In this document: one piece after another, positions 1-64,000 of the stretch
Numbering within the stretch: position 1 is the stretch's first letter
Layout of the letters: every line of letters begins with the position of its first letter
Assembly (NCBI GenBank): GCA_017438975.1
Contig: JAFRUH010000002.1
Location: 1-64,000 of the forward strand
Origin: Bacteroidales bacterium
GTDB lineage: Bacteria; Bacteroidota; Bacteroidia; Bacteroidales; UBA932
Direction: 5' to 3'
DNA: 64,000 nucleotides
Made by a program: the position numbers and the translations under genes
The notes under the pieces: model-generated
Told to the model about the DNA's origin: nothing
Seen by the model: the letters and a program-made list of their open reading frames with translations, nothing else
Databases searched by the model: none

Positions 1-996
1 AACACCGCTCACGTCGAGTACGAGACCGAGAAGCGTCACTATGCGCACGGTGACTGCCCTGGTCACGCCGACTCAGTCAAGAACAGGGATACCGGTGCTG
101 CGCAGATGGATGGTGCTATCCTCGTCGTAGCTGCGACCGACGGTCCGATGCCTCAGACCCGCGAGCACATCCTGCTTGCCCGTCAGGTCAACGTTCCGAA
201 GATCCTCGTTTTCATGAACAAGGTTGATCTCGTCGACGACGAAGAGATGCTTGACCTGGTCGAGATGGAAATCCGCGACCTCCTCGCATTCTACAACTTC
301 GACGAAGACTGCCCGATCATCCGTGGCTCTGCCCTCGGCGCCCTCAACGGCGACCCGAAGTGGGAAGAGAAGGTTATGGAACTCATGGACAATGTCGACG
401 AGTACATTCCGCTTCCGGTACGTCTCGTTGACAAGGACTTCCTCATGCCTATCGAGGACATCTTCTCCATCACCGGCCGTGGAACCGTCGTTACCGGTCG
501 TATCGAGTCCGGTACCATCCACGTGAACGACCCTGTCGAACTCGTTGGCTTCGGCGACGAGCCTCGCAACACCGTCGTTACCGGTGTCGAGATGTTCCGC
601 AAGCTTCTCCCTCAGGGCGAAGCCGGTGACAACGTCGGTCTGCTTCTCCGTGGTATCGACAAGAAGGAAGTCAAGCGTGGCGAGGTTGTCGCTAAGCCGA
701 AGTCCATCACTCCTCACACTGTCTTCAAGGCTCAGATCTATGTCCTGAAGAAAGAGGAAGGCGGACGTCACACCCCGTTCCACAACCACTATCGTCCGCA
801 GTTCTTCATCCGTACCCTCGATGTGACGGGTGAGATCATGCTCCCCGATGGTGTCGAGATGGTCATGCCTGGTGATAACGTCGAAATCACCGTTACCCTC
901 ATCACCCCGGTCGCTATGAATGACGGTCTCCAGTTCGCTATCCGCGAGGGTGGTCGTACCGTCGGCGCCGGCCAGGTTATCGGTATCGTCGAGTAA
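1..996 (+). CDS. tuf: Elongation factor Tu, 5'-truncated by the window edge
   Basis: EF-Tu carries aminoacyl-tRNA to the ribosome as a GTPase. The frame is open from base 1, so the start and the G1 P-loop lie outside the window. About 331 codons remain. The G3 motif DCPGH, the G4 motif NKVD ([10 protein letters not shown]) and GSALGAL are present, followed by domains 2 and 3 ending in [15 protein letters not shown]. Around codons 17-31 the usually invariant stretch reads [10 protein letters not shown] and [10 protein letters not shown]. Most EF-Tu proteins have HVDCPGHADY and VKNM(V/I)TGAAQ, so there are four non-conservative changes in switch II with no indel. This may be a contig-end error or real divergence. 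A hairpin terminator and tRNA-Trp follow. Family assignment is certain. Confidence 0.97.
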
Positions 997-1015
997 TTTC
1001 CGGCATCGAATCATG

Positions 1016-1043
1016 GCGGGAGCGGTCTCGTGACCGTTCCCGC
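1016..1043 (+). terminator. Hairpin terminator after tuf
   Basis: A 12-bp stem (GCGGGAGCGGTC paired with GACCGTTCCCGC, one G·U) closes a 4-base loop 20 bases after the tuf stop and is followed by a short T-rich stretch (TTATT). It separates tuf from the downstream tRNA. The T-tract is weak, so termination may be partial or the hairpin may act in RNA processing. Confidence 0.65.
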
Positions 1044-1049
1044 TTATTC

Positions 1050-1123
1050 AGGGGAATAGAACAAGGGTAGTTCAGCGGTCTCCAAAACCGTCGATGTGGG
1101 TTCGAATCCTGCTTCCCCTGCCA
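1050..1123 (+). tRNA. trnW: tRNA-Trp (anticodon CCA)
   Basis: The cloverleaf folds by eye. The acceptor stem AGGGGAA pairs with TTCCCCT. The D arm is GAAC/GTTC with loop AAGGGTA. The anticodon stem GCGGT/ACCGT has loop CTCCAAA (anticodon CCA), and the T arm GTGGG/CCTGC has loop TTCGAAT. The discriminator is G and the 3' CCA is encoded. A tRNA-Trp between tuf and secE is the usual Bacteroidetes arrangement. Confidence 0.95.
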
Positions 1124-1212
1124 AGAAAAATATCAAAGGTTACGATTTGGTAAATGTTTAACAGACCCGCCGGATCCGCTTCCAATTTCCGGAGAGTCCA
1201 TTAAAAGCTAAG

Positions 1213-1401
1213 ATGAGAAAGTTCATTAACTATCTGAAGGAGTCCTATAAGGAGCTCACCAAGAAGGTCACCTGGCCTACCTGGAGCAAGCTGCAGAGTT
1301 CTGCGGTCCTGGTCCTGGTCGCTACGCTGATCCTCGCGGTGGTCGTCTTCGTTATGGATTTCGCTTTCCAGCATCTGATGGAGCTTATTTACTCATTGTA
1401 A
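1213..1401 (+). CDS. secE: Preprotein translocase subunit SecE
   Basis: This 62-residue protein has the single-helix form of SecE, which clamps SecY in the Sec translocon of the inner membrane. An N-terminal amphipathic part (FINYLKESYKELTKKVTWP) carries the conserved K-VTWP motif before one transmembrane helix at about residues 31-52. It sits 12 bases upstream of nusG, the classic secE-nusG pair, and 89 bases after tRNA-Trp. That gap shows no clear promoter. Confidence 0.95.
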   Translation: MRKFINYLKESYKELTKKVTWPTWSKLQSSAVLVLVATLILAVVVFVMDFAFQHLMELIYSL

Positions 1402-1413
1402 TTCGATTGATCC

Positions 1414-1980
1414 ATGAGCGAGAAGAAATGGTATGTCCTTCGGACTGCCGGAACCAAGGAAAAGAAAGTCGCTGATTATCTCCAGAAAGAAGTTGAAAGA
1501 AATGCTGACCTGCAGGCAACTGTGGATCAGATTCTTGTGCCCGTAAAGAAGGAAATCGTGACCAAGAACGGAAAGAGGAAGGAAGTTGACCGTATCCTCT
1601 ATCCCGGTTACGTGCTCATCCATGCGGAGCTCAACGCCGATCTCGAGTATATCGTCAGGGGCCGCATCATTCCCGGTCTGGCCGGATTCCTCACCGAGAA
1701 GTCCGGAACCAACCCGAATGACAAGATTCCCGTTCCGATCCGTGAAGAAGAAGCCTTGCGTATTCTCGGTCAGCAGGATGAGAATGCCGTCAACGCGGCG
1801 GAAACCGAAGTGAATTTCAGCGTCGGCGAATCCGTCCGCATTACCGACGGTCCGTTCAGCGGATTCAACGGAACAATCGAAGAGATACTGGAAGACAGAA
1901 GCAAACTCAAAGTGATAGTTGTGATTTTCGGCAGGAAGACCCTGCTCGAACTCAGCTTTACACAAGTAACTAAAGAATAA
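1414..1980 (+). CDS. nusG: Transcription termination/antitermination factor NusG
   Basis: NusG (188 residues) binds the RNA polymerase clamp and links it to Rho or ribosomal S10. The N-terminal NGN domain begins [19 protein letters not shown] and contains the conserved [12 protein letters not shown] strand. A C-terminal KOW domain (about residues 135-185) has [19 protein letters not shown]. Length is normal for Bacteroidetes. The gene lies 5 bases before rplK and is probably cotranscribed with the ribosomal protein genes. Confidence 0.97.
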
Positions 1981-1985
1981 CAATC

Positions 1986-2429
1986 ATGGCAAAAGAAGTT
2001 ACCGGATTCATTAAGCTCCAAATCAAAGGCGGAGCTGCTAATCCCGCACCTCCGGTAGGACCGGCTCTCGGTTCCAAAGGCTTGAACATCATGGACTTCT
2101 GCAAGCAGTTCAATGCTCGCACGCAGGATCAGGCAGGGAAAGTCCTCCCGGTCGTGATCACGGTCTTTTCCGACAAGTCCTTCTCGTTCGAGGTCAAGCA
2201 GCCGCCGGTAGCGGTCTCCCTCAAGGAAGCCGCCAAGATCCAGACTGCCTCCGGAGAACCGAACCGCAAGAAAGTAGCTTCCGTCACCTGGGACCAGGTC
2301 AGAGAAATCGCCCAGTCCAAGATGCCGGACCTGAATGCGTTCACGCTCCGTTCCGCGATGACGATGGTTGCCGGAACGGCAAGAAGTATGGGAATCACCG
2401 TTGAAGGCAAATTCCCCGAGGACCTTTAA
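1986..2429 (+). CDS. rplK: 50S ribosomal protein L11
   Basis: L11 (147 residues) forms the GTPase-associated centre on 23S rRNA. The N-terminal signature [20 protein letters not shown] and the C-terminal rRNA-binding domain ending [16 protein letters not shown] are both complete. It is followed after 12 bases by rplA. No long untranslated leader of the kind that carries L1 autoregulatory sites is present here, because the gap to nusG is only 5 bases. Confidence 0.98.
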
Positions 2430-2441
2430 AATTCACATGCA

Positions 2442-3152
2442 ATGAGTAGATTAACGAAAAACCAGAAAGCAGTACAGGAAAAGTACGACAAGGCGAAGCT
2501 CTATACGCTCAGCGAAGCATGCGAACTTCTGAAGGATATCACCTATACCAAATTCGACGCATCCGTCGAGATCACCGCGAATCTCGGTGTCGACCCTCGT
2601 AAGGCGAACCAGATGATCCGTGGCGTTGTCACCCTTCCTCACGGAACGGGCAAGGTTACCCGCGTTCTCGTCCTCTGTACTCCCGACAAGGAGAACGAGG
2701 CGAAGGAAGCCGGTGCCGACTACGTCGGTCTCGATGAGTACATCGAAAAGATCAAGGGCGGCTGGACTGACGTCGACGTCATCATCTGTACTCCGTCCGT
2801 CATGGCGAAAGTCGGTGCGATCGGCCGTATCCTCGGCCCGCGCGGCCTCATGCCTAACCCGAAAACCGGCACCGTTACCATGGAGGTCGGCAACGCGGTC
2901 AAGGAAGTGAAGGCCGGTAAGATCGACTTCAAGGTCGACAAGACCGGTATCATCCATGCCGCCATCGGCAAAATCTCCTTCGCTCCGGAGAAGATCGCCG
3001 AGAACGCGAAGACGATGATCAACGCCATCCTCAAGCTCAAACCGCAGACTCTGAAGGGTACTTATTTCAAGGGCGCGACCCTTTGCACCACGATGAGTCC
3101 TGCTCTCAAGTTGGACATCAAGGCATTCATGAACAGCAGTGCTGAGAAATAA
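2442..3152 (+). CDS. rplA: 50S ribosomal protein L1
   Basis: L1 (236 residues) builds the L1 stalk that handles deacyl-tRNA at the E site. The two-domain protein shows the family signature [17 protein letters not shown] in the middle and conserved RKANQMIRG earlier. Full length for the family. It lies between rplK and rplJ with 12-base gaps on each side, as expected for the rplKAJL cluster. Confidence 0.98.
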
Positions 3153-3164
3153 AATAGGATAAGT

Positions 3165-3689
3165 ATGAAAAAGGAAGTAAAAGCACAGGTATTGGAAGCT
3201 ATTGCAGCCCAGCTTCAGGAATGTCCTAATTTCTACATCACCGACATTGCCGGTCTGAATGCTGAAAAGACCTCCAAACTCCGCCGCGACTGCTTCGAGC
3301 AGGGAATCAAGCTCAGTGTCGTCAAGAACACGCTTTTCGAGAAAGTTCTCAAAGATAAGAACGATCCCGAACTCGAGCTCCTCTTCCCTACCCTCAAAGG
3401 CAACACCGCGATCATGTACGCAGAGTCTCCGAACGTCCCGGCCAAGCTGATCAAGAAGTATCAGAAAGCCGGAGAGGAGAAACCGGCACTCAAAGGTGCT
3501 TATGTCCAGGAGTGTGCGTTCGTCGGCGCCGACCGTCTTGATGAACTCGTATCCATCAAGTCCCGTGAAGAACTCATCGGCGACATCATCACGCTCCTCC
3601 AGTCTCCTGCCCGCAACGTCATCTCCGCTCTCGAGAGCGCCGGCGGCAAGCTCGCAGGGATTGTCAAAACCCTTTCGGAAAAAGAATAA
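3165..3689 (+). CDS. rplJ: 50S ribosomal protein L10
   Basis: L10 (174 residues) anchors L7/L12 dimers to the ribosomal stalk base. The N-terminal part (YITDIAGLNAEKTSKLRR, then GIKLSVVKNTLF) is typical of the family. The C-terminal helix that binds L7/L12 dimers is at about residues 135-174. It lies 12 bases after rplA, so there is no room for the extended L10-binding leader found in Escherichia coli. rplL follows after an A-rich 29-base spacer. Confidence 0.97.
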   Translation: MKKEVKAQVLEAIAAQLQECPNFYITDIAGLNAEKTSKLRRDCFEQGIKLSVVKNTLFEKVLKDKNDPELELLFPTLKGNTAIMYAESPNVPAKLIKKYQKAGEEKPALKGAYVQECAFVGADRLDELVSIKSREELIGDIITLLQSPARNVISALESAGGKLAGIVKTLSEKE

Positions 3690-3718
3690 TAACAATAACA
3701 ATTTAAAATTTATCAATT

Positions 3719-4093
3719 ATGGCAGACATCAAAGCACTTGCAGAAGAGTTGGTTAACCTTACTGTAAAAGACGTTCAGGAACTCGCTAAGGTCCTCAAGG
3801 AAGAATATGGCATCGAGCCCGCAGCTGCAGCCGTTGCAGTAGCAGCTCCGGCAGCCGCCGAGGCGGCCGCTCCGGCTGAGCAGACCGAATTCGACGTCAT
3901 CCTCACCAGCGCCGGTCAGGCGAAACTCCAGGTCATCAAGGCCGTCAAGGAGAACGCCGGTCTCGGACTGAAGGAAGCGAAGGACCTCGTTGACAAGGCT
4001 CCTGTAGCTATCAAGGAGAAAGTCTCCAAGGCTGAGGCTGAGGCACTCAAGGCCGCTCTCGAAGAGGCCGGTGCTGAGGTAGAGGTAAAATAA
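3719..4093 (+). CDS. rplL: 50S ribosomal protein L7/L12
   Basis: L7/L12 (124 residues) is the mobile stalk protein that recruits translation factors. An N-terminal dimerisation domain (residues 1-35) is followed by an Ala-rich hinge (about 36-53) and the C-terminal domain with [10 protein letters not shown] and [15 protein letters not shown]. The A-rich spacer upstream (around 3690-3718) is the sort of AT-rich start context used by Bacteroidetes in place of Shine-Dalgarno pairing. Confidence 0.98.
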
Positions 4094-4127
4094 CTACCCC
4101 GGCTTCCCCTGGAAGGGAACAAATTCA

Positions 4128-4162
4128 GGTTTAGAGCCCATAGCAGGCTCTAAACCTTTTTT
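4128..4162 (+). terminator. Intrinsic terminator or attenuator between rplL and rpoB
   Basis: A perfect 11-bp stem (GGTTTAGAGCC with GGCTCTAAACC) closes a 7-base loop and is followed by six T. It lies 34 bases after rplL and 37 bases before rpoB, with no convincing promoter in between. It probably works as a partial terminator that sets the ratio of stalk protein to RNA polymerase, as known at the same site in other bacteria. Confidence 0.85.
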
Positions 4163-4199
4163 CCGTATTAAAGTTTTTCTCCCTTAGCGAAGGCAGAAT

Positions 4200-7100
4200 A
4201 TGTCAAAAAAGACTAACAACAAGCGTGTAAATTTCGCAACATCCAAGATCCTGGATTATCCTGACCTTCTCGAAGTCCAGCTGAAGTCCTTCAAGGACTT
4301 TTTCCAGCTAGAGACGACTCCTGACAGCAGGAAGAATGAAGGTCTCTTCCAGGTTTTTCAGGAAATTTTCCCGATCGAAGACACCCGGAACAACTATAAG
4401 CTCGAGTTCATCGACTATTTTATCGATCCGCCACAGTATTCGATCGAAGAGTGTCTTGACAGAGGCCTGACGTACAATGTCCCTCTGAAGGCAAAGCTCC
4501 GCCTTTCCTGCACGGATCCCGACCACGAGGATTTCGATACGATCGTCCAGGACGTCTATCTCGGGAACATCCCGTACATGACGCCCGGCGGTACGTTTGT
4601 CATCAACGGATCCGAGAGAATCATCGTTTCACAGCTCCACCGCTCCCCGGGCGTCTTCTTCGACCAGAGCATGCACGCCAACGGGACCAAGCTCTATTCG
4701 GCCCGTATCATCCCCTTCAAGGGTTCCTGGATCGAATTCGCGACGGACATCAACAATGTCATGTACGCCTACATCGACCGGAAGAAGAAGCTCCCCGTCA
4801 CGACGCTTCTGAGGGCCATCGGCTACAACGGTGACAAGGACATCATCGACATTTTCGGTCTCGCCGACGAGATCGAAGTCAACCCCGAGACACTCAAAAA
4901 GAACGAGGGTAGGAAATTCGCCGCCAAGGTCCTCAAGACCTGGACGGAAGACTTCGAAGATGAGGATACCGGCGAGGTCATCCCCATCGAACGGACCATT
5001 CCTATCGTCGAAAGAGGAGAGATCCTCAACGAGGAGACCATGGAGAAGATTGCGGAGACCGACGTGAAGACGATCCTCCTGCAGAAGGACGAGGCCAATT
5101 CCGCCGAGTACGCAATCATCTACAACACCCTCCAGAAAGACCCGACCAATACGGAGATCGAGGCTGTCAACTATATCTACAAACAGCTCCGCAACTCCGA
5201 ACCGCCGGATGAGGCGACCGCAAGGGATGTCATTGACAAGCTCTTCTTCTCCGAGAAACGCTATGATCTCGGAAATGTGGGCCGTTATCGTCTCAACAAG
5301 AAACTTACGCTTTCCATCGACCCTGAAGTCAGGGTCCTGACCAACACGGATATCATCGAGATCATCAAGTATCTCATCCAGCTGATCAACTCGAAAGCGA
5401 CGGTCGACGATATCGACCACCTCAGCAACCGTCGCGTGCGCACGGTCGGCGAGCAGCTCGCCAACCAGTTCAGCGTCGGTCTGTCCCGTATGGCCCGCAC
5501 CATCCGCGAACGCATGAACGTCCGCGACAGCGAGCAGTTCAACCCGATCGACCTGATCAACGCGAAGACCCTGTCTTCCGTCATCAATTCCTTCTTCGGA
5601 ACGAGCCAGCTGTCCCAGTTCATGGACCAGACCAACCCGCTTGCGGAAATCACCCACAAGCGCAGGCTCTCCGCCCTCGGCCCGGGAGGTCTCTCCCGTG
5701 ACCGCGCCGGATTCGAAGTCCGAGACGTCCACTACACCCATTACGGCCGTCTCTGCCCGATCGAATCCCCGGAAGGACCGAACATCGGTCTGATCTCCTC
5801 GCTCTGCGTCTACGCCCGCATCAATGAACTCGGTTTCATCGAGACTCCCTACCGCGAAGTACACGGGGGCAAGGTGGACCTGAGCGATACCGGCTGGAAG
5901 TACATGAGCGCGGAAGAAGAAGAGAAACAGCGCGTTTCCCTCGCGAACGTCCGGATGAGCGACGACGGCCAGATCCTCGACGACAGGATCCAGTGCCGCC
6001 TCGAAGCCGACTTCCCGGTCGTCACCAAGGAAGAGGTCGATTACATGGACGTCGCGCCGAACCAGATGGCTTCCGTCGCGGCTTCCCTGATTCCGTTCCT
6101 CGAGCACGATGACGCGCACCGGGCCCTCATGGGCGCGAACATGATGCGTCAGGCCGTTCCGCTCCTGAAACCGGAAGCCCCGATCGTGGGTACCGGCCTG
6201 GAGGAGAGGGTCTGCATCGACTCCCGCACCCAGATCATCGCCGCCCGCAAGGGAACGGTGACCTATGTGGACGCCAACGAAATCCATATCAAGTACGACC
6301 GCACCGATGACGAGCGTTTCGTCAGCTTCGCTCCTGAAGAGACGGTCTACAAGCTCCCGATCTGCCGCAGGACCAACCAGAACACCACGATCACCCTCAA
6401 GCCGATCGTCCGCAAGGGCGACAAGGTCACGAAGGGCCAGGTGATTACGGAAGGCTATGCCACCCAGAACGGAGAGCTGGCGCTCGGGCGCAACCTCAAG
6501 GTCGCGTTCATGCCGTGGAAGGGATACAACTACGAAGACGCCATCGTCCTCTCCGAGGAGATGGTCAAGTGGGACATCCTGACCTCGATCCATGTCGACG
6601 AGTACCTGACCGAAGTCCGCGAAACCAAGCGGGGCATGGAGGAACTCACCTCCGATATCCCGAACGTCAGCGAGGACGCCACGAAGGACCTCGACAGCGA
6701 CGGTATTATCCGCATCGGCGCCCATATCGAACCGGGCGACATCATGATCGGCAAGATCACCCCGAAGGGCGAAAGCGACCCGTCCCCGGAAGAGAAGCTC
6801 CTCAAGGCCATCTTTGGAGACAAGGCCGGCGACGTCAAGGACGCCTCCCTCAAAGCCAATCCTTCCCTGAGCGGTACGGTCATCCAGACCGCCCTCTATG
6901 CGAAGGTGACTTCCAGCGGCAAGCGCAACGCCAAACTCGACCAGAAGGCCCGCATCGAGAGCCGTCAGGCCGACTTTGACAGGGCCGCAGAGAAACTCCG
7001 CTCCGAATTCCTCGACAAACTCTTCACCCTCGTCAAGGGCAAGAAGAGCGTCGGCATCAGCGACCTATACGGCGTAGAGATCGTGCCGAAGGGCAAGGAA

Positions 7101-8015
7101 TTCACCGCCGAGATCCTCCGCGATATCGACTATGCCAACGTCAACTCCCTGAAGTGGACCTCCGACAAGTCGACCAACGCCCTCGTCCGCGAACTGATCA
7201 ACAACTACTGCATCACCTTCAAGGAGGCGGAAACCCGCGCCAAGCGCGCCCTTGACAAGATCAAGGTCGGCGACGAACTCCCGAACGGCGTCATGCAGCT
7301 CGCCAAGGTCTACATCGCGAAGAAGCGCAAGATCACCGTCGGCGACAAGATGGCCGGCCGTCACGGCAACAAGGGCATCGTCGCCAAGATCGTCCGCCAG
7401 GAGGACATGCCGTTCCTCGAGGACGGTACCCCTGTCGACATCGTGCTCAACCCGCTCGGCGTGCCTTCCCGAATGAACCTGGGACAGATCTACGAGACGG
7501 TCCTCGGATGGGCCGGCAAGGAACTTGGCCTCAAGTTCTCCACGCCGATCTTCGACGGTGCGTCCATCGACGAGATCTGCGCCTATACGGACAAGGCCGG
7601 CGTTCCGCGCTTCGGCAAGACCCGGCTCCGCGACGGCGGCACCGGCGACTGGTTCGACCAGCCTGCCACGGTCGGCGTGATCTACATGATCAAGCTCGGC
7701 CATATGGTCGACGACAAGATGCACGCCCGCTCCATCGGTCCGTACTCCCTCATCACCCAGCAGCCGCTCGGCGGCAAGGCCCAGTTCGGCGGCCAGCGTT
7801 TCGGTGAGATGGAAGTCTGGGCCCTCGAAGCCTTCGGCGCCGCCAATGCGCTCCAGGAAATCCTTACGGTCAAATCCGACGACGTCGCCGGCAGGTCCAA
7901 AACCTACGAGGCGATCGTCAAGGGCGACCAGATGCCTACCCCGGGCATTCCGGAGTCCCTCAACGTGCTCCTGCACGAACTCCGCGGCCTCGGACTCAAA
8001 GTCACGTTGGATTAA
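4200..8015 (+). CDS. rpoB: DNA-directed RNA polymerase subunit beta
   Basis: The beta subunit is 1271 residues, the usual Bacteroidetes length, and forms half of the RNA polymerase active cleft. The rifampicin region at about residues 466-500 ([11 protein letters not shown], then [14 protein letters not shown]) carries the common sensitive-type residues. The [13 protein letters not shown] motif precedes the C-terminal clamp segment. The start [16 protein letters not shown] fits family alignments. The gene begins 37 bases after the rplL-rpoB hairpin and is followed after 14 bases by rpoC. Confidence 0.98.
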
Positions 8016-8029
8016 TATAGATTAGCAAT

Positions 8030-12304
<4,275 letters not shown>

Positions 12305-12329
12305 GCCTTCCCGCCTGCTGCTTTGAACG

Positions 12330-12358
12330 ACCGGCCATTTCCGAATGGCCGGTTTTTT
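12330..12358 (+). terminator. Intrinsic terminator after rpoC
   Basis: A perfect 10-bp stem (ACCGGCCATT with AATGGCCGGT) closes a 4-base loop and runs into a T-tract. It ends the tuf-rpoBC region. A promoter-like box begins only a few bases later at 12362. Confidence 0.92.
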
Positions 12359-12361
12359 GCA

Positions 12362-12369
12362 TATCTTTG
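12362..12369 (+). promoter_or_regulatory. Putative -7 box TATCTTTG
   Basis: TATCTTTG matches the Bacteroidetes TAnnTTTG element and lies 27 bases before the ATG of the lipoprotein gene. A TTTG -33 element at the ideal N19 spacing is absent because that position falls in the rpoC terminator loop. Confidence 0.6.
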
Positions 12370-12396
12370 CAGTAACGAACGAAAAACTGAAAAGCC

Positions 12397-13575
12397 ATGA
12401 AAAAGACGATGATGATACTGGCGGTGGTTTTGCTCGCCGCCGTTTCCTGCGACAAGCATACCTATCGGCACCGGGAGAACACGGATCCGGTCGAAACCGT
12501 CCTCAACAAGCCCTCCAACTGGAGCATCCAGTACAAGGGACGGGAAAACTTTACGGAAGCGGACGGATATGTTTCACGCGTCGAGCGGGTCTCGGTCCGC
12601 TGTCCCGGCGCGGACTACTATATCCTCCGGACGATTTCGCCGGACGACCTCAAGGATCTCTATAAGAATGACCTGAAGGCCTTCTTCGAGGAAGAAGCGA
12701 AATACCTCCGCGAAGACGCGTACAATTACAAGGAGAAGGTGACCGACTACTTTTATGTCGAAGAAGTCCAGGACTACCTCCTCGACCGGATGCGGATGGG
12801 CAACTGGCTGATGTTCCTCGTCGGGATGGACGATAACGGCTTCATCACCGGCTCCTATGCCGAGACCTCCGTCAACATCCCGGAAGAAACCCCGACGGAA
12901 AGCTACAACAAGTGGATCGGCGAATGGAACATCGGCGACGGGAAGATCATCTATCCGATCAGCATCGAAAAGGGCGAAGCCAACTATACCTATATCATCC
13001 GGGGCTGGGAAACCGGCAGCTCGATCGACGAAAAGACGGGCGAGCAGATGAACCAGGAATACCTCGAGGCCGAATACGACAACAACAACGGCAACCTCTA
13101 CTTCAAATCCCAGTACCTCGGCACCTATACCGAGAACAATGTCGGAATCGACGAACTCTTCCTCGGAAAGATCAACTATAAGGGGGAAAAGCAGAGTACG
13201 TATGACGGAATCTGGATCATCACTGACGAGGGATTCGACCTTGCCGCCGCAGAGATGAACGAAGGGATTTCCACGGCCACCGTGACCGGCTGCGACGTCA
13301 ATGTCAAACTGGCCGACCATCTTCCCGAAGTCACCCTTCCTTTCATGTACATGCAGTACATCGCCGCATACATGAACGGGAATAATGTCGAATACGCAGA
13401 ATACAACAAGAATGTCCCTGAGATACCGCTGACGATGGACCGGACCCGTTCTTCGGTCAACCGTCCCGCATGGACCCCGAGACCGTCCACCCGCGCCTCC
13501 GTCCACCACGCCCAGGTCCGCGAGCACCGCGACCGCCTGAACCAGACCGCCCGCGGCGCCGTCAGGGCACGATAA
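12397..13575 (+). CDS. Hypothetical lipoprotein with Arg/Pro-rich C-terminal tail
   Basis: Function not recognised. The 392-residue product starts with a lipoprotein signal (lipobox VSC, lipidated Cys18), so it is probably tethered in the envelope. The body is acidic and rich in aromatic residues, with several WxxIGDGKI- and YNNNGNLYF-like strands suggesting a beta-rich fold. From about residue 345 the protein changes character to a strongly basic Arg/Pro/His tail ([20 protein letters not shown] and onwards to the end). The tail may be real, for binding to anionic envelope polymers, or may mark a frameshift. Another frame is also open there, but it too is Arg/Pro-rich and not clearly better. 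It has its own promoter-like box and stands alone before cysS. Confidence 0.7.
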
Positions 13576-13595
13576 AACCCAACAAAAAGAACCCT

Positions 13596-15131
13596 ATGAG
13601 ACCGCTATACCTTACCAATACCCTGTCCCGGAAAAAAGAACTCTTCGTTCCGATCAATCCCGGCCATGTCGGCATGTACGTCTGCGGGCCGACCGTCTAC
13701 GGCGACGCCCATCTCGGACACGCCCGTCCCGGCGTCACGTACGACGTCCTGTTCCGTCTCCTGAAGCACCTCGGCTACAAGGTCCGCTACGTCCGGAACA
13801 TCACGGATGTCGGCCACCTGGAGCACGATGCCGATGAAGGCGAAGACAAGATCGCGAAGAAAGCCAAACTTGAGGATCTGGAGCCGATGGAGGTCGTACA
13901 GACCTATACCGGGCGGTATCACGAGGCGATGCGGAAACTCAACGTCGCTCCCCCGTCGATCGAACCACGCGCTTCCGGGCACATCATCGAGCAGATCGAG
14001 GTCGTGAAGAAGATCCTGGAGACCGGCTACGCCTATATCAGCAACGGATCCGTCTATTTCGACGTAGAGAAATACGACCGGGACTTCCATTACGGCATTC
14101 TCTCCGGCAGGTCCCTCGAATCGACCCTTGAAGGGACGCGCGCCCTGGACGGCCAGAGCGACAAGAAGGCCCCGTACGATTTCGCGATCTGGAAAAAGGC
14201 CGAGCCGGAGCACATCATGCGCTGGCCCTCCCCCTGGGGCGAAGGATTCCCCGGCTGGCACCTCGAGTGCTCGGTCATGGGCGAGAAATACCTCGGCAAG
14301 GAATTCGATATCCATGGGGGCGGAATGGACCTGATGTTCCCGCATCACGAATGCGAGATCGCCCAGAACCAGGCTTCGCGCGGTACGCAGGGGGTCCATT
14401 ACTGGGTCCATAACAACATGATCACGATCGGGGGCCAGAAAATGGGCAAATCCCTCGGGAATTTCATCACCCTGCCCGAACTGTTCGCCGGGGCTCATCC
14501 GAAACTGGAAAAGGCCTATTCCCCGATGACGATCCGTTTCTTCATCTTCCAGGCCCATTACCGGAGCACGCTCGATTTCAGCAACGACGCCCTCCAGGCC
14601 GCGGAAAAAGGGTACAAACGGATCATGCAGGCGTACCGGGACCTCTGCGCCCTCGCCGGGAAGGAGCCCCTCAGCCTGGAATACGGGGAGTTCATCGGAA
14701 CGACCGCCCCGGAGAAGGCGCCGGAAGGAATCAACCCCGAAATCGCCGGCCTCGTCGAGGGGGTCTATGAAGCCCTCTGCGACGATCTCAACACCCCCAT
14801 TGCGATTGCGAAACTCTTCGACGGGGTCCGTCTCGTCAACAATTGCAAGGACAGGAAACTGACGCTCTCTCCGGCGGATCTCGCCGCTCTCCACCGGCTC
14901 TTCGAAGATGTCGTCTGCGGAGTCCTGGGACTCCGGGACGAAGAAGCTGCCGGCGGATCCGGGAAGGCGGAAAAAGCCCTGGAAGGGGTTATGGACCTCG
15001 TTCTGGAAGACAGGCGGAAGGCCCGCGCAGCGAAAGACTGGGCGGAGAGCGACCGCATCCGCGACCTTCTCGCGTCCCTCGGGATTACCGTCAAGGATAC
15101 CAAGGACGGAGCGACCTGGAGTCTCGAATAA
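13596..15131 (+). CDS. cysS: Cysteinyl-tRNA synthetase
   Basis: This class I synthetase (511 residues) charges tRNA-Cys. The zinc-site Cys30 lies in [10 protein letters not shown]. The HIGH-type motif is HLGH at residues 39-42. The other zinc ligands are in WHLECSV and HHECEI. The KMSKS motif appears as KMGKS at residues 282-286. The frame is open further upstream, but that extension is Arg/Pro-rich and overlaps the previous gene. ATG at 13596 gives the conserved start [18 protein letters not shown] large palindromic repeat begins 12 bases after the stop. Confidence 0.96.
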
Positions 15132-15142
15132 CCGATCATCTT

Positions 15143-15263
15143 TTTTCGGAGGAGGGAAAGCGCCCCTGAAACCTATGCCACCCTCGGCACTATAAGAGGG
15201 AGGGGCCCTTCAGGGAGGGGCCGCGAAGCGGCGGTTTCAGGAGCGCTTCCCCTCCCCCGAAAA
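15143..15263. repeat. Palindromic element, copy 1: conserved core with long complementary arms
   Basis: A 31-base left arm (15143-15173) pairs with a 31-base right arm (15233-15263) with three mismatches. All three become G·U pairs in a minus-strand RNA. The arms enclose a 59-base core (15174-15232). The core holds GGGAGGGGCC twice (15198-15207 and 15213-15222), a CCCTC...GAGGG hairpin and a GCCGC-GAA-GCGGC hairpin. The core matches the element at 56239-56297 at 57 of 59 positions, and the inner arm ends GAAACC/GGTTTC are also shared. The outer arms are different. It lies between cysS and xth, ending 16 bases before the xth ATG. On the minus strand it can be read as LKPPLRGPSLKGPSLL then stop, which I regard as non-coding. 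Confidence 0.88.
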
Positions 15264-15279
15264 CGAAAATAGATAGGAT

Positions 15280-16032
15280 ATGAAATTCATTTCGTGGAAT
15301 GTGAACGGCCTGAGGGCCGTGGCGGGCAAGGGCTTCGCCGATATTTTCGTCGAACTCGACGCCGACTTCTTCTGCCTGCAGGAAACCAAGCTGCAGGAGG
15401 GCCAGATCGACATGGAGTTCCCCGGATACCGTTCTTACTGGTGCTACGCCGACAAGAAAGGATACTCGGGAACCGCCATCTACACCAAGCACGACCCCGT
15501 CTCGGTCCGTTACGGAATCGGGGTCGACGAACATGACCACGAAGGACGCGTCATCACGCTCGAGATGCCGGAATTCTTTCTCGTCTGCGCCTATGTCCCG
15601 AACTCCCAGGACGGACTCCGCCGCCTGGACTACCGGATGCAGTGGGAAGAGGACATGCGGACCTACCTGAAGGGACTGGACGCGGTCAAGCCGGTGATCC
15701 TCTGCGGCGACCTGAACGTCGCGCACCAGGAAATCGACATCAAGAATCCCGCTTCCAACCGCCGGAACGCCGGATTCACGGATGAGGAACGGGAAAAATT
15801 CACGACCCTTCTCGGGAGTGGCTTCACCGACAGCTGGCGCTTTTGCCATCCGGACGAGGTGAAGTACTCGTGGTGGTCCTACCGCTTCCGCGCCCGGGAG
15901 AACAACGCCGGCTGGCGCATCGACTACTTCGTCGTTTCCGACCGCCTGCGCCCGCTCATCGCCGGCACGGAAATCCACAATGAAATCTTCGGCTCCGACC
16001 ACTGCCCCGTCGAATTGGACCTGACCCTGTAA
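15280..16032 (+). CDS. xth: Exodeoxyribonuclease III (AP endonuclease)
   Basis: This 250-residue member of the exonuclease/endonuclease/phosphatase superfamily cleaves DNA at abasic sites in base excision repair. Diagnostic segments are MKFISWNVNGLRA at the N terminus, the metal ligand in CLQETKLQ, GDLNVAHQEIDIKNP in the middle, and GSDHCPVELDL at the end. RIDYF lies in the conserved W-RIDY strand. Length is typical. The start lies 16 bases from the end of the palindromic element. The GH51 gene follows after 9 bases and may be cotranscribed. Confidence 0.96.
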   Translation: MKFISWNVNGLRAVAGKGFADIFVELDADFFCLQETKLQEGQIDMEFPGYRSYWCYADKKGYSGTAIYTKHDPVSVRYGIGVDEHDHEGRVITLEMPEFFLVCAYVPNSQDGLRRLDYRMQWEEDMRTYLKGLDAVKPVILCGDLNVAHQEIDIKNPASNRRNAGFTDEEREKFTTLLGSGFTDSWRFCHPDEVKYSWWSYRFRARENNAGWRIDYFVVSDRLRPLIAGTEIHNEIFGSDHCPVELDLTL

Positions 16033-16041
16033 AATCCCGAC

Positions 16042-17943
16042 ATGAAAAGAATACTCTCCCTCCTGCTGGCCATCGTCTGCTGCCACGGAATCCAGGCGCA
16101 GACGATCGACCTGGGCCGGACCGAACCCCTTTCCCCCTACGTATTCGGACATAACCTGGAACATACCCGCGGGGCGATCAGCGGCGGACTCAGCGCCCAG
16201 ATGCTCCTGAACCGCAAGTTCGCCGGAAAGCCGTCGAGAAACGGCGGCGTGGCCGCCGACTGGGAGGGGATCGGCGACAAGGTCTTCTTTACCCTCGGCG
16301 CTCCCGCGTATACCAAGCATATCTGCCTGCCCAACATGAGGCGGCGCAATGAATTGAATTCGCAGACCGTCCAGAACCTCGTCGACGGCCAGACCGCCGG
16401 CATCCTCCAGAAGGGACTGTACCTCTCCGAAGGCTGCGAGTACATCCTCCGCACGGTGACCCGGACATCGGCACCCGTCACCCTTACCGTCTCACTGACA
16501 GACCGTTCCGGGGAGAAGGTGTATGCGGTCCATACCCTCCGTCTCGCCCCGTCCGAAGATTGGGCGGAGAATGAATTCCGGATGACCCCCGCCGGGAGCG
16601 ACGACGAGGCATCCGTCCGTTACACGTTCACCCAGAGGGCGGAGCTGACGATCGGCGCCCTGTCCATGATGCCCAGCGAGAACTTCCACGGGATGCGGCC
16701 GGACGTCGTGGCCTGCCTGAAAGAGATCGGCCCGAGGCTGATCCGCTGGCCGGGCGGGAACTTCGCCGGGGAATACCGGTGGAAGGACGGCCTCCTGCCG
16801 GTCGACATGCGTGGCCCCCAGCAGTCCGCGAGCGAAATCCATACCCATCCGTTCACGCACGGTTACGACTACCACGAAATCGACACGGACAGTTTCATCG
16901 CCCTCTGCCGCGAAGTGGGGGCGGAACCGATGCTGACGGTCAACATGGCCTGGAATTCCCCCGAGGAGAGTGCCGAGTGGGTGGAGTATTGCAACGGCCC
17001 GGCCGATTCCGAATACGGCAGGATACGGGCCTCCAGGGGACATGAAGAGCCCTATGGAGTCCGTTTCTGGTGCATCGGGAACGAGATGGGCTATGGCCAT
17101 ATGGAAGGGCCCAACGGGGCGGAAGGTTATGCCACCCTGGCCAGGAAACATGTGGACGCGATGCTGGAAAAGGATCCGCAACTGGACCTCTTCTCCTCCG
17201 GTCCATATCCGAACGACACCTGGGCCGGCAAGTCCGCGGCCGTCCTCGCCGACAAGGTAAAATACGTATCGCTCCACCATTATGCCGATGCGGGGAAGCA
17301 TTTTACCGATCCCGAGTCGACGAAGGCCTCGTACGTGGCCATCACGGAATCCTTCACAAGCTTCGTAGAGCGCGCCGAAAGGATGCGCCGCAGCCTCGAC
17401 GCCACCGGGGAAAAACTGCATATCTCCTTCGATGAATGGAACCAGTGGTATTCCTGGTTCCGTCCCTCCAGCGTCGCCGAAGGCATCTTCGTGGCCAGGT
17501 CCCTGCACTTTTTCATGACCCGGAGCAACGACCTGGACATGCCGATTGTCTGCTATTTCCAGCCTGTCGCCGAAGGGGCCATCATTATTACCCCGAAAGG
17601 CTGCCGCCTGAGCGCCAACGGTCAGGTTTACGCCCTGATGAAGGCCCACCAGGACGGACGTCTCTGCAAAATCGGGGACAACGACGACTATTCTACCGTC
17701 GCGACGCGCAAGGATAAGGAACTGACAATCACGCTGATCAATCACTCCTATGACCAGCCCCGGGAATTCAGCTTCCCCCTGAAAGGAAAAGTGCGGGAAG
17801 CCGTCCTGTACTCCTCCGAGGAGGTGGCCCCCCACAGCTTCTTCGATTCCTCTCCGCTCGAAGTTACGGCAACCCGGAAAAACATCTCCACCGTACTGCC
17901 GCCCCACAGCGTCGCCCTGCTGAAGGTCGACCTGAATTTCTGA
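16042..17943 (+). CDS. Secreted GH51-type alpha-L-arabinofuranosidase
   Basis: The 633-residue enzyme has a Sec signal peptide (cleavage likely after IQAQ, residue 20) and probably acts in the periplasm, removing arabinose side chains from plant polysaccharides. The family motif IRWPGGNFAGEYRW lies at about residues 234-247. The acid/base is Glu348 in CIGNEMGYG, and the nucleophile is Glu465 in SFDEWNQWY. A C-terminal beta domain follows (about residues 540-633). Assignment to GH51 rests on these motifs. A related clan GH-A arabinofuranosidase family is the main alternative. No arabinose import genes are adjacent. Confidence 0.88.
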   Translation: MKRILSLLLAIVCCHGIQAQTIDLGRTEPLSPYVFGHNLEHTRGAISGGLSAQMLLNRKFAGKPSRNGGVAADWEGIGDKVFFTLGAPAYTKHICLPNMRRRNELNSQTVQNLVDGQTAGILQKGLYLSEGCEYILRTVTRTSAPVTLTVSLTDRSGEKVYAVHTLRLAPSEDWAENEFRMTPAGSDDEASVRYTFTQRAELTIGALSMMPSENFHGMRPDVVACLKEIGPRLIRWPGGNFAGEYRWKDGLLPVDMRGPQQSASEIHTHPFTHGYDYHEIDTDSFIALCREVGAEPMLTVNMAWNSPEESAEWVEYCNGPADSEYGRIRASRGHEEPYGVRFWCIGNEMGYGHMEGPNGAEGYATLARKHVDAMLEKDPQLDLFSSGPYPNDTWAGKSAAVLADKVKYVSLHHYADAGKHFTDPESTKASYVAITESFTSFVERAERMRRSLDATGEKLHISFDEWNQWYSWFRPSSVAEGIFVARSLHFFMTRSNDLDMPIVCYFQPVAEGAIIITPKGCRLSANGQVYALMKAHQDGRLCKIGDNDDYSTVATRKDKELTITLINHSYDQPREFSFPLKGKVREAVLYSSEEVAPHSFFDSSPLEVTATRKNISTVLPPHSVALLKVDLNF

Positions 17944-18010
17944 TCCTGCCGTGCAAGATTTTCTGGAGCGATGGATTTAAGAGATGTAACTGACCCCATC
18001 TTCTGAGATT

Positions 18011-18874
18011 ATGAAAAAGATTATTTTCCCCTTTATCTATGCCGTTCTGGCCATAGCCGGCTGCGAACAGGCAGAAGACAACAGTACCCTCCTGATTGCG
18101 AACGGCCAGGAATTGGTTCCCGGAGCTTTGGAGGAGGCACTGGTCGCCGACCGGATATTCCAGAAAAGCGAGTATCAGAAGGTTGTCAACCACTGGGAGC
18201 CCGTCGGGAAAGGAGACGGCGCTCCGGCTGCATACTACCTTTTCAACGGAGACCATAGTCTCATCATCCTGGGAAAAGGCGATGACAAGGGAGACAAGTC
18301 TTCGACAGACACCCAGCTGAGGCAGTCGGAATGGGCCCTGGAGGAGAATGGACAGACCCTGGTCATCGAGGGCTCCCCCTACTCGGTCTATCCGGACTCG
18401 GACTACAGTTTCTTCCTGAAAGCCGGGGAGCGGATGCTCTGCTTCCGGACGATTTCCTATGCGCTTTCGCTCCAGAAAGAAATCGACGAACTCCTGACGG
18501 CCGCCGTGAAGGTCTCGAGTTCCAATTCGGGATGCGGAAAAGATACGCGGTCCGGAAACGAGGAACTGCTCCGCCTGAGAGCTACCCCGGCAGGACTTGT
18601 CATCACCCACTATAACGGGACCTATAACTGCGGCATCAAGGTAGCCGAGCTCCAGGCCGAAGTAATCCTCAAAGGAAACGATCTCCGGGTCCTTCCTTTC
18701 GTAGAGCCCGCCATGAAATGCCTCTGCCCGGTCGACGAGGCGGAAATCACCCTGGACGGTCTTATGATAAACCGGGAATACGTCCTCTACTATAAAGATT
18801 TCAACCCCATCCAGTTCAGGTATACCGACACCCTTGACCTGACCATCAACCTCGCCGGCTATTACCCGGACTAA
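18011..18874 (+). CDS. Hypothetical lipoprotein
   Basis: Function not recognised. The 287-residue product begins with a lipoprotein signal (AIAGC, lipidated Cys18) followed by acidic residues, so it is envelope-attached and may reach the surface. The sequence has alternating strands typical of an all-beta fold. It carries Cys residues at about 176, 210, 237 and 240 (GCGK, NCG, KCLC) that could form disulfides. It follows the GH51 gene after 67 bases, where no clear TAnnTTTG box is seen. It is convergent with the COG2426 gene, with only two bases between stops. Confidence 0.75.
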   Translation: MKKIIFPFIYAVLAIAGCEQAEDNSTLLIANGQELVPGALEEALVADRIFQKSEYQKVVNHWEPVGKGDGAPAAYYLFNGDHSLIILGKGDDKGDKSSTDTQLRQSEWALEENGQTLVIEGSPYSVYPDSDYSFFLKAGERMLCFRTISYALSLQKEIDELLTAAVKVSSSNSGCGKDTRSGNEELLRLRATPAGLVITHYNGTYNCGIKVAELQAEVILKGNDLRVLPFVEPAMKCLCPVDEAEITLDGLMINREYVLYYKDFNPIQFRYTDTLDLTINLAGYYPD

Positions 18875-18876
18875 TC

Positions 18877-19350
18877 CTATTTCAAAAAGGAAATCGCTCC
18901 GAAGACGCCGTAGGAGGCAAGGAGCATGATGACGCCGGCGAGAAGCACCCCGCCGAGGACATAGAGCACGCTCTTTTTGAAATCCAGGTCCAGCAGGCTC
19001 GCAGCCAGGGTTCCGGTCCATGCGCCCGTCCCGGGAACGGGGATGCCGACGAAAAGCAGCAGGGCTACATAGAGGCCGCGTCCGGCCTTGGATTCCAGCT
19101 TCTTCCCGCCTTTTTCGCCTTTCTGCAGGCACCAGGTAAAGAACGGGCCGATCACTTTCTTGTCCTTTCCCCACTCCAGCAGTCTCCGCGCGAAGAGGAA
19201 GATGAAAGGGACCGGAAGCATGTTCCCAAGCACCGCGACGATGCAGGCGGGAACGATCGGAATCCCGAAACCGACGGCGTAAGGAATCGCCCCGCGGAGC
19301 TCGATCAGCGGGACCATGGATATCAGGAAGACAATCAGGAGCCGTTTCAT
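18877..19350 (-). CDS. COG2426-type putative small multidrug export membrane protein
   Basis: This 157-residue inner-membrane protein has four or so hydrophobic helices with the family features PLIELRGAIPYAVG near the N terminus and GIPVPGTGAWTGTLAA in the middle. This fits PF06695 (putative small multidrug export protein). Substrate is unproven for the family. The ATG overlaps the end of the DUF6913-like gene by 4 bases, so it is the last gene of a three-gene minus-strand operon starting with adenosine kinase. Confidence 0.82.
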   Translation of the reverse strand: MKRLLIVFLISMVPLIELRGAIPYAVGFGIPIVPACIVAVLGNMLPVPFIFLFARRLLEWGKDKKVIGPFFTWCLQKGEKGGKKLESKAGRGLYVALLLFVGIPVPGTGAWTGTLAASLLDLDFKKSVLYVLGGVLLAGVIMLLASYGVFGAISFLK

Positions 19351-19880
19351 CGGATCTTGCTGAAGAATTTGACGATCTCCCGGAAGAGTTCAGCTTCCGA
19401 ATACTGCTTGTCGGCCGGGTCCTTGATGACGAGGTCGAACGTATTCCCGGGAAGCTGCTCGCGGCCGATCTTGAAGCGGGCGCGAGAGACTTTGGCCATG
19501 AATTCGCCCGGGAAGTCGTTCTTCGGGAACAGGGAGATCAGCAGGTCCGGTTCAGGTTCGGAAAGCTGGGCGATTTTCTCCTTCGAGGGACGGCCGAACC
19601 AGTTCAGGTCCTTTTTCAGGACCGTGCCCGTGATGCTCGTGATCAGCCGCTCCCCTTCCGTGAGTTTCCTCAGGTCGACGAAAAAGATATCCGCCTTGAT
19701 CCCGCGGTCACGGAAAAAGACGATGATATCGTTCTTGCATGTATCGAACGAGGTATCCTCGACATCGAGCAGGACCACGGCGGAACGGATCCTGTCCAGC
19801 GGCAGGATCCCCGTCGGGACGGTGCTTGCGTATTTCTTGAGGCTGCGGCGGCGCAGCAGATTCTTCACTCCTTCCAACAT
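19347..19880 (-). CDS. DUF6913-like conserved hypothetical protein
   Basis: This 177-residue soluble protein appears to belong to a family of unknown function common in Bacteroidetes (DUF6913 from memory). There is no signal peptide. It starts with a basic segment (LLRRRSLKKY). A Rossmann-like alternation of strands and helices follows (SAVVLLDVEDTSFD, then NDIIVFFRDRGIKADIFFVDL), and later DLLISLFPKNDF. It lies 3 bases downstream of adenosine kinase and overlaps the COG2426 gene by 4 bases, indicating cotranscription. The molecular role is unknown. Confidence 0.72.
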   Translation of the reverse strand: MLEGVKNLLRRRSLKKYASTVPTGILPLDRIRSAVVLLDVEDTSFDTCKNDIIVFFRDRGIKADIFFVDLRKLTEGERLITSITGTVLKKDLNWFGRPSKEKIAQLSEPEPDLLISLFPKNDFPGEFMAKVSRARFKIGREQLPGNTFDLVIKDPADKQYSEAELFREIVKFFSKIR

Positions 19881-19883
19881 AGG

Positions 19884-20882
19884 CTATTTCGTATGGGCGG
19901 CGATCAGCTCCCGGATCTCTTGCTTGGCGGCCCGCCAACGGGGGATATCGATCTTCGTACCGACGATTTCGACGACCTTGGCTGCAATAATCGAGCCCAC
20001 CTCGCCGCAGACCTTCAGGGGCATGCCGAGGGAATGGGCATAGAGGAAACCGGCCGCATAGGTATCCCCGGCCCCGGTCGCATCGATCGGAATCGCCGGC
20101 CAGGGTTCGATGAAATGGTACTCGTCCCCCTGCTTGACCATCGATCCTTTCTTGCCGATCTTCACGACGGCGATGTCGCAGTGGTTCGCCATCTCGTCCA
20201 GGGCCTCGCGCGGCGGAAGCTTGGTGAAAGCCGTCGCTTCGGTCTCGTTGGCGAAGACGATATCGACATAGTTGTCCACGAGGTTGTGCAGGAAGGCGCC
20301 GTTCGACTCGACGACGTTGTAGGAGGCCATGTCGATGGAGATGGTACATCCCGCCTCCTTGGCCATCCGGACGGCCGTCCGGATCAGGTCCTGGTTCTGG
20401 ACCAGGTATCCTTCGATATGGAAATAGTCGTATCCCTCGAAATACTCGGGCTTGAGGTCCTCCGGGACCAGTTCCAGGGCGGCGCCGAGATAGACGGCGA
20501 AGGTCCGTTCGGCGTTGGCTCCGGTGATGAACACCATCGAGCGGCCCGAGGAATTCCTGCCTTTCAGCAGGCGGGACCTGACCCCGTACTGCTCCTGGTC
20601 GCTCTTGAAAAGGTGGCCGAGTTCATCGTCCCCGACCTTTCCGATGAAACCCGAGGGCATCCCGAAAATAGACGTACAGGTAATCGTATTCGCCGCGGAT
20701 CCGCCTGCGACATACCGGACGCCGACCTCTTCCTTGAGGGTCGACCAGATCTGGTCTCCGGTCTCCATGTCCACGTGCTGCATGCTGCCTTTCGGGAGAT
20801 GGTATCTCTTGAGGAATTCATCATCCGGAAGCACGGCGAGGATATCGGTAAGGGCATTTCCGATGCCGAGAATTGATTTCAT
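19884..20882 (-). CDS. Adenosine kinase-type PfkB sugar kinase
   Basis: This 332-residue ribokinase-fold enzyme probably phosphorylates adenosine to AMP in purine salvage. It has the N-terminal GIGNALTDILAVL and LPKGSMQHVD typical of the adenosine kinase branch, the GGSAANT substrate loop, and the C-terminal anion-hole and catalytic motif GAGDTYAAGF. The frame is open 18 codons further upstream, but that part covers the -7 box TAAATTTG. ATG at 20882, preceded by AAAGGAC, is therefore the likely start. Other PfkB substrates (ribose, fructose) cannot be excluded. Confidence 0.88.
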   Translation of the reverse strand: MKSILGIGNALTDILAVLPDDEFLKRYHLPKGSMQHVDMETGDQIWSTLKEEVGVRYVAGGSAANTITCTSIFGMPSGFIGKVGDDELGHLFKSDQEQYGVRSRLLKGRNSSGRSMVFITGANAERTFAVYLGAALELVPEDLKPEYFEGYDYFHIEGYLVQNQDLIRTAVRMAKEAGCTISIDMASYNVVESNGAFLHNLVDNYVDIVFANETEATAFTKLPPREALDEMANHCDIAVVKIGKKGSMVKQGDEYHFIEPWPAIPIDATGAGDTYAAGFLYAHSLGMPLKVCGEVGSIIAAKVVEIVGTKIDIPRWRAAKQEIRELIAAHTK

Positions 20883-20905
20883 GTCCTTTTTTTCGATGTA
20901 ACTTA

Positions 20906-20913
20906 CAAATTTA
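20906..20913 (-). promoter_or_regulatory. Putative -7 box TAAATTTG for the adenosine kinase operon
   Basis: On the minus strand TAAATTTG ends 23 bases before the ATG at 20882. It faces a second TAAATTTG on the plus strand about 23 bases away, giving compact divergent promoters. Confidence 0.75.
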
Positions 20914-20936
20914 GATAAAATCCGAACATTTTGCAC

Positions 20937-20944
20937 TAAATTTG
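20937..20944 (+). promoter_or_regulatory. Putative -7 box TAAATTTG for the YbhN-like gene
   Basis: TAAATTTG lies 18 bases before the ATG at 20963. It overlaps an upstream TTG that would otherwise be a possible start, which argues for the ATG. Confidence 0.72.
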
Positions 20945-20962
20945 CGGCGAAAACTGACAGAG

Positions 20963-22015
20963 ATGGACAGAAGGGTCAAAGATATTCTGAAGTATATCCT
21001 CTGGATCGCGGTTGCGGTCCTGTTGCTTTACTTTTGTTTCCGCCGGGTAGACTGGAAGAATTTCGGGGCTGCGCTCACACAGTGCCGCTGGGAGTTCGTG
21101 ATCCTGTCCATGCTCCTGGGAGCCCTTACCTTCTATCTCCGGGGACTCCGTTGGCAGATGCTCCTCCGCCCGATCGACCCATCCACCTCCAGCCTCACCT
21201 GCTTCAATGCGATGAATATCTGCATGGTCGTAAACCTTCTCCTTCCCCGCGTCGGAGAGGTCGTCCGGGCAGGATATGTCACGAAAAACTCCGCTAAGGG
21301 ACCCGACGGGAAGCGGCTCGCCGGCATCGAAAAGGTGCTCGGAACCGTCGTCGTCGACAGGGTATGGGACGGGATTTCGCTGATCGTCGTCCTGCTGATC
21401 CTTCTTTCCTTCATGTGGGACAAGTTCGGGGAATTCTTCGAGACGAACATGTTCTCCGGCCTCTCCGGCAAGACGGGACTCCTCTGGATTCTCATCGGAG
21501 CGGGAGCCATCGCCGTCCTGTTCATCTGGCTCTGCTGGCGGTTCAAGGACCGCGGGCGGATCTGGGGAAGCGTCTGGGGCATCATCTCCGGAATCGGTGA
21601 CGGGCTGAAAAGCTGTCTCCACATGCGCCATAGCTGGCTTTTCGTTTTCTACACGGTTCTCATCTGGGTCATCTACTGGTTCATGAGTGCGACCGTGATG
21701 TGGGCGCTCCAGGGCATCGATCCCTCCACGATGGCCCCTGAAATGGCCGCCGCCTGCGAGAAAGTGAACGGCCTCAACATGGTAGACGCCCTCTTCCTGA
21801 TGTTCGCCGGCGCCCTGAGTTCCCTCGTCCCGGTTCCGGGGGGTTTCGGCGCCTTCCATTTCGTCGTGGCCGGCGCCCTGTCCAGCGTTTACGGGATTCC
21901 GTTCGAATTCGGCCTGATCTTCGCAACTCTCTCCCACGAGTCCCAGGTCATCACCGACGCCATCGCCGGCATCGGTTCCTACATCGGAGAATCTTTCCGC
22001 AAATCAGGCAATTGA
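20963..22015 (+). CDS. YbhN/LPG-synthase-TM (UPF0104) flippase-like membrane protein
   Basis: This 350-residue polytopic inner-membrane protein has about eight predicted helices. It shows family features of PF03706: an N-terminal ILWIAVAVLLLYFCFRRVDW helix, NLLLPRVGEVVRAGYV in the middle, and a C-terminal LVPVPGGFGAFHFV loop. Proteins with this domain alone lack the synthetase part of MprF and are thought to move or sense lipids. The specific substrate is unknown. The start is set at ATG 20963 because the -7 box covers the upstream alternative. Confidence 0.85.
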   Translation: MDRRVKDILKYILWIAVAVLLLYFCFRRVDWKNFGAALTQCRWEFVILSMLLGALTFYLRGLRWQMLLRPIDPSTSSLTCFNAMNICMVVNLLLPRVGEVVRAGYVTKNSAKGPDGKRLAGIEKVLGTVVVDRVWDGISLIVVLLILLSFMWDKFGEFFETNMFSGLSGKTGLLWILIGAGAIAVLFIWLCWRFKDRGRIWGSVWGIISGIGDGLKSCLHMRHSWLFVFYTVLIWVIYWFMSATVMWALQGIDPSTMAPEMAAACEKVNGLNMVDALFLMFAGALSSLVPVPGGFGAFHFVVAGALSSVYGIPFEFGLIFATLSHESQVITDAIAGIGSYIGESFRKSGN

Positions 22016-22076
22016 TCGATTCTGGCGGGATTCTTGCAACAAACAGCGACTTGTATCGTCTTTTATTTGAAAATTA

Positions 22077-22107
22077 TTTGCAAATAAAAATAATTGTCGT
22101 ACATTTG
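22077..22107 (+). promoter_or_regulatory. Consensus Bacteroidetes promoter TTTG-N19-TACATTTG for the efflux operon
   Basis: TTTG (22077-22080) and TACATTTG (22100-22107) are separated by exactly 19 bases. This matches the known TTTG/TAnnTTTG promoter of Bacteroides. The ATG of the first efflux gene lies 31 bases after the box. It is one of only two promoters in the window with both elements at this spacing. Confidence 0.88.
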
Positions 22108-22138
22108 CAGTGTGATAGTAGACTAATACACTATAAAA

Positions 22139-22861
22139 ATGCTGATCGAACTGAAAGACATCAACAAGACCTATAATAACGGACAGCCCCTGCATGTATT
22201 GAAAGGAATCAACCTTGAGATTGAACGGGGCGAATTCGTGTCCATCATGGGTTCTTCCGGATCGGGCAAGTCGACCCTCCTGAACATCCTCGGAATCCTG
22301 GACAATTACGATACCGGAGAGTACAGGCTGGACGGAAAACTCATCAAAGGCCTCAGCGAGAAGCAGGCGGCCGAGTACCGGAACCGGATGATCGGCTTCA
22401 TCTTCCAGTCTTACAACCTGATCGGATTCAAGACCGCCCTCGAGAATGTCGAACTGCCCCTGTTCTATCAGGGAATCAGCCGGAAAAAACGCGAGGTCAT
22501 GGCGATGGAGTACCTCGACAGGCTCGGCCTGAAGGACTGGTCGTCCCACTTCCCGAATGAGATGTCCGGCGGCCAGAAACAGCGGGTCGCCATCGCACGC
22601 GCCCTGATCACCCGGCCGGAAATCATCCTCGCCGACGAGCCGACAGGCGCCCTGGACTCCAGGACTTCCGTCGAGATCATGCAGCTTCTCAAGGAACTCA
22701 ACCGGACGGACAACATGACTATCATCGTCGTCACGCACGAAAGCGGCGTAGCCAACGAGACGAACAAGATCATCCATATCAAGGACGGGATCATCGGCGA
22801 GATCGAGATGAACCAGGGCCATAACGCCTCCCCTTTCGGGACCGGCGGCATCATGAAATAG
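22139..22861 (+). CDS. ABC transporter ATP-binding protein (MacB/LolD type)
   Basis: This 240-residue ATPase powers a mechanotransmission-type ABC exporter. Walker A is GSSGSGKST, followed by the Q-loop at FIFQSYNLI, the signature [15 protein letters not shown], Walker [13 protein letters not shown] and the H-loop VVTHE. Cognate permeases follow immediately (4-base gap), so this is the separated ATPase half of a MacAB-TolC-like system. The consensus promoter upstream suggests it is the first gene of a five-gene operon. Confidence 0.95.
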
Positions 22862-22865
22862 ACGT

Positions 22866-24137
22866 ATGCGGGATCTTTTCAAGGAAATCTGGAGCACGCT
22901 CTCCAACAACAAGCTGCGCACCGCCCTGACCGGGTTCGCCGTCAGCTGGGGCATCTTCCTGCTGATCTGCCTCCTCGGCGCCGGGAACGGACTGATGAAC
23001 TCCTTCATGGGCAACAGCGAGGATTTCGTCAAGAATTCCATGCAGGTATGGGGCGGAAGGACTTCCAAGGCCTATGCCGGTTACAACGCTGGCCGCCGCA
23101 TCCGTCTCGACGAGAAAGACGTCGAAATCACGGCCGGAAAGGAGTTCAAGGACCATATCGACATCGTCTCGCCCGTCAGCGAGAGCCAGTCCGCCAGGAC
23201 CGTTTTCGGAACGAATTCGATCTCCGCGACCCTGTCCGGTGTCATGCCCGATTACCAGGAGATCAACAAAATCATCATCAAAGAAGGGCGCTTCATCAAT
23301 CCGTTGGATATCAAAGACCTGCGGAAAACCGCCGTCATCGGTTCCAACCTCGCGAAAACACTCGTCGAAGGAACGCGTCTCCGGGAGAAGGACCTGATCG
23401 GGAAGACGGTCAAGGCCGGGGAAGGCGCCTTTACGGTCGCCGGCATCTACCAGGCGGACGAAAGTCAGATGGGCAACGAAATCTTCATCCCTTTCACTAC
23501 GATGAAGGCGATATACAGTCCCGGACAGGATATCGGGACCCTTGCTTTCACCTTCCACGGGCTGGAAAGCATCGAAGAAAATGAAGCCTTTGAAAAAGAA
23601 TACGGCGGCCGCATCAAGTCGCACCACGACGCGGACCCCACTGACGAGAGCGCCATCTGGATATGGAACCGGTACAGCCAGAACCTTCAGATGAACAAGG
23701 GACAGGCCATCCTGCAGACCTTCCTCTGGATCCTCGGCCTGCTGACCCTCGTAAGCGGCATCGTCGGCGTGTCGAACATCATGCTCATCAGCGTGAAGGA
23801 ACGGACCCACGAATTCGGGATCCGGAAGGCCATCGGAGCAGCCCCGAAAGACATCCTCAAACTGATCATTGCGGAAAGCGTGACCATTACGGCCTTTTTC
23901 GGCTATATCGGCATGCTCCTCGGCATGACCGCCTGCGAGATCATGGACAAGACGATCGGCCAGAGGGCCGTCGATGTCGGTTTCACCCGGATCCATATCC
24001 TCGAGAACCCGACCGTCGGGCTGGACGTCGCCCTCGAGGCGACCCTCCTCCTGATCATCGCCGGAACCCTCGCCGGTCTCGCACCGGCCCGGAAAGCCTC
24101 GAAAGTCAGACCCATTGAAGCACTGAGAGCGGAATGA
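22866..24137 (+). CDS. MacB/FtsX-family ABC permease, first copy
   Basis: This 423-residue permease has the standard layout: an N-terminal helix (about residues 20-42), a large periplasmic MacB_PCD domain (about 43-275), and three C-terminal helices in an FtsX domain (about 280-415). [25 protein letters not shown] is the conserved coupling segment. It works without a fused ATPase and so depends on the preceding gene. It overlaps the second permease by 4 bases. Confidence 0.93.
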
Positions 24138-25378
24138 GAATCGACAGGGACACATTCAGGGAAATCCTCGACAGCATCACGAGGAACCGCAGCCGGAGCC
24201 TGCTGACAGGATTCGGTGTCTTCTGGGGCATCTTCATGCTGATGCTTCTCATCGGCGGAGGACAGGGGCTGAAGGAACTGATGGAGAAGAACTTCGAAGG
24301 CTTCGCCACCAACACCTGCATCGCCTTTGCGGGCGAAACGACGAAACCTTTCAAGGGATTCAAGAAAGATCGGTCCTGGGCCATGACATACAAGGATGTC
24401 GACCGGGTCCGGAATCTCGTTCCGGAACTTGACGTCGTCTCTCCGAACATCACGCTCTGGGGAAGAACGGCGGACCGGGACGACAACACTTTCTCGGGAA
24501 GCCTCAAGGGCGTATTCGCCAATTACTCGAAAATCGAAACCCCGAAACTCTACTACGGGCGCTACCTCAATGAGATGGACATCGACCAGGAGCGGAAAGT
24601 CTGCGTCATCGGGAAAAAGGTCTACAAGAACCTCTTCCCCGAAGGTGGCGATCCCTGCGGAAAGAGCATCCGCATCGACGGAATCTACTACCAGGTCGTC
24701 GGTGTCGACTACAACGAAGGGAACATAAGCATCAACGGCAGTGCGGACGAGACGATCTCCATTCCCCTCACCCTGATGAAACGCTCCTACAACATGGGAG
24801 AAACGATCCACCTGCTCTGCTTCACGGCAAAGGAAGGGATTACCATGAGCGACATCATCCCGAAAGTCAGGGAGGTCATCGCCCGGAACCACTACATCGA
24901 TCCGACCGACGAACAGGCCGTCTTCATGATCAACACCCAGCTTTTGTTCGGTATCGTCGACAGCCTTTTCAAGGGAATCAATTTCCTGATCTGGCTGATC
25001 GGCCTAGGGACCCTCCTCGCCGGTGCCATCGGCGTCTCCAACATCATGATGGTCTCCGTCAAGGAGCGGACGACCGAGATCGGCATCCGCCGGGCCATCG
25101 GGGCGACACCGAAGATGATTCTCTCCCAGATCATTGCGGAAAGCATCGTGCTGACCCTCACGGCAGGCCTCATGGGCATCGTATTCAGCGTCCTCATCCT
25201 CGCGGGAGTGGAACTCGGCATGACCTCGGACGGAATCCTCAAGACCCATTTCCAGGTCTCCTTCGCAACGGCCATGCTCTCGGCCCTCCTCCTGACCGTG
25301 CTCGGCGTCCTCGCCGGACTCGCCCCCTCGCTACGCGCCATGAACATCAAACCCGTAGACGCCATGCGGGATGAATAA
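24134..25378 (+). CDS. MacB/FtsX-family ABC permease, second copy
   Basis: This 414-residue paralogue of the preceding permease has the same helix / periplasmic domain / three-helix FtsX order and the coupling motif GVSNIMMVSVKERTTEIGIRRAIGA. The two genes probably form a heterodimer that transmits ATPase motion to the periplasmic adaptor. Its ATG lies inside the stop region of the first permease (4-base overlap), which favours translational coupling. The adaptor gene begins 23 bases later. Confidence 0.93.
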   Translation: MRIDRDTFREILDSITRNRSRSLLTGFGVFWGIFMLMLLIGGGQGLKELMEKNFEGFATNTCIAFAGETTKPFKGFKKDRSWAMTYKDVDRVRNLVPELDVVSPNITLWGRTADRDDNTFSGSLKGVFANYSKIETPKLYYGRYLNEMDIDQERKVCVIGKKVYKNLFPEGGDPCGKSIRIDGIYYQVVGVDYNEGNISINGSADETISIPLTLMKRSYNMGETIHLLCFTAKEGITMSDIIPKVREVIARNHYIDPTDEQAVFMINTQLLFGIVDSLFKGINFLIWLIGLGTLLAGAIGVSNIMMVSVKERTTEIGIRRAIGATPKMILSQIIAESIVLTLTAGLMGIVFSVLILAGVELGMTSDGILKTHFQVSFATAMLSALLLTVLGVLAGLAPSLRAMNIKPVDAMRDE

Positions 25379-25401
25379 GATCATATAAAAATGTCAACGA
25401 T

Positions 25402-26499
25402 ATGAAAAAGGTACTCAAGTATTTGGTTTTCGTCCTGATCGGACTGGTCTTCATCGGGACCTTCGTCTATCTCTTCAAGCGGTCGCAGCCGAAAGAGGTC
25501 GCCTACGAGACCCTCTCCCCTGCGGTCATGGACATCCGGAAGACGACCGTCGTGACCGGAAAGATCCAGCCCCGCGACGAGGTCAACATCAAGCCCCAGA
25601 TCAGCGGCATCATCTCCGAGCTCTACAAGGAGGCCGGCCAGACCGTCAAGGAGAATGAAATCATCGCCAAGGTCAAGGTCATCCCGGATATGTCCTCGCT
25701 CAGCTCCGCCCAGAGCCGCGTCCGCCTCGCCGAAATCAACCTGAAGCAGGCCCAGACCAACTACGACCGGGAAAAAGCCCTCTTCGACCAGAAACTCGTC
25801 AGCGCAGAAGAATACGACAAGGTCCGCCAGAGCTACAACCAGGCCCGCGAGGAACTCGCCTCCGCCAGGGAAGCCCTCGAGATCATCCGGGACGGCGTCT
25901 CCTCTTCCAACAAATCCGGCAGCTCGACCCTGGTCCGGTCCACGATTTCCGGTCTCATCCTCGACATCCCTGTCAAGGTCGGCAACTCGGTCATCAACTC
26001 CAACACCTTCAATGACGGTACGACCATCGCGACCGTCGCGAACATGGACGACCTGATCTTCGACGGGAATATCGACGAAACCGAGGTCGGACGCCTCAGC
26101 GTAGGCATGCCCGTCACCATCACGATCGGCGCCCTGCAGGACGTTTCCTTCGACGCCGCCCTCGAATACATCGCCCCGAAGGCCAAGGAGACCAACGGGA
26201 CCAACCAGTTCGAAATCAAGGCTTCCGTCAAGGTCCCTTCGGACCTCACGATCCGCTCCGGATACAGCGCCAATGCCGAAATCGTCCTCCAGCGGGCCGA
26301 GCAGGTCCTGTCCATCCCCGAGAGCGCCATCGTCTTCGAGGGAGACAGCACCTTCGTCTATGTCCAGGGTGCCGCCGGCTATGAGAAGAAACCGGTCCGG
26401 ACCGGCATCAGCGACGGAATCCACATCGAAGTGACCGAAGGTCTCACCGCCGCCGACAAGGTCCGCGGGAACATGATCATCGCAACCCCTAACAAATAG
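25402..26499 (+). CDS. HlyD/RND-type periplasmic adaptor protein
   Basis: This 365-residue membrane fusion protein links the inner-membrane ABC permeases to the outer-membrane channel. One N-terminal anchor helix (residues 7-25) precedes a lipoyl-like half-motif (KIQPRDEVNIKPQISGIISEL). A coiled-coil hairpin (about residues 95-170) with LKQAQTNYDREKALFDQKL follows, then the second lipoyl half and beta-barrel domains. It lacks a lipobox. The position between permeases and the TolC-type gene supports a tripartite pump. Confidence 0.93.
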   Translation: MKKVLKYLVFVLIGLVFIGTFVYLFKRSQPKEVAYETLSPAVMDIRKTTVVTGKIQPRDEVNIKPQISGIISELYKEAGQTVKENEIIAKVKVIPDMSSLSSAQSRVRLAEINLKQAQTNYDREKALFDQKLVSAEEYDKVRQSYNQAREELASAREALEIIRDGVSSSNKSGSSTLVRSTISGLILDIPVKVGNSVINSNTFNDGTTIATVANMDDLIFDGNIDETEVGRLSVGMPVTITIGALQDVSFDAALEYIAPKAKETNGTNQFEIKASVKVPSDLTIRSGYSANAEIVLQRAEQVLSIPESAIVFEGDSTFVYVQGAAGYEKKPVRTGISDGIHIEVTEGLTAADKVRGNMIIATPNK

Positions 26500-26502
26500 C
26501 GT

Positions 26503-27828
26503 ATGAAACGGACTCTCGCCCTTTTCCTTGCGCTCGCCCTCGCACCGGGGGCCTTCGCCCAGGACCTTTCCCGTCCCTGGACCCTGAAGGAATGCACCCA
26601 ATGGGCCATGGACCATAATATCAGCCTTCACCAGCAGGAGAATTCCCTCAAACAGCGGGAAATCGAGCTGGAGAACGCCCGGAACGACCGGCTGCCGTCC
26701 CTGAGCGCCAGCGCCTCGGAGAACCTTTCCTTCGGCCGCGGCCTGACGGCGGACAACACCTACGCCAATACCAACACGACTTCCACGAGCTTCTCCCTTG
26801 GCAGCGGGGTCAACCTGTTCAACGGCTTCCAGACGAAGAACAACATCCTCCAGAACGAATGGAACCTCAAGGCCGTGACCGAAGACCTCGAAAAAGCCCG
26901 TGACGACATCCGCGTGACCGTCGCCCGGAACTATTTCCAGATCCTCTACGACATGGAGATCCTGGACGTCGCCGAACGCCAGATCGGAATCGACTCGGCC
27001 CAGGTCGCCCGGCTGGAGGCCCTCTTCGCCAACGGGAAAGCCTCCCCGGCCGAGGTGGCCCAGCAGAAAGCCGCCCTCGCCCAGAGCTGCCTGACCCGCA
27101 CCCAGGCGGAGAATACGCTCTCCCTCGCCCTGCTCGATCTCGCACAACTGCTGGAACTCCCGTCCCCGGAAGGCTTCCGGATCGTTCGCCCGGATACCGG
27201 AATGGAACTCCGCCTCCTCGAGAAACCGGAGGATATCTATGCGGAAGCCGTCCGGACCAAACCCGCCGTCAAGGCGGAAGAGTTCCGGCTGGAACAGGCC
27301 GGGACTTCCGTCGCCATCGCCAAGGGACGCCTTTATCCGAGCCTCTCGCTAAGCGGCGGCATCGGCTCGAACTACTATACGACGACCCAGGGCTACCCGC
27401 AGGCCTCTTTCTGGGACCAGCTTTCGAACAACTTCAGCCAGTATGTCGGGCTCAGCCTCAACGTCCCGATTTTCAACAAGTTCCAGACTCGGAACCAGAT
27501 CCGGAGCGCCCAGTTGAACCGCCAGACGCAGGAGCTTCAGCTCGAAAATGTCAAGAAAGGCCTCTACAAGGAGATCCAGCAGGCCTGGTACAATGCGTCG
27601 GCCTCGGAAGACAAGTATATGGCCTCCAAGGCCGCTTCCGAAAGCTATGAAGAAGCCTTCAAGCTCGTCGAAGCGCGCTACGAGAACGGGAAGGCGAACA
27701 TCACCGAATTCAACGAGGCGAAAAACCAGTATCTCCGCGCCGAATCGGAACTTCTTCAGGCGCGGTACGAGTATCTTTTCCAGACCCGGTTGCTGGATTT
27801 CTACAAGAACGGGGCGCTCGACCTATAA
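26503..27828 (+). CDS. TolC-family outer-membrane efflux channel protein
   Basis: This 441-residue protein starts with a Sec signal peptide (cleavage near AFAQ) and contains two OEP repeats of long helices. It would trimerise into the exit duct of the upstream ABC pump. Typical features are WTLKECTQWAMDHN at the mature N terminus and a second repeat with FQTRNQIRSAQLNRQTQELQ. It follows the adaptor by 3 bases. Its last 6 bases overlap the convergent nucleoside kinase gene. Confidence 0.92.
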   Translation: MKRTLALFLALALAPGAFAQDLSRPWTLKECTQWAMDHNISLHQQENSLKQREIELENARNDRLPSLSASASENLSFGRGLTADNTYANTNTTSTSFSLGSGVNLFNGFQTKNNILQNEWNLKAVTEDLEKARDDIRVTVARNYFQILYDMEILDVAERQIGIDSAQVARLEALFANGKASPAEVAQQKAALAQSCLTRTQAENTLSLALLDLAQLLELPSPEGFRIVRPDTGMELRLLEKPEDIYAEAVRTKPAVKAEEFRLEQAGTSVAIAKGRLYPSLSLSGGIGSNYYTTTQGYPQASFWDQLSNNFSQYVGLSLNVPIFNKFQTRNQIRSAQLNRQTQELQLENVKKGLYKEIQQAWYNASASEDKYMASKAASESYEEAFKLVEARYENGKANITEFNEAKNQYLRAESELLQARYEYLFQTRLLDFYKNGALDL

Positions 27829-29544
27829 GGTCTGGCCGCCGATGAACTCCCGCATGATCGAGGTCGGCGGGATACAGGCGATCTCGGAAGGCTGGAGCGC
27901 CACGATGTAATCGAGGAACTTCAGGAGCCGTACCGCCTCCGTATAGGCCGGCGAGGACGGCAGGATCCGCCTCAGAAGCGGCTCGGCGAAGTATTTCAGC
28001 ATCGGAAGCTCGTAGAGGAGCGCAGTATTGAGAAGGAAATCCGCATTCTCCTGGAAAGGGAAGATATTCCGGTTCTCGCCGGACCGGACGCTGTGCCAGC
28101 GGAGGATAGTGTCTTGCGGTGAAATGCCGCGGACCCGGTTGTCCCGGACCATCCGGCGGAGAAGCCGGTTGTCGGAGGTGGAGATGGCATTGTTCTCATC
28201 CACGTTCAGCGAAGTCAGGGCGGAGGCATAGACCCGGTAAATCCGCGTCTTGTCGACGGACGGAACCATGGCGGGATCCAGGGCGTGGATTCCTTCCATA
28301 ATCAGGATATCCCGTTCATGGAGCCGGACCCGGTTCCCCTCGAAGAACTTGCGTCCCTGCTTGAAATCATAGCGGGGGATTTCCACTTCCTCCCCTGCGA
28401 GGAGGGCGTTCAGATGGTCCCCGAGCATTTTGAGTTCCATCGCCTCGAGCGCCTCGAAATCATAGTCCCCGTTCTCGTCCCGGGGCGTGAACTCCCTGTC
28501 TACGAAATAGTTGTCCAGCTCGATGACCTTCGGATTGAGTCCCAGGACCTTGCACTGCTGGGCGATCCGCAGGGACGAAGAGGTCTTGCCGCTGGAGGAT
28601 GGGCCGGCGATGAACACGATCTTGATCCGGTCCTTTTCGGCAAAGATCCGGTCGGCGATTTCGACATATTTCCGTTCATGACGGGCCTCGCAGATATTGA
28701 TCAGGTTGACCGCGTCCCCGTCGAGCAGGAGGCGGTTCAGGGATCCGACGCCGAGGGCGCCGTTGATGAAACACCACTCCGAATACTTCTTGAAAGTTTC
28801 GGAGAGTTTGACCTGCGGTTTGATCGGAATGAGCCTGGACGGATCCTCAGCCTCCGGATACTGCAGGCAGAAACCGTTGCTGAACGGGAAGAGGCGGAAA
28901 ACCTTCAGATAACCGGTCGAAGGGACCAGCGGACCATGGAACGAGTCGGCGAGACCGTCCAGGTAATAGACGCTGCAGAAATACCGTCCGAGGGAACGGA
29001 TCAATCCGGCCTTGAGCGGCTGGTTGTTGGCATCGAAGATCTTGCAGGCGTCCTCGGCGAGCATCTTGACCTTCGTGATGGGGAGGTCGGCTTCGACCAG
29101 TTCCTGCATCCGGGCCTGGATCAGGGAAACCTCCGCCGCATTCAGCAGGTACGGGATGCGCTTGCCTCTGTCATCCGGCTCCGCATCGACGATTTCGCAG
29201 AAGAAACCGCTCGGGAGGCAGTGGTCGATGATCAGCACCTTGTCCGGCCAGAGGTCCCTCACGGCGCGCTGCAGGACGAATCCCAGGGAACGGAAATAGG
29301 TCCGCCTTCCGTCCGGATGGTTGTATCCGATAAAGGTCACTTCGTGGTTGTAGAACAGGTCATAGGACAGTTCCTTCAGTTTGTGGTCCACAAGGGCCGC
29401 GAAAACCGGAAACTCCACGCCCGTCTTCGGGTCCCGGATCGCGGTGCAGCAACGGTCGGAAAACTCTTTCAGCGTCGTTCCGGCAGGGATCTCATACTTC
29501 TTGCCGGTATTCTGACAGGTTACGGTGATCTTCTTCTTCGCCAT
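27823..29544 (-). CDS. Nucleoside (uridine-type) kinase with N-terminal TGS and ThrRS-like domains
   Basis: This 573-residue protein joins an N-terminal TGS-like domain (about residues 5-65) and a threonyl-tRNA-synthetase-like second domain (about 70-230) to a uridine kinase P-loop domain. Walker A GPSSSGKTSSS is near residue 310. It belongs to the known group of long bacterial nucleoside kinases, probably converting uridine or cytidine to the monophosphate. The aminoacylation catalytic core of ThrRS is absent, so it cannot charge tRNA. It is monocistronic, with its own -7 box, after the starch operon. Confidence 0.85.
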   Translation of the reverse strand: MAKKKITVTCQNTGKKYEIPAGTTLKEFSDRCCTAIRDPKTGVEFPVFAALVDHKLKELSYDLFYNHEVTFIGYNHPDGRRTYFRSLGFVLQRAVRDLWPDKVLIIDHCLPSGFFCEIVDAEPDDRGKRIPYLLNAAEVSLIQARMQELVEADLPITKVKMLAEDACKIFDANNQPLKAGLIRSLGRYFCSVYYLDGLADSFHGPLVPSTGYLKVFRLFPFSNGFCLQYPEAEDPSRLIPIKPQVKLSETFKKYSEWCFINGALGVGSLNRLLLDGDAVNLINICEARHERKYVEIADRIFAEKDRIKIVFIAGPSSSGKTSSSLRIAQQCKVLGLNPKVIELDNYFVDREFTPRDENGDYDFEALEAMELKMLGDHLNALLAGEEVEIPRYDFKQGRKFFEGNRVRLHERDILIMEGIHALDPAMVPSVDKTRIYRVYASALTSLNVDENNAISTSDNRLLRRMVRDNRVRGISPQDTILRWHSVRSGENRNIFPFQENADFLLNTALLYELPMLKYFAEPLLRRILPSSPAYTEAVRLLKFLDYIVALQPSEIACIPPTSIMREFIGGQTL

Positions 29545-29565
29545 GGTATTCTTGAATGTCAGTCA

Positions 29566-29573
29566 CAAATTTA
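29566..29573 (-). promoter_or_regulatory. Putative -7 box TAAATTTG for the nucleoside kinase
   Basis: TAAATTTG on the minus strand ends 21 bases before the ATG at 29544. It lies in the 52-base gap after the last gene of the starch operon, so the kinase can be expressed separately. Confidence 0.75.
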
Positions 29574-29596
29574 TAAAAAATCGGTGAGATTCCTCC

Positions 29597-31585
29597 TCAG
29601 AACTCCACGATGAGGGCGCTCTTCGGAGCGATCTCGAGCCCGTCGTCAAGCGTGACCGGCTTTCCGGTCAGGACGTCCGTCCCCCTGGCGGGGCCGTTGA
29701 CGAACTCGTTGTAATGCCGCCAGTCGAGACCGCGAGGCTCGAAGGTGTTGTTGACATAGACAAAGACCGTATCCCGGTCCGTATACCGGAAGAAGGAATA
29801 GGTATTGTCCGTGACATTCCGCGCCCCGTAATTCCTGCGCGAGAGGAAATGGAGGGTCTTCCCGTGATGGACGGCATCACAGCCTTTCCGCCATTGGAAA
29901 AGGCGGGCGGCATAGTCGTGAAGGTCCTCAGCGGTCGAATAATCGGCTTCGGAAGTCTTCCCCGCCCTTGCCCGGCCTTCCGCCGTGAACAGATTCGCTT
30001 CGTCCCCTTTCCATCCCCCCGGGAAATCGATCCGCTTGGACCCGTCGTGGTGGTAGCCGGGGCGCTCCAGGAACATCATTTCGTCCCCGTAATAGAGCTG
30101 CGGGATTCCTCTGAGGGTTGCGAGAAGGGCCATTGCAAGCTTCATCCGGGCCGGATCGGCACGAAGGATGTCACCGGTACGGGGATGGTCGTGGTTGGCA
30201 AAGAAGGTCATCATGTGATCGAGATCCGTATAGGCGAAATCCTGGGCCAGGACGGTATAGATCCGGGTCATGCCCTCGCTCCAGAAGACCTCGTCCTCGG
30301 TCAGCGCGACTATCATCGCATCCCGGAGCGGGAAGTCCATGATCGAGGGAAGGTGGCTGTCGAAGCCGTTCTTGTTGGGATGGCCCGTCTGCCAGTAGGC
30401 GACCTGCGGAATGCTCTGGTCCCAGCACTCGCCGACGATATTGATCCCGGGATACTCCCGCCGGACCGCCTTGCACCACTCCGCCATCGGCCCCGGTTCG
30501 TTGTAGGGATAGGTATCGACCCGCAGACCGTCGAGGTCCGCGTACTCGATCCACCAGATCGCCCACTGCTGGAAGTATTTGAGCACAAATGGATTGTCGA
30601 GGTTCATATCCGGCATCGAGGGTACGAACCAGCCGCTTTCCTGCCGCTCCCGGTCGACGAGGGCGGCGTGCGGGTCCATATAGACCGAAAAGAGGGCGTT
30701 CATCTGCATGTACTCATCCCCCTGGTGGATCCAGTCCCGGAAAGGCAGGTTGTCCATCCACCAGTGCGCCGTCCCGCAGTGGTTCGTCACAACGTCCATG
30801 ATGACCTTGACGCCCTTTTCGTGGGCCTTTCCGACCCAGGTCCGGTAGAGTTCATTATCTCCGAAACGGGGATCGATGTGGTAGTAATCGGCACAGGCGT
30901 AGCCGTGGTAGGACTCCCGTGCCTGATTATCAAGAAGGAGCGGGGTATTCCAGACGGCGGTCGCCCCGAGGTCCACGACATAGTCCAGATGGTCCATCAT
31001 GCCCTGCAGGTCCCCGCCGTGCCGGGCCACGGGATCGTTCCTGTCGACCCGGTCCGGCGTCGGAGGAACGGTCCACTCCCTACCGGAGCCGTCGTCATAC
31101 GGACCCGCAAGTTTGCTGTACCCCGTATCGTTCGTCTGGTCCGAGGAAGCAAAACGGTCCGGCATGATGAGATAGATCAGATCTTCCGTCGAGAAACTCT
31201 TCCGCTCTGCGCTCCCCTCCCGGCGCTCCCTCAGAAGGTACGGGACCTTGAAAGAACGCTCCCCGTCGGAGAAAACGAGATGATAGGTCCCTGCGAACGC
31301 GCCCGGACGGATGTTGACATCGACAAAGAGAAAGTCGGGACTGTCCGCCTTCTTCACGCCGAGAACGGAAACGCCGCTCCCGCCCTCGATCCGGACGTCA
31401 TATCCGGAAATACCCGTTCCCTGGACCATCAGCTGGAGGGACGTCTTCATCCCGGTCCACCAGCTCAGCGGCTCCACACGGGAAATCTCGGCGGGCGTCG
31501 CCTCCGGGATGGCGGAAAGATCAGCCGCCGCCCGGCATCCGGAAAGGACGAGGGCGGCCGCTAGGATCAAAGCGGCTTTTCTCAT
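29597..31585 (-). CDS. GH13 neopullulanase/cyclomaltodextrinase-type lipoprotein (SusA-like)
   Basis: This 662-residue lipoprotein (Cys17) has an N-terminal beta-sandwich (about residues 30-120) like the cyclomaltodextrinase N domain, a GH13 barrel, and a C-terminal beta domain ending SALIVEF. Catalytic residues are Asp357 (LDGLRVDTY), Glu386 (IVGECWD) and Asp466 (FFANHDHP). It would hydrolyse maltooligosaccharides or pullulan fragments after import through SusC. Asp follows Cys only at position +5, so periplasmic placement is plausible. Its start overlaps the preceding GH13 gene by 4 bases, and it is the last gene of the starch operon. Confidence 0.93.
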   Translation of the reverse strand: MRKAALILAAALVLSGCRAAADLSAIPEATPAEISRVEPLSWWTGMKTSLQLMVQGTGISGYDVRIEGGSGVSVLGVKKADSPDFLFVDVNIRPGAFAGTYHLVFSDGERSFKVPYLLRERREGSAERKSFSTEDLIYLIMPDRFASSDQTNDTGYSKLAGPYDDGSGREWTVPPTPDRVDRNDPVARHGGDLQGMMDHLDYVVDLGATAVWNTPLLLDNQARESYHGYACADYYHIDPRFGDNELYRTWVGKAHEKGVKVIMDVVTNHCGTAHWWMDNLPFRDWIHQGDEYMQMNALFSVYMDPHAALVDRERQESGWFVPSMPDMNLDNPFVLKYFQQWAIWWIEYADLDGLRVDTYPYNEPGPMAEWCKAVRREYPGINIVGECWDQSIPQVAYWQTGHPNKNGFDSHLPSIMDFPLRDAMIVALTEDEVFWSEGMTRIYTVLAQDFAYTDLDHMMTFFANHDHPRTGDILRADPARMKLAMALLATLRGIPQLYYGDEMMFLERPGYHHDGSKRIDFPGGWKGDEANLFTAEGRARAGKTSEADYSTAEDLHDYAARLFQWRKGCDAVHHGKTLHFLSRRNYGARNVTDNTYSFFRYTDRDTVFVYVNNTFEPRGLDWRHYNEFVNGPARGTDVLTGKPVTLDDGLEIAPKSALIVEF

Positions 31586-32922
31586 ACGTTTTTCTTCGTC
31601 AGGACGACGTAATCCCCTTTCGCGAGGTCCATCTCCTGGTGACCCTCACAGGTCTCCCCGAGGAAAGATTCCGTGTAGGTTCCGTCCAGGTCGAGGACGA
31701 CATGGGCGGGAGCCTCCGGGGCGAAGGAGGCGACGACGATGACCTTGTTCCCTTCGACTTCCCGGCTGAAAGCGACGACATCCTTCGGAGCGTCCAGCCA
31801 GGTCACCGCACCGCCCTTCTCACCGGCAAGGAGAGCCGGATTGTCGTGACGGAGCGCGGTCAACTTCTTGAAGAATTCCGTGAATTCATTGGAAGACCAG
31901 TCTGTAACCGGGTCTTTCTCAAAGAATTCCAGGCGTCGGGAAAGGCCGATTTCCTGACCGGTATAGATCAGCGGCTGTCCCTTCGGAAGGGTGAAGCAGA
32001 GCACCTCGCAGGCATTGGCGCAGACGCCCATCCGCTCGAATTCGGTCCCGGCCCAGGAGTTCTCGTCGTGGTTCGAGGTAAACATCAGGCGGAAGAGGGT
32101 CTCCGGGGTATTCTCCGCGTCGCGGGCGATGTAGTCCTTCAGGTCGGAGACGGTCTTCTTGCCCTGCGAAAGCTCGTTGAGCAGATGATGGAGTTCCCAC
32201 GCATAGGTCGCGTCGAAGGTCTCGGCGGGATCGCTGAGTTCCGGCTTCTCGGCCTCGGCGAGGAGATAGAGCTCCGGGAAATCCATCTTCATCTTCGGAA
32301 GGACGGCTTTCCAGAATTTCGGAGGCATCTCGCCGGCAGCGTCGCAGCGGAAACCGTCGACACCCTTCCCGATCCAGAACCGCATGCAGCTGTCCTGGGC
32401 AGCCCAGACGGCTTCGTTCTCGTAATTGAGGCTCCGGGTATCGGTCCAGTCATATTCCCAGATGGCGTTCCCTTCGGCATCCCGCTCATAGAAGTCGGCC
32501 GGACGGCCGTTCATCCAGATATGGTCCGGGGCGGTCTGGTTCGCGACCCAGTCGAGGATGACTTTGAAACCGGCCTCGTGCGCGGCGGCGAGAAGGTCTT
32601 CGAAATCGGCCATGGTCCCGAACTCAGGGTTGACCTTCGTATAGTCGGAAATGGCGTAATAGGACCCGAGAGTCCCCTTCCGGCCTTCGGTCCCGATCTC
32701 GTACATCGGCATCAGCCAGAGGATGTCTACGCCGAGATCCTTCAGGCGAGGGAGCTGGGCCTCGACGGCCTTGAAGGTGCCTTCCGGGGAGAACTGGCGG
32801 ACATTGACTTCATACATAACGGTCCCGTAGGTCCATTCCGGATGGACCGGAGCGGGGGCTTCTTTTTTGTGACAGGCGGCCAGGGCAAGCAGCGCGGCGG
32901 CCAGGAAAAGGATCTTTTTCAT
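31582..32922 (-). CDS. GH13 alpha-amylase-family lipoprotein, short form
   Basis: This compact 446-residue lipoprotein (Cys17) is a GH13 barrel with almost no accessory domain. The catalytic triad is Asp194 (VDGFRCDAAG), Glu223 (LLAEAEKP) and Asp286 (FTSNHDEN). A short C-terminal beta domain follows. It probably trims starch oligosaccharides to glucose or maltose, replacing the GH97 enzyme SusB that is missing here. It starts 10 bases after the SusG-like gene and overlaps the neopullulanase gene by 4 bases. Substrate is inferred from the operon only. Confidence 0.92.
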   Translation of the reverse strand: MKKILFLAAALLALAACHKKEAPAPVHPEWTYGTVMYEVNVRQFSPEGTFKAVEAQLPRLKDLGVDILWLMPMYEIGTEGRKGTLGSYYAISDYTKVNPEFGTMADFEDLLAAAHEAGFKVILDWVANQTAPDHIWMNGRPADFYERDAEGNAIWEYDWTDTRSLNYENEAVWAAQDSCMRFWIGKGVDGFRCDAAGEMPPKFWKAVLPKMKMDFPELYLLAEAEKPELSDPAETFDATYAWELHHLLNELSQGKKTVSDLKDYIARDAENTPETLFRLMFTSNHDENSWAGTEFERMGVCANACEVLCFTLPKGQPLIYTGQEIGLSRRLEFFEKDPVTDWSSNEFTEFFKKLTALRHDNPALLAGEKGGAVTWLDAPKDVVAFSREVEGNKVIVVASFAPEAPAHVVLDLDGTYTESFLGETCEGHQEMDLAKGDYVVLTKKNV

Positions 32923-32932
32923 ATCTCGTTTG

Positions 32933-35188
32933 TTATAATTCGAATACGACGGAAGAATGGGCGTCGAGGGTCAGGCGGTTGCCGCTGACGCGCCCACTTC
33001 CGAGAAGGGCGACGGCTTTCTCCATGCTGTCGGAGACGAGGACCGTCTTCGCCGAGGAGGCTACATTATGGATAACCAGGAACTTCTGGCCTCCAGCGGT
33101 CATGTACCAGGCGGCGACGGCATTGTCGGTGATGCCCGTATGCGGGGCCATCTCTCCCTCGGCAAGGGCGGGCGACATGGTCCGGAGCCGGCCGAAGGTC
33201 CGGTAGACCTGGAGGAGGGAGGATGCGTCGGCGAGCTGGGCCTCGACGGAGATGGACGGGGTCAGCATCGCGTTGTCGACCTTGTTGCCGGGTCCCTTTT
33301 TCGCGCAGTCCTTCCCCGCCTTGTCCCAGAGGACCGGCGTGCGGACGTATTCGTCCCCTCCTTCCTTGGTTCCCCAGTAGCCGAGTTCCTCGCCCTGATA
33401 GACGAAGGGACGGCCTCCGGAGGTCAGCAGCATGGCGGCCGCCTGTTTCTCCAGGACCGGGTCTTTCCCGAGTTCTCCCGCCGCACGGTTCTGGTCGTGG
33501 TTGGTCATGAAAAGGGAGGTGACTGCATCAGGGCGCACGGCCGTATGGTCCTTGATGTAGCCGGAGACGGTCGGGGCGTAATTCTTCCCCTGCCCGTTCA
33601 TGACGGCGTTCTTCAAGACCCCCCAGTACTCGAACTCGAAGCAGGAATTGATTCCCTTGTAGTACTGTTTCTCGACTCCGTGACCGTCCCAGGCCTCCGC
33701 GACCATGAAGATGTCGTCCGGATGGCCGGCGGCCTTGTACGAGGCGTTGCAGCGCTCGTACCAGGCTTTCAGCAAGGTCTGGTTGGCGGTATTGTTATAG
33801 GACGCGATACCGCCGCAGATATGCTTGACCGCATCCAGGCGGAACCCGTCGACTCCCATGCCGATCCACTTGTCGGCGGAAGCGGCCAGGTCCTTGAAAC
33901 AGGCGTTGTCCGCGATGGACGAGACATCCCCGTAGTTCAGATCCGGCATCCAGTCGCTGAATGCGCCCATATAGTAGAGGGTTTCGGTGGAGACGTTCGT
34001 CAGTTCGATCCGATAGCGTCCCGAGCCGGAGAAGGAGATGTCGGCTCCCTCCGCCACCAGGTCCATCTTCTTTCCTTCCGTCAGTGTCGTGCTCCCGGTG
34101 ACGGCTCCGAACTTGGACCCGTTGTCCCAGTTCATGTACTTTCTCACCAGCATCCCGCAGCTGCCGTCGATGTCCATGACGAGATAGAAGGTACCGTCTC
34201 CCTTGTCCGTGAAACGGACGGCTTTCCCGTCGCCGTTCTTCCAGAACCACAGGTTCCAGTCGGAGGTGCCGTTGGTGACCGCCTCGTCCGTCTTCCGGAT
34301 CGTCAGGGCCGGGGAACCCGAGGTCGCCTTTTTCCATTCATCGGAGTTGTACGTCGTACCTTTCAGCATCGGGAAGGAGCTGTAGTCGGCGGAGGGGTTG
34401 GAGCTGAAGAAATAGTAATTCCGGTACGGACTGGCAGGGTCGGAGAGCGCCTGGGTGAACCAGGGATTGCCCTTTCCGGAATGGTTCAGGACATAGTCCA
34501 TATAGACCTTGATGCCTTTTTGATGAGCCTTGTCGATCAAATTCCTGAAATCCTGCTCGGTCCCGTAGAGCGGGTTGACGGCGTAATAGTCGTCCACGTC
34601 ATAGGCGTGGTAGCTGTCGGAAGGATGGGCCGGAGAGAGCCAGAGGGCGGTCACGCCGAGCCCGTCGAGGTAGTCCAGTTTCGAAACGATTCCGTTGAAA
34701 TCCCCGATTCCGTCCCCGTCGCTGTCTGCGAAGGAGTAAATCAGAAGCTGGTAGGTCAGGGAGGTGCGCTTCCCGGATATGTCATAGGCGGGAGGCGTCG
34801 CGACGAGTTCCCGGACCTGCTCGGCCGGAGCCTCCTGCACGATGCTGACGGTCGTCGTCCCCCTGGCTCCGGAAGCATCGGAGAATGAAAGCGATACCAT
34901 CCTGCGCTCCCCCTGGTTCCCGGCGGCCGTGACGGAGATTTCGCGGCTTCCGGTTCCGGATGACGGGGAAACCGTCAGCCAGTCGCCCGTGACGGACGTT
35001 TTCCAGGACTTGGAATCCGTCGTCAGGGTAAGCACCTGCGTACCGCCCCCGGCGGGAAAATTCAGGGAAGCGGGGCTGGTGGAAAACGAAACGGAAGAAG
35101 GGGTCTGATCGTCCGGCGCCTGCGGTTTCTCCGAGCAGGCGGCAAAGAGGACGAGGGCTCCCAGAAGGGGCAGTATAAAACGTTTCAT
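32933..35188 (-). CDS. susG: SusG-like surface GH13 alpha-amylase with BACON domain and inserted carbohydrate-binding region
   Basis: This 751-residue lipoprotein (Cys18) begins with a BACON domain (about residues 32-118; WLTVSPSSGTG is typical), followed by a GH13 barrel from about residue 138. The triad is Asp452 (VDGFRLDAVKH), Glu498 (FMVAEAWDG) and Asp565 (FMTNHDQN). About 140 residues (roughly 262-405) interrupt the barrel between the conserved NHSGKGNPWF and MPDLNYGD segments. SusG carries CBM58 at the same place. It should be the outer-surface enzyme that makes the first cuts in starch. It is preceded by an unusual hairpin in the gap after SusF. Confidence 0.92.
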   Translation of the reverse strand: MKRFILPLLGALVLFAACSEKPQAPDDQTPSSVSFSTSPASLNFPAGGGTQVLTLTTDSKSWKTSVTGDWLTVSPSSGTGSREISVTAAGNQGERRMVSLSFSDASGARGTTTVSIVQEAPAEQVRELVATPPAYDISGKRTSLTYQLLIYSFADSDGDGIGDFNGIVSKLDYLDGLGVTALWLSPAHPSDSYHAYDVDDYYAVNPLYGTEQDFRNLIDKAHQKGIKVYMDYVLNHSGKGNPWFTQALSDPASPYRNYYFFSSNPSADYSSFPMLKGTTYNSDEWKKATSGSPALTIRKTDEAVTNGTSDWNLWFWKNGDGKAVRFTDKGDGTFYLVMDIDGSCGMLVRKYMNWDNGSKFGAVTGSTTLTEGKKMDLVAEGADISFSGSGRYRIELTNVSTETLYYMGAFSDWMPDLNYGDVSSIADNACFKDLAASADKWIGMGVDGFRLDAVKHICGGIASYNNTANQTLLKAWYERCNASYKAAGHPDDIFMVAEAWDGHGVEKQYYKGINSCFEFEYWGVLKNAVMNGQGKNYAPTVSGYIKDHTAVRPDAVTSLFMTNHDQNRAAGELGKDPVLEKQAAAMLLTSGGRPFVYQGEELGYWGTKEGGDEYVRTPVLWDKAGKDCAKKGPGNKVDNAMLTPSISVEAQLADASSLLQVYRTFGRLRTMSPALAEGEMAPHTGITDNAVAAWYMTAGGQKFLVIHNVASSAKTVLVSDSMEKAVALLGSGRVSGNRLTLDAHSSVVFEL

Positions 35189-35189
35189 A

Positions 35190-35240
35190 TCCGAAAAATT
35201 GGCAGACTGGAGTCCGGTCAGGGGCTCCAGTCCGAAAAAT
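35190..35240. repeat. Intergenic hairpin flanked by direct repeats between the susF-like and susG-like genes
   Basis: An 11-bp inverted repeat (35205-35215 with 35222-35232, one G·T) closes a 6-base loop. A 10-base direct repeat, TCCGAAAAAT, lies on each side (35190-35199 and 35231-35240). It fills almost the whole 56-base gap. It may be an mRNA processing or stability stem that sets the level of the amylase genes relative to susCDEF. There is no T-tract directly after it on the minus strand. Confidence 0.55.
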
Positions 35241-35244
35241 GGGT

Positions 35245-37287
35245 TTATTCTACCGTAGCGGTACCGGCGTTGAAGTCAAGGGTGACTTTCTTGCCGGCTT
35301 CGACGGTGACGCGGTCCTGGTCGCCGCCCTTTCCGCGGTAGGCGATCTTGCCGTCGAAGAAGACGAACTCGCGGGTCCACCAGTCACTGGTCGCGGCGGA
35401 ACTGTCTGCATACAGACGGATCTCACCCGCACCGGTCGTGGTTCCGACCACCTTGTTCCCTTCAACCGTGAAGGCCACCGGGTCGGCGGACCAGCCGCCG
35501 AAGCAGTCGCCCTTGCCGTAGACCTTGGCCGGTTCGACGACGACCTTACCGTTCTCGGCGTCGACATAGATCATGTACACGCCGTTCTCGGAGACGTAGC
35601 AGTTGCCGCCGTCCACCGTAAAGCCGGAGTCGTTGCCGAGGCCGGTGAAGTCACCGCCCCACTCCTTCTTGGAGTTGAATTTGAAGCCCTTGCCGGCCTC
35701 GATGTAGCGGATCGCCCAGAACTGGCCGTCCTTGGTGTTGACCGGGGTCATGTCCACGATATAACTCGCGCCCCAGTCCCAGCCACCGACACCGTCGCCG
35801 ATGATGTACATGTTCTCCGGAAGGGTCGGGGTCTCGCCCTCTCCCTTGATCTGGCCCGTATCGGCGTTGAAGTCGAGGACGACTTCCTGTCCGGCCCGTG
35901 CGGGAACGCCCGGAAGCTCATCCATGATACGAGGCTCGATCTTTCCGTCGAGAATGTTGAATTCACGGGTCCACCAGCCGGACGTGGAGATGGAGGATTC
36001 CACATACATCCGGATGTTCGCGGACTTCGCGACCGTGGCCTTCATCGTCTTTCCGCTCGGTTTGAAGCGAGCGTCTTCCATCGCCTCGTTCCAGCCGCCG
36101 AAGGCATCGCCGATGCCATAGACACGGGCCGGCTCGACATGGACGATACGGCGCTTCATGTCGATATGGACAAGATAGAATCCATCCTCGGACACGACGC
36201 AGTTGCCGCCGTCCTCGGTGAATCCCTCATTGGTGTCGAGACCCCAGAAGTCACCGTTCCATTCGCGTTTCGAGCAGAACTTGAAGCCCTGACCGGCCGT
36301 GAAGTAGCGGACCGTCCAGAACTGGCCTTCAGCCTCGGCGCCCCAGTCGGGGTTGTGGAGGACGGGAGTCAGTTCGACGACACCGGTGGAATTCCAGTCC
36401 CAGCCGCCGAACTCGGCGCCGATCATGTACAGATGGGCCGGGAAATTGAGGGCCTTGACGGAATAGGTCTGGTCCAGCAGGTTGAGCGTAATCGTATAGT
36501 ACACGGCTTCTTCGCTGCCGGGACCGATGTTGAATGCACCGATCTGGTCGTTGTGGGCCATGACGAACTTCCCTTCATAAGCGGATTCGCCGTTCTCGGC
36601 AGCACCGATGAAGGTTCCGTTCCAGAATGCGTCGCCGCGCTCGTAGGCGGATCCGGGAGCGATCTTGAACCAGTTGTCGACACGGTTTCCGCTGTCGTCG
36701 ACCGGAGCCGGGATGGTCACGGAGACGACCGGATCGTCATAGTAGTCACCGCCCTTGTTGGTAAACTCGTAGGTCTTGTCCGTACTGCTCCAACCGTTGG
36801 CGGCGCCGATGTAATAGTAGTGGCTCTCGAGAGCGGGAGCTTCGGGGGTGACCTTGATCACGAACTCGTTGGACTCGAGACGGAAGCCCTGCTTCTCGAT
36901 CTGGACGGAACTCTTGACAACCGCGGGGATCGTCCGCTCTTCGGGACGTTTCCCGAAGAGTTCGGCGACCGCGTTCTGCAGGGCGTCCTTGCTCACGAAC
37001 AGGTTCTCGTCGGCTTCCAGGGCGTATTTTCCGTCAAGGATGACAGTAAAGGGACCGTAGGTCGCATCGGAGGGAAGGGTCGATGCGCCGAGGGTCGCCA
37101 CCTGGACGGAGGCTCCGGAAACACTCGCGATGGCGATGCTTCCGACGGGATTCACGGTAAAGGCCGTAGGAAGCGTGCGGGCATCTTCCTGGGGATATGC
37201 CTGGGGATCCGCTGCCGGTTCGAACTCGGTCTCACAGGCGGCGAAGGCGAGGCATGCGGCCATCAAAGTATAAAGGATTTTCTTCAT
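35245..37287 (-). CDS. SusF-like starch-binding outer-membrane lipoprotein with duplicated module
   Basis: This 680-residue lipoprotein (Cys18, followed by acidic ETEFEP, consistent with surface export) has an N-terminal SusE/F-type domain to about residue 150 and then starch-binding modules. Residues 286-481 and 492-680 are clear repeats of each other. They share (M/I)IG..GGWDW, the WxxRY..AG.GFKF.SK.EW.GDF segment, DGGNC.VSE.G.Y, and WWTREF. Each half looks like two beta-sandwich modules. It would hold starch at the surface without catalysis. It lies 16 bases after the susE-like gene. Confidence 0.88.
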   Translation of the reverse strand: MKKILYTLMAACLAFAACETEFEPAADPQAYPQEDARTLPTAFTVNPVGSIAIASVSGASVQVATLGASTLPSDATYGPFTVILDGKYALEADENLFVSKDALQNAVAELFGKRPEERTIPAVVKSSVQIEKQGFRLESNEFVIKVTPEAPALESHYYYIGAANGWSSTDKTYEFTNKGGDYYDDPVVSVTIPAPVDDSGNRVDNWFKIAPGSAYERGDAFWNGTFIGAAENGESAYEGKFVMAHNDQIGAFNIGPGSEEAVYYTITLNLLDQTYSVKALNFPAHLYMIGAEFGGWDWNSTGVVELTPVLHNPDWGAEAEGQFWTVRYFTAGQGFKFCSKREWNGDFWGLDTNEGFTEDGGNCVVSEDGFYLVHIDMKRRIVHVEPARVYGIGDAFGGWNEAMEDARFKPSGKTMKATVAKSANIRMYVESSISTSGWWTREFNILDGKIEPRIMDELPGVPARAGQEVVLDFNADTGQIKGEGETPTLPENMYIIGDGVGGWDWGASYIVDMTPVNTKDGQFWAIRYIEAGKGFKFNSKKEWGGDFTGLGNDSGFTVDGGNCYVSENGVYMIYVDAENGKVVVEPAKVYGKGDCFGGWSADPVAFTVEGNKVVGTTTGAGEIRLYADSSAATSDWWTREFVFFDGKIAYRGKGGDQDRVTVEAGKKVTLDFNAGTATVE

Positions 37288-37303
37288 ATCGCTTCAGTAT
37301 TAA

Positions 37304-38440
37304 TTATTTGACCTCACCCGTATTGTTGTTGAAGTCCACATAAAGCTTCTGACCGGCCGCGCCGTTGACAGAATAGTCGGCACCCTTGTTTTCATTCCAG
37401 TTGTTCGGAATATCGACATCACGGAAGAAGAGGGAACCCTTGTAGAGGGTGAATTCGGTTCTCCACCAGTCGAGACCGGGGACCTTGATGTAGGCGCGGA
37501 CTTCACCGCCGCCGACAAAGGCAGGAGAAATGAACTTGTCGCCGGAGAGGGTCATCTCCCATGCCGGATCGGAATCGGTCCAGGAGCCGTCGGCGACATT
37601 GCCGATGACATAGGCGTGGGCGGGTTCGACCTTGAGCGTATAGGAAATGGTCTGTCCGGAGATGGAGCCTTCGAAATGAAGGACATACCAGCCGGCCTGC
37701 CCAAAGATGATGTTTCCGTCATCTTCCTTCTTGGAAATGCCGGCGCCGGCGTTGTCCTGGATAGACACGAGGTTGTCGTAGCCTCTCCAGTCATTCTCGG
37801 CTTCGCCCCACTTAAGGCCGTTGTCATTTCCGCCGCCGTTGTAAACCATCGTGTAGTACTCACCGGGCACGCCGTAGACGGCCGCGACGGGCTTCCAGGT
37901 GGACCATGCCGCGCCGATGTTGGCACCGACGACATAGAGGTTCGGGAGGAACTCGACCGGAGGCAGGGCGAAACTGGTACGGACCTTATTGAGAGTGATC
38001 ACGTTCGAGGCGATCTGGGTTTCGGTATTCTTCACCTTGGCGATGGCCCTGAGGTAGACGGTCTCCGTAATCGGGAAGACCTCCTCGCCCTTGCCGCTGA
38101 GAGAAGTCACGTAGGCTGCGAACTCGTCGGCGGGCAGTTCGATCCGCGCGGTGGTCGAAGCCAAGCTGAACGTCTCATACTTGCCTTCGGTCGTGAAGTC
38201 GTTGTCGAGAGAGATCTGCACCGTATAAAGGGTCGGTGCCGTAAAGCCGAAGTCCGGCTGGGAACAGGTCAATACGACGACTTTCGAGTTGTCCAGGTCG
38301 TATTCCGCATTGGCGAAGGCCGGGGTGTTGAGCACGAAGGTCGTGGGGTCCTGGAGCGTGATGATTTCCCGCTCGTCCTCACAGGAGATGGCTGCACACA
38401 GGCACAGGACCGCTGCTGCTATGCTGTAAAACTTTTTCAT
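37304..38440 (-). CDS. susE: SusE-like outer-membrane starch-binding lipoprotein
   Basis: This 378-residue lipoprotein (Cys20 followed by EDERE) has an N-terminal SusE domain (about residues 22-155; TLQDPTTFVLNTPAFAN is typical) and two C-terminal carbohydrate-binding beta modules (about 165-265 and 270-378). The modules show LYVVGANIGAAW and AYVIGNVADGSW at their starts. It should bind starch or maltooligosaccharide beside SusCD and influence the size of product taken up. It is located between the susD and susF genes with 15-16-base gaps. Confidence 0.9.
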   Translation of the reverse strand: MKKFYSIAAAVLCLCAAISCEDEREIITLQDPTTFVLNTPAFANAEYDLDNSKVVVLTCSQPDFGFTAPTLYTVQISLDNDFTTEGKYETFSLASTTARIELPADEFAAYVTSLSGKGEEVFPITETVYLRAIAKVKNTETQIASNVITLNKVRTSFALPPVEFLPNLYVVGANIGAAWSTWKPVAAVYGVPGEYYTMVYNGGGNDNGLKWGEAENDWRGYDNLVSIQDNAGAGISKKEDDGNIIFGQAGWYVLHFEGSISGQTISYTLKVEPAHAYVIGNVADGSWTDSDPAWEMTLSGDKFISPAFVGGGEVRAYIKVPGLDWWRTEFTLYKGSLFFRDVDIPNNWNENKGADYSVNGAAGQKLYVDFNNNTGEVK

Positions 38441-38455
38441 TGCTTTTCGTATCTG

Positions 38456-40105
38456 TTAATACCCTTCGTTCTGAATCAGGTTCTTGTTGGCCACGATATC
38501 GGTCGTCGGGATGGCGAAAACATTGCGGTATGCAGGGAACTGGGTACCGGCATAGATGTCGGAAGAGCCCTTGTATGTCCAGGTGTAGGAGGTATTCCCG
38601 CCGTAATAGCCGAAGCGGATCAGGTCCGAACGGCGGCGGCCCTCGAAGTAGAACTCACGGCTCCACTCGTCGCAGATGGTCTTGAGGCTGGCGGCCTGCA
38701 GGGCGGATGCATGGGCCCGGGCACGCACGGCGTTCAGTTTCTCAAGACCGTCGGGGGTTGCGTTGCCTCCGTTGAGGCGGGCGTCCGCTTCAGCGTAGGA
38801 GAGGTAGGCCTCCGCTACACGGAAGAAGAAGAAGTCGGTATCCACATACTGGGTGTTGTGAGACGCGCCCTTGTCGCTGTACACATTGGTGAACTTGGTC
38901 ACCGCGAATCCGTTGGTGAACGTACCCCACTTGTCGATGGAATAGGTGCGTCCGACACTTTCGAACAGCGCCCTGTCATCGTTCGCCGCCACTTTCATGG
39001 CAGCGGGCAGGGTCTCGGCGGGAGCATTTCCGGCCGGGAAGAACTTGTCGACGAGATCCGGGAGTGCACGGTTGCCGCCCCAGGCCTCGGAAGTGCCCCA
39101 GGCCGGCAGGTTGGCGTCACGGGTGGACGCGATCAGGAACAGGGTGCAGCCCCAGCTGGCGGTCGTCGCACCGTCCTGCATGATCGAGAAGATGCTCTCG
39201 ACCTGGGCGCCGTTGGACCCGTTGTTTCCCATGAACAGGCGCTCGTATGCGGAATAACCGTTGACCGGTTCATCCGTGAAGAGCTTGTAGGAAGAGCCTA
39301 TCACCTTGGCGGCATATTCCTTCGCCTTGGCCCACTGCGGGGTACCGGTGTACACCTGCGCGTTCAGGTAAAGGCGGGTCAGCAGGGCCCATGCGGCGAC
39401 CTGGTCGACGCGGCCGTAGCCTTCCTGGCCTTCCTTGGCGACGCGGGCGGGAGCGAGCTTGCCCTCGATGTCGAGGAGTTCGGATTCGATGTAGTCATAG
39501 ACTTCGTAACCGGTATAGTCGTTCTCGTTGATGCGGCCGCGGGCAGCGGGTTCGCCGGTGGAGTCGAATACCTTGATCAGGGGAATCCGGCCGCCGAAAG
39601 CATCCAGGGCCAGATAATACTCCAGGGCGCGGAGAAAACGGATCTCGGCGACCTTGACGGGATCGACCTCGATCTTTTCGGTCATGGCGATGAAGCTGTT
39701 GCAGAAAGTGATCGCCGTATAGAGACGGTAGTAATACCCGCGAAGCATGGGGTGGGAACCGTCATAGGAGTTGAAGTTGAAGCCGGGGATTCCTTCGTCG
39801 CCCCAGGCGCAGATCGCTTCGTCGGACGTGAGTTCGTTGGAATTCCACATCTGGCGGACGAAGCCGGAGGTACCGCCGTCGATACCGTCCACATCCACGT
39901 CGCCGTCCACATCGCTGTTGCCGGCCATAGCCAGGGTCGCATAGCACTTGTTGAACAGATTGTCCATGGATGCCGCATTTTCGATCACCATGTAGTTGGG
40001 ATCGATCGGGGTAACATCCAGATCACCGACGCAGGCAGTCGTTCCGAACGCCAGGGCAATGCAGGCGGCGGAACCTAAAAGTATGTTTTTGATAGAACTA
40101 TTCAT
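38456..40105 (-). CDS. susD: SusD/RagB-family starch-binding lipoprotein
   Basis: This 549-residue lipoprotein (Cys25, TTACVGD) forms the lid over the SusC pore and captures glycan. The mature start DLDVTPID is characteristic. Four TPR-like helix pairs (VAEIRFLRALEYYLALDAFG and later repeats) precede the C-terminal half with REFYFEGRRRSDLIRFG, a strong SusD signature. It ends AIPTTDIVANKNLIQNEGY. It sits 18 bases after SusC, so the pair is stoichiometrically coupled. Confidence 0.95.
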   Translation of the reverse strand: MNSSIKNILLGSAACIALAFGTTACVGDLDVTPIDPNYMVIENAASMDNLFNKCYATLAMAGNSDVDGDVDVDGIDGGTSGFVRQMWNSNELTSDEAICAWGDEGIPGFNFNSYDGSHPMLRGYYYRLYTAITFCNSFIAMTEKIEVDPVKVAEIRFLRALEYYLALDAFGGRIPLIKVFDSTGEPAARGRINENDYTGYEVYDYIESELLDIEGKLAPARVAKEGQEGYGRVDQVAAWALLTRLYLNAQVYTGTPQWAKAKEYAAKVIGSSYKLFTDEPVNGYSAYERLFMGNNGSNGAQVESIFSIMQDGATTASWGCTLFLIASTRDANLPAWGTSEAWGGNRALPDLVDKFFPAGNAPAETLPAAMKVAANDDRALFESVGRTYSIDKWGTFTNGFAVTKFTNVYSDKGASHNTQYVDTDFFFFRVAEAYLSYAEADARLNGGNATPDGLEKLNAVRARAHASALQAASLKTICDEWSREFYFEGRRRSDLIRFGYYGGNTSYTWTYKGSSDIYAGTQFPAYRNVFAIPTTDIVANKNLIQNEGY

Positions 40106-40123
40106 GACTGTATCGATTGCGGA

Positions 40124-43100
40124 TTAGAAATTAAGGTTGACACCGAAGATGACGGTAAGCGGACGCGGATAGATATTGTTGTCGATACCGCCGAACACTT
40201 CCGGATCGAGGCCGTTGTACTTGGTCACGCAGAAGACATTGTTGGCAGTCGCATAGAGGCGGCCGTTGATGCCTTCGTAGGCGGCTCCCTTGAACAGGCC
40301 GGAGAAGCTGTAGCCGAGGGTGATGTTGTCGCACTTCAGGAAGGAAGCGTTCTTGACATACATGTCGGAGTGGGTCGCTTCGATGTCATAGGTCTGCCAG
40401 TTGTTGACAAGAGAGGCCTTCGGGCGGTTGCCGAGGTACGTACTCTGTGCCCAGAGGGCGTTGTAGGACACGTTCGCCTGGCCGGCGAAGAGGTCATTGT
40501 ACACGTAGTTCCCGATGTTGGCGCGGAGGTTGAAACCGAAATCCCAGTTCTTGTACTCAAGGCGGGTGGAGAAACCGGCCATATACGGGGCGTGGGGGCT
40601 GTGGAAATAGTACATATCCTTTTCGGAGATGATACCGTCGCCGTTGCGGTCCACCACGACGCCTTCGAGCGGATGGCCGTTCTTGTCATAGACCTGCTGG
40701 TACACCAGGAAAGAAGAAGCCGGATGGCCGACCGCATGGGCCTGGATCGTACCGCCGGTACCGGCGGAGATGCCGCCCGTCGGGACGTAATAGTCAGAGT
40801 CGCCGCCGATGAGCTCGGTGATCTCGTTCTGGTTGTAGGTGAAGTTGCCGCTGACGGTCCAGAACCAGTCCTTGGTCTGGAGCACCTTGTAATCGAGGGC
40901 GACCTCGATTCCCCTGTTCACGAGGGAACCGATGTTGACCAGCTGCTGGTTGCGGAAGGTGGAACCCGCGGCCACGTTGGCCGTGTTGATCAGGTCCGTC
41001 GTCAGGCGGTAGTACGCATCGATGCTGCCGGTGAGGCGGTCGTTCGCAAATCCGAAATCGAGACCGGCGTTGTAGGTCGTCGTGGTCTCCCACTTGAGAT
41101 CGTTGTTATAGACCTCCGGGCGGTAGAGGGTACCGTCGCCGGCGACAGGATAGTACGTACGGTTGCCGTCGTTCTTCTTGTAGAGCGGGAAATAATAGTA
41201 GTCGCCGATGCCTTCCTGCTGACCGGTCTGGCCATAGCCGAGACGGAGCTTGAGTTCGCTGACCGCATCCACGTTCTTCAGGAAGCTTTCTTCCTTGATC
41301 TTCCACGCAAACGCGAAGGAAGGGAACAGGGCCCAGTGCTGGGCGAAACGGGAGGAACCGTCGTACCGGACGGTCGCCGTCAGGAGATAGCGGTTCCGGA
41401 AAGAGTAGTTCGCCCTGCCCAGGAAGGATACGAGATAATTCTCAGTCCTGTAGGTATGCTCATAGGCATTGTACTTGTCGCCCGGGGTGCCGGAAGTAGC
41501 CGTGGAAGGATAGATTCCCCAGTTCTCCGAGAACTGCTCCCTCCAGAAGTGCTGCCACTCGTAACCGGCCATGATGTCGAAATGCGATCCGCCGGCGAAA
41601 TCCTTGAGATACTGGGCATAGGTCGTAAGGGAGGAGTTGAGTTTGTTGATCTGGTCCCAGCCTTCATATCCGTAATAGATGTTGGTCGGATAGGCGGAGG
41701 AAGCCCAGGTGGTCTGCTTTCCGGTAGAGAAGTCGACACCGAGATTCATGTGGAGGTGGAGATCCTCGAAACCATGGATCTTATAGTCAGCCTCGAGACT
41801 GCCGATCAAGGCGTTGGAACGGGCCGTGTCGCTGTACAGGCTCGGATCCAGGATGCTGACCGGGTTGGCCGGGGCGTTGCGCTCCCATGTGGAAGGCCAG
41901 GACGAATCCTTGTACTCGCTGTTGGCACGCCACTGGAAATAGTTCGCGAAATTCTTCGCGTCCACGGACGTATTGTCATAGATCGACTGGGTCGGGTCCA
42001 TCCGGACCGCATCGCCGATCGCGCGGGTGTTGGCGTAGGACGTAAGGGCGAGCATCGCCTTGCCGCTGGCATTGAGCGTCAGGTGCTTGTCCAGCAGGGT
42101 CGGGTTCAGGTTGACAGAACCGGTGAGACGCTTGAAATCGGAGGTCTTGAGGATACCCTGGTCTCCGGTATAACCGAAGGAGATGCGGTAGGGAAGATTC
42201 TCGACCGCGCCGGTCAGGGTGATGTTGTGGTCCGTTCCGAGGGCGGTCCGGTAGATTTCCTTCTGCCAGTCGGTATTGGCCGTGCCCATCGCGAGGACGG
42301 CTGCGTCGCCGGGCTCGAAGAGGCTGTTGACCAAGGACCGGTACTCGTCACCGTTCATCACTTCCACACCGTTCTTACGCGTGGAAACGCTCATGGAACC
42401 GGCATAGCTGACCTTCATAGCCTGGTTTTCGCGGCCTTTCTTGGTCGTAATGATGATGACGCCGTTGGATCCGCGGGAACCGTAGATCGCGGTGGCGGAG
42501 GCGTCCTTCAGGACGTTGAAGCTCTCGATATCCGCAGGGTTCACCAGCGAGAGGGCGTTGGAAAGACCCTTGACGCCGTTGTTGTCGATGGCCAGTCCGT
42601 CGATAACGATAAGCGGGTTGTTGGAGGCGTTCAGCGAGGAGCCGCCGCGGATGCGGATGTTGGAGGATCCGCCCGGAGCGCCGCCATCGTTGGTGATGGA
42701 GACACCGGCTACCTTGCCGGCGAGCATGTCCTGCGGATTCACGACCAGACCCTTGTTCTTGGTGTCCGGCTTGAGAGCCGTGACGGATCCCGTGAGATCG
42801 TCCTTCTTGACGGTACCGTAACCGATGACGACGACGTCATCGAGGAATTCGGTATCCTCGGCGAGGGTAACGGTCTTCGGGACTTCACGGGCCGCGAAGG
42901 TTTGCGTAGCGTAACCGATGCAGCTGATTTCCACGACTGCATCGGGACTTGAAACGGTAAGGACGTAGTCGCCGTCGAGGCCCGTGGCCGTTCCGTTCGA
43001 GGTGCCCTTCTCCATGACGGTGGCACCGATGACCGGACCCATAGCATCGACTACGACTCCCTTAACCTGATATCCGGTTTGGGCGGATACGGATGTACCT

Positions 43101-43147
43101 ATGAGCCCCAGAAGGAGAATAGATACGGCGGTTATAATCCTTTTCAT
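40124..43147 (-). CDS. susC: SusC/RagA-family TonB-dependent starch oligosaccharide transporter
   Basis: This 1007-residue outer-membrane barrel imports oligosaccharides using TonB energy. A signal peptide (to about residue 22) is followed by a carboxypeptidase-regulatory-like domain (YQVKGVVVDAMGPVIGATV), the DDVVVIGYGTVKKDDLTGSV junction, and the plug with MLAGKVAGVSI and NIRIRGGSSLNASNNPLIVIDG. A 22-strand barrel ends in Phe (VNLNF), the usual barrel-assembly signal. It lies 35 bases after the SLC45-type gene, with no good -7 box in that gap, so the operon probably starts at the SLC45 gene. Confidence 0.96.
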   Translation of the reverse strand: MKRIITAVSILLLGLIGTSVSAQTGYQVKGVVVDAMGPVIGATVMEKGTSNGTATGLDGDYVLTVSSPDAVVEISCIGYATQTFAAREVPKTVTLAEDTEFLDDVVVIGYGTVKKDDLTGSVTALKPDTKNKGLVVNPQDMLAGKVAGVSITNDGGAPGGSSNIRIRGGSSLNASNNPLIVIDGLAIDNNGVKGLSNALSLVNPADIESFNVLKDASATAIYGSRGSNGVIIITTKKGRENQAMKVSYAGSMSVSTRKNGVEVMNGDEYRSLVNSLFEPGDAAVLAMGTANTDWQKEIYRTALGTDHNITLTGAVENLPYRISFGYTGDQGILKTSDFKRLTGSVNLNPTLLDKHLTLNASGKAMLALTSYANTRAIGDAVRMDPTQSIYDNTSVDAKNFANYFQWRANSEYKDSSWPSTWERNAPANPVSILDPSLYSDTARSNALIGSLEADYKIHGFEDLHLHMNLGVDFSTGKQTTWASSAYPTNIYYGYEGWDQINKLNSSLTTYAQYLKDFAGGSHFDIMAGYEWQHFWREQFSENWGIYPSTATSGTPGDKYNAYEHTYRTENYLVSFLGRANYSFRNRYLLTATVRYDGSSRFAQHWALFPSFAFAWKIKEESFLKNVDAVSELKLRLGYGQTGQQEGIGDYYYFPLYKKNDGNRTYYPVAGDGTLYRPEVYNNDLKWETTTTYNAGLDFGFANDRLTGSIDAYYRLTTDLINTANVAAGSTFRNQQLVNIGSLVNRGIEVALDYKVLQTKDWFWTVSGNFTYNQNEITELIGGDSDYYVPTGGISAGTGGTIQAHAVGHPASSFLVYQQVYDKNGHPLEGVVVDRNGDGIISEKDMYYFHSPHAPYMAGFSTRLEYKNWDFGFNLRANIGNYVYNDLFAGQANVSYNALWAQSTYLGNRPKASLVNNWQTYDIEATHSDMYVKNASFLKCDNITLGYSFSGLFKGAAYEGINGRLYATANNVFCVTKYNGLDPEVFGGIDNNIYPRPLTVIFGVNLNF

Positions 43148-43182
43148 TGAGAGTGTGTAGTTATTATTTGATTGTAAAAGAA

Positions 43183-44523
43183 TTAATTCTGACGCTTGAT
43201 CTCGACAAGGCCGACGCTGAGCGCGCCGAGGACGAGATAGACCCCGGCGAGGAGGAGCATCGACGCCTGGCTGCCGCCGACGAGGCCGAGGACGGCGCCG
43301 CCGGTCGCTGCCGCGATGATCTGCGGGAGGCAGATCGTGCAGTTGAAGAGACCAAGATAGGACCCCATGTACGGGCTTCCTTCCAGCGCGTTCGTCAGCA
43401 GGGTGAACGGGAGGGCCAGCATGGCGGCCCAGGCGAAACCGATGAGGAAGTAGCTCAGGAAGAGGACGTACTGGTCATGGATGAACAGGACGGACGCGAA
43501 TCCCACGGCGCCGAGCAGGAGGCTGACGACATACGCGGTCTTCAGGTTCCTGAACCGGGGGATGACGAGGGCCCAGAGAATCGAGCCGACGGCCTGGACC
43601 GCGAAGAGGACCCCGACCCAGTTGCCCGCGCTCTGGTAGGCGGCGGAAGCCACGTCGGTCGTGCCCCAGCAGTTCCGGGCGATCGCCCCGTTCGTGTAGG
43701 TCCACATATACAGGAAGGCCGACCAGCAGAAGAACTGCACGAGTCCGACCGTCCAGAATGTCTTCGGAGCCTTGACGAGGAGCTTGAACAGCCCATCGCC
43801 TTTCTCCTTCTTCGCCTCGGCCTCCTGGTCGATGCCGTGGAATTCGGCATACTCCTTCGGAGGCATTTCCTTGACCTTGAAGAAGGTATAGAGGACGCAG
43901 AGGATCAGGATCGCCGCGCCGACATAGAACGAATAGATCACGGAATCGGGAACAACGCCTTCCGGAGCTGTATTGCTGATGCCGATCCACGTGAAGAAGA
44001 TCGGGAAGAGGTAGCCGGCGAAGGATCCCGCGTTGCAGAGGAAGCTCTGGAGGGAATAGGCGGTCGCCTTCTGCTTCTCGTTGACCATATCCCCGACCAT
44101 CATCTTGAAGGGCTGCATCGCCACGTTGATCGAAGTGTCGAGGAAGATGAGCGAGAACAGGCCGAACCACATGGCGGCGTTCAGGCCGAGGAAGACATAG
44201 GCCGTCGAGAGGTTCAGGCTGCCGGCGTTCGGCAGGAAGACCATGACCAGGACGGCGACGATCGCACCGACCAGAAGGTACGGTTTGCGGCGGCCGAGGC
44301 GGCACCAGGTCCGGTCGGACCATTTGCCGATGAGCGGCTGGACGATCATGCCCATCAGCGGCGGAAGGATCCAGAAGAACGAAAGCTGGTGGGGATCCGC
44401 GCCGAGGGTCGCGAAGATACGGCTGATGTTCGCGCTCTGCAGCGCATAGGCGATCTGGACTCCGAAGAATCCGAAGCTCAGATTGAACATCTGCCAAAAG
44501 GTCAAATCGCGTTGTTTGTTCAT
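43183..44523 (-). CDS. SLC45-type MFS transporter for maltose/maltooligosaccharides
   Basis: This 446-residue major facilitator has 12 predicted helices. Its start (QMFNLSFGFFGVQIAYALQSANISRIFATLGADP) and loop PLIGKWSDRTWCRLGRRKPYLL match bacterial SLC45/GPH-like sugar symporters often found in starch loci. It would move maltose or short maltodextrins across the inner membrane. It is the first gene of the operon. The position ahead of susC makes cytoplasmic uptake part of the same transcript. Substrate is inferred from context. Confidence 0.9.
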   Translation of the reverse strand: MNKQRDLTFWQMFNLSFGFFGVQIAYALQSANISRIFATLGADPHQLSFFWILPPLMGMIVQPLIGKWSDRTWCRLGRRKPYLLVGAIVAVLVMVFLPNAGSLNLSTAYVFLGLNAAMWFGLFSLIFLDTSINVAMQPFKMMVGDMVNEKQKATAYSLQSFLCNAGSFAGYLFPIFFTWIGISNTAPEGVVPDSVIYSFYVGAAILILCVLYTFFKVKEMPPKEYAEFHGIDQEAEAKKEKGDGLFKLLVKAPKTFWTVGLVQFFCWSAFLYMWTYTNGAIARNCWGTTDVASAAYQSAGNWVGVLFAVQAVGSILWALVIPRFRNLKTAYVVSLLLGAVGFASVLFIHDQYVLFLSYFLIGFAWAAMLALPFTLLTNALEGSPYMGSYLGLFNCTICLPQIIAAATGGAVLGLVGGSQASMLLLAGVYLVLGALSVGLVEIKRQN

Positions 44524-44557
44524 TATCGGAAGGTTACTGGTTTCAAACGTGGTGCGG

Positions 44558-44565
44558 CAAAGATA
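44558..44565 (-). promoter_or_regulatory. Putative -7 box TATCTTTG of the starch operon
   Basis: TATCTTTG on the minus strand ends 34 bases before the ATG at 44523. At N19 upstream the sequence is TTTA, close to the TTTG -33 element. It is the only good promoter found between the divergent gene and susC. Confidence 0.78.
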
Positions 44566-44590
44566 GTATTATTCCTCTTTAATATAAATA

Positions 44591-44600
44591 GAGCCGGCTC
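44591..44600. promoter_or_regulatory. Palindrome GAGCCGGCTC between divergent promoters
   Basis: A perfect 10-base palindrome lies 26 bases upstream of the -7 box of the starch operon, between it and the EamA promoter. It could be an operator for a starch-responsive regulator, but a 10-base palindrome in GC-rich DNA may also be chance. Confidence 0.25.
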
Positions 44601-44651
44601 CGAACGGAACGAATAAACCGAAGAAAAGCGCAAAAATTCCGATGAATGGTG

Positions 44652-44659
44652 TAACTTTG
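44652..44659 (+). promoter_or_regulatory. Putative -7 box TAACTTTG for the EamA gene
   Basis: TAACTTTG ends 27 bases before the ATG at 44687. It overlaps an in-frame upstream ATG at 44642, which is therefore unlikely to be the translation start. Confidence 0.72.
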
Positions 44660-44686
44660 CGGCCGCATTTTCCGGGTAAGTACGGT

Positions 44687-45556
44687 ATGTGGTGGGCTTT
44701 GGCATTCCTCTCGGCGCTCCTGCTGGGATTCTACGATTCCTTCAAGAAAGCATCCTTGAAGGGAAACGCCGTCATCCCCGTCCTCTTCCTGAACACCCTG
44801 TTCAGCAGCCTGATCCTCCTTCCCTTCGCCATCCGGACGGGGTTCGGCGGATGGGAGGTCCAACGGTACATCCTCTTGAAAAGCTGCATCGTCCTGTCTT
44901 CCTGGGTTAGCGGCTATTACGCGATGAAGCATCTGCCCCTGACGATCGTCGGACCCGTCAATGCGACCCGTCCGGTCCTGGTCCTGATCGGGGCAATGGT
45001 CCTTTTCGGGGAACGACTCAACCCGTACCAATGGACCGGCGTCATCCTGGCGGTCCTTTCTTTCCTGCTCCTGAGCCGGAGCGGACGGAAAGAAGGGATC
45101 GACTTCAGGACGGACCGGTGGGTCTGGTGCCTGATCCTCTCCGCGGTGACCGGCGCCCTCAGCGGCTTGTACGACCGGTTCCTGATGTCGCCTGCAGGGG
45201 CGGGTCTGGACCGGATCCAGGTCCTCTCCTGGTACAACATCTACCAGTGCGGCATGATGGCGGCGATGGCGGCCCTGATCCGGTCCCCCCGGCGGAGGGA
45301 AGGGACACCGTTCCGGTGGAGATGGACCATCCCCTGCATCAGCCTGTTCCTCTGCGGAGCGGATTATGTCTATATGACCGCCCTTTCGGATCCGGACGCT
45401 CTCGTTTCGGTCGTGTCCATGATCCGGCGGGGTAGCGTCGTGGTGAGTTTCCTGTTCGGCGCCTTGGCGTTCAAGGAGAAGAACCTCCGCTCGAAAGCCT
45501 TCGACCTCGCCCTGGTTCTTCTCGGGATGGTCTTCCTGTACCTGGGGTCCCGGTGA
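44687..45556 (+). CDS. EamA-family (DMT) membrane transporter
   Basis: This 289-residue protein has ten predicted helices arranged as two five-helix EamA repeats (about residues 1-135 and 150-289), typical of drug/metabolite transporters. The first repeat contains YYAMKHLPLTIVGPVNATRPVLVLI and the second ALSDPDALVSVVSMIRRGSVVVSFL. Substrate unknown. It is divergent from the starch operon. The histidine kinase gene starts 39 bases downstream. The start at 44687 is preferred because the -7 box covers the earlier ATG. Confidence 0.87.
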   Translation: MWWALAFLSALLLGFYDSFKKASLKGNAVIPVLFLNTLFSSLILLPFAIRTGFGGWEVQRYILLKSCIVLSSWVSGYYAMKHLPLTIVGPVNATRPVLVLIGAMVLFGERLNPYQWTGVILAVLSFLLLSRSGRKEGIDFRTDRWVWCLILSAVTGALSGLYDRFLMSPAGAGLDRIQVLSWYNIYQCGMMAAMAALIRSPRRREGTPFRWRWTIPCISLFLCGADYVYMTALSDPDALVSVVSMIRRGSVVVSFLFGALAFKEKNLRSKAFDLALVLLGMVFLYLGSR

Positions 45557-45595
45557 ATTTGGAGTTCCCGGGGGAAAAGCGTAAATTAGCGGATT

Positions 45596-46963
45596 ATGAA
45601 ACCGATCCAGCAGTCTGTCATCATCCATTCCTTCGCCCTGCTGCATGCCCTCGTCACGATCCTGTGCTCGCTGGGCGGGATTCCGGACACGCTGCTGCTG
45701 ACGCTCCTGACCATGGCGATGACCGTCATCATCTGCCTGCGGAGGAATCTCTCCGTCGAGTTTACGGCGATCAGCGTCATCCTCTTCAACATCGGCGGAC
45801 TGATCATCGGGACCCTCGGAGCGGAGTTCTTCGGGCTCTTCCTCCGGAACGACATGCTTATCCATGCCCTGTCGACCTTTACCACGACGGAAATCCTCGG
45901 CTGGGTCCTCGACCTGACGGCCCGCCGGATCAATCCCGACAGCACCCGTCCCGTCCGGCAGCAATGGAACAAAAGCATGGGCTGGCTGGTATTCGCCGTC
46001 GTCACCGTTTTCGGCCTCAGGGTAGTCATCAATCTCGCCTCCGGCAGCCTGTTCGAGGGAGAATCGATGGTCGCCCTGCTGGGAGAATTCCTTTCCAACG
46101 CCCTTGTCCTGATCCTGCTGATCGGGATCACGGTCACCGCGGTCTATCTTTTCAGGTCCGCCAAATGGAACCGCTGGCTGATCTCGGCCGCCGCGGCGGG
46201 ATTCTTCCTCACCGTCGCCCTGGCAGCCGCCTTGATGGTCGGCCACGGACTCCCCTTCCATTTCCATAAAGAACTCTCATCCAGGGACTTCATACGTCTG
46301 TTCATCGTCGCGCTCCTTGCAGAAGTGACGATCTTCGCCATCGTCTATCTGATCTTTTATATGGTACGGGCGCACAATGAAGTCCTCAAGGAGCGGGAAA
46401 GGACCCACCAGGCCGAATTCCGATACATGACCCTCAAGCAGCAGGTCAATCCCCACTTCCTTTTCAACTGCCTCAACATCCTCGATTCGCTGGTCATCGA
46501 CGGAGAACGCGAGGACGCCAGCCGGTATATCCACAAACTGGCCGGAATCTACCGCTACATGCTCCAGCACGAAGGGGAAAACCTCGTCAGGGTCAGCGAC
46601 GAACTCTATTTCGCCGGCATGTATTATGAACTGCTGCAGGTCCGGTTCCCGGAAGGGCTCCAGCTCGAAACCGACGTCAGGGAAGGGGACCGCGGCCGTT
46701 TCATCGTCCCCTGCACCCTCCAGCTGCTGATCGAAAATGCGACCAAGCACAATGCCATCTCGCCGGACAATCCCCTGAAAATCAGGATATCCTCCAACGG
46801 GAACTATCTCAGCATCGAGAACAATCTCATCCCGAAAGCATCTCCGGTTCCCTCTACGGGACTCGGCATCAAATACATCACCCGGCAGTACCGGGACTCC
46901 GCCACGGATGTCCGCATCGAGAAAACCGCCGGGAAATACACCGTCCACCTGCCATTGCTATAA
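45596..46963 (+). CDS. LytS/YehU-type sensor histidine kinase
   Basis: This 455-residue kinase has about seven N-terminal helices (residues 8-258) with no sizeable periplasmic domain, so it probably senses within the membrane or through a partner. A short coiled linker leads to the His_kinase domain. The phospho-acceptor is His287 in QQVNPHFLFNCLN, and the ATP site shows IENATKHNAI and the glycine box GLGIKYI. The response regulator gene starts 3 bases later. The upstream sequence TAAATTAG is only a partial -7 match, so it may be cotranscribed with the EamA gene. Confidence 0.93.
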   Translation: MKPIQQSVIIHSFALLHALVTILCSLGGIPDTLLLTLLTMAMTVIICLRRNLSVEFTAISVILFNIGGLIIGTLGAEFFGLFLRNDMLIHALSTFTTTEILGWVLDLTARRINPDSTRPVRQQWNKSMGWLVFAVVTVFGLRVVINLASGSLFEGESMVALLGEFLSNALVLILLIGITVTAVYLFRSAKWNRWLISAAAAGFFLTVALAAALMVGHGLPFHFHKELSSRDFIRLFIVALLAEVTIFAIVYLIFYMVRAHNEVLKERERTHQAEFRYMTLKQQVNPHFLFNCLNILDSLVIDGEREDASRYIHKLAGIYRYMLQHEGENLVRVSDELYFAGMYYELLQVRFPEGLQLETDVREGDRGRFIVPCTLQLLIENATKHNAISPDNPLKIRISSNGNYLSIENNLIPKASPVPSTGLGIKYITRQYRDSATDVRIEKTAGKYTVHLPLL

Positions 46964-46966
46964 GAC

Positions 46967-47758
46967 ATGACCAGAGCATTCATCATAGAAGACGAGCCGA
47001 GGGCGAGGGCGTACCTCACCAAGCTCATCGAGACCAATTTCCCGGATATCCGGATCGTCGGTTCCGCCGGTTCCGTCCGGGAGTCCGTCGAATTCCTCGA
47101 GCGGGAGGGCGGTAAAACCGACCTCCTGTTCATGGATGTCGAACTCTCCGACGGGAACTGCTTCGACATCTTCCAGCGGACGGAGGTCCGGCCCGCCGTG
47201 ATCATGACCACGGCCTACGACAACTACGCCGTCAAAGCCTTCGAGGTCAATTCCGTCGACTACCTGCTCAAGCCGATCGAGATGGAGGACCTCCGGAGGG
47301 CCGTCCTCAGGGCCGGGGAAAGGATCCGGGCGAAACAGGAAGGAACGGACTTCTCCAGGATCATGGACGCCCTGAAACTCCTCCGGGAGGGCGATGCCGG
47401 AGCCGCCGCCCCGAAAAAGGAAAAGTTCATCATCCGTCTCAACGACCGGATCGTCCCGGTCGGCGTCCGTGAAATCGCCTATTTCTACTCCGAGTCGAAA
47501 AACTCCTTCCTCGTTACCCTGGGCGACCTGTCCTATGTCATCGACGATTCCCTCGACGCGGTCGAAAACCAGCTCGATCCCGGCGCTTTCTTCCGGATCT
47601 CCCGAAGCTGCATCATCTCCTCCAACGCAATCGAAAGCATTTCCAAACTGTTCGGCGGCCGCATGAAAATATCCCTTGTCAAGGGCGTCGGAAGCCGCAC
47701 CGACCTGACCGTCAGCCGCGCCCGGGTCGTCCCTTTCATGAACTGGCTTGAAAGATAG
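46967..47758 (+). CDS. LytTR-family response regulator
   Basis: This 263-residue regulator has a receiver domain (about residues 3-125) with acidic pocket EDE at 8-10, phospho-acceptor Asp57 (LLFMDVELSDG) and Lys102 (LLKPIEM). A LytTR DNA-binding domain (about 148-263) ends in RARVVPFMNWLER and contains GAFFRISRSCIISSNAIESI. It is the partner of the preceding LytS-type kinase. The next gene, an OPA transporter, begins after one base, so all three are likely translated from one message. DNA targets cannot be named from sequence. Confidence 0.94.
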   Translation: MTRAFIIEDEPRARAYLTKLIETNFPDIRIVGSAGSVRESVEFLEREGGKTDLLFMDVELSDGNCFDIFQRTEVRPAVIMTTAYDNYAVKAFEVNSVDYLLKPIEMEDLRRAVLRAGERIRAKQEGTDFSRIMDALKLLREGDAGAAAPKKEKFIIRLNDRIVPVGVREIAYFYSESKNSFLVTLGDLSYVIDDSLDAVENQLDPGAFFRISRSCIISSNAIESISKLFGGRMKISLVKGVGSRTDLTVSRARVVPFMNWLER

Positions 47759-47759
47759 T

Positions 47760-49169
47760 ATGGTCCTGAATCGATTTTTTACCATCAGTCCTCCCTCCGG
47801 AAAGACCGTACCCCCGGAATCCGTACCGGGAGAATACAGGCGGCTGCGCAGGCGCACCTTCTGGGGCGTCACCGTCGCCTACAGTCTCTACTATGTCTGC
47901 CGGATGGCCCTCAGCGTCGTCAAGCAGCCGCTGATCGACGACGGCATCCTCTCCGCCGGAGAGCTCGGCCTCATCAGTTCCGCCTTCATGTTCGTCTATG
48001 CCGTCGGCAAGTTCATGAACGGATTCATCGCCGACTACTGCAACATCCGCCGATTCATGGCGACGGGCCTCCTCATCTCCGCCCTAATCAACCTGGTCCT
48101 GGGCGTCCTCGGATGGGTCGGAGGATCTTCCACAGCGCTGATATTCATTGTCTTCGCTGTCCTTTGGGGCGTGAACGGATGGGCCCAGTCCATGGGCGCG
48201 CCTCCCGGGGTCATCAGCCTGTCACGCTGGTTCCCGCTCGCCGAGAGGGGGACCTGGTACAGCATATTCAGTTCGACCCCCTACATCGGAAAGTCGCTCA
48301 CGATGATCGTCGTCGGCGCCCTGATCGGGGTCCTCGGCTGGGAGTCGGGGTTCCTTCTCGCCGCCGTCTGCGGGCTCATCGGCGCCGCCATCGTCGTCAT
48401 CTTCGTTTCGGACACCCCCGAAAGCCGCGGGCTCCCTTCGATCCAGGACCTTTCCGGCGAAAAAAAGACGGAAGTGGACACTCTCCCGACCCGCCAGCTG
48501 CACCGCTGGGTCCTGAAGAATCCGGGAATCTGGGTCATCGCCCTCTCCAGCGCCTTCATCTATATCACGCAGTATGCAGTCAGCAACTGGGGGGTCCTCT
48601 TCCTCCAGAAATCCAAGGGGTTCTCGATCGAGAGCGGAGCGACGGTCATCGGCCTCTCCGAAGCCTTCGGCATCGCCGGGACCATCCTCGCCGGCTGGCT
48701 TTCCGACAAGGTATTCAAAGGGAACCGGGCGAAGCCCGTCATCATCTCCGGACTGGTCTGCTTCCTCTCCCTCGGCCTATTCCTCTTCACGAAAGGCGGA
48801 GCTGTGCTCAACACCCTCTATGTCTCGCTCTACAGCCTCTCCATCGGGGTCGTCTACTGCATCGTGGCCGGCCTGATGGCCCTCGACATCGTCCCGCGGA
48901 AGGCGACCGGTGCCGCCCTCGGCATCGTCGGAATCTCGAGTTATGTCGCCGCGGGCATCCAGGATATCGCGAGCGGATTCATCATCCAGGGCTCTGCGGC
49001 GGCCGGCTCGGCCGACTTCGATTTCACGGCCGTGAGTCTCTTCTGGCTTTCCGCCTGCCTGATTTCGTTCATCCTCCCGGTCATCGGGTGGAAACACCTC
49101 GCAGGCGGCCGTCCGTCGGACTTTTCCGGCCGCTCGTCGGGTAAAGAAACAAAAGAATCTGATAATTAG
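47760..49169 (+). CDS. OPA-family MFS transporter (GlpT/UhpT/UhpC-like)
   Basis: This 469-residue protein has 12 predicted helices. The organophosphate:phosphate antiporter signature YYVCRMALSVVKQPLIDDG is near the N terminus, and it has NGWAQSMGAPPGVISLSRWF. Members exchange sugar phosphate or glycerol phosphate for phosphate. The UhpC branch instead acts as a sensor partner of a histidine kinase. Coupling to the LytS/LytTR pair (one-base gap) makes either role possible. The start is ATG at 47760. An in-frame TTG four codons upstream would overlap the regulator gene. Confidence 0.9.
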   Translation: MVLNRFFTISPPSGKTVPPESVPGEYRRLRRRTFWGVTVAYSLYYVCRMALSVVKQPLIDDGILSAGELGLISSAFMFVYAVGKFMNGFIADYCNIRRFMATGLLISALINLVLGVLGWVGGSSTALIFIVFAVLWGVNGWAQSMGAPPGVISLSRWFPLAERGTWYSIFSSTPYIGKSLTMIVVGALIGVLGWESGFLLAAVCGLIGAAIVVIFVSDTPESRGLPSIQDLSGEKKTEVDTLPTRQLHRWVLKNPGIWVIALSSAFIYITQYAVSNWGVLFLQKSKGFSIESGATVIGLSEAFGIAGTILAGWLSDKVFKGNRAKPVIISGLVCFLSLGLFLFTKGGAVLNTLYVSLYSLSIGVVYCIVAGLMALDIVPRKATGAALGIVGISSYVAAGIQDIASGFIIQGSAAAGSADFDFTAVSLFWLSACLISFILPVIGWKHLAGGRPSDFSGRSSGKETKESDN

Positions 49170-49177
49170 TATCTTTG
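49170..49177 (+). promoter_or_regulatory. Putative -7 box TATCTTTG for malQ
   Basis: TATCTTTG begins immediately after the stop codon of the OPA transporter and ends 22 bases before the malQ ATG, so malQ can be transcribed separately from the regulatory genes. Confidence 0.75.
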
Positions 49178-49199
49178 TTGAGTTAAAACAGTAACCGAC

Positions 49200-51623
49200 A
49201 TGACCATTCAACTTTCTTTGCATTATCGTACTTCCTGGGGCGAGGAGATCAAGATCCGCATCGGGAAGAAGACTTATGATATGGAATATCTGGCCGGAGA
49301 CGTCTGGCAGAAAACGCTCTCCGGCAGGGAACTCCGCCGGGGAAGCGAATACACCTATCTTCTCGTCCGGGGCGGGCGGATCCTCCGCCGCGAGTGGAGA
49401 AGCCACCTGTTCACGGCTCCGGAGAAGGCCGTAACCCTGGCCGTCCGGGACTGCTGGTTCGACAGGCCGGCCGATTCCGCCTTCTGGTCCTCCGCCTTCA
49501 GCGAGGTCATCTTCCGCCGGGAAGACGGCCGTTCCTTCCGGAGCGGCAAGGCCGCGGCCCTGACGGGGAACGTTTCCTTTACCGTCCGCGCCGCCTCCGT
49601 CCGGAGCGGAGAGCGGGTCGCTCTCTTCTCGAGCCTGGACGGATGGGCCTCCCCCGTCATCCTCGACGACAGCCGTTTCCCGTACTGGGCCGGATCGATC
49701 GAAGCCGGCCGGCCGTTCGAGTATAAATTCGCCCTCGTCGACGCAGCCGGAAAGACCGTTGCCTGGGAAAATGGCGGAAACCGATTCTTCGGGGAAACGC
49801 CCGCGAAGGGGGTCCATGTCGCCGTCAACGACATCGCCGCCTCTTTCCCGGTCCGTCCCTGGCGGGGCGCCGGAGTCGCCGTCCCCGTCTTCTCGCTGAA
49901 AACGGAAGAGAGTTTCGGCGTCGGTGAATTCAACGACCTCAAGAAACTCGTCGACTGGGCCGTCCGGACCGGGCAGAACATCATCCAGCTTCTCCCGATC
50001 AATGACACGACCATGACCCGGAAATGGCAGGATTCCTATCCCTACAACGCCGTCAGCTCCTTCGCCCTGCACCCGCAGTTCCTGCATCTGCCGGACGCCG
50101 GAGTCAGGAACGACAAGGCCTACAGGGCCCTCCGGGACGAACTGAACGCCCTTCCGAAGATCGATTACGAAAGGGTCAACGACGAGAAGGACCGTCTCCT
50201 CCGGAAAGCATTCGCGACCCGCGGCAAGAAAGATCTCGGCAGCGTCTCCTATACGTCTTTTTTCAAGGAAAACGAAACCTGGCTCCTCCCATACGCCGCT
50301 TTCTGCGTCCTCAGGGACAGCTTCGGAACGGCTGATTTCCAGACCTGGGGTTCCTTCGCCAGCTATTCTCCCGCTGCCGTCGGCGCCTTCGCCGAAGAGC
50401 ACCGGGAGGAGATTGACTTCTACTTCTGGGAACAATTCCTTCTCGACTCCCAGCTCAAGGATGCGGTGCGTTATGCCCACCTCCACGGCGTCGCCCTGAA
50501 GGGCGATCTCCCGATCGGGGTCAGCCGGACGAGCGCGGACGCATGGGCCTCGCCGGAACTCTTCAACATGGACTCCCAGGCAGGAGCCCCGCCGGATGCT
50601 TTCTCCGCCGACGGCCAGAACTGGGGCTTCCCGACCTACAACTGGGACGCCATGCGCGCAGACGGTTATGCCTGGTGGAAGGCGCGCCTCCGCAAGATGA
50701 ACGAATACTTCGACGCCTACCGCATCGACCATATCCTCGGATTCTTCCGGATCTGGGAAATCCCCATCCCCTACAAGAGCGGCCTGATGGGCCATTTCTC
50801 CCCGGCCCTCCCCTACGGAGCCGACGAACTCCGCGGCCAGGGATTCCAGATTCCCTGCCCGCAGGGCGCCTTTGAAGAGGATGTGCTTTTCATCGAGGAC
50901 CCGCACCGGAAAGGCTTCTGGCATCCCCGCATCTCCGCCCAGGATACGCCTGCCTATCAGGCTCTTGAGCCTTGGATGAAGGACCGGTTCAACGCTCTTT
51001 ACGACGACTTCTTCTACCGCCGGCACAACCAGTTCTGGAAGGAGAAGGCCTATGAGAAGCTCCCGGCGCTCCTCCGTTCCTGCAGCATGCTGTCCTGCGG
51101 CGAGGACCTCGGCATGATTCCGGCAACCGTGCCCGAGACGATGGACGATCTCGGAATCCTCAGCCTCGAAATCCAGCGGATGCCGAAGGATATCCATGTC
51201 GACTTCGCCGATCCCGCCCGCTACCCTTACAACTGCGTCTGCGCAACGGGAACCCACGATACGTCTCCACTGCGCGCCTGGTGGGAAGAAGACCGGGAAC
51301 TGACGGAGAAGTTCTACCGCGGAATGCTCGGCGGTGAAGGGGACGCCCCTTACTTCTGCGAGCCTTGGATCGTGGAAAAGATTATCCGCCAGCACCTTGC
51401 CTCACCGGCCATGCTCTGCATCCTGCCGCTGCAGGACTGGCTAGCCCTTGACGGAGACGTACGCTACAGCGGAGATCCCGCCGACGAACGGATCAATATC
51501 CCGGCGAATCCGCGCCACTACTGGCGCTACCGGATGCATCTGTCCCTGGAAAAACTCCTGCAGGCGGACGGCCTGAACGACCGGATCCTCGACCTGGTCC
51601 ACAAGAACGGACGCGGCCTCTGA
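49200..51623 (+). CDS. malQ: 4-alpha-glucanotransferase (amylomaltase, GH77) with N-terminal starch-binding modules
   Basis: This 807-residue enzyme moves glucan segments between maltooligosaccharides and releases glucose. It has no signal peptide, so it acts in the cytoplasm. Two N-terminal CBM20-like modules (about residues 1-75 and 120-205) precede the GH77 barrel. Catalytic residues are Asp510 (FDAYRIDHILG), Glu635 (LSCGEDLGM) and Asp687 (GTHDTSPLR). It is placed downstream of the regulator pair and opposite the starch operon, where it would process dextrins imported by the SLC45-type transporter. Confidence 0.95.
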   Translation: MTIQLSLHYRTSWGEEIKIRIGKKTYDMEYLAGDVWQKTLSGRELRRGSEYTYLLVRGGRILRREWRSHLFTAPEKAVTLAVRDCWFDRPADSAFWSSAFSEVIFRREDGRSFRSGKAAALTGNVSFTVRAASVRSGERVALFSSLDGWASPVILDDSRFPYWAGSIEAGRPFEYKFALVDAAGKTVAWENGGNRFFGETPAKGVHVAVNDIAASFPVRPWRGAGVAVPVFSLKTEESFGVGEFNDLKKLVDWAVRTGQNIIQLLPINDTTMTRKWQDSYPYNAVSSFALHPQFLHLPDAGVRNDKAYRALRDELNALPKIDYERVNDEKDRLLRKAFATRGKKDLGSVSYTSFFKENETWLLPYAAFCVLRDSFGTADFQTWGSFASYSPAAVGAFAEEHREEIDFYFWEQFLLDSQLKDAVRYAHLHGVALKGDLPIGVSRTSADAWASPELFNMDSQAGAPPDAFSADGQNWGFPTYNWDAMRADGYAWWKARLRKMNEYFDAYRIDHILGFFRIWEIPIPYKSGLMGHFSPALPYGADELRGQGFQIPCPQGAFEEDVLFIEDPHRKGFWHPRISAQDTPAYQALEPWMKDRFNALYDDFFYRRHNQFWKEKAYEKLPALLRSCSMLSCGEDLGMIPATVPETMDDLGILSLEIQRMPKDIHVDFADPARYPYNCVCATGTHDTSPLRAWWEEDRELTEKFYRGMLGGEGDAPYFCEPWIVEKIIRQHLASPAMLCILPLQDWLALDGDVRYSGDPADERINIPANPRHYWRYRMHLSLEKLLQADGLNDRILDLVHKNGRGL

Positions 51624-51627
51624 TTCT

Positions 51628-51658
51628 TTGCTGCAATTGATTTTTTTCGTAACTTTCG
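51628..51658 (+). promoter_or_regulatory. Putative promoter TTTG-N19-TAACTTTC for the SGNH genes
   Basis: TTTG (51628-51631) and TAACTTTC (51651-51658) are exactly 19 bases apart. The second element differs from TAnnTTTG only in its last base. It lies 25 bases before the ATG at 51684. Confidence 0.65.
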
Positions 51659-51683
51659 GGAAATAACCAAATCTGTTTCCGAA

Positions 51684-52763
51684 ATGAAAAAAATCCTGGC
51701 TGCGGCTCTCGCCGTCCTTCTGCCCTTCTGCGTGTCCCTCCGGGCCCAAACGGTCTATACGGAAGCCTCTTCACTGACCCTTACCGGAAAACTGTTCCCC
51801 GACACTCCGAATCCCTACCACCGTGTCGATACGGTCCGGTTCAAGGGTTTCACGACGGGCGAAAATCTCCAGGTCCGGGAGTCCTCCGGGCTTGCCGTCG
51901 CCTTCCGCACCAATTCGACCTTCATCCGGGTCAAGACGGAATACGGGACCATCCAGTACCCGATGAACACGAACGGCATCGCCGCCAAGGGATATGACCT
52001 CTATATCCGGAAAGACGGAAAATGGCTGTTTGCAGCCGCTGGGGCCAAGGGGAACGGCAATGAGGACCAGGAACTGGACCTGATCAAGAACCTCGACGGC
52101 CAGATGCACGAATGCCTGATGTACCTGCCCCTCTACAGCGAGGTCCGCTCCGTCAAGATCGGGACTTCCACGGGCTCCGTCATCGAGGCGATCCCGAATC
52201 CGTTCCGGCACCGGGTCGGTATCTTCGGATCGAGCTATACCCACGGCTCCAGCACCTCCCGGGGCGGCATGACCTATCCTGCCCAGTTCACCCGGAACAC
52301 GGGCATCCAGCTCCTCAGCCTCGGGTGCAGCGGCAACAGCAAGCTCCAGCCCTATTTCGCGGACGCCCTCAGCGCGGCGGACGTCGAGGCTTTCATCTTC
52401 GACTCTTTCTCCAATCCCAATCCGGACCAGATCCGGGAGCGCCTCTTCCCCTTCATCGAGAAGATCCAGGCGGCCCATCCGGGCAAGCCGCTGATCTTCC
52501 AGCGGACCATCTACCGGGAGAGCCGGAACTTCAATACCGGCTCCGACGCGTCTGAACGGGCGAAGATGGAAATGGCGGACAGCCTGATGAAAATCGCCTG
52601 CAAGAAATACAAGGATGTCTACTACATCTACCCGGACGCCACGTCCCCGGACCATCTCGCTTCGGTCGACGGAACCCATCCGACGAATTACGGCTACACC
52701 CTCTGGGCGAAGTCCATCGAAAAGAAAGTACTCAGAATCCTCAAAAAATACGGAATCAAATAA
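51684..52763 (+). CDS. Secreted SGNH/GDSL esterase with N-terminal GxDLY domain, first copy
   Basis: This 359-residue protein has a Sec signal peptide (cleavage near LRAQ). An N-terminal beta domain contains the GYDLY motif (residues 103-107) that names the GxDLY domain. The SGNH hydrolase part has the nucleophile region GSSYTHG (Ser184 probable), the oxyanion residues in GCSGNSKL, and the Asp329-x-x-His332 pair in VDGTHP. Members remove acyl groups from sugars or related substrates in the periplasm. The exact substrate is unknown. A close paralogue follows after 9 bases. Confidence 0.88.
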   Translation: MKKILAAALAVLLPFCVSLRAQTVYTEASSLTLTGKLFPDTPNPYHRVDTVRFKGFTTGENLQVRESSGLAVAFRTNSTFIRVKTEYGTIQYPMNTNGIAAKGYDLYIRKDGKWLFAAAGAKGNGNEDQELDLIKNLDGQMHECLMYLPLYSEVRSVKIGTSTGSVIEAIPNPFRHRVGIFGSSYTHGSSTSRGGMTYPAQFTRNTGIQLLSLGCSGNSKLQPYFADALSAADVEAFIFDSFSNPNPDQIRERLFPFIEKIQAAHPGKPLIFQRTIYRESRNFNTGSDASERAKMEMADSLMKIACKKYKDVYYIYPDATSPDHLASVDGTHPTNYGYTLWAKSIEKKVLRILKKYGIK

Positions 52764-52772
52764 CTTTGGCTT

Positions 52773-53918
52773 ATGAAACGGTTTATCGCCATCTTCCTCC
52801 TCACGGCGGCCTGCACCCTTGCCGCCGCCCAGATCAAGTCCACCTCCGGCTATACGGCCAAGGACGCCAGGATCAATTACACGGAAGCCTCCTCCCTGAC
52901 CCTTGTCGGCAAGCTCTTCCCCGACACGCCGAACCCGTACCACCGGGTCGACACCGTCAAGTACAAGGGATGGACCGCGACGCAGAATTTCCAGGTCCGC
53001 TGCTCCAGCGGCATCATCGTCGCCTTCCGGACCAACTCCACCGTCCTATCGATCCTGACCGAATACGGCCAGCTCTATTACGGGGTGACGACCAACGTCC
53101 TCGCCCACAGGGGGTATGACCTCTATATCCGGGCGACCGAGAACAAGGGAAAGTTCACTCCGTCCTCCGACGGGAAATGGGTCTACGCCGCCTCCGCGGC
53201 CCCGGGCCACGAGAAGGAAGACCAGCCTGTTACGATCATCAAGGATATGGTCACAGGGATGAAGGAATGCCTCCTCTACCTCCCGCTCTACAGCGAAGAA
53301 AGGTCCATCAAGATCGGAGTCGAGGAAGGTGCTGTCCTCGAGCCGCTTGAGAACCCCTTCCGTTACCGGGTAGGCATCTACGGATCCAGCTACACCCACG
53401 GAGTCAGCTGCGGTCGCGCCGGCATGACCTATCCCGCCCAGTTCAGCCGCCGGACCGGCATCCAGCTCCTGAGCCTCGGAATGAGCGGCCAGTGCAAGAT
53501 GCAGCCCTGGAGCGCCGCGGCCCTCGCAGACGCGGACGTCGACGCATTCATTTTCGATACCTTCTCGAACCCCTCGATCGACGAGGTCAAGGAACGCCTC
53601 TTCCCCTTCATCGAGAAGATGCAGGCGACCCATCCCGGGAAGCCCCTCATCTTCCAGCATACGATCTACCGCGAAAGCCGGAACTTCAATATGGGCAGCG
53701 AGCGGGCCGAACAGGGCCGTATCGAAGTGGTCGACAGCCTGATGGCCATCGCCTGCAAGAAATATAAGGACGTCTACTTCATCAATACCAACGCCACCGA
53801 GCCGAACCACGAGACCTCCATCGACGGAACCCATCCGTCCGACTACGGCTACGGTGTCTGGGAAAAGTCGATCGAAAAGAAAGTGCTCAGAATCCTTAAA
53901 AAATACGGTATCAAATGA
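52773..53918 (+). CDS. Secreted SGNH/GDSL esterase with N-terminal GxDLY domain, second copy
   Basis: This 381-residue tandem paralogue of the preceding gene has the same order: Sec signal peptide, GYDLY motif (near residue 114), GSSYTHG with probable Ser206, GMSGQCKM in place of GCSGNSKL, and VDSLM- and DGTHPSDYGY-like C-terminal blocks. The Asn of the oxyanion block is replaced by Gln (GQ in place of GN). The catalytic optimum may therefore differ from copy 1. Both end in the same residues, EKKVLRILKKYGIK, showing recent duplication. The stop overlaps the following gene by 4 bases (ATGA). Confidence 0.87.
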   Translation: MKRFIAIFLLTAACTLAAAQIKSTSGYTAKDARINYTEASSLTLVGKLFPDTPNPYHRVDTVKYKGWTATQNFQVRCSSGIIVAFRTNSTVLSILTEYGQLYYGVTTNVLAHRGYDLYIRATENKGKFTPSSDGKWVYAASAAPGHEKEDQPVTIIKDMVTGMKECLLYLPLYSEERSIKIGVEEGAVLEPLENPFRYRVGIYGSSYTHGVSCGRAGMTYPAQFSRRTGIQLLSLGMSGQCKMQPWSAAALADADVDAFIFDTFSNPSIDEVKERLFPFIEKMQATHPGKPLIFQHTIYRESRNFNMGSERAEQGRIEVVDSLMAIACKKYKDVYFINTNATEPNHETSIDGTHPSDYGYGVWEKSIEKKVLRILKKYGIK

Positions 53919-54805
53919 TGAAACGCTTCCTTACCCTTATCGCGGCCGCCCTCCTGATCCTCGGCTGCTCCGTGAAACCGGCCGGACAGAGACTCGTCAT
54001 CATCGGCCTGGACGGCCTGGGCTCCGCCTATATGGACACCCTGAAAATCCCGGTCATCCGCGGCCTGATGGCCGAAGGCTCCTACACGCTCCACAAGCGC
54101 TCCGTCCTTCCGTCGGCGAGCGCCATCAACTGGGCCTCGATCTTCAACGGTCTCCCTACCGAAATCCACGGATTCACCCGCTGGAATACGCAGACTCCTG
54201 ATATCCCCGCTCCTTTCGTCCAGGAGAACGGCCTGCCCGTCACCCTGTTCACCCTCTGCCGCCGGGCCAACCCCGGTGCGAAGATCGGTGCGATTTACGA
54301 GTGGAACGGGGTCAAGTACACCCTCGACACCCTGGCCTTCAACGACCGTCTCTGTACGGTGGAAGACGTGATCGATCCCGCCTTTACGACGGAAAAGGTC
54401 GTGTCTTACCTGAAAGAGGAGAAGCCCGATGTCTTCTATGTCCATTATGACTGCCCCGACCACACCGGCCACAAGATTGGCTGGGGGACGCCCGAATATG
54501 CGGCGAAGGTCGAAGAAATGGACGGGTATGTCGGAGAGATCATCCAGGCCCTCAAGGACGCCGGAACCTATGACAATACCATCATCGTCGTCACCTCGGA
54601 TCACGGCGGGAAGGTCAAGAGCCACGGTAAAGCGACCGTCGAGGAGATGGAAGCTCCGTTCGTGGTTGCCGGTCCGGGAATCAAGAAGGGCTATGAGATC
54701 CAGGAGTTTATGATGCAGTACGACGTTGCTCCGACCCTTGCGAAGGTCCTCGGGATTCCGATTCCGGATTACTGGAGGGGACGCCCGATGCCGGTTTCCG
54801 AATAG
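53915..54805 (+). CDS. Type I phosphodiesterase/alkaline phosphatase-superfamily lipoprotein
   Basis: This 296-residue lipoprotein (Cys18) has an alkaline phosphatase fold. Metal ligands are visible in IGLDGLG, DCPDHTGHKIG and VTSDHGGKVKSHG, and the nucleophile region is ASAINWASIFNG. The class hydrolyses phosphodiester, phosphate or sulfate esters in the periplasm. The absence of a Cys/Ser-x-Pro-x-Arg motif argues against a sulfatase. Its start overlaps the second SGNH gene by 4 bases, so the three genes form one unit. The 3' end overlaps the convergent MATE gene by 37 bases. Confidence 0.88.
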   Translation: MMKRFLTLIAAALLILGCSVKPAGQRLVIIGLDGLGSAYMDTLKIPVIRGLMAEGSYTLHKRSVLPSASAINWASIFNGLPTEIHGFTRWNTQTPDIPAPFVQENGLPVTLFTLCRRANPGAKIGAIYEWNGVKYTLDTLAFNDRLCTVEDVIDPAFTTEKVVSYLKEEKPDVFYVHYDCPDHTGHKIGWGTPEYAAKVEEMDGYVGEIIQALKDAGTYDNTIIVVTSDHGGKVKSHGKATVEEMEAPFVVAGPGIKKGYEIQEFMMQYDVAPTLAKVLGIPIPDYWRGRPMPVSE

Positions 54806-56193
54806 ATCCGGCCCGAAGCGGCGGTCAACCAGAGCGTGCGGACCAGCAGGTGCACGAAATAGGCCGCCATCAGATAATGAACCGGCAGGTTCCCGACGAG
54901 GGGGCCTGCCGTTTTCGACAGGAGGATCCAGGTCAGGAAGAAACCGGCGGCCGCGCCCAGCGTGCAGTTCCGCATGGGCCGGGTCCGGGTCGCTCCCGTG
55001 AAGATACCGTCCCATGTAAAGGCCGGACAGCCGATGAGGGGCATCAGCAGTAGCCAGGGCAGGAAGGGGCGGCAGACATCGACCACCGCCTCGTCCGAAG
55101 TCATCATCCGGACCATCGGGACACCGAGGATACCGTACAGGATCATGAACCCGCCGACGATGCTCATGCTCCATGCGAAGGTCGCCCGGATGGTTTTCCG
55201 GACCATCAGAGGGTCCTTCATGCCGATGTATTTCCCCGTGAGGGCCTCTCCCGCATAGGCGAAGCCGTCCGTAAAGTAGGAGAAGATCATCAGGAGTTTC
55301 ATCAGGATCGTGCTCGCGGAGAGGAGAGCGTCCCCGAAACGGGCGGACAGGATCGTGAACCCGATATAGATCGCGATCATGCCGGCCGACCGGATCATCA
55401 GGTCCGCATTCATGGAGAAAAAGCCCCTGGCGTCGATGCGGACCGCGTGCGCGGCGTCCCTGAGCCGGTATTCGTCGAAGACCATCGGGCGGTATTTGAC
55501 GAGGACGACCCCGGCCGAGAAAAGGAATCCGGTCCATTGGGCGATCACGGTTCCGAGGGCGACGCCGTCGAAGCCCATGCCGGCCCCGAACGCGAGCCAG
55601 ATGCTGAGGAAGATGTTGATTCCGTTGACGATGAGGTCCGAGACCATGGCGCTGACCGTGTCCTGCATTCCGATGAACCATCCCTTGAAAGCGAAGAGGC
55701 TGAGGGTGGCCGGAGCCGCCCAGATCCGGATTTCGAAGTATCGTTCGGCGAGGCTGCGGACTTCCGGGGAGCAGTCTACGACGAGGAAGGCGGCCTGGAC
55801 GAAGAGCCACTGGACCATGATGAGGAAGAATCCCGAAAAGAGAGAAATCCAGAGGGCCCGGCTGAATACGTCGGCGCAATCCTTGAGAGCCTTGTCACGG
55901 GCGATGACGTTTCCCGTTTCCCCGGCCTTCCGGTAACGACCGAAGGCCTGGGCGGCGAGTCCGCCGGTTCCGCTCCGGAGGAACTCGAAGTTCCAGTACA
56001 GGAGGTCGAAGAGCATGGAGCCGATGGAAATGCCTCCGATCAGGGCCGCGGTCGTGAGACCTTCGCGGACGGTCCCCGCGCCGAGGTGGCCGACGACGGC
56101 GATGTCGACCATTCCGACGAGCGGGACGGTGATGTTGGCAAGGATGCTGGGCAGGGCCAGCTTCAGTATGTCACGGTTCAGTCCTTTCATCAT
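54769..56193 (-). CDS. MATE-family efflux transporter
   Basis: This 474-residue inner-membrane exporter has 12 predicted helices and the MATE/NorM layout. The N-terminal LALPSILANITVPLVGMVDIAVVGHLG matches the classic start, and a second repeat begins near FFSMNADLMIRSAGMIAIYIGF. It resembles the DinF branch, exporting cationic drugs or metabolites with Na+ or H+. It follows rsgA, separated by the second palindromic element, which ends 12 bases before its ATG. The 3' end overlaps the neighbouring lipoprotein gene. Confidence 0.92.
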   Translation of the reverse strand: MMKGLNRDILKLALPSILANITVPLVGMVDIAVVGHLGAGTVREGLTTAALIGGISIGSMLFDLLYWNFEFLRSGTGGLAAQAFGRYRKAGETGNVIARDKALKDCADVFSRALWISLFSGFFLIMVQWLFVQAAFLVVDCSPEVRSLAERYFEIRIWAAPATLSLFAFKGWFIGMQDTVSAMVSDLIVNGINIFLSIWLAFGAGMGFDGVALGTVIAQWTGFLFSAGVVLVKYRPMVFDEYRLRDAAHAVRIDARGFFSMNADLMIRSAGMIAIYIGFTILSARFGDALLSASTILMKLLMIFSYFTDGFAYAGEALTGKYIGMKDPLMVRKTIRATFAWSMSIVGGFMILYGILGVPMVRMMTSDEAVVDVCRPFLPWLLLMPLIGCPAFTWDGIFTGATRTRPMRNCTLGAAAGFFLTWILLSKTAGPLVGNLPVHYLMAAYFVHLLVRTLWLTAASGRIYSETGIGRPLQ

Positions 56194-56205
56194 CTATTTC
56201 TCTTT

Positions 56206-56330
56206 TGGCGAAGGGGGAAGGGTGGGACCCCGGAAACCGATGCCACCCTCGGCACTATAAGAGGGAGGGGCCCTTTAGGGAGGGGCCGCGAAGCGGCGGT
56301 TTCCGGAGTCTCACCCTTCCCCCTTCGCCA
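56206..56330. repeat. Palindromic element, copy 2: conserved core with long complementary arms
   Basis: A 33-base left arm (56206-56238) pairs with a 33-base right arm (56298-56330) with only two mismatches. The 59-base core (56239-56297) differs from the core of copy 1 at two positions. The outer arms are unrelated to those of copy 1 apart from the inner GAAACC/GGTTTC ends and a general purine-rich character. It occupies the gap between rsgA and the MATE gene, ending 12 bases upstream of the MATE start. Relative to the local direction of transcription it is inverted compared with copy 1. Confidence 0.9.
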
Positions 56331-56345
56331 CACACCGGAAACAGT

Positions 56346-57287
56346 TTATCGGAACTTTTGATCTTCTTCGAGCATGCCGAGGTAGGAGTTGTAGCGCTCG
56401 GCGCTGATCCGTCCCTCCTCGACGGCCTCCTTGACCGCGCACCCGGGCTCGTGCGTATGGGTGCAGGGCGTGAACCGGCAGGACCTGGAAGCCTCGAGCA
56501 TCTCCGGGAAGTACTTGGAAATCTCTTCCTTGTCGAGATCGACGAGACCGAACCCCCGGATGCCAGGGCTGTCGATGACATAGCCGCCGGTAGCGAGCCG
56601 GTACATCTCATAGAGGGAGGTCGTATGCTTACCCTGGAGATGGGCGTCCGAAATCCGGCCGATTTTCGGATCGAGCGACGGGTCCAGCGCCTTGATGAGG
56701 GAGGACTTCCCGACGCCGGACTCCCCCGAGAAAAGGTTGATCCCGCCCTTGCAGGCCTCCCGGATCTCATCGATTCCCTTCCTTTCCGGGATGGATGTCT
56801 CGATGACCCGGTATCCGGCCCCCTCATAGATCGACTTGAAGGCTTCGATTTGCTCCCCGGCTTCATCCCGGTAGAGATCCACCTTGCTCAGCACGATCGT
56901 GACCGGAACTCCATAGACCTCGCAGGTCACGAGGATCCGGTCCAGGAACGGTAGTTTGATCTCCGGAAAATACAGGGAGACAATGATATAGGCCCGGTCG
57001 ACATTGGCCGCGATGATATGGGCCTGGCGGGAAAGGTTCGTGGAACGCCGGATGACGTAATTCGTCCGGGGAAGGATCTCCGTGATCAGGGCAGGCGCCT
57101 CGGAGGCCGCATCGTCGGACTCGAAGCGGACCCGGTCCCCGACCGCGATCGGGTTGGTAATCTCGCTGGCCTTGAGCCGGATCTTGCCCCGCAGCACGGC
57201 CGGGAAGAGATTCCATTCCGGCAGGGCGGAGAGCAGATAATGGCTCCCCGCATTTTTCACAACCGTTGCTTCTCCCTTGACAATCAT
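56346..57287 (-). CDS. rsgA: Ribosome small-subunit-dependent GTPase A
   Basis: This 313-residue circularly permuted GTPase checks 30S maturation. An N-terminal OB domain (about residues 1-70) is followed by the G4 motif VLSKVDLY, the P-loop GESGVGKSSLI and the G3 motif DSPGIRGFG. The C-terminal zinc knuckle is around SCRFTPCTHTHEPGCAV. A -7-like TAATTTTG ends only 4 bases before the ATG, so the message may be leaderless. It is divergent from the polyprenyl synthase gene. Confidence 0.96.
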   Translation of the reverse strand: MIVKGEATVVKNAGSHYLLSALPEWNLFPAVLRGKIRLKASEITNPIAVGDRVRFESDDAASEAPALITEILPRTNYVIRRSTNLSRQAHIIAANVDRAYIIVSLYFPEIKLPFLDRILVTCEVYGVPVTIVLSKVDLYRDEAGEQIEAFKSIYEGAGYRVIETSIPERKGIDEIREACKGGINLFSGESGVGKSSLIKALDPSLDPKIGRISDAHLQGKHTTSLYEMYRLATGGYVIDSPGIRGFGLVDLDKEEISKYFPEMLEASRSCRFTPCTHTHEPGCAVKEAVEEGRISAERYNSYLGMLEEDQKFR

Positions 57288-57291
57288 GCCA

Positions 57292-57299
57292 CAAAATTA
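57292..57299 (-). promoter_or_regulatory. Putative -7 box TAATTTTG for rsgA, very close to the start codon
   Basis: TAATTTTG on the minus strand is followed by only four bases before the rsgA ATG. If used, transcription would begin at or inside the first codons. Confidence 0.5.
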
Positions 57300-57300
57300 G

Positions 57301-57308
57301 TAAATTTG
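57301..57308 (+). promoter_or_regulatory. Putative -7 box TAAATTTG for the polyprenyl synthase operon
   Basis: TAAATTTG ends 19 bases before the ATG at 57328. It is next to the opposing rsgA box, making a tight divergent promoter pair. Confidence 0.78.
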
Positions 57309-57327
57309 CACTGTAAAAAGAAAAAAC

Positions 57328-58296
57328 ATGGCGTACACCCCATCCCTTGAAGAGACCGTTCGGGAACTGTTTGACGGAATTACCTTTACAAAAGAACCGG
57401 AAGGACTCTACGACCCGCTCCGGTATATGATCGGAATCGGCGGGAAACGGCTCCGGCCGACCCTCTGTCTCCTTACATGGTCGCTGTACCGGGAGGGATT
57501 CCCCGAAGAAATCCTCTCGCCTGCCGCCGGACTGGAGGTTTTCCATACCTTCACGCTCATCCATGACGACATCATGGACAAATCCCCCCTCCGGAGGGGC
57601 TGTCCGACGGTCTGGAAGAAATGGAATCCGGACACGGCCATCCTTTCGGGCGACGTGATGTGCATAGACAGCTACCGGCGGATCGCGAAGGCGCCCGCCG
57701 CCGTCCTTCCCGACGTACTGTCGCTCTTCTCCACAACCGCGGCCGAGGTCTGCGACGGACAGCAGCTAGACATGGACTTCGAAGAACGTGAGACGGTCCC
57801 GATGGACGAATACATGCGGATGATCGGCCTGAAAACCGCTGTGCTCCTTGCCTGCTCCGCAAAGATGGGCGCGCTCATCGCCGGTGCCCCCGGGACCGAC
57901 TGCAAAGCCCTGTACGACTATGGATACAAGATCGGGCTGGCTTTCCAGATCGCGGACGACTACCTCGACGCCTACGGGGACAGCAAGGTTTTCGGGAAAC
58001 CGATCGGGGGCGACATCGTCAACAACAAGAAGTCCTGGCTGACGGTCAGGGCCTTCGAAATGGGTGCTGAAGGGCTGTCGGAAGCCCTCGCCCTCCCCGT
58101 CGGTACGGAAACGGAGAGGGAGGCCAAGATCCTGGAGGTCAAGCGGATCTACGGGGAGGCCGGGGTTCCTTCGGACGCGCTAGCCGAGATCGGAAGGCTG
58201 ACCCGCGAAGCGATGGACACCCTCTCGGAATTCCCGGAAGAAGCGAAGGAAAGGCTGCGCGATTTTGCTGACAAACTGGTTGGGAGGACCCGTTGA
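57328..58296 (+). CDS. Polyprenyl diphosphate synthase (isoprenyl chain elongation)
   Basis: This 322-residue trans-isoprenyl synthase condenses isopentenyl diphosphate onto an allylic primer. GIGGKRLRPTLCLLTW, the first aspartate-rich motif HDDIMDKSPLRRG and the second motif FQIADDYLDAYGD are all intact, as is GKPIGGDIVNNKKSWL. Product length (C15-C20 or longer) cannot be read securely from sequence alone. The U32 gene follows after one base and the GH43 gene overlaps that one, giving a three-gene unit. Confidence 0.93.
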   Translation: MAYTPSLEETVRELFDGITFTKEPEGLYDPLRYMIGIGGKRLRPTLCLLTWSLYREGFPEEILSPAAGLEVFHTFTLIHDDIMDKSPLRRGCPTVWKKWNPDTAILSGDVMCIDSYRRIAKAPAAVLPDVLSLFSTTAAEVCDGQQLDMDFEERETVPMDEYMRMIGLKTAVLLACSAKMGALIAGAPGTDCKALYDYGYKIGLAFQIADDYLDAYGDSKVFGKPIGGDIVNNKKSWLTVRAFEMGAEGLSEALALPVGTETEREAKILEVKRIYGEAGVPSDALAEIGRLTREAMDTLSEFPEEAKERLRDFADKLVGRTR

Positions 58297-58297
58297 G

Positions 58298-59599
58298 ATG
58301 GACCGGAAAGAGCTGGAAATCATGGCCCCCGCAGGCAATTTCGAATGCCTTGTCGCTGCGATCGAAGGCGGCGCGGACTCCGTCTATTTCGGCATCGGGA
58401 CCCTCAACATGCGTTCCCGTTCCGCCAACAATTTCCGCCGGGATGACCTTCCTGAAATCACCCGGATCTGCAGGGAGTACGGCGTAAAGTCGTACATGAC
58501 CCTAAACATCACCCTCTACGACAACGACCTGGACGCCGCCCGGGAAGTGCTGGACGCCGCCCTCGCGGCAGGGGTGGATGCGGTCATCGCCTCCGACATG
58601 GCGGTCATCCTCTACTGCCGGAAGATCGGGATGGAGGTCCATATCTCGACCCAGCTCAGCATCTCCAACATCGAGGCGCTCCGTTTCTACGCGCAGTTCG
58701 CCGACGTCGTCGTCCTCGCGCGGGAACTCAACCTCGACCAGGTCCGGGAGATCCATGACGCCATCGTCTCCGAAGGGATCAAGGGCCCCTCGGGGCAGCT
58801 CGTACGCATCGAGATGTTCGCCCACGGAGCCCTCTGCATGGCCGTTTCCGGGAAATGTTACCTGTCCCTCCACGCATACGGGGCATCGGCCAACCGGGGG
58901 GCTTGTTTCCAGGTCTGCCGGCGCGGATACGAGGTGACGGACCTCGAAACGGGATACAAGCTGGATATCGACAACGAGTACATCATGTCCCCGAAGGACC
59001 TCTGCACGATCGAGTTCATGGAACGGATCATCGCCTCGGGCGTCAAGGTCTTCAAGATCGAAGGCCGTGCCCGGAACGCGGAGTACGTCAAGCGGTGCGC
59101 CTCCTGCTACCGCCGGGCGGCGGACGCCGTCTGCGACGGGCGGTACACCCCGGATCTGGCCGCGGAATTGAAAAGGGAACTGGGCGAAGTCTTCAACCGG
59201 GGCTTCTGGGACGGTTATTACCAGGGAGCCCGGCTCGGGGAATGGAGCGACATCTACGGCAGTGCCGCGACCCGGAAAAAGATCTACTCCGGAAAGGTCA
59301 CGAACTGGTTCAACAAGATCGGCGTGGCCGAGGTCCATGTCGAATCGGAGCCGCTCCGCACCGGGGACGACATCCTCATCATAGGCCCGACGACGGGCGT
59401 GATCGAGATGAAGGTGGAGGACATGCGGGTCAATCTGAAGTCCGCCGAAGAGGCCGGGAAGGGCGTATACTGTTCCATAGCCATACCGCTGGACAGCATG
59501 CCCGAAGACAAGGTCAACACCCGCGAGGAGATGGAACCCTCCGAGAGGATCCATCCCCGCCGCGGCGACAAGGTATATATCTGGAAATCGGAATCATGA
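58298..59599 (+). CDS. U32-family protein (putative collagenase-type; possible RNA hydroxylation factor)
   Basis: This 433-residue protein belongs to the peptidase U32 family. Its core shows LEIMAPAGNFECLVAAIEGGADSVYFG and the Cys-rich signature FAHGALCMAVSGKCYLS followed by NRGACFQVCRRGY. Those four Cys are the positions proposed to hold an iron-sulfur cluster in TrhP/RlhA relatives. A role in prephenate-dependent RNA hydroxylation is thus plausible, and peptidase activity is doubtful. The start is ATG at 58298, directly after the upstream stop. An in-frame ATG 33 bases earlier would overlap the synthase. Confidence 0.88.
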   Translation: MDRKELEIMAPAGNFECLVAAIEGGADSVYFGIGTLNMRSRSANNFRRDDLPEITRICREYGVKSYMTLNITLYDNDLDAAREVLDAALAAGVDAVIASDMAVILYCRKIGMEVHISTQLSISNIEALRFYAQFADVVVLARELNLDQVREIHDAIVSEGIKGPSGQLVRIEMFAHGALCMAVSGKCYLSLHAYGASANRGACFQVCRRGYEVTDLETGYKLDIDNEYIMSPKDLCTIEFMERIIASGVKVFKIEGRARNAEYVKRCASCYRRAADAVCDGRYTPDLAAELKRELGEVFNRGFWDGYYQGARLGEWSDIYGSAATRKKIYSGKVTNWFNKIGVAEVHVESEPLRTGDDILIIGPTTGVIEMKVEDMRVNLKSAEEAGKGVYCSIAIPLDSMPEDKVNTREEMEPSERIHPRRGDKVYIWKSES

Positions 59600-60645
59600 A
59601 AAGAATCTTCCTGGGACTCGCCCTCCTCTGCACCCTGACCCTTTCCTGCCGGGAAAAGCCCTATGAGAACCCGGTCATCGCCAACGACTGCCCCGATCCG
59701 AGCGTGCTCGACAACCGCTCCCGGGACGGGTATTTCTACGCCTATTCGACCCGGAGCCGGATCGGAGATACCCTCTATGAGATTCCGGTCTGGCGGAGCA
59801 GGGACTTCGTGCACTGGGAGATCGCAGGCGCCGCTTTCACGGCGGAAACCCGTCCGGACTGGGAGCCGAAGGGAGTCCTCTGGGCCCCGGACATCAATTA
59901 CATCGATGGGAAATACGTCCTCTATTATGCGCTCGGAGTCTGGGGAGACCATGACAGGAGCGCTTCGGGCGTCGCCGTCTCCGACTCGCCGACCGGGCCG
60001 TTCAGGGACCTCGGGATGCTCGTCAGCCGGGAGAACACCGGTGTCGGGAACTCGATCGACCCGAATTTCTTCCGGGACGACGACGGACGGAACTATCTCT
60101 ACTGGGGAAGCCTGGCCCATCGGACCGATTCCATTGCGGGACGGCTCAGCGGCATCTACGTCGTCGAACTGACCCCGGACGGACTGGCCCTGCAGCCGGG
60201 TACGAAGCCGGTCAAGGTCGCCGGAGACGGAATGGAGGGAGCTTATGTCCACAAACGGAAAAAGCTCTACTATCTCTTCGCCTCGGAGGGGAGCTGCTGC
60301 AATGGAGCCAGGAGTACCTACCACGTCATCGTGGGCCGTTCGGAGAGTCCGCTCGGGCCGTTCGTGAGCCGGAGCGGCATGTCCATGCTGCCCGAAAGGG
60401 GAATGCCCTATGACGGGACCATCCTCACCGCCGATGCGGACAGCCTGTTCCGCGGCCCCGGCCACAACGGAGAAATCGTCCGGGATCGGAGGGGACGCGA
60501 CTGGATGCCCTACCATACCTATTGGAAAGGGAACGGATACAAGGGACGGCTGATGAACATCGACCGGGTTCTCTGGACCAAAGACGGCTGGCCGTATTTC
60601 GAAGGGGACGCCCCTTCGACAGGACGCCCGGGCCCCCGGTTCTGA
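59596..60645 (+). CDS. GH43-family glycosidase lipoprotein
   Basis: This 349-residue lipoprotein (Cys18) has a five-bladed beta-propeller typical of GH43, whose members act on arabinans and xylans. The three catalytic acids fit NDCPDPSVLD (general base), NSIDPNFFRDDDGRNYLYWG (pKa modulator) and GMEGAYVHKRKKLYYLF (general acid). The frame is open far upstream inside the U32 gene, but ATG at 59596 gives a clean signal peptide and overlaps the U32 stop by 4 bases. The pairing with isoprenoid and U32 genes is unusual for a glycan enzyme. Confidence 0.88.
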   Translation: MKRIFLGLALLCTLTLSCREKPYENPVIANDCPDPSVLDNRSRDGYFYAYSTRSRIGDTLYEIPVWRSRDFVHWEIAGAAFTAETRPDWEPKGVLWAPDINYIDGKYVLYYALGVWGDHDRSASGVAVSDSPTGPFRDLGMLVSRENTGVGNSIDPNFFRDDDGRNYLYWGSLAHRTDSIAGRLSGIYVVELTPDGLALQPGTKPVKVAGDGMEGAYVHKRKKLYYLFASEGSCCNGARSTYHVIVGRSESPLGPFVSRSGMSMLPERGMPYDGTILTADADSLFRGPGHNGEIVRDRRGRDWMPYHTYWKGNGYKGRLMNIDRVLWTKDGWPYFEGDAPSTGRPGPRF

Positions 60646-62283
60646 TCAATAGCTGATGGACGGCTTGGTCAGGGCCTCCCTGAGCTGGTCGTCATAGCGG
60701 ATGCGGACCTGGACACCGGCTTCCTGGAACCAGTAACGGATTACGACTTCTTCTTCGATGAAGGGAACGATCTCGTCTTTCTTCAGGCGGAGGAAGGACT
60801 CCTTGTCGATATCGAGAGATTTCTCGAGAGCGGCGAGCTCTTCGGTCATCGTCTCGGAAAGGCCATCTTCTTCGAGGGTCTTTTTCATCTCATCGAACAT
60901 CGTCTTCGCACTCGACCGGTAATCGAACTCCTTGTCCTTGGCGAATGCGACAAAGTCCTCATAATCCGTGAAATGGAAGTCTTCCGGCCGGGCGATGGAT
61001 TCGTGGTCGCGGACGAACTTCAGGGCATACTGCTCGATGATGCCGTTCATGACGAGGGAGTAGGTCAGGCGGCTGTAGCGGTGGCCCTTGACCTCGAAAT
61101 CGGGCGTGATTCCGCCTCCGTCCCGGACCGTGCGGCCGTGGAGGGTCTTGAATTCGTGGGTCAGGGAATCGGGGATATGCCCGACGCTGCCGTCCTCGTT
61201 CCGGTGGCTGTAGTCGATCGCCTGCACACAGCGTCCGGAAGGGGTATAATACTTGGCCGTCGTGACTTTCAGCTGGCCGTTGTACGGCAGCGGACGGATG
61301 CTCTGGACGAGCCCCTTTCCATAGGTACGCGTTCCGATGATCGTCGCCCGGTCGAGGTCCTGGAGCGCTCCGGAAACGATTTCCGAGGCGGATGCCGAAC
61401 CGGAATCCACCAGGACGATGATGGGAAGGGTGGTGTCGATCGGGTCGGTCGTCGTCTTGTGCACGAGTTCGGCGCTCTCCTCCCGTCCCTTCTGGGTCAC
61501 GACGACGGATCCCTTCGGCACGAAAAGGGAAACGATGCCGACCGCTTCGTTCAGGAGTCCGCCGCCGTTGCCGCGGAGATCGAGGACCAGCCGCTTCATT
61601 CCCCGGGATTTCAGTTTGAGAAACCCGTCCCGGACCGCGGAAGAAACCCCGTCCGTAAACTTGGTCTGGAGGATGTATCCGGTCTGTCCGTCATCCAGCA
61701 TCCCGACATATTCGATCGCCGGCATATTGATCCGTTCGCGGACGATCGGGACCTCGATGACGTCCCCGGCCTTCCAGGTTTCGCCGTCCCGGAGCTTCTT
61801 CACCTTGAAAACAACGGTCGTTCCCGGCTTTCCGCGCATCTTTTCGCTGGATTCGCTGCTGGTCAGTCCATGGGTCGACGTTCCGTCGATCTCGACGATC
61901 TCGTCCCCGCAGACCAGCCCGCCGCGGGCCGCCGGAGATCCGGCGTAAGGTTCGTTGATGATTACATTCCCCTGGACGTCAGGCTTGAAGATTACGGCGC
62001 CGATGCCGCCGTAGACCCCGGTGATCATCATCTGGAAATTCTCCTGCTCCTCTTCGGGGACATAGACCGTATACGGGTCCAGCCCTTCCAGCATGGCGTC
62101 GATGCCGAGCCGCTCGATCCGGTTCAGCGGAAGGGTGTCGACATAGGAACGGTTCAGTTCCTTGAGTATGGAATTCTGGATTTCGACCCACTTCCCGAGG
62201 GTGAAACTCCTGGACTGTGCAAAAGCGGGAACGGCGGCCACGAGAAGGGCCAGGACCGTCAAAGTCTGTCTCATTGTTTTCAT
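60646..62283 (-). CDS. S41-family carboxy-terminal processing protease
   Basis: This periplasmic protease is about 545 residues. It has a Sec signal peptide (cleavage near AFAQ), a PDZ domain (about residues 80-170, with GGIGAVIFKP) and the S41 catalytic core. The serine lies in the SGSASASEIVSG block (about residues 294-305) and the general base Lys is in RTYGKGLVQ (about 323). A long C-terminal helical region follows. The start is uncertain. ATG 62283 lies 7 bases from a TAACTTTG box. ATG at 62274 (MRQTLTVLAL) would give a short leader. Its stop codon abuts the stop of the convergent GH43 gene. Confidence 0.93.
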   Translation of the reverse strand: MKTMRQTLTVLALLVAAVPAFAQSRSFTLGKWVEIQNSILKELNRSYVDTLPLNRIERLGIDAMLEGLDPYTVYVPEEEQENFQMMITGVYGGIGAVIFKPDVQGNVIINEPYAGSPAARGGLVCGDEIVEIDGTSTHGLTSSESSEKMRGKPGTTVVFKVKKLRDGETWKAGDVIEVPIVRERINMPAIEYVGMLDDGQTGYILQTKFTDGVSSAVRDGFLKLKSRGMKRLVLDLRGNGGGLLNEAVGIVSLFVPKGSVVVTQKGREESAELVHKTTTDPIDTTLPIIVLVDSGSASASEIVSGALQDLDRATIIGTRTYGKGLVQSIRPLPYNGQLKVTTAKYYTPSGRCVQAIDYSHRNEDGSVGHIPDSLTHEFKTLHGRTVRDGGGITPDFEVKGHRYSRLTYSLVMNGIIEQYALKFVRDHESIARPEDFHFTDYEDFVAFAKDKEFDYRSSAKTMFDEMKKTLEEDGLSETMTEELAALEKSLDIDKESFLRLKKDEIVPFIEEEVVIRYWFQEAGVQVRIRYDDQLREALTKPSISY

Positions 62284-62290
62284 ATCCACA

Positions 62291-62298
62291 CAAAGTTA
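62291..62298 (-). promoter_or_regulatory. Putative -7 box TAACTTTG for the S41 protease
   Basis: TAACTTTG on the minus strand ends 7 bases before ATG 62283 and 16 bases before ATG 62274. The short distance suggests a leaderless message or use of the second ATG. Confidence 0.6.
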
Positions 62299-62311
62299 GC
62301 AAAAAATGTAC

Positions 62312-62319
62312 TAAATTTG
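62312..62319 (+). promoter_or_regulatory. Putative -7 box TAAATTTG for rdgB
   Basis: TAAATTTG ends 26 bases before the ATG at 62346 and faces the opposing protease promoter 13 bases away. Confidence 0.75.
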
Positions 62320-62345
62320 TTTTCGGACCAGAAAGTAGCCGTACA

Positions 62346-62942
62346 ATGAAAAGGAAAATCGTTTTTGCCACCGCCAACCCCGGAAAGCTGCGGGAAGCCG
62401 CCGAGATTCTCGGGGAGAATTTCGAGATTGTCTCCGCCGCCGCAGCCGGCGTACCGGACGACATTCCTGAAACCGGAACGACCCTGCAGGAGAACTCCCT
62501 CATCAAGGCGGATCATATCTGGCGGAAGACCGGACTCGACTGCTTTGCAGACGACACAGGACTGGAAGTCGACGCCCTCGGAGGCGCTCCAGGGATCCAT
62601 ACCGCCCGCTACGCAGGCGAGGGGAAGGACTTCAACGCGAACATCGACAAACTCCTCCGCGAACTGGACCGCATCCCCGACGCCTCCCGGACCGCCCGTT
62701 TCCGGACGAGCGTCGCCCTCGTCCTCGGCGGGGAGCACTTCTTTTTCGACGGAATCATGGAAGGGGCAATCGCCCGCGGACGCCATGGACACGGCGGTTT
62801 CGGTTACGACCCTGTCTTCCAGCCCGAGGGTTGCGGCGGCCTGACCGCCGCTGAGATTTCCGAAGAGGAGAAAAACGCCATTTCCCACCGCGGCAAGGCC
62901 CTCCGCGCCATGGCCGCCTTCCTGAACGGCCGGGCGGAATGA
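62346..62942 (+). CDS. rdgB: Non-canonical purine NTP pyrophosphatase (RdgB/HAM1)
   Basis: This 198-residue house-cleaning enzyme converts dITP, dXTP and ITP to monophosphates. The N-terminal FATANPGKLREA, the ADDTGLEVDALGGAPG block, GFGYDPVFQP and EEKNAISHRGKAL are the conserved substrate and metal regions. The frame is open 43 codons further upstream, but that part covers the promoter. ATG 62346 gives the standard MKRKIVFATANPGK start. It overlaps recO by 4 bases. Confidence 0.95.
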   Translation: MKRKIVFATANPGKLREAAEILGENFEIVSAAAAGVPDDIPETGTTLQENSLIKADHIWRKTGLDCFADDTGLEVDALGGAPGIHTARYAGEGKDFNANIDKLLRELDRIPDASRTARFRTSVALVLGGEHFFFDGIMEGAIARGRHGHGGFGYDPVFQPEGCGGLTAAEISEEEKNAISHRGKALRAMAAFLNGRAE

Positions 62943-63601
62943 ACAATATCGAACTGATCATCCTGGGCACGACCAAGATCGACGGGAACGCCGTCGTCCT
63001 CCATACCCTCAGCCGGGAATTCGGGAGGCGCGGTTTCGTCGTCCATGTCGGGAAGTCGGCCGCCCCCTCCCTCCTGCTCCCGCTGGGGATCGTCGAAGCG
63101 GATATCGCGGAGAACCCGAAATCCACGCTCGGGAATGCCCGGCGCATCGTCTCCGCCGCCCCCCTGATCGGAATCCGGAACAACCTCTATAAGAATACGA
63201 TGACCCTGTTCATGAGCGAGGTCCTGTACAGGACCGTCAAGGACGGGGCCAACGAGGAGGGACTCTACGACTGGTGCCGGAAGAGCATCCTCACCCTCGA
63301 CGCCATGCCTTCCGATTTCAGCAATTATCATATCCGTTTCCTCCTGGAACTCTGCTCGGCCCTCGGTTTCAGCCCGACCTTCGAGGACCTGCTTCCGTAT
63401 ATCGGCGGAGAAGACGCCCGAGCCCATCTCGACGCGCTCCGCACCTTCGTGCGCTCCTCCTTTTCCGAGTCCATGCTGGTCCCCCTCTCGGGGGCGGACC
63501 GCAACAAAATAGCGGAGGAAATCCTCCGCTACCTTGAATTCCATACCGAGTCGTCGATCAACGTCCGCTCTTTGCGCGTCCTCCACGAGCTTTTCCTCTA
63601 G
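62939..63601 (+). CDS. recO: Recombination mediator RecO
   Basis: This 220-residue protein helps load RecA on SSB-coated DNA with RecR. Sequence similarity is moderate, but the pattern fits Bacteroidetes RecO. It has an N-terminal OB-fold with VVLHTLSREFGRRGFVVHVG and a helical C-terminal half with FLLELCSALGFSPTFEDLLPY. It ends INVRSLRVLHELFL, close to the usual RecO terminus. The Cys zinc site of some RecO proteins is absent, as is common in this phylum. It is coupled to rdgB by a 4-base overlap and overlaps the convergent rnr by 44 bases. Confidence 0.82.
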   Translation: MNNIELIILGTTKIDGNAVVLHTLSREFGRRGFVVHVGKSAAPSLLLPLGIVEADIAENPKSTLGNARRIVSAAPLIGIRNNLYKNTMTLFMSEVLYRTVKDGANEEGLYDWCRKSILTLDAMPSDFSNYHIRFLLELCSALGFSPTFEDLLPYIGGEDARAHLDALRTFVRSSFSESMLVPLSGADRNKIAEEILRYLEFHTESSINVRSLRVLHELFL

Positions 63602-64000
63602 GAGGCCGCTCCGGAACGTCTTTCCGGGGTACCGGGGCGTCAAATCCTTCCTCAATCAACTCGTAATCAAGGAGTTTCTGCTCCAGGTTCGTTTCCTTGA
63701 CCCGGATGCGGACCTTGTCTCCAAGGTAATACTTCTTGCCGGTCCGGCGGCCGACGGTGCGGTAGTGCTCTTCGTCGAAGGTGAAGAAGTCCCCCTTGAT
63801 CGTCCGGAGCGGGATCATTCCTTCGACCTTGGTCGGCTCGATCTCGACATAGATGCCCCACTCGGTCAGGCCGGAAATGTACCCTTCGTACTCCTGCCCG
63901 ATCTTGTCCTGCATGAATTCGACGATCTTGTACTTGATGCTCTCCCGCTCGGCTTCCGCAGCGATGATCTCGCGCTCGGAAGCGTGCTGGCACTGCTGCT
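63558..64000 (-). CDS. rnr: Ribonuclease R, C-terminal part (truncated by the window edge)
   Basis: Only the last 147 or so codons lie in the window. The visible part begins at CQHASEREIIAAEAERESIK, the conserved end of the RNB catalytic domain. The S1 RNA-binding domain follows (GQEYEGYISGLTEWGIYVEI to YLGDKVRIRVKETNLEQKLLDYEL). A short basic tail (RPPRGKARGGRAKSGR) may help bind structured RNA. RNase R is a processive 3'-5' exoribonuclease. The start is beyond base 64000. Confidence 0.93.
   Translation of the reverse strand, partial: QQCQHASEREIIAAEAERESIKYKIVEFMQDKIGQEYEGYISGLTEWGIYVEIEPTKVEGMIPLRTIKGDFFTFDEEHYRTVGRRTGKKYYLGDKVRIRVKETNLEQKLLDYELIEEGFDAPVPRKDVPERPPRGKARGGRAKSGR

What the first reader, a model, noticed from the sequence alone, without database searches (positions are those of the whole stretch)
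15143..15263. Two intergenic elements share a 59-base core but carry copy-specific complementary arms
Seen directly: the core at 15174-15232 equals the core at 56239-56297 at 57 of 59 bases. The flanking arms (31 bases here, 33 bases in the other copy) differ between copies apart from the inner GAAACC/GGTTTC. Within each copy the left and right arms are still complementary with only 2-3 mismatches. Ordinary dispersed repeats conserve arms and core together. A conserved loop with freely changing but self-matched arms implies selection on pairing, or a mechanism that copies one arm into the other. Inference: a REP/MITE-like or structured-RNA family not obviously matching a named class, possibly moved by a transposase encoded elsewhere.
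Basis: seen in the sequence. Interest (0 to 1): 0.78.

Follow-up and report, generated by a model that had tools for sequence, protein, structure and literature searches.

The report
Palindromic repeats with flipping conserved caps
Some gut bacteria carry dozens of copies of a short hairpin-forming DNA element whose tip is conserved while its stem differs from site to site yet stays self-matched; the tip lies in opposite directions at many matching sites of two species, and some copies sit in frame inside housekeeping genes.

Summary
Observation confirmed and extended. Both window copies belong to a dispersed family: 31 strong copies here and 31 in the closest held relative; matches in 54 of 249 genomes of the same family, 8 of 25 genera, none in 24 genomes from 24 other families of the order. 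Each copy is a hairpin-rich cap (median 65 nt, range 34-117) on a stem of about 30 bp. Stems differ between copies but stay self-matched: 84% of the first 20 positions, ungapped, nothing excluded. They share a purine-then-pyrimidine pattern. At 21 orthologous occupied sites the cap is inverted in 9; in 7 of these it is still the closest or second-closest of 30 caps. Paired stem changes include transversions, and coding strands show no wobble excess. This favours a DNA copying process, hairpin template switching, over RNA selection. Copies sit mostly at gene 3' ends or in frame inside genes such as rsmH, ribF, trmB, murE and truB, recalling Rickettsia palindromic elements. The mover is unknown; a RAYT link is not supported. 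New variant of a known kind.

The parts
15143..15173 (+). left arm of copy 1 (31 nt, purine-rich outside, pyrimidine-rich inside, ends GAAACC)
15174..15232 (+). cap of copy 1: P2 15174-15192 with loop ACCCTC; joint TAAGAGGGAGGGG 15193-15205; P3 15206-15215; joint AGGGG 15216-15220; P4 15221-15232 with C(GAA)G loop
15233..15263 (+). right arm of copy 1, 28 of 31 complementary to the left arm
13470..15131 (+). cysS (cysteinyl-tRNA synthetase); copy 1 starts 11 nt after its stop
15280..16032 (+). exodeoxyribonuclease III (Exo_endo_phos), downstream of copy 1
56206..56239 (+). left arm of copy 2 (34 nt)
56240..56296 (+). cap of copy 2; at the orthologous site of genome G119 this cap lies in the opposite orientation between nearly the same arms (37 of 44 outer arm positions identical)
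56297..56330 (+). right arm of copy 2, 32 of 34 complementary
54769..56193 (-). MatE efflux protein gene beside copy 2
56346..57287 (-). rsgA (GTPase); copy 2 lies just after its stop

Best explanation
The two copies are members of a dispersed family of about 120-nt palindromic elements, originally mobile, in one Bacteroidales family. The element is a conserved hairpin-rich cap on a long stem (shown). It inserts at gene 3' ends and in frame in tolerant loops of housekeeping proteins (shown by occupied against empty orthologues). After insertion the stem is repeatedly rewritten: when the single strand folds into the long hairpin during replication, the polymerase switches template between the arms, so a change in one arm is copied into the other and the cap is sometimes copied out inverted. 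This gives arms that differ between sites, stay self-matched, and carry the cap in either orientation (pattern shown, mechanism inferred). Conservation of the cap beside drifting arms implies that the cap carries the selected signal, probably as folded single-stranded DNA (inferred from its presence in both orientations and from C(GNA)G loops). The enzyme that makes new copies is not identified.
For: 31 and 31 strong copies in two genomes. 21 orthologous occupied sites, cap inverted in 9 (20 of the 21 re-checked by script and L138/L128 by its cap and flank counts); all 9 are among the 18 pairs outside genes. In 15 of 19 pairs the orthologous cap is the closest or second-closest of 30 (ties counted in its favour), including 7 of the 9 inverted pairs; outer-arm identity of inverted pairs against 911 non-orthologous pairs: L003/L101 37 of 44 (none reach it), L014/L111 33 (2 reach it), L015/L093 31 (12). 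Gapped comparison of arms: in the 9 pairs with clearly related arms 27 positions changed on both sides and still paired (11 transitions, 16 transversions), 13 unpaired in one species, 2 in both. Mismatches show no wobble excess on coding strands (13 G-T, 11 A-C). Empty orthologues: L016 in G119, L103 in G000, murE, trmB, ribF. P2 covaries: 130 of 135 standard at each of two pairs, shuffle maxima 97 and 89, a control that ignores relatedness. Template switching that makes multiple compensatory changes and fully inverted loops is described in PMC8794818 (passages read).
Against: No inversion or arm copying was seen in action; flanks of orthologous sites are 76-92% identical, so single events are not resolved. 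For 6 of the 9 inverted pairs (L001, L006, L011, L013, L029, L030) ungapped arm identity is not beyond 98% of the null, nor is it for L002, L007, L017 and L024 among unflipped pairs; L001/L061 and L013 caps rank 18 and 6 of 30, so those sites may be independent insertions or replacements. G-T mismatches exceed A-C over all arms (42 against 26). The shared purine/pyrimidine pattern is not predicted by template switching alone. Arms were delimited by their own pairing, which raises pairing figures. Genomes are metagenome assemblies.
Confidence: 0.6

Rival explanations
1. Structured RNA at gene ends (terminator or mRNA stabiliser): selection on RNA pairing keeps arms matched through two-step compensatory changes.
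For: Copies hug 3' ends: by a home-made gene caller G000 has 12 convergent, 13 tandem, 0 divergent of 25 with two neighbours; G119 15, 10, 0 of 25; window gaps of 20 nt or more are 15 tandem, 3 divergent, 1 convergent of 19. Cap helices covary. G-T mismatches 42 against A-C 26 in cap orientation.
Against: Cap orientation flips between species (9 of 21); long open frames hold caps in both orientations (28 sense, 24 antisense of 52); no wobble excess on coding strands; transversion pair changes; 4 of 50 intergenic copies in the wider set are divergent; at one site an ordinary hairpin with a T run lies beside the element (L133).
Confidence: 0.15
2. Invertons: a site-specific recombinase flips the cap at the inner GAAACC/GGTTTC repeats; arms are kept matched by another process.
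For: Inverted repeats flank the cap; invertible segments are reported in Bacteroidales (PMC8748976 and others, search listing only).
Against: The inner repeat is short and not conserved in other species (GTGAC, CAGAC, GGACC); it does not explain arm rewriting. Recombinase genes were not searched.
Confidence: 0.1
3. Fold-back insertion: only the cap moves, and one arm of each copy is host flank while the other is an inverted copy made at insertion.
For: murE: the left arm aligns colinearly with 13 native codons and the insert is 99 nt, cap plus right arm; L016: the outer arm end resembles the host flank; trmB of G173 holds the left arm alone.
Against: trmB G000 against G119: both arms are extra. 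The G173 case is equally a deletion between GAAAA repeats, since G088 and G093 are occupied with the same arms. The murE loop varies in length between species. Arms at unrelated sites share a purine/pyrimidine pattern. L103: no arm seen by eye in the empty site.
Confidence: 0.12
4. The cap inserted into loops of pre-existing terminator hairpins.
For: One site in G119 holds a similar hairpin without cap (L148:7290-7325, loop GCAC).
Against: Long capless hairpins are rare: 2 in 191 kb and 2 in 136 kb, one of them this site; the empty sites of L016 and L103 show no long hairpin by eye; copies lie in genes. The capless hairpin keeps the GAAACC end, so it is more likely a relict.
Confidence: 0.03

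Closest known systems
Rickettsia palindromic elements (RPE)
   Same: Palindromic units of about 150 nt, many copies, inserted in frame within unrelated genes (described in passages read of PMC10969869 and PMC3733652).
   Different: Here arms are site-specific and only the cap is well conserved; caps flip; most copies in the two main genomes are intergenic at 3' ends; different phylum. Homology to any RPE family was not tested.
Template-switch mutations at hairpins (quasi-palindrome correction)
   Same: Multiple compensatory changes and inverted loops in stems (PMC8794818, passages read).
MITEs / ERIC-type intergenic repeats
   Same: Short, non-coding, dispersed, inverted ends.
   Different: Terminal repeats of MITEs are conserved between copies (recalled); here they are not. 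No parent transposon was found, but only Y1_Tnp was searched.
REP elements with RAYT transposases
   Same: Dispersed palindromes near gene ends; RAYT-like genes are present in the genome.
   Different: REPs are 20-40 bp palindromes (PMC3733652, abstract); the RAYT-like gene beside copy L139 is flanked by its own, different hairpin.

Membership tests
Rickettsia palindromic elements | in-frame insertion in conserved protein genes | tested here: met
   Pfam or homologue matches on both sides of or across the element in ribF, trmB, murE, rsmH, truB, mtaB-like, rsmA and others
Rickettsia palindromic elements | whole repeat, arms included, conserved within a family (recalled) | tested here: not met
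   arms copy-specific; only cap and purine/pyrimidine pattern shared
Rickettsia palindromic elements | sequence homology to a described RPE | not tested
   no RPE sequence was fetched
MITE | conserved terminal inverted repeats | tested here: not met
MITE | target-site duplication | tested here: inconclusive
   empty orthologues too diverged; possible ACCC at L016 and GAAAA at trmB
MITE | related transposase or full-length parent | not tested
   only Y1_Tnp was searched
REP/RAYT | 20-40 bp single hairpin | tested here: not met
   about 120 nt, four helices
REP/RAYT | the same palindrome flanks the RAYT gene | tested here: not met
   by motif a RAYT-like gene was located in 2 of the 11 loci inspected: L139 (own hairpin on both sides; the cap is about 300 nt away, inside trmB) and L193 (no cap in 8 kb)
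Rfam RNA families | match at gathering score | tested here: not met
   window at gathering score, only a tRNA; 5 loci to E 1, 4 hits, all far below gathering score
Hairpin template-switch mutation | multiple compensatory changes and loop inversion at one hairpin | tested here: met
   pattern only; events not observed
Invertons | both orientations within one population, dedicated recombinase | not testable with these tools
   one genome per species, no reads

The most novel reading that the evidence does not exclude
The mobile unit is only the cap, acting as folded single-stranded DNA: each insertion builds its own stem by fold-back copying of 25-30 nt of host flank, and the stem is afterwards rewritten and the cap flipped by the same fold-back synthesis. 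This would be a self-stemming mobile element that can pass through coding genes in frame.
Probability: 0.13. Interest if true: 0.9.

Novelty: new variant of a known kind. Interest (0 to 1): 0.72.

Why it matters
It separates the conserved tip from the free stem of a palindromic repeat and so gives dozens of replicate hairpins per genome in which arm rewriting and loop inversion can be measured; this makes template switching as a maintainer of long stems directly testable. It also shows in-frame palindromic insertions in housekeeping genes in Bacteroidales, far from Rickettsia, and warns that covariation alone does not prove RNA function.

Tried and rejected
Pre-existing terminator hairpins as targets: rejected. 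RAYT as mover: Y1_Tnp matches occur in 19 of 22 cap-bearing and 8 of 15 cap-free genus genomes (counted by eye), a weak association confounded by completeness; the RAYT-like gene in L139 has its own hairpin. Self-complementarity within each arm: z 3.4 in two genomes but -1.6 in the wider set, dropped. Rfam: weak hits only. Viral contigs: 0 matches to two patterns. Fold-back insertion as the general rule: mixed. Of 8 predicted counterpart stretches fetched, six aligned and two (L005, L126) did not; of the six, L019 aligned on one side and L023 with a large rearrangement. Naming the window's genome: I first took it for RUG253 from a contig length equal to that of contig C8; a check showed that the RUG253 locus L208 matches genome G173 and that L274 shares no 24-mer with the window, so that name is withdrawn. 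Literature: searches list no description of this family; only open-licence papers are held. Structure prediction was not used.

Rows dropped or mended: G119 site L128 failed arm parsing, leaving 61 parsed elements. One element at a contig end was skipped; of the 82 parsed there, 4 are G119 copies again, leaving 78 from 75 loci. Arms scoring under 18 were left out. Arms under 80% paired without gaps were left out of the mismatch counts: 45 of 139 elements (one search is the same count with the 4 duplicates). Pairs L009/L123 and L138/L128 were not in the 19 pairs; one search was ungapped and is superseded, which leaves out L018 (identical arms), L009 and L138. In one search the automatic caller counted L124 and L125, which lie in genes, as tandem and convergent, and 6 copies as edge.

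Full report
The observation. Both fold far better than shuffles on either strand. Copy 1 lies between cysS and the exonuclease III gene, copy 2 between rsgA and a MatE gene.

The family. blastn in the whole genome gave 33 matches at E 2.7e-4 or better, two elements being split in two; a covariance model of 20 caps found 31 strong matches here and 31 in G119, the closest genome by exonuclease III among the 151 searched. Among relatives, 22 of 37 genomes of the genus and 0 of 24 genomes from 24 other families of the order had matches at 1e-6. Across the family the count is 54 of 249 genomes in 8 of 25 genera, a lower bound because of strict filters. The genus may be Cryptobacteroides; that is recall, not tested. 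No viral contig matched two patterns.

Anatomy. In the orientation of copy 1: left arm; P2; loop ACCCTC; joint TAAGAGGGAGGGG; P3; joint AGGGG; P4; right arm. Of 135 distinct caps with an intact loop, the two outer P2 pairs are standard in 130 each, against shuffle maxima of 97 and 89; the control ignores relatedness. P3 has 80 sequence variants, 67 of them paired to the loop or for 5 bp; P4 also shows many paired variants, not tested by shuffling. P4 loops are C(GNA)G in 91 of 124 caps parsed, of 139, a type recalled as very stable in DNA. The CCCTC loop and GAGGG joint could pair as a pseudoknot; they did not vary in the 20 aligned caps, so covariation cannot test this. Caps are 34-117 nt, median 65; parsed arms have medians of 30 or 31 nt, shortest 9. 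Position by position, pairing is 0.71-1.00 over the first 26 positions from the cap and falls to background near 30 (59 elements). All 78 distinct elements parsed from other genomes have arms (score 12.2 or more; 73 of 78 at 18 or more). Over all 139 elements 2337 of 2780 of the first 20 positions pair without gaps; over the 94 with at least 80% ungapped pairing, 2277 of 2394. Arms are copy-specific but keep a purine-rich outer and pyrimidine-rich inner half. An exception to copy-specificity: genome G014 has two copies 209 nt apart with the same arm sequence as far as printed, apparently a tandem duplication.

Orthologous sites. Flank alignment gave 21 sites occupied in both G000 and G119 (L009 matches closely on one flank). 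The cap lies the other way round in 9 (L001, L003, L006, L011, L013, L014, L015, L029, L030) and the same way in 12 (re-checked). The 9 are all outside genes (9 of 18); 0 of 3 in-gene pairs are flipped. In-place inversion rather than replacement is supported where cap and arms are inherited: the cap is rank 1 or 2 of 30 in 15 of 19 pairs and in 7 of the 9 flipped ones; arm identity beats all of 911 non-orthologous pairs for L003/L101, which is window copy 2, and nearly all for L014 and L015. In the other six flipped pairs arm identity alone does not exclude unrelated arms. Window copy 1 is a weak case: its G119 counterpart has another cap subtype (rank 18 of 30) and may be a separate insertion. 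With gaps allowed, the 9 pairs with clearly related arms show 193 unchanged pairs, 27 changed on both sides and still paired (11 transitions, 16 transversions), 13 unpaired in one species and 2 in both; over 18 pairs, some with doubtful arm homology, 341, 90 (35 and 55), 33 and 5. Mismatches over the 94 arms are G-T 42, A-C 26, other 49; on the coding strand of 34 in-frame copies G-T 13, A-C 11, other 22. RNA selection through wobble intermediates should leave a strand-specific G-T excess and few transversions; a DNA copying step needs neither. The 42 to 26 excess in cap orientation is the result least in line with my reading.

Places. By a home-made gene caller, 25 copies with two neighbours in G000 are 12 convergent and 13 tandem, in G119 15 and 10; none is divergent. 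In the wider set of 82 the count is 33 tandem, 13 convergent, 4 divergent, 28 inside and 4 at edges. Copies lie in frame inside rsmH (both species), trmB (G000), murE and ribF (G119), a hisD-hisC joined frame, and in other species ribF, trmB, truB, truA, aroB, a YggS-like gene, an MtaB-like gene, rsmA and more (gene names are mine from Pfam matches and recall). 15 of 61 and 37 of 78 elements lie in a long open frame; not all need be real genes. All 20 proteins sent to Pfam had a match. Solved relatives put the extra residues between conserved blocks: 51 against 4 in RsmH, 59 against 15 in RibF. Open frames hold the cap in both orientations (28 sense, 24 antisense of 52). The same loops of ribF and trmB carry it in opposite orientations in different species, truB probably too (only L219 was sent to Pfam); these may be flips or repeated insertions.

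Insertion. Empty orthologues show that elements arrived by insertion: L016 in G119, L103 in G000, murE, ribF and trmB; in five further relatives (L062-L066) the 230 nt before xth show no element by eye. Whether arms come with the element or are made from host flank is unsettled: murE and L016 hint at the latter, trmB and L103 at the former. G173 trmB keeps one arm without cap and second arm; as G088 and G093 are occupied with nearly the same arms, deletion is the simpler reading. G119 has a capless hairpin at the L012 site.

Mechanism. I prefer an originally mobile palindrome whose stem is later rewritten, and cap flipped, by template switching within the hairpin. PMC8794818 (passages read) reports multiple compensatory changes and inverted loops of this kind in rRNA genes, so the process is known; a repeat family showing it was not found in the searches made. 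The mover is unknown. RAYT-like genes occur with and without the element, and the one near L139 is flanked by its own hairpin.

Limits. Genomes are assemblies of metagenomes; no reads were seen. One genome per species means that single events are not dated. Selection on RNA and recombinase-driven flipping are not excluded.

Noticed in passing
L139:3174-4139 (-), flanks within about 150 nt: RAYT-like gene (Y1_Tnp just below cut-off) flanked on both sides by its own hairpin CCTCTGGT-GAGTTTTA-ACCAGAGG, unrelated to the cap.
   Followed up: partly
L138:1684-4152 (-): hisD and hisC read as one open frame with an element as the linker between them; L128 in G119 is orthologous and also occupied.
   Followed up: partly
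L148:7290-7325: Capless relict: a stem like that of the L012 element but with a 4-nt loop GCAC.
   Followed up: partly
L022, L023, L119, L120, L123 (P3 of the cap): P3 carries a shared longer hairpin insert with a core near GAATCTCTGATTC; perhaps a nested element.
   Followed up: no
murE loop in L341-L368: The MurE loop that holds the element in G119 is very variable in length between species and may host other repeats.
   Followed up: no
upstream of xth in L062, L068, L078; inside ribF of L322: Another short repeat (GTCATTCTGAACGAA..GAAGAATCT type), once in frame in ribF.
   Followed up: no
L199:4293 and 4502: Two copies 209 nt apart with the same arm sequence as far as printed in genome G014, apparently a tandem duplication.
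   Followed up: no
window 1050-1120 (+): tRNA gene, the sole Rfam gathering-level hit in the window.
   Followed up: no
L135:2602-2639 and L153:10053-10088: Two terminator-like long hairpins in G000 with similar stems (GGCCTTTGTCC), perhaps another small repeat family.
   Followed up: no
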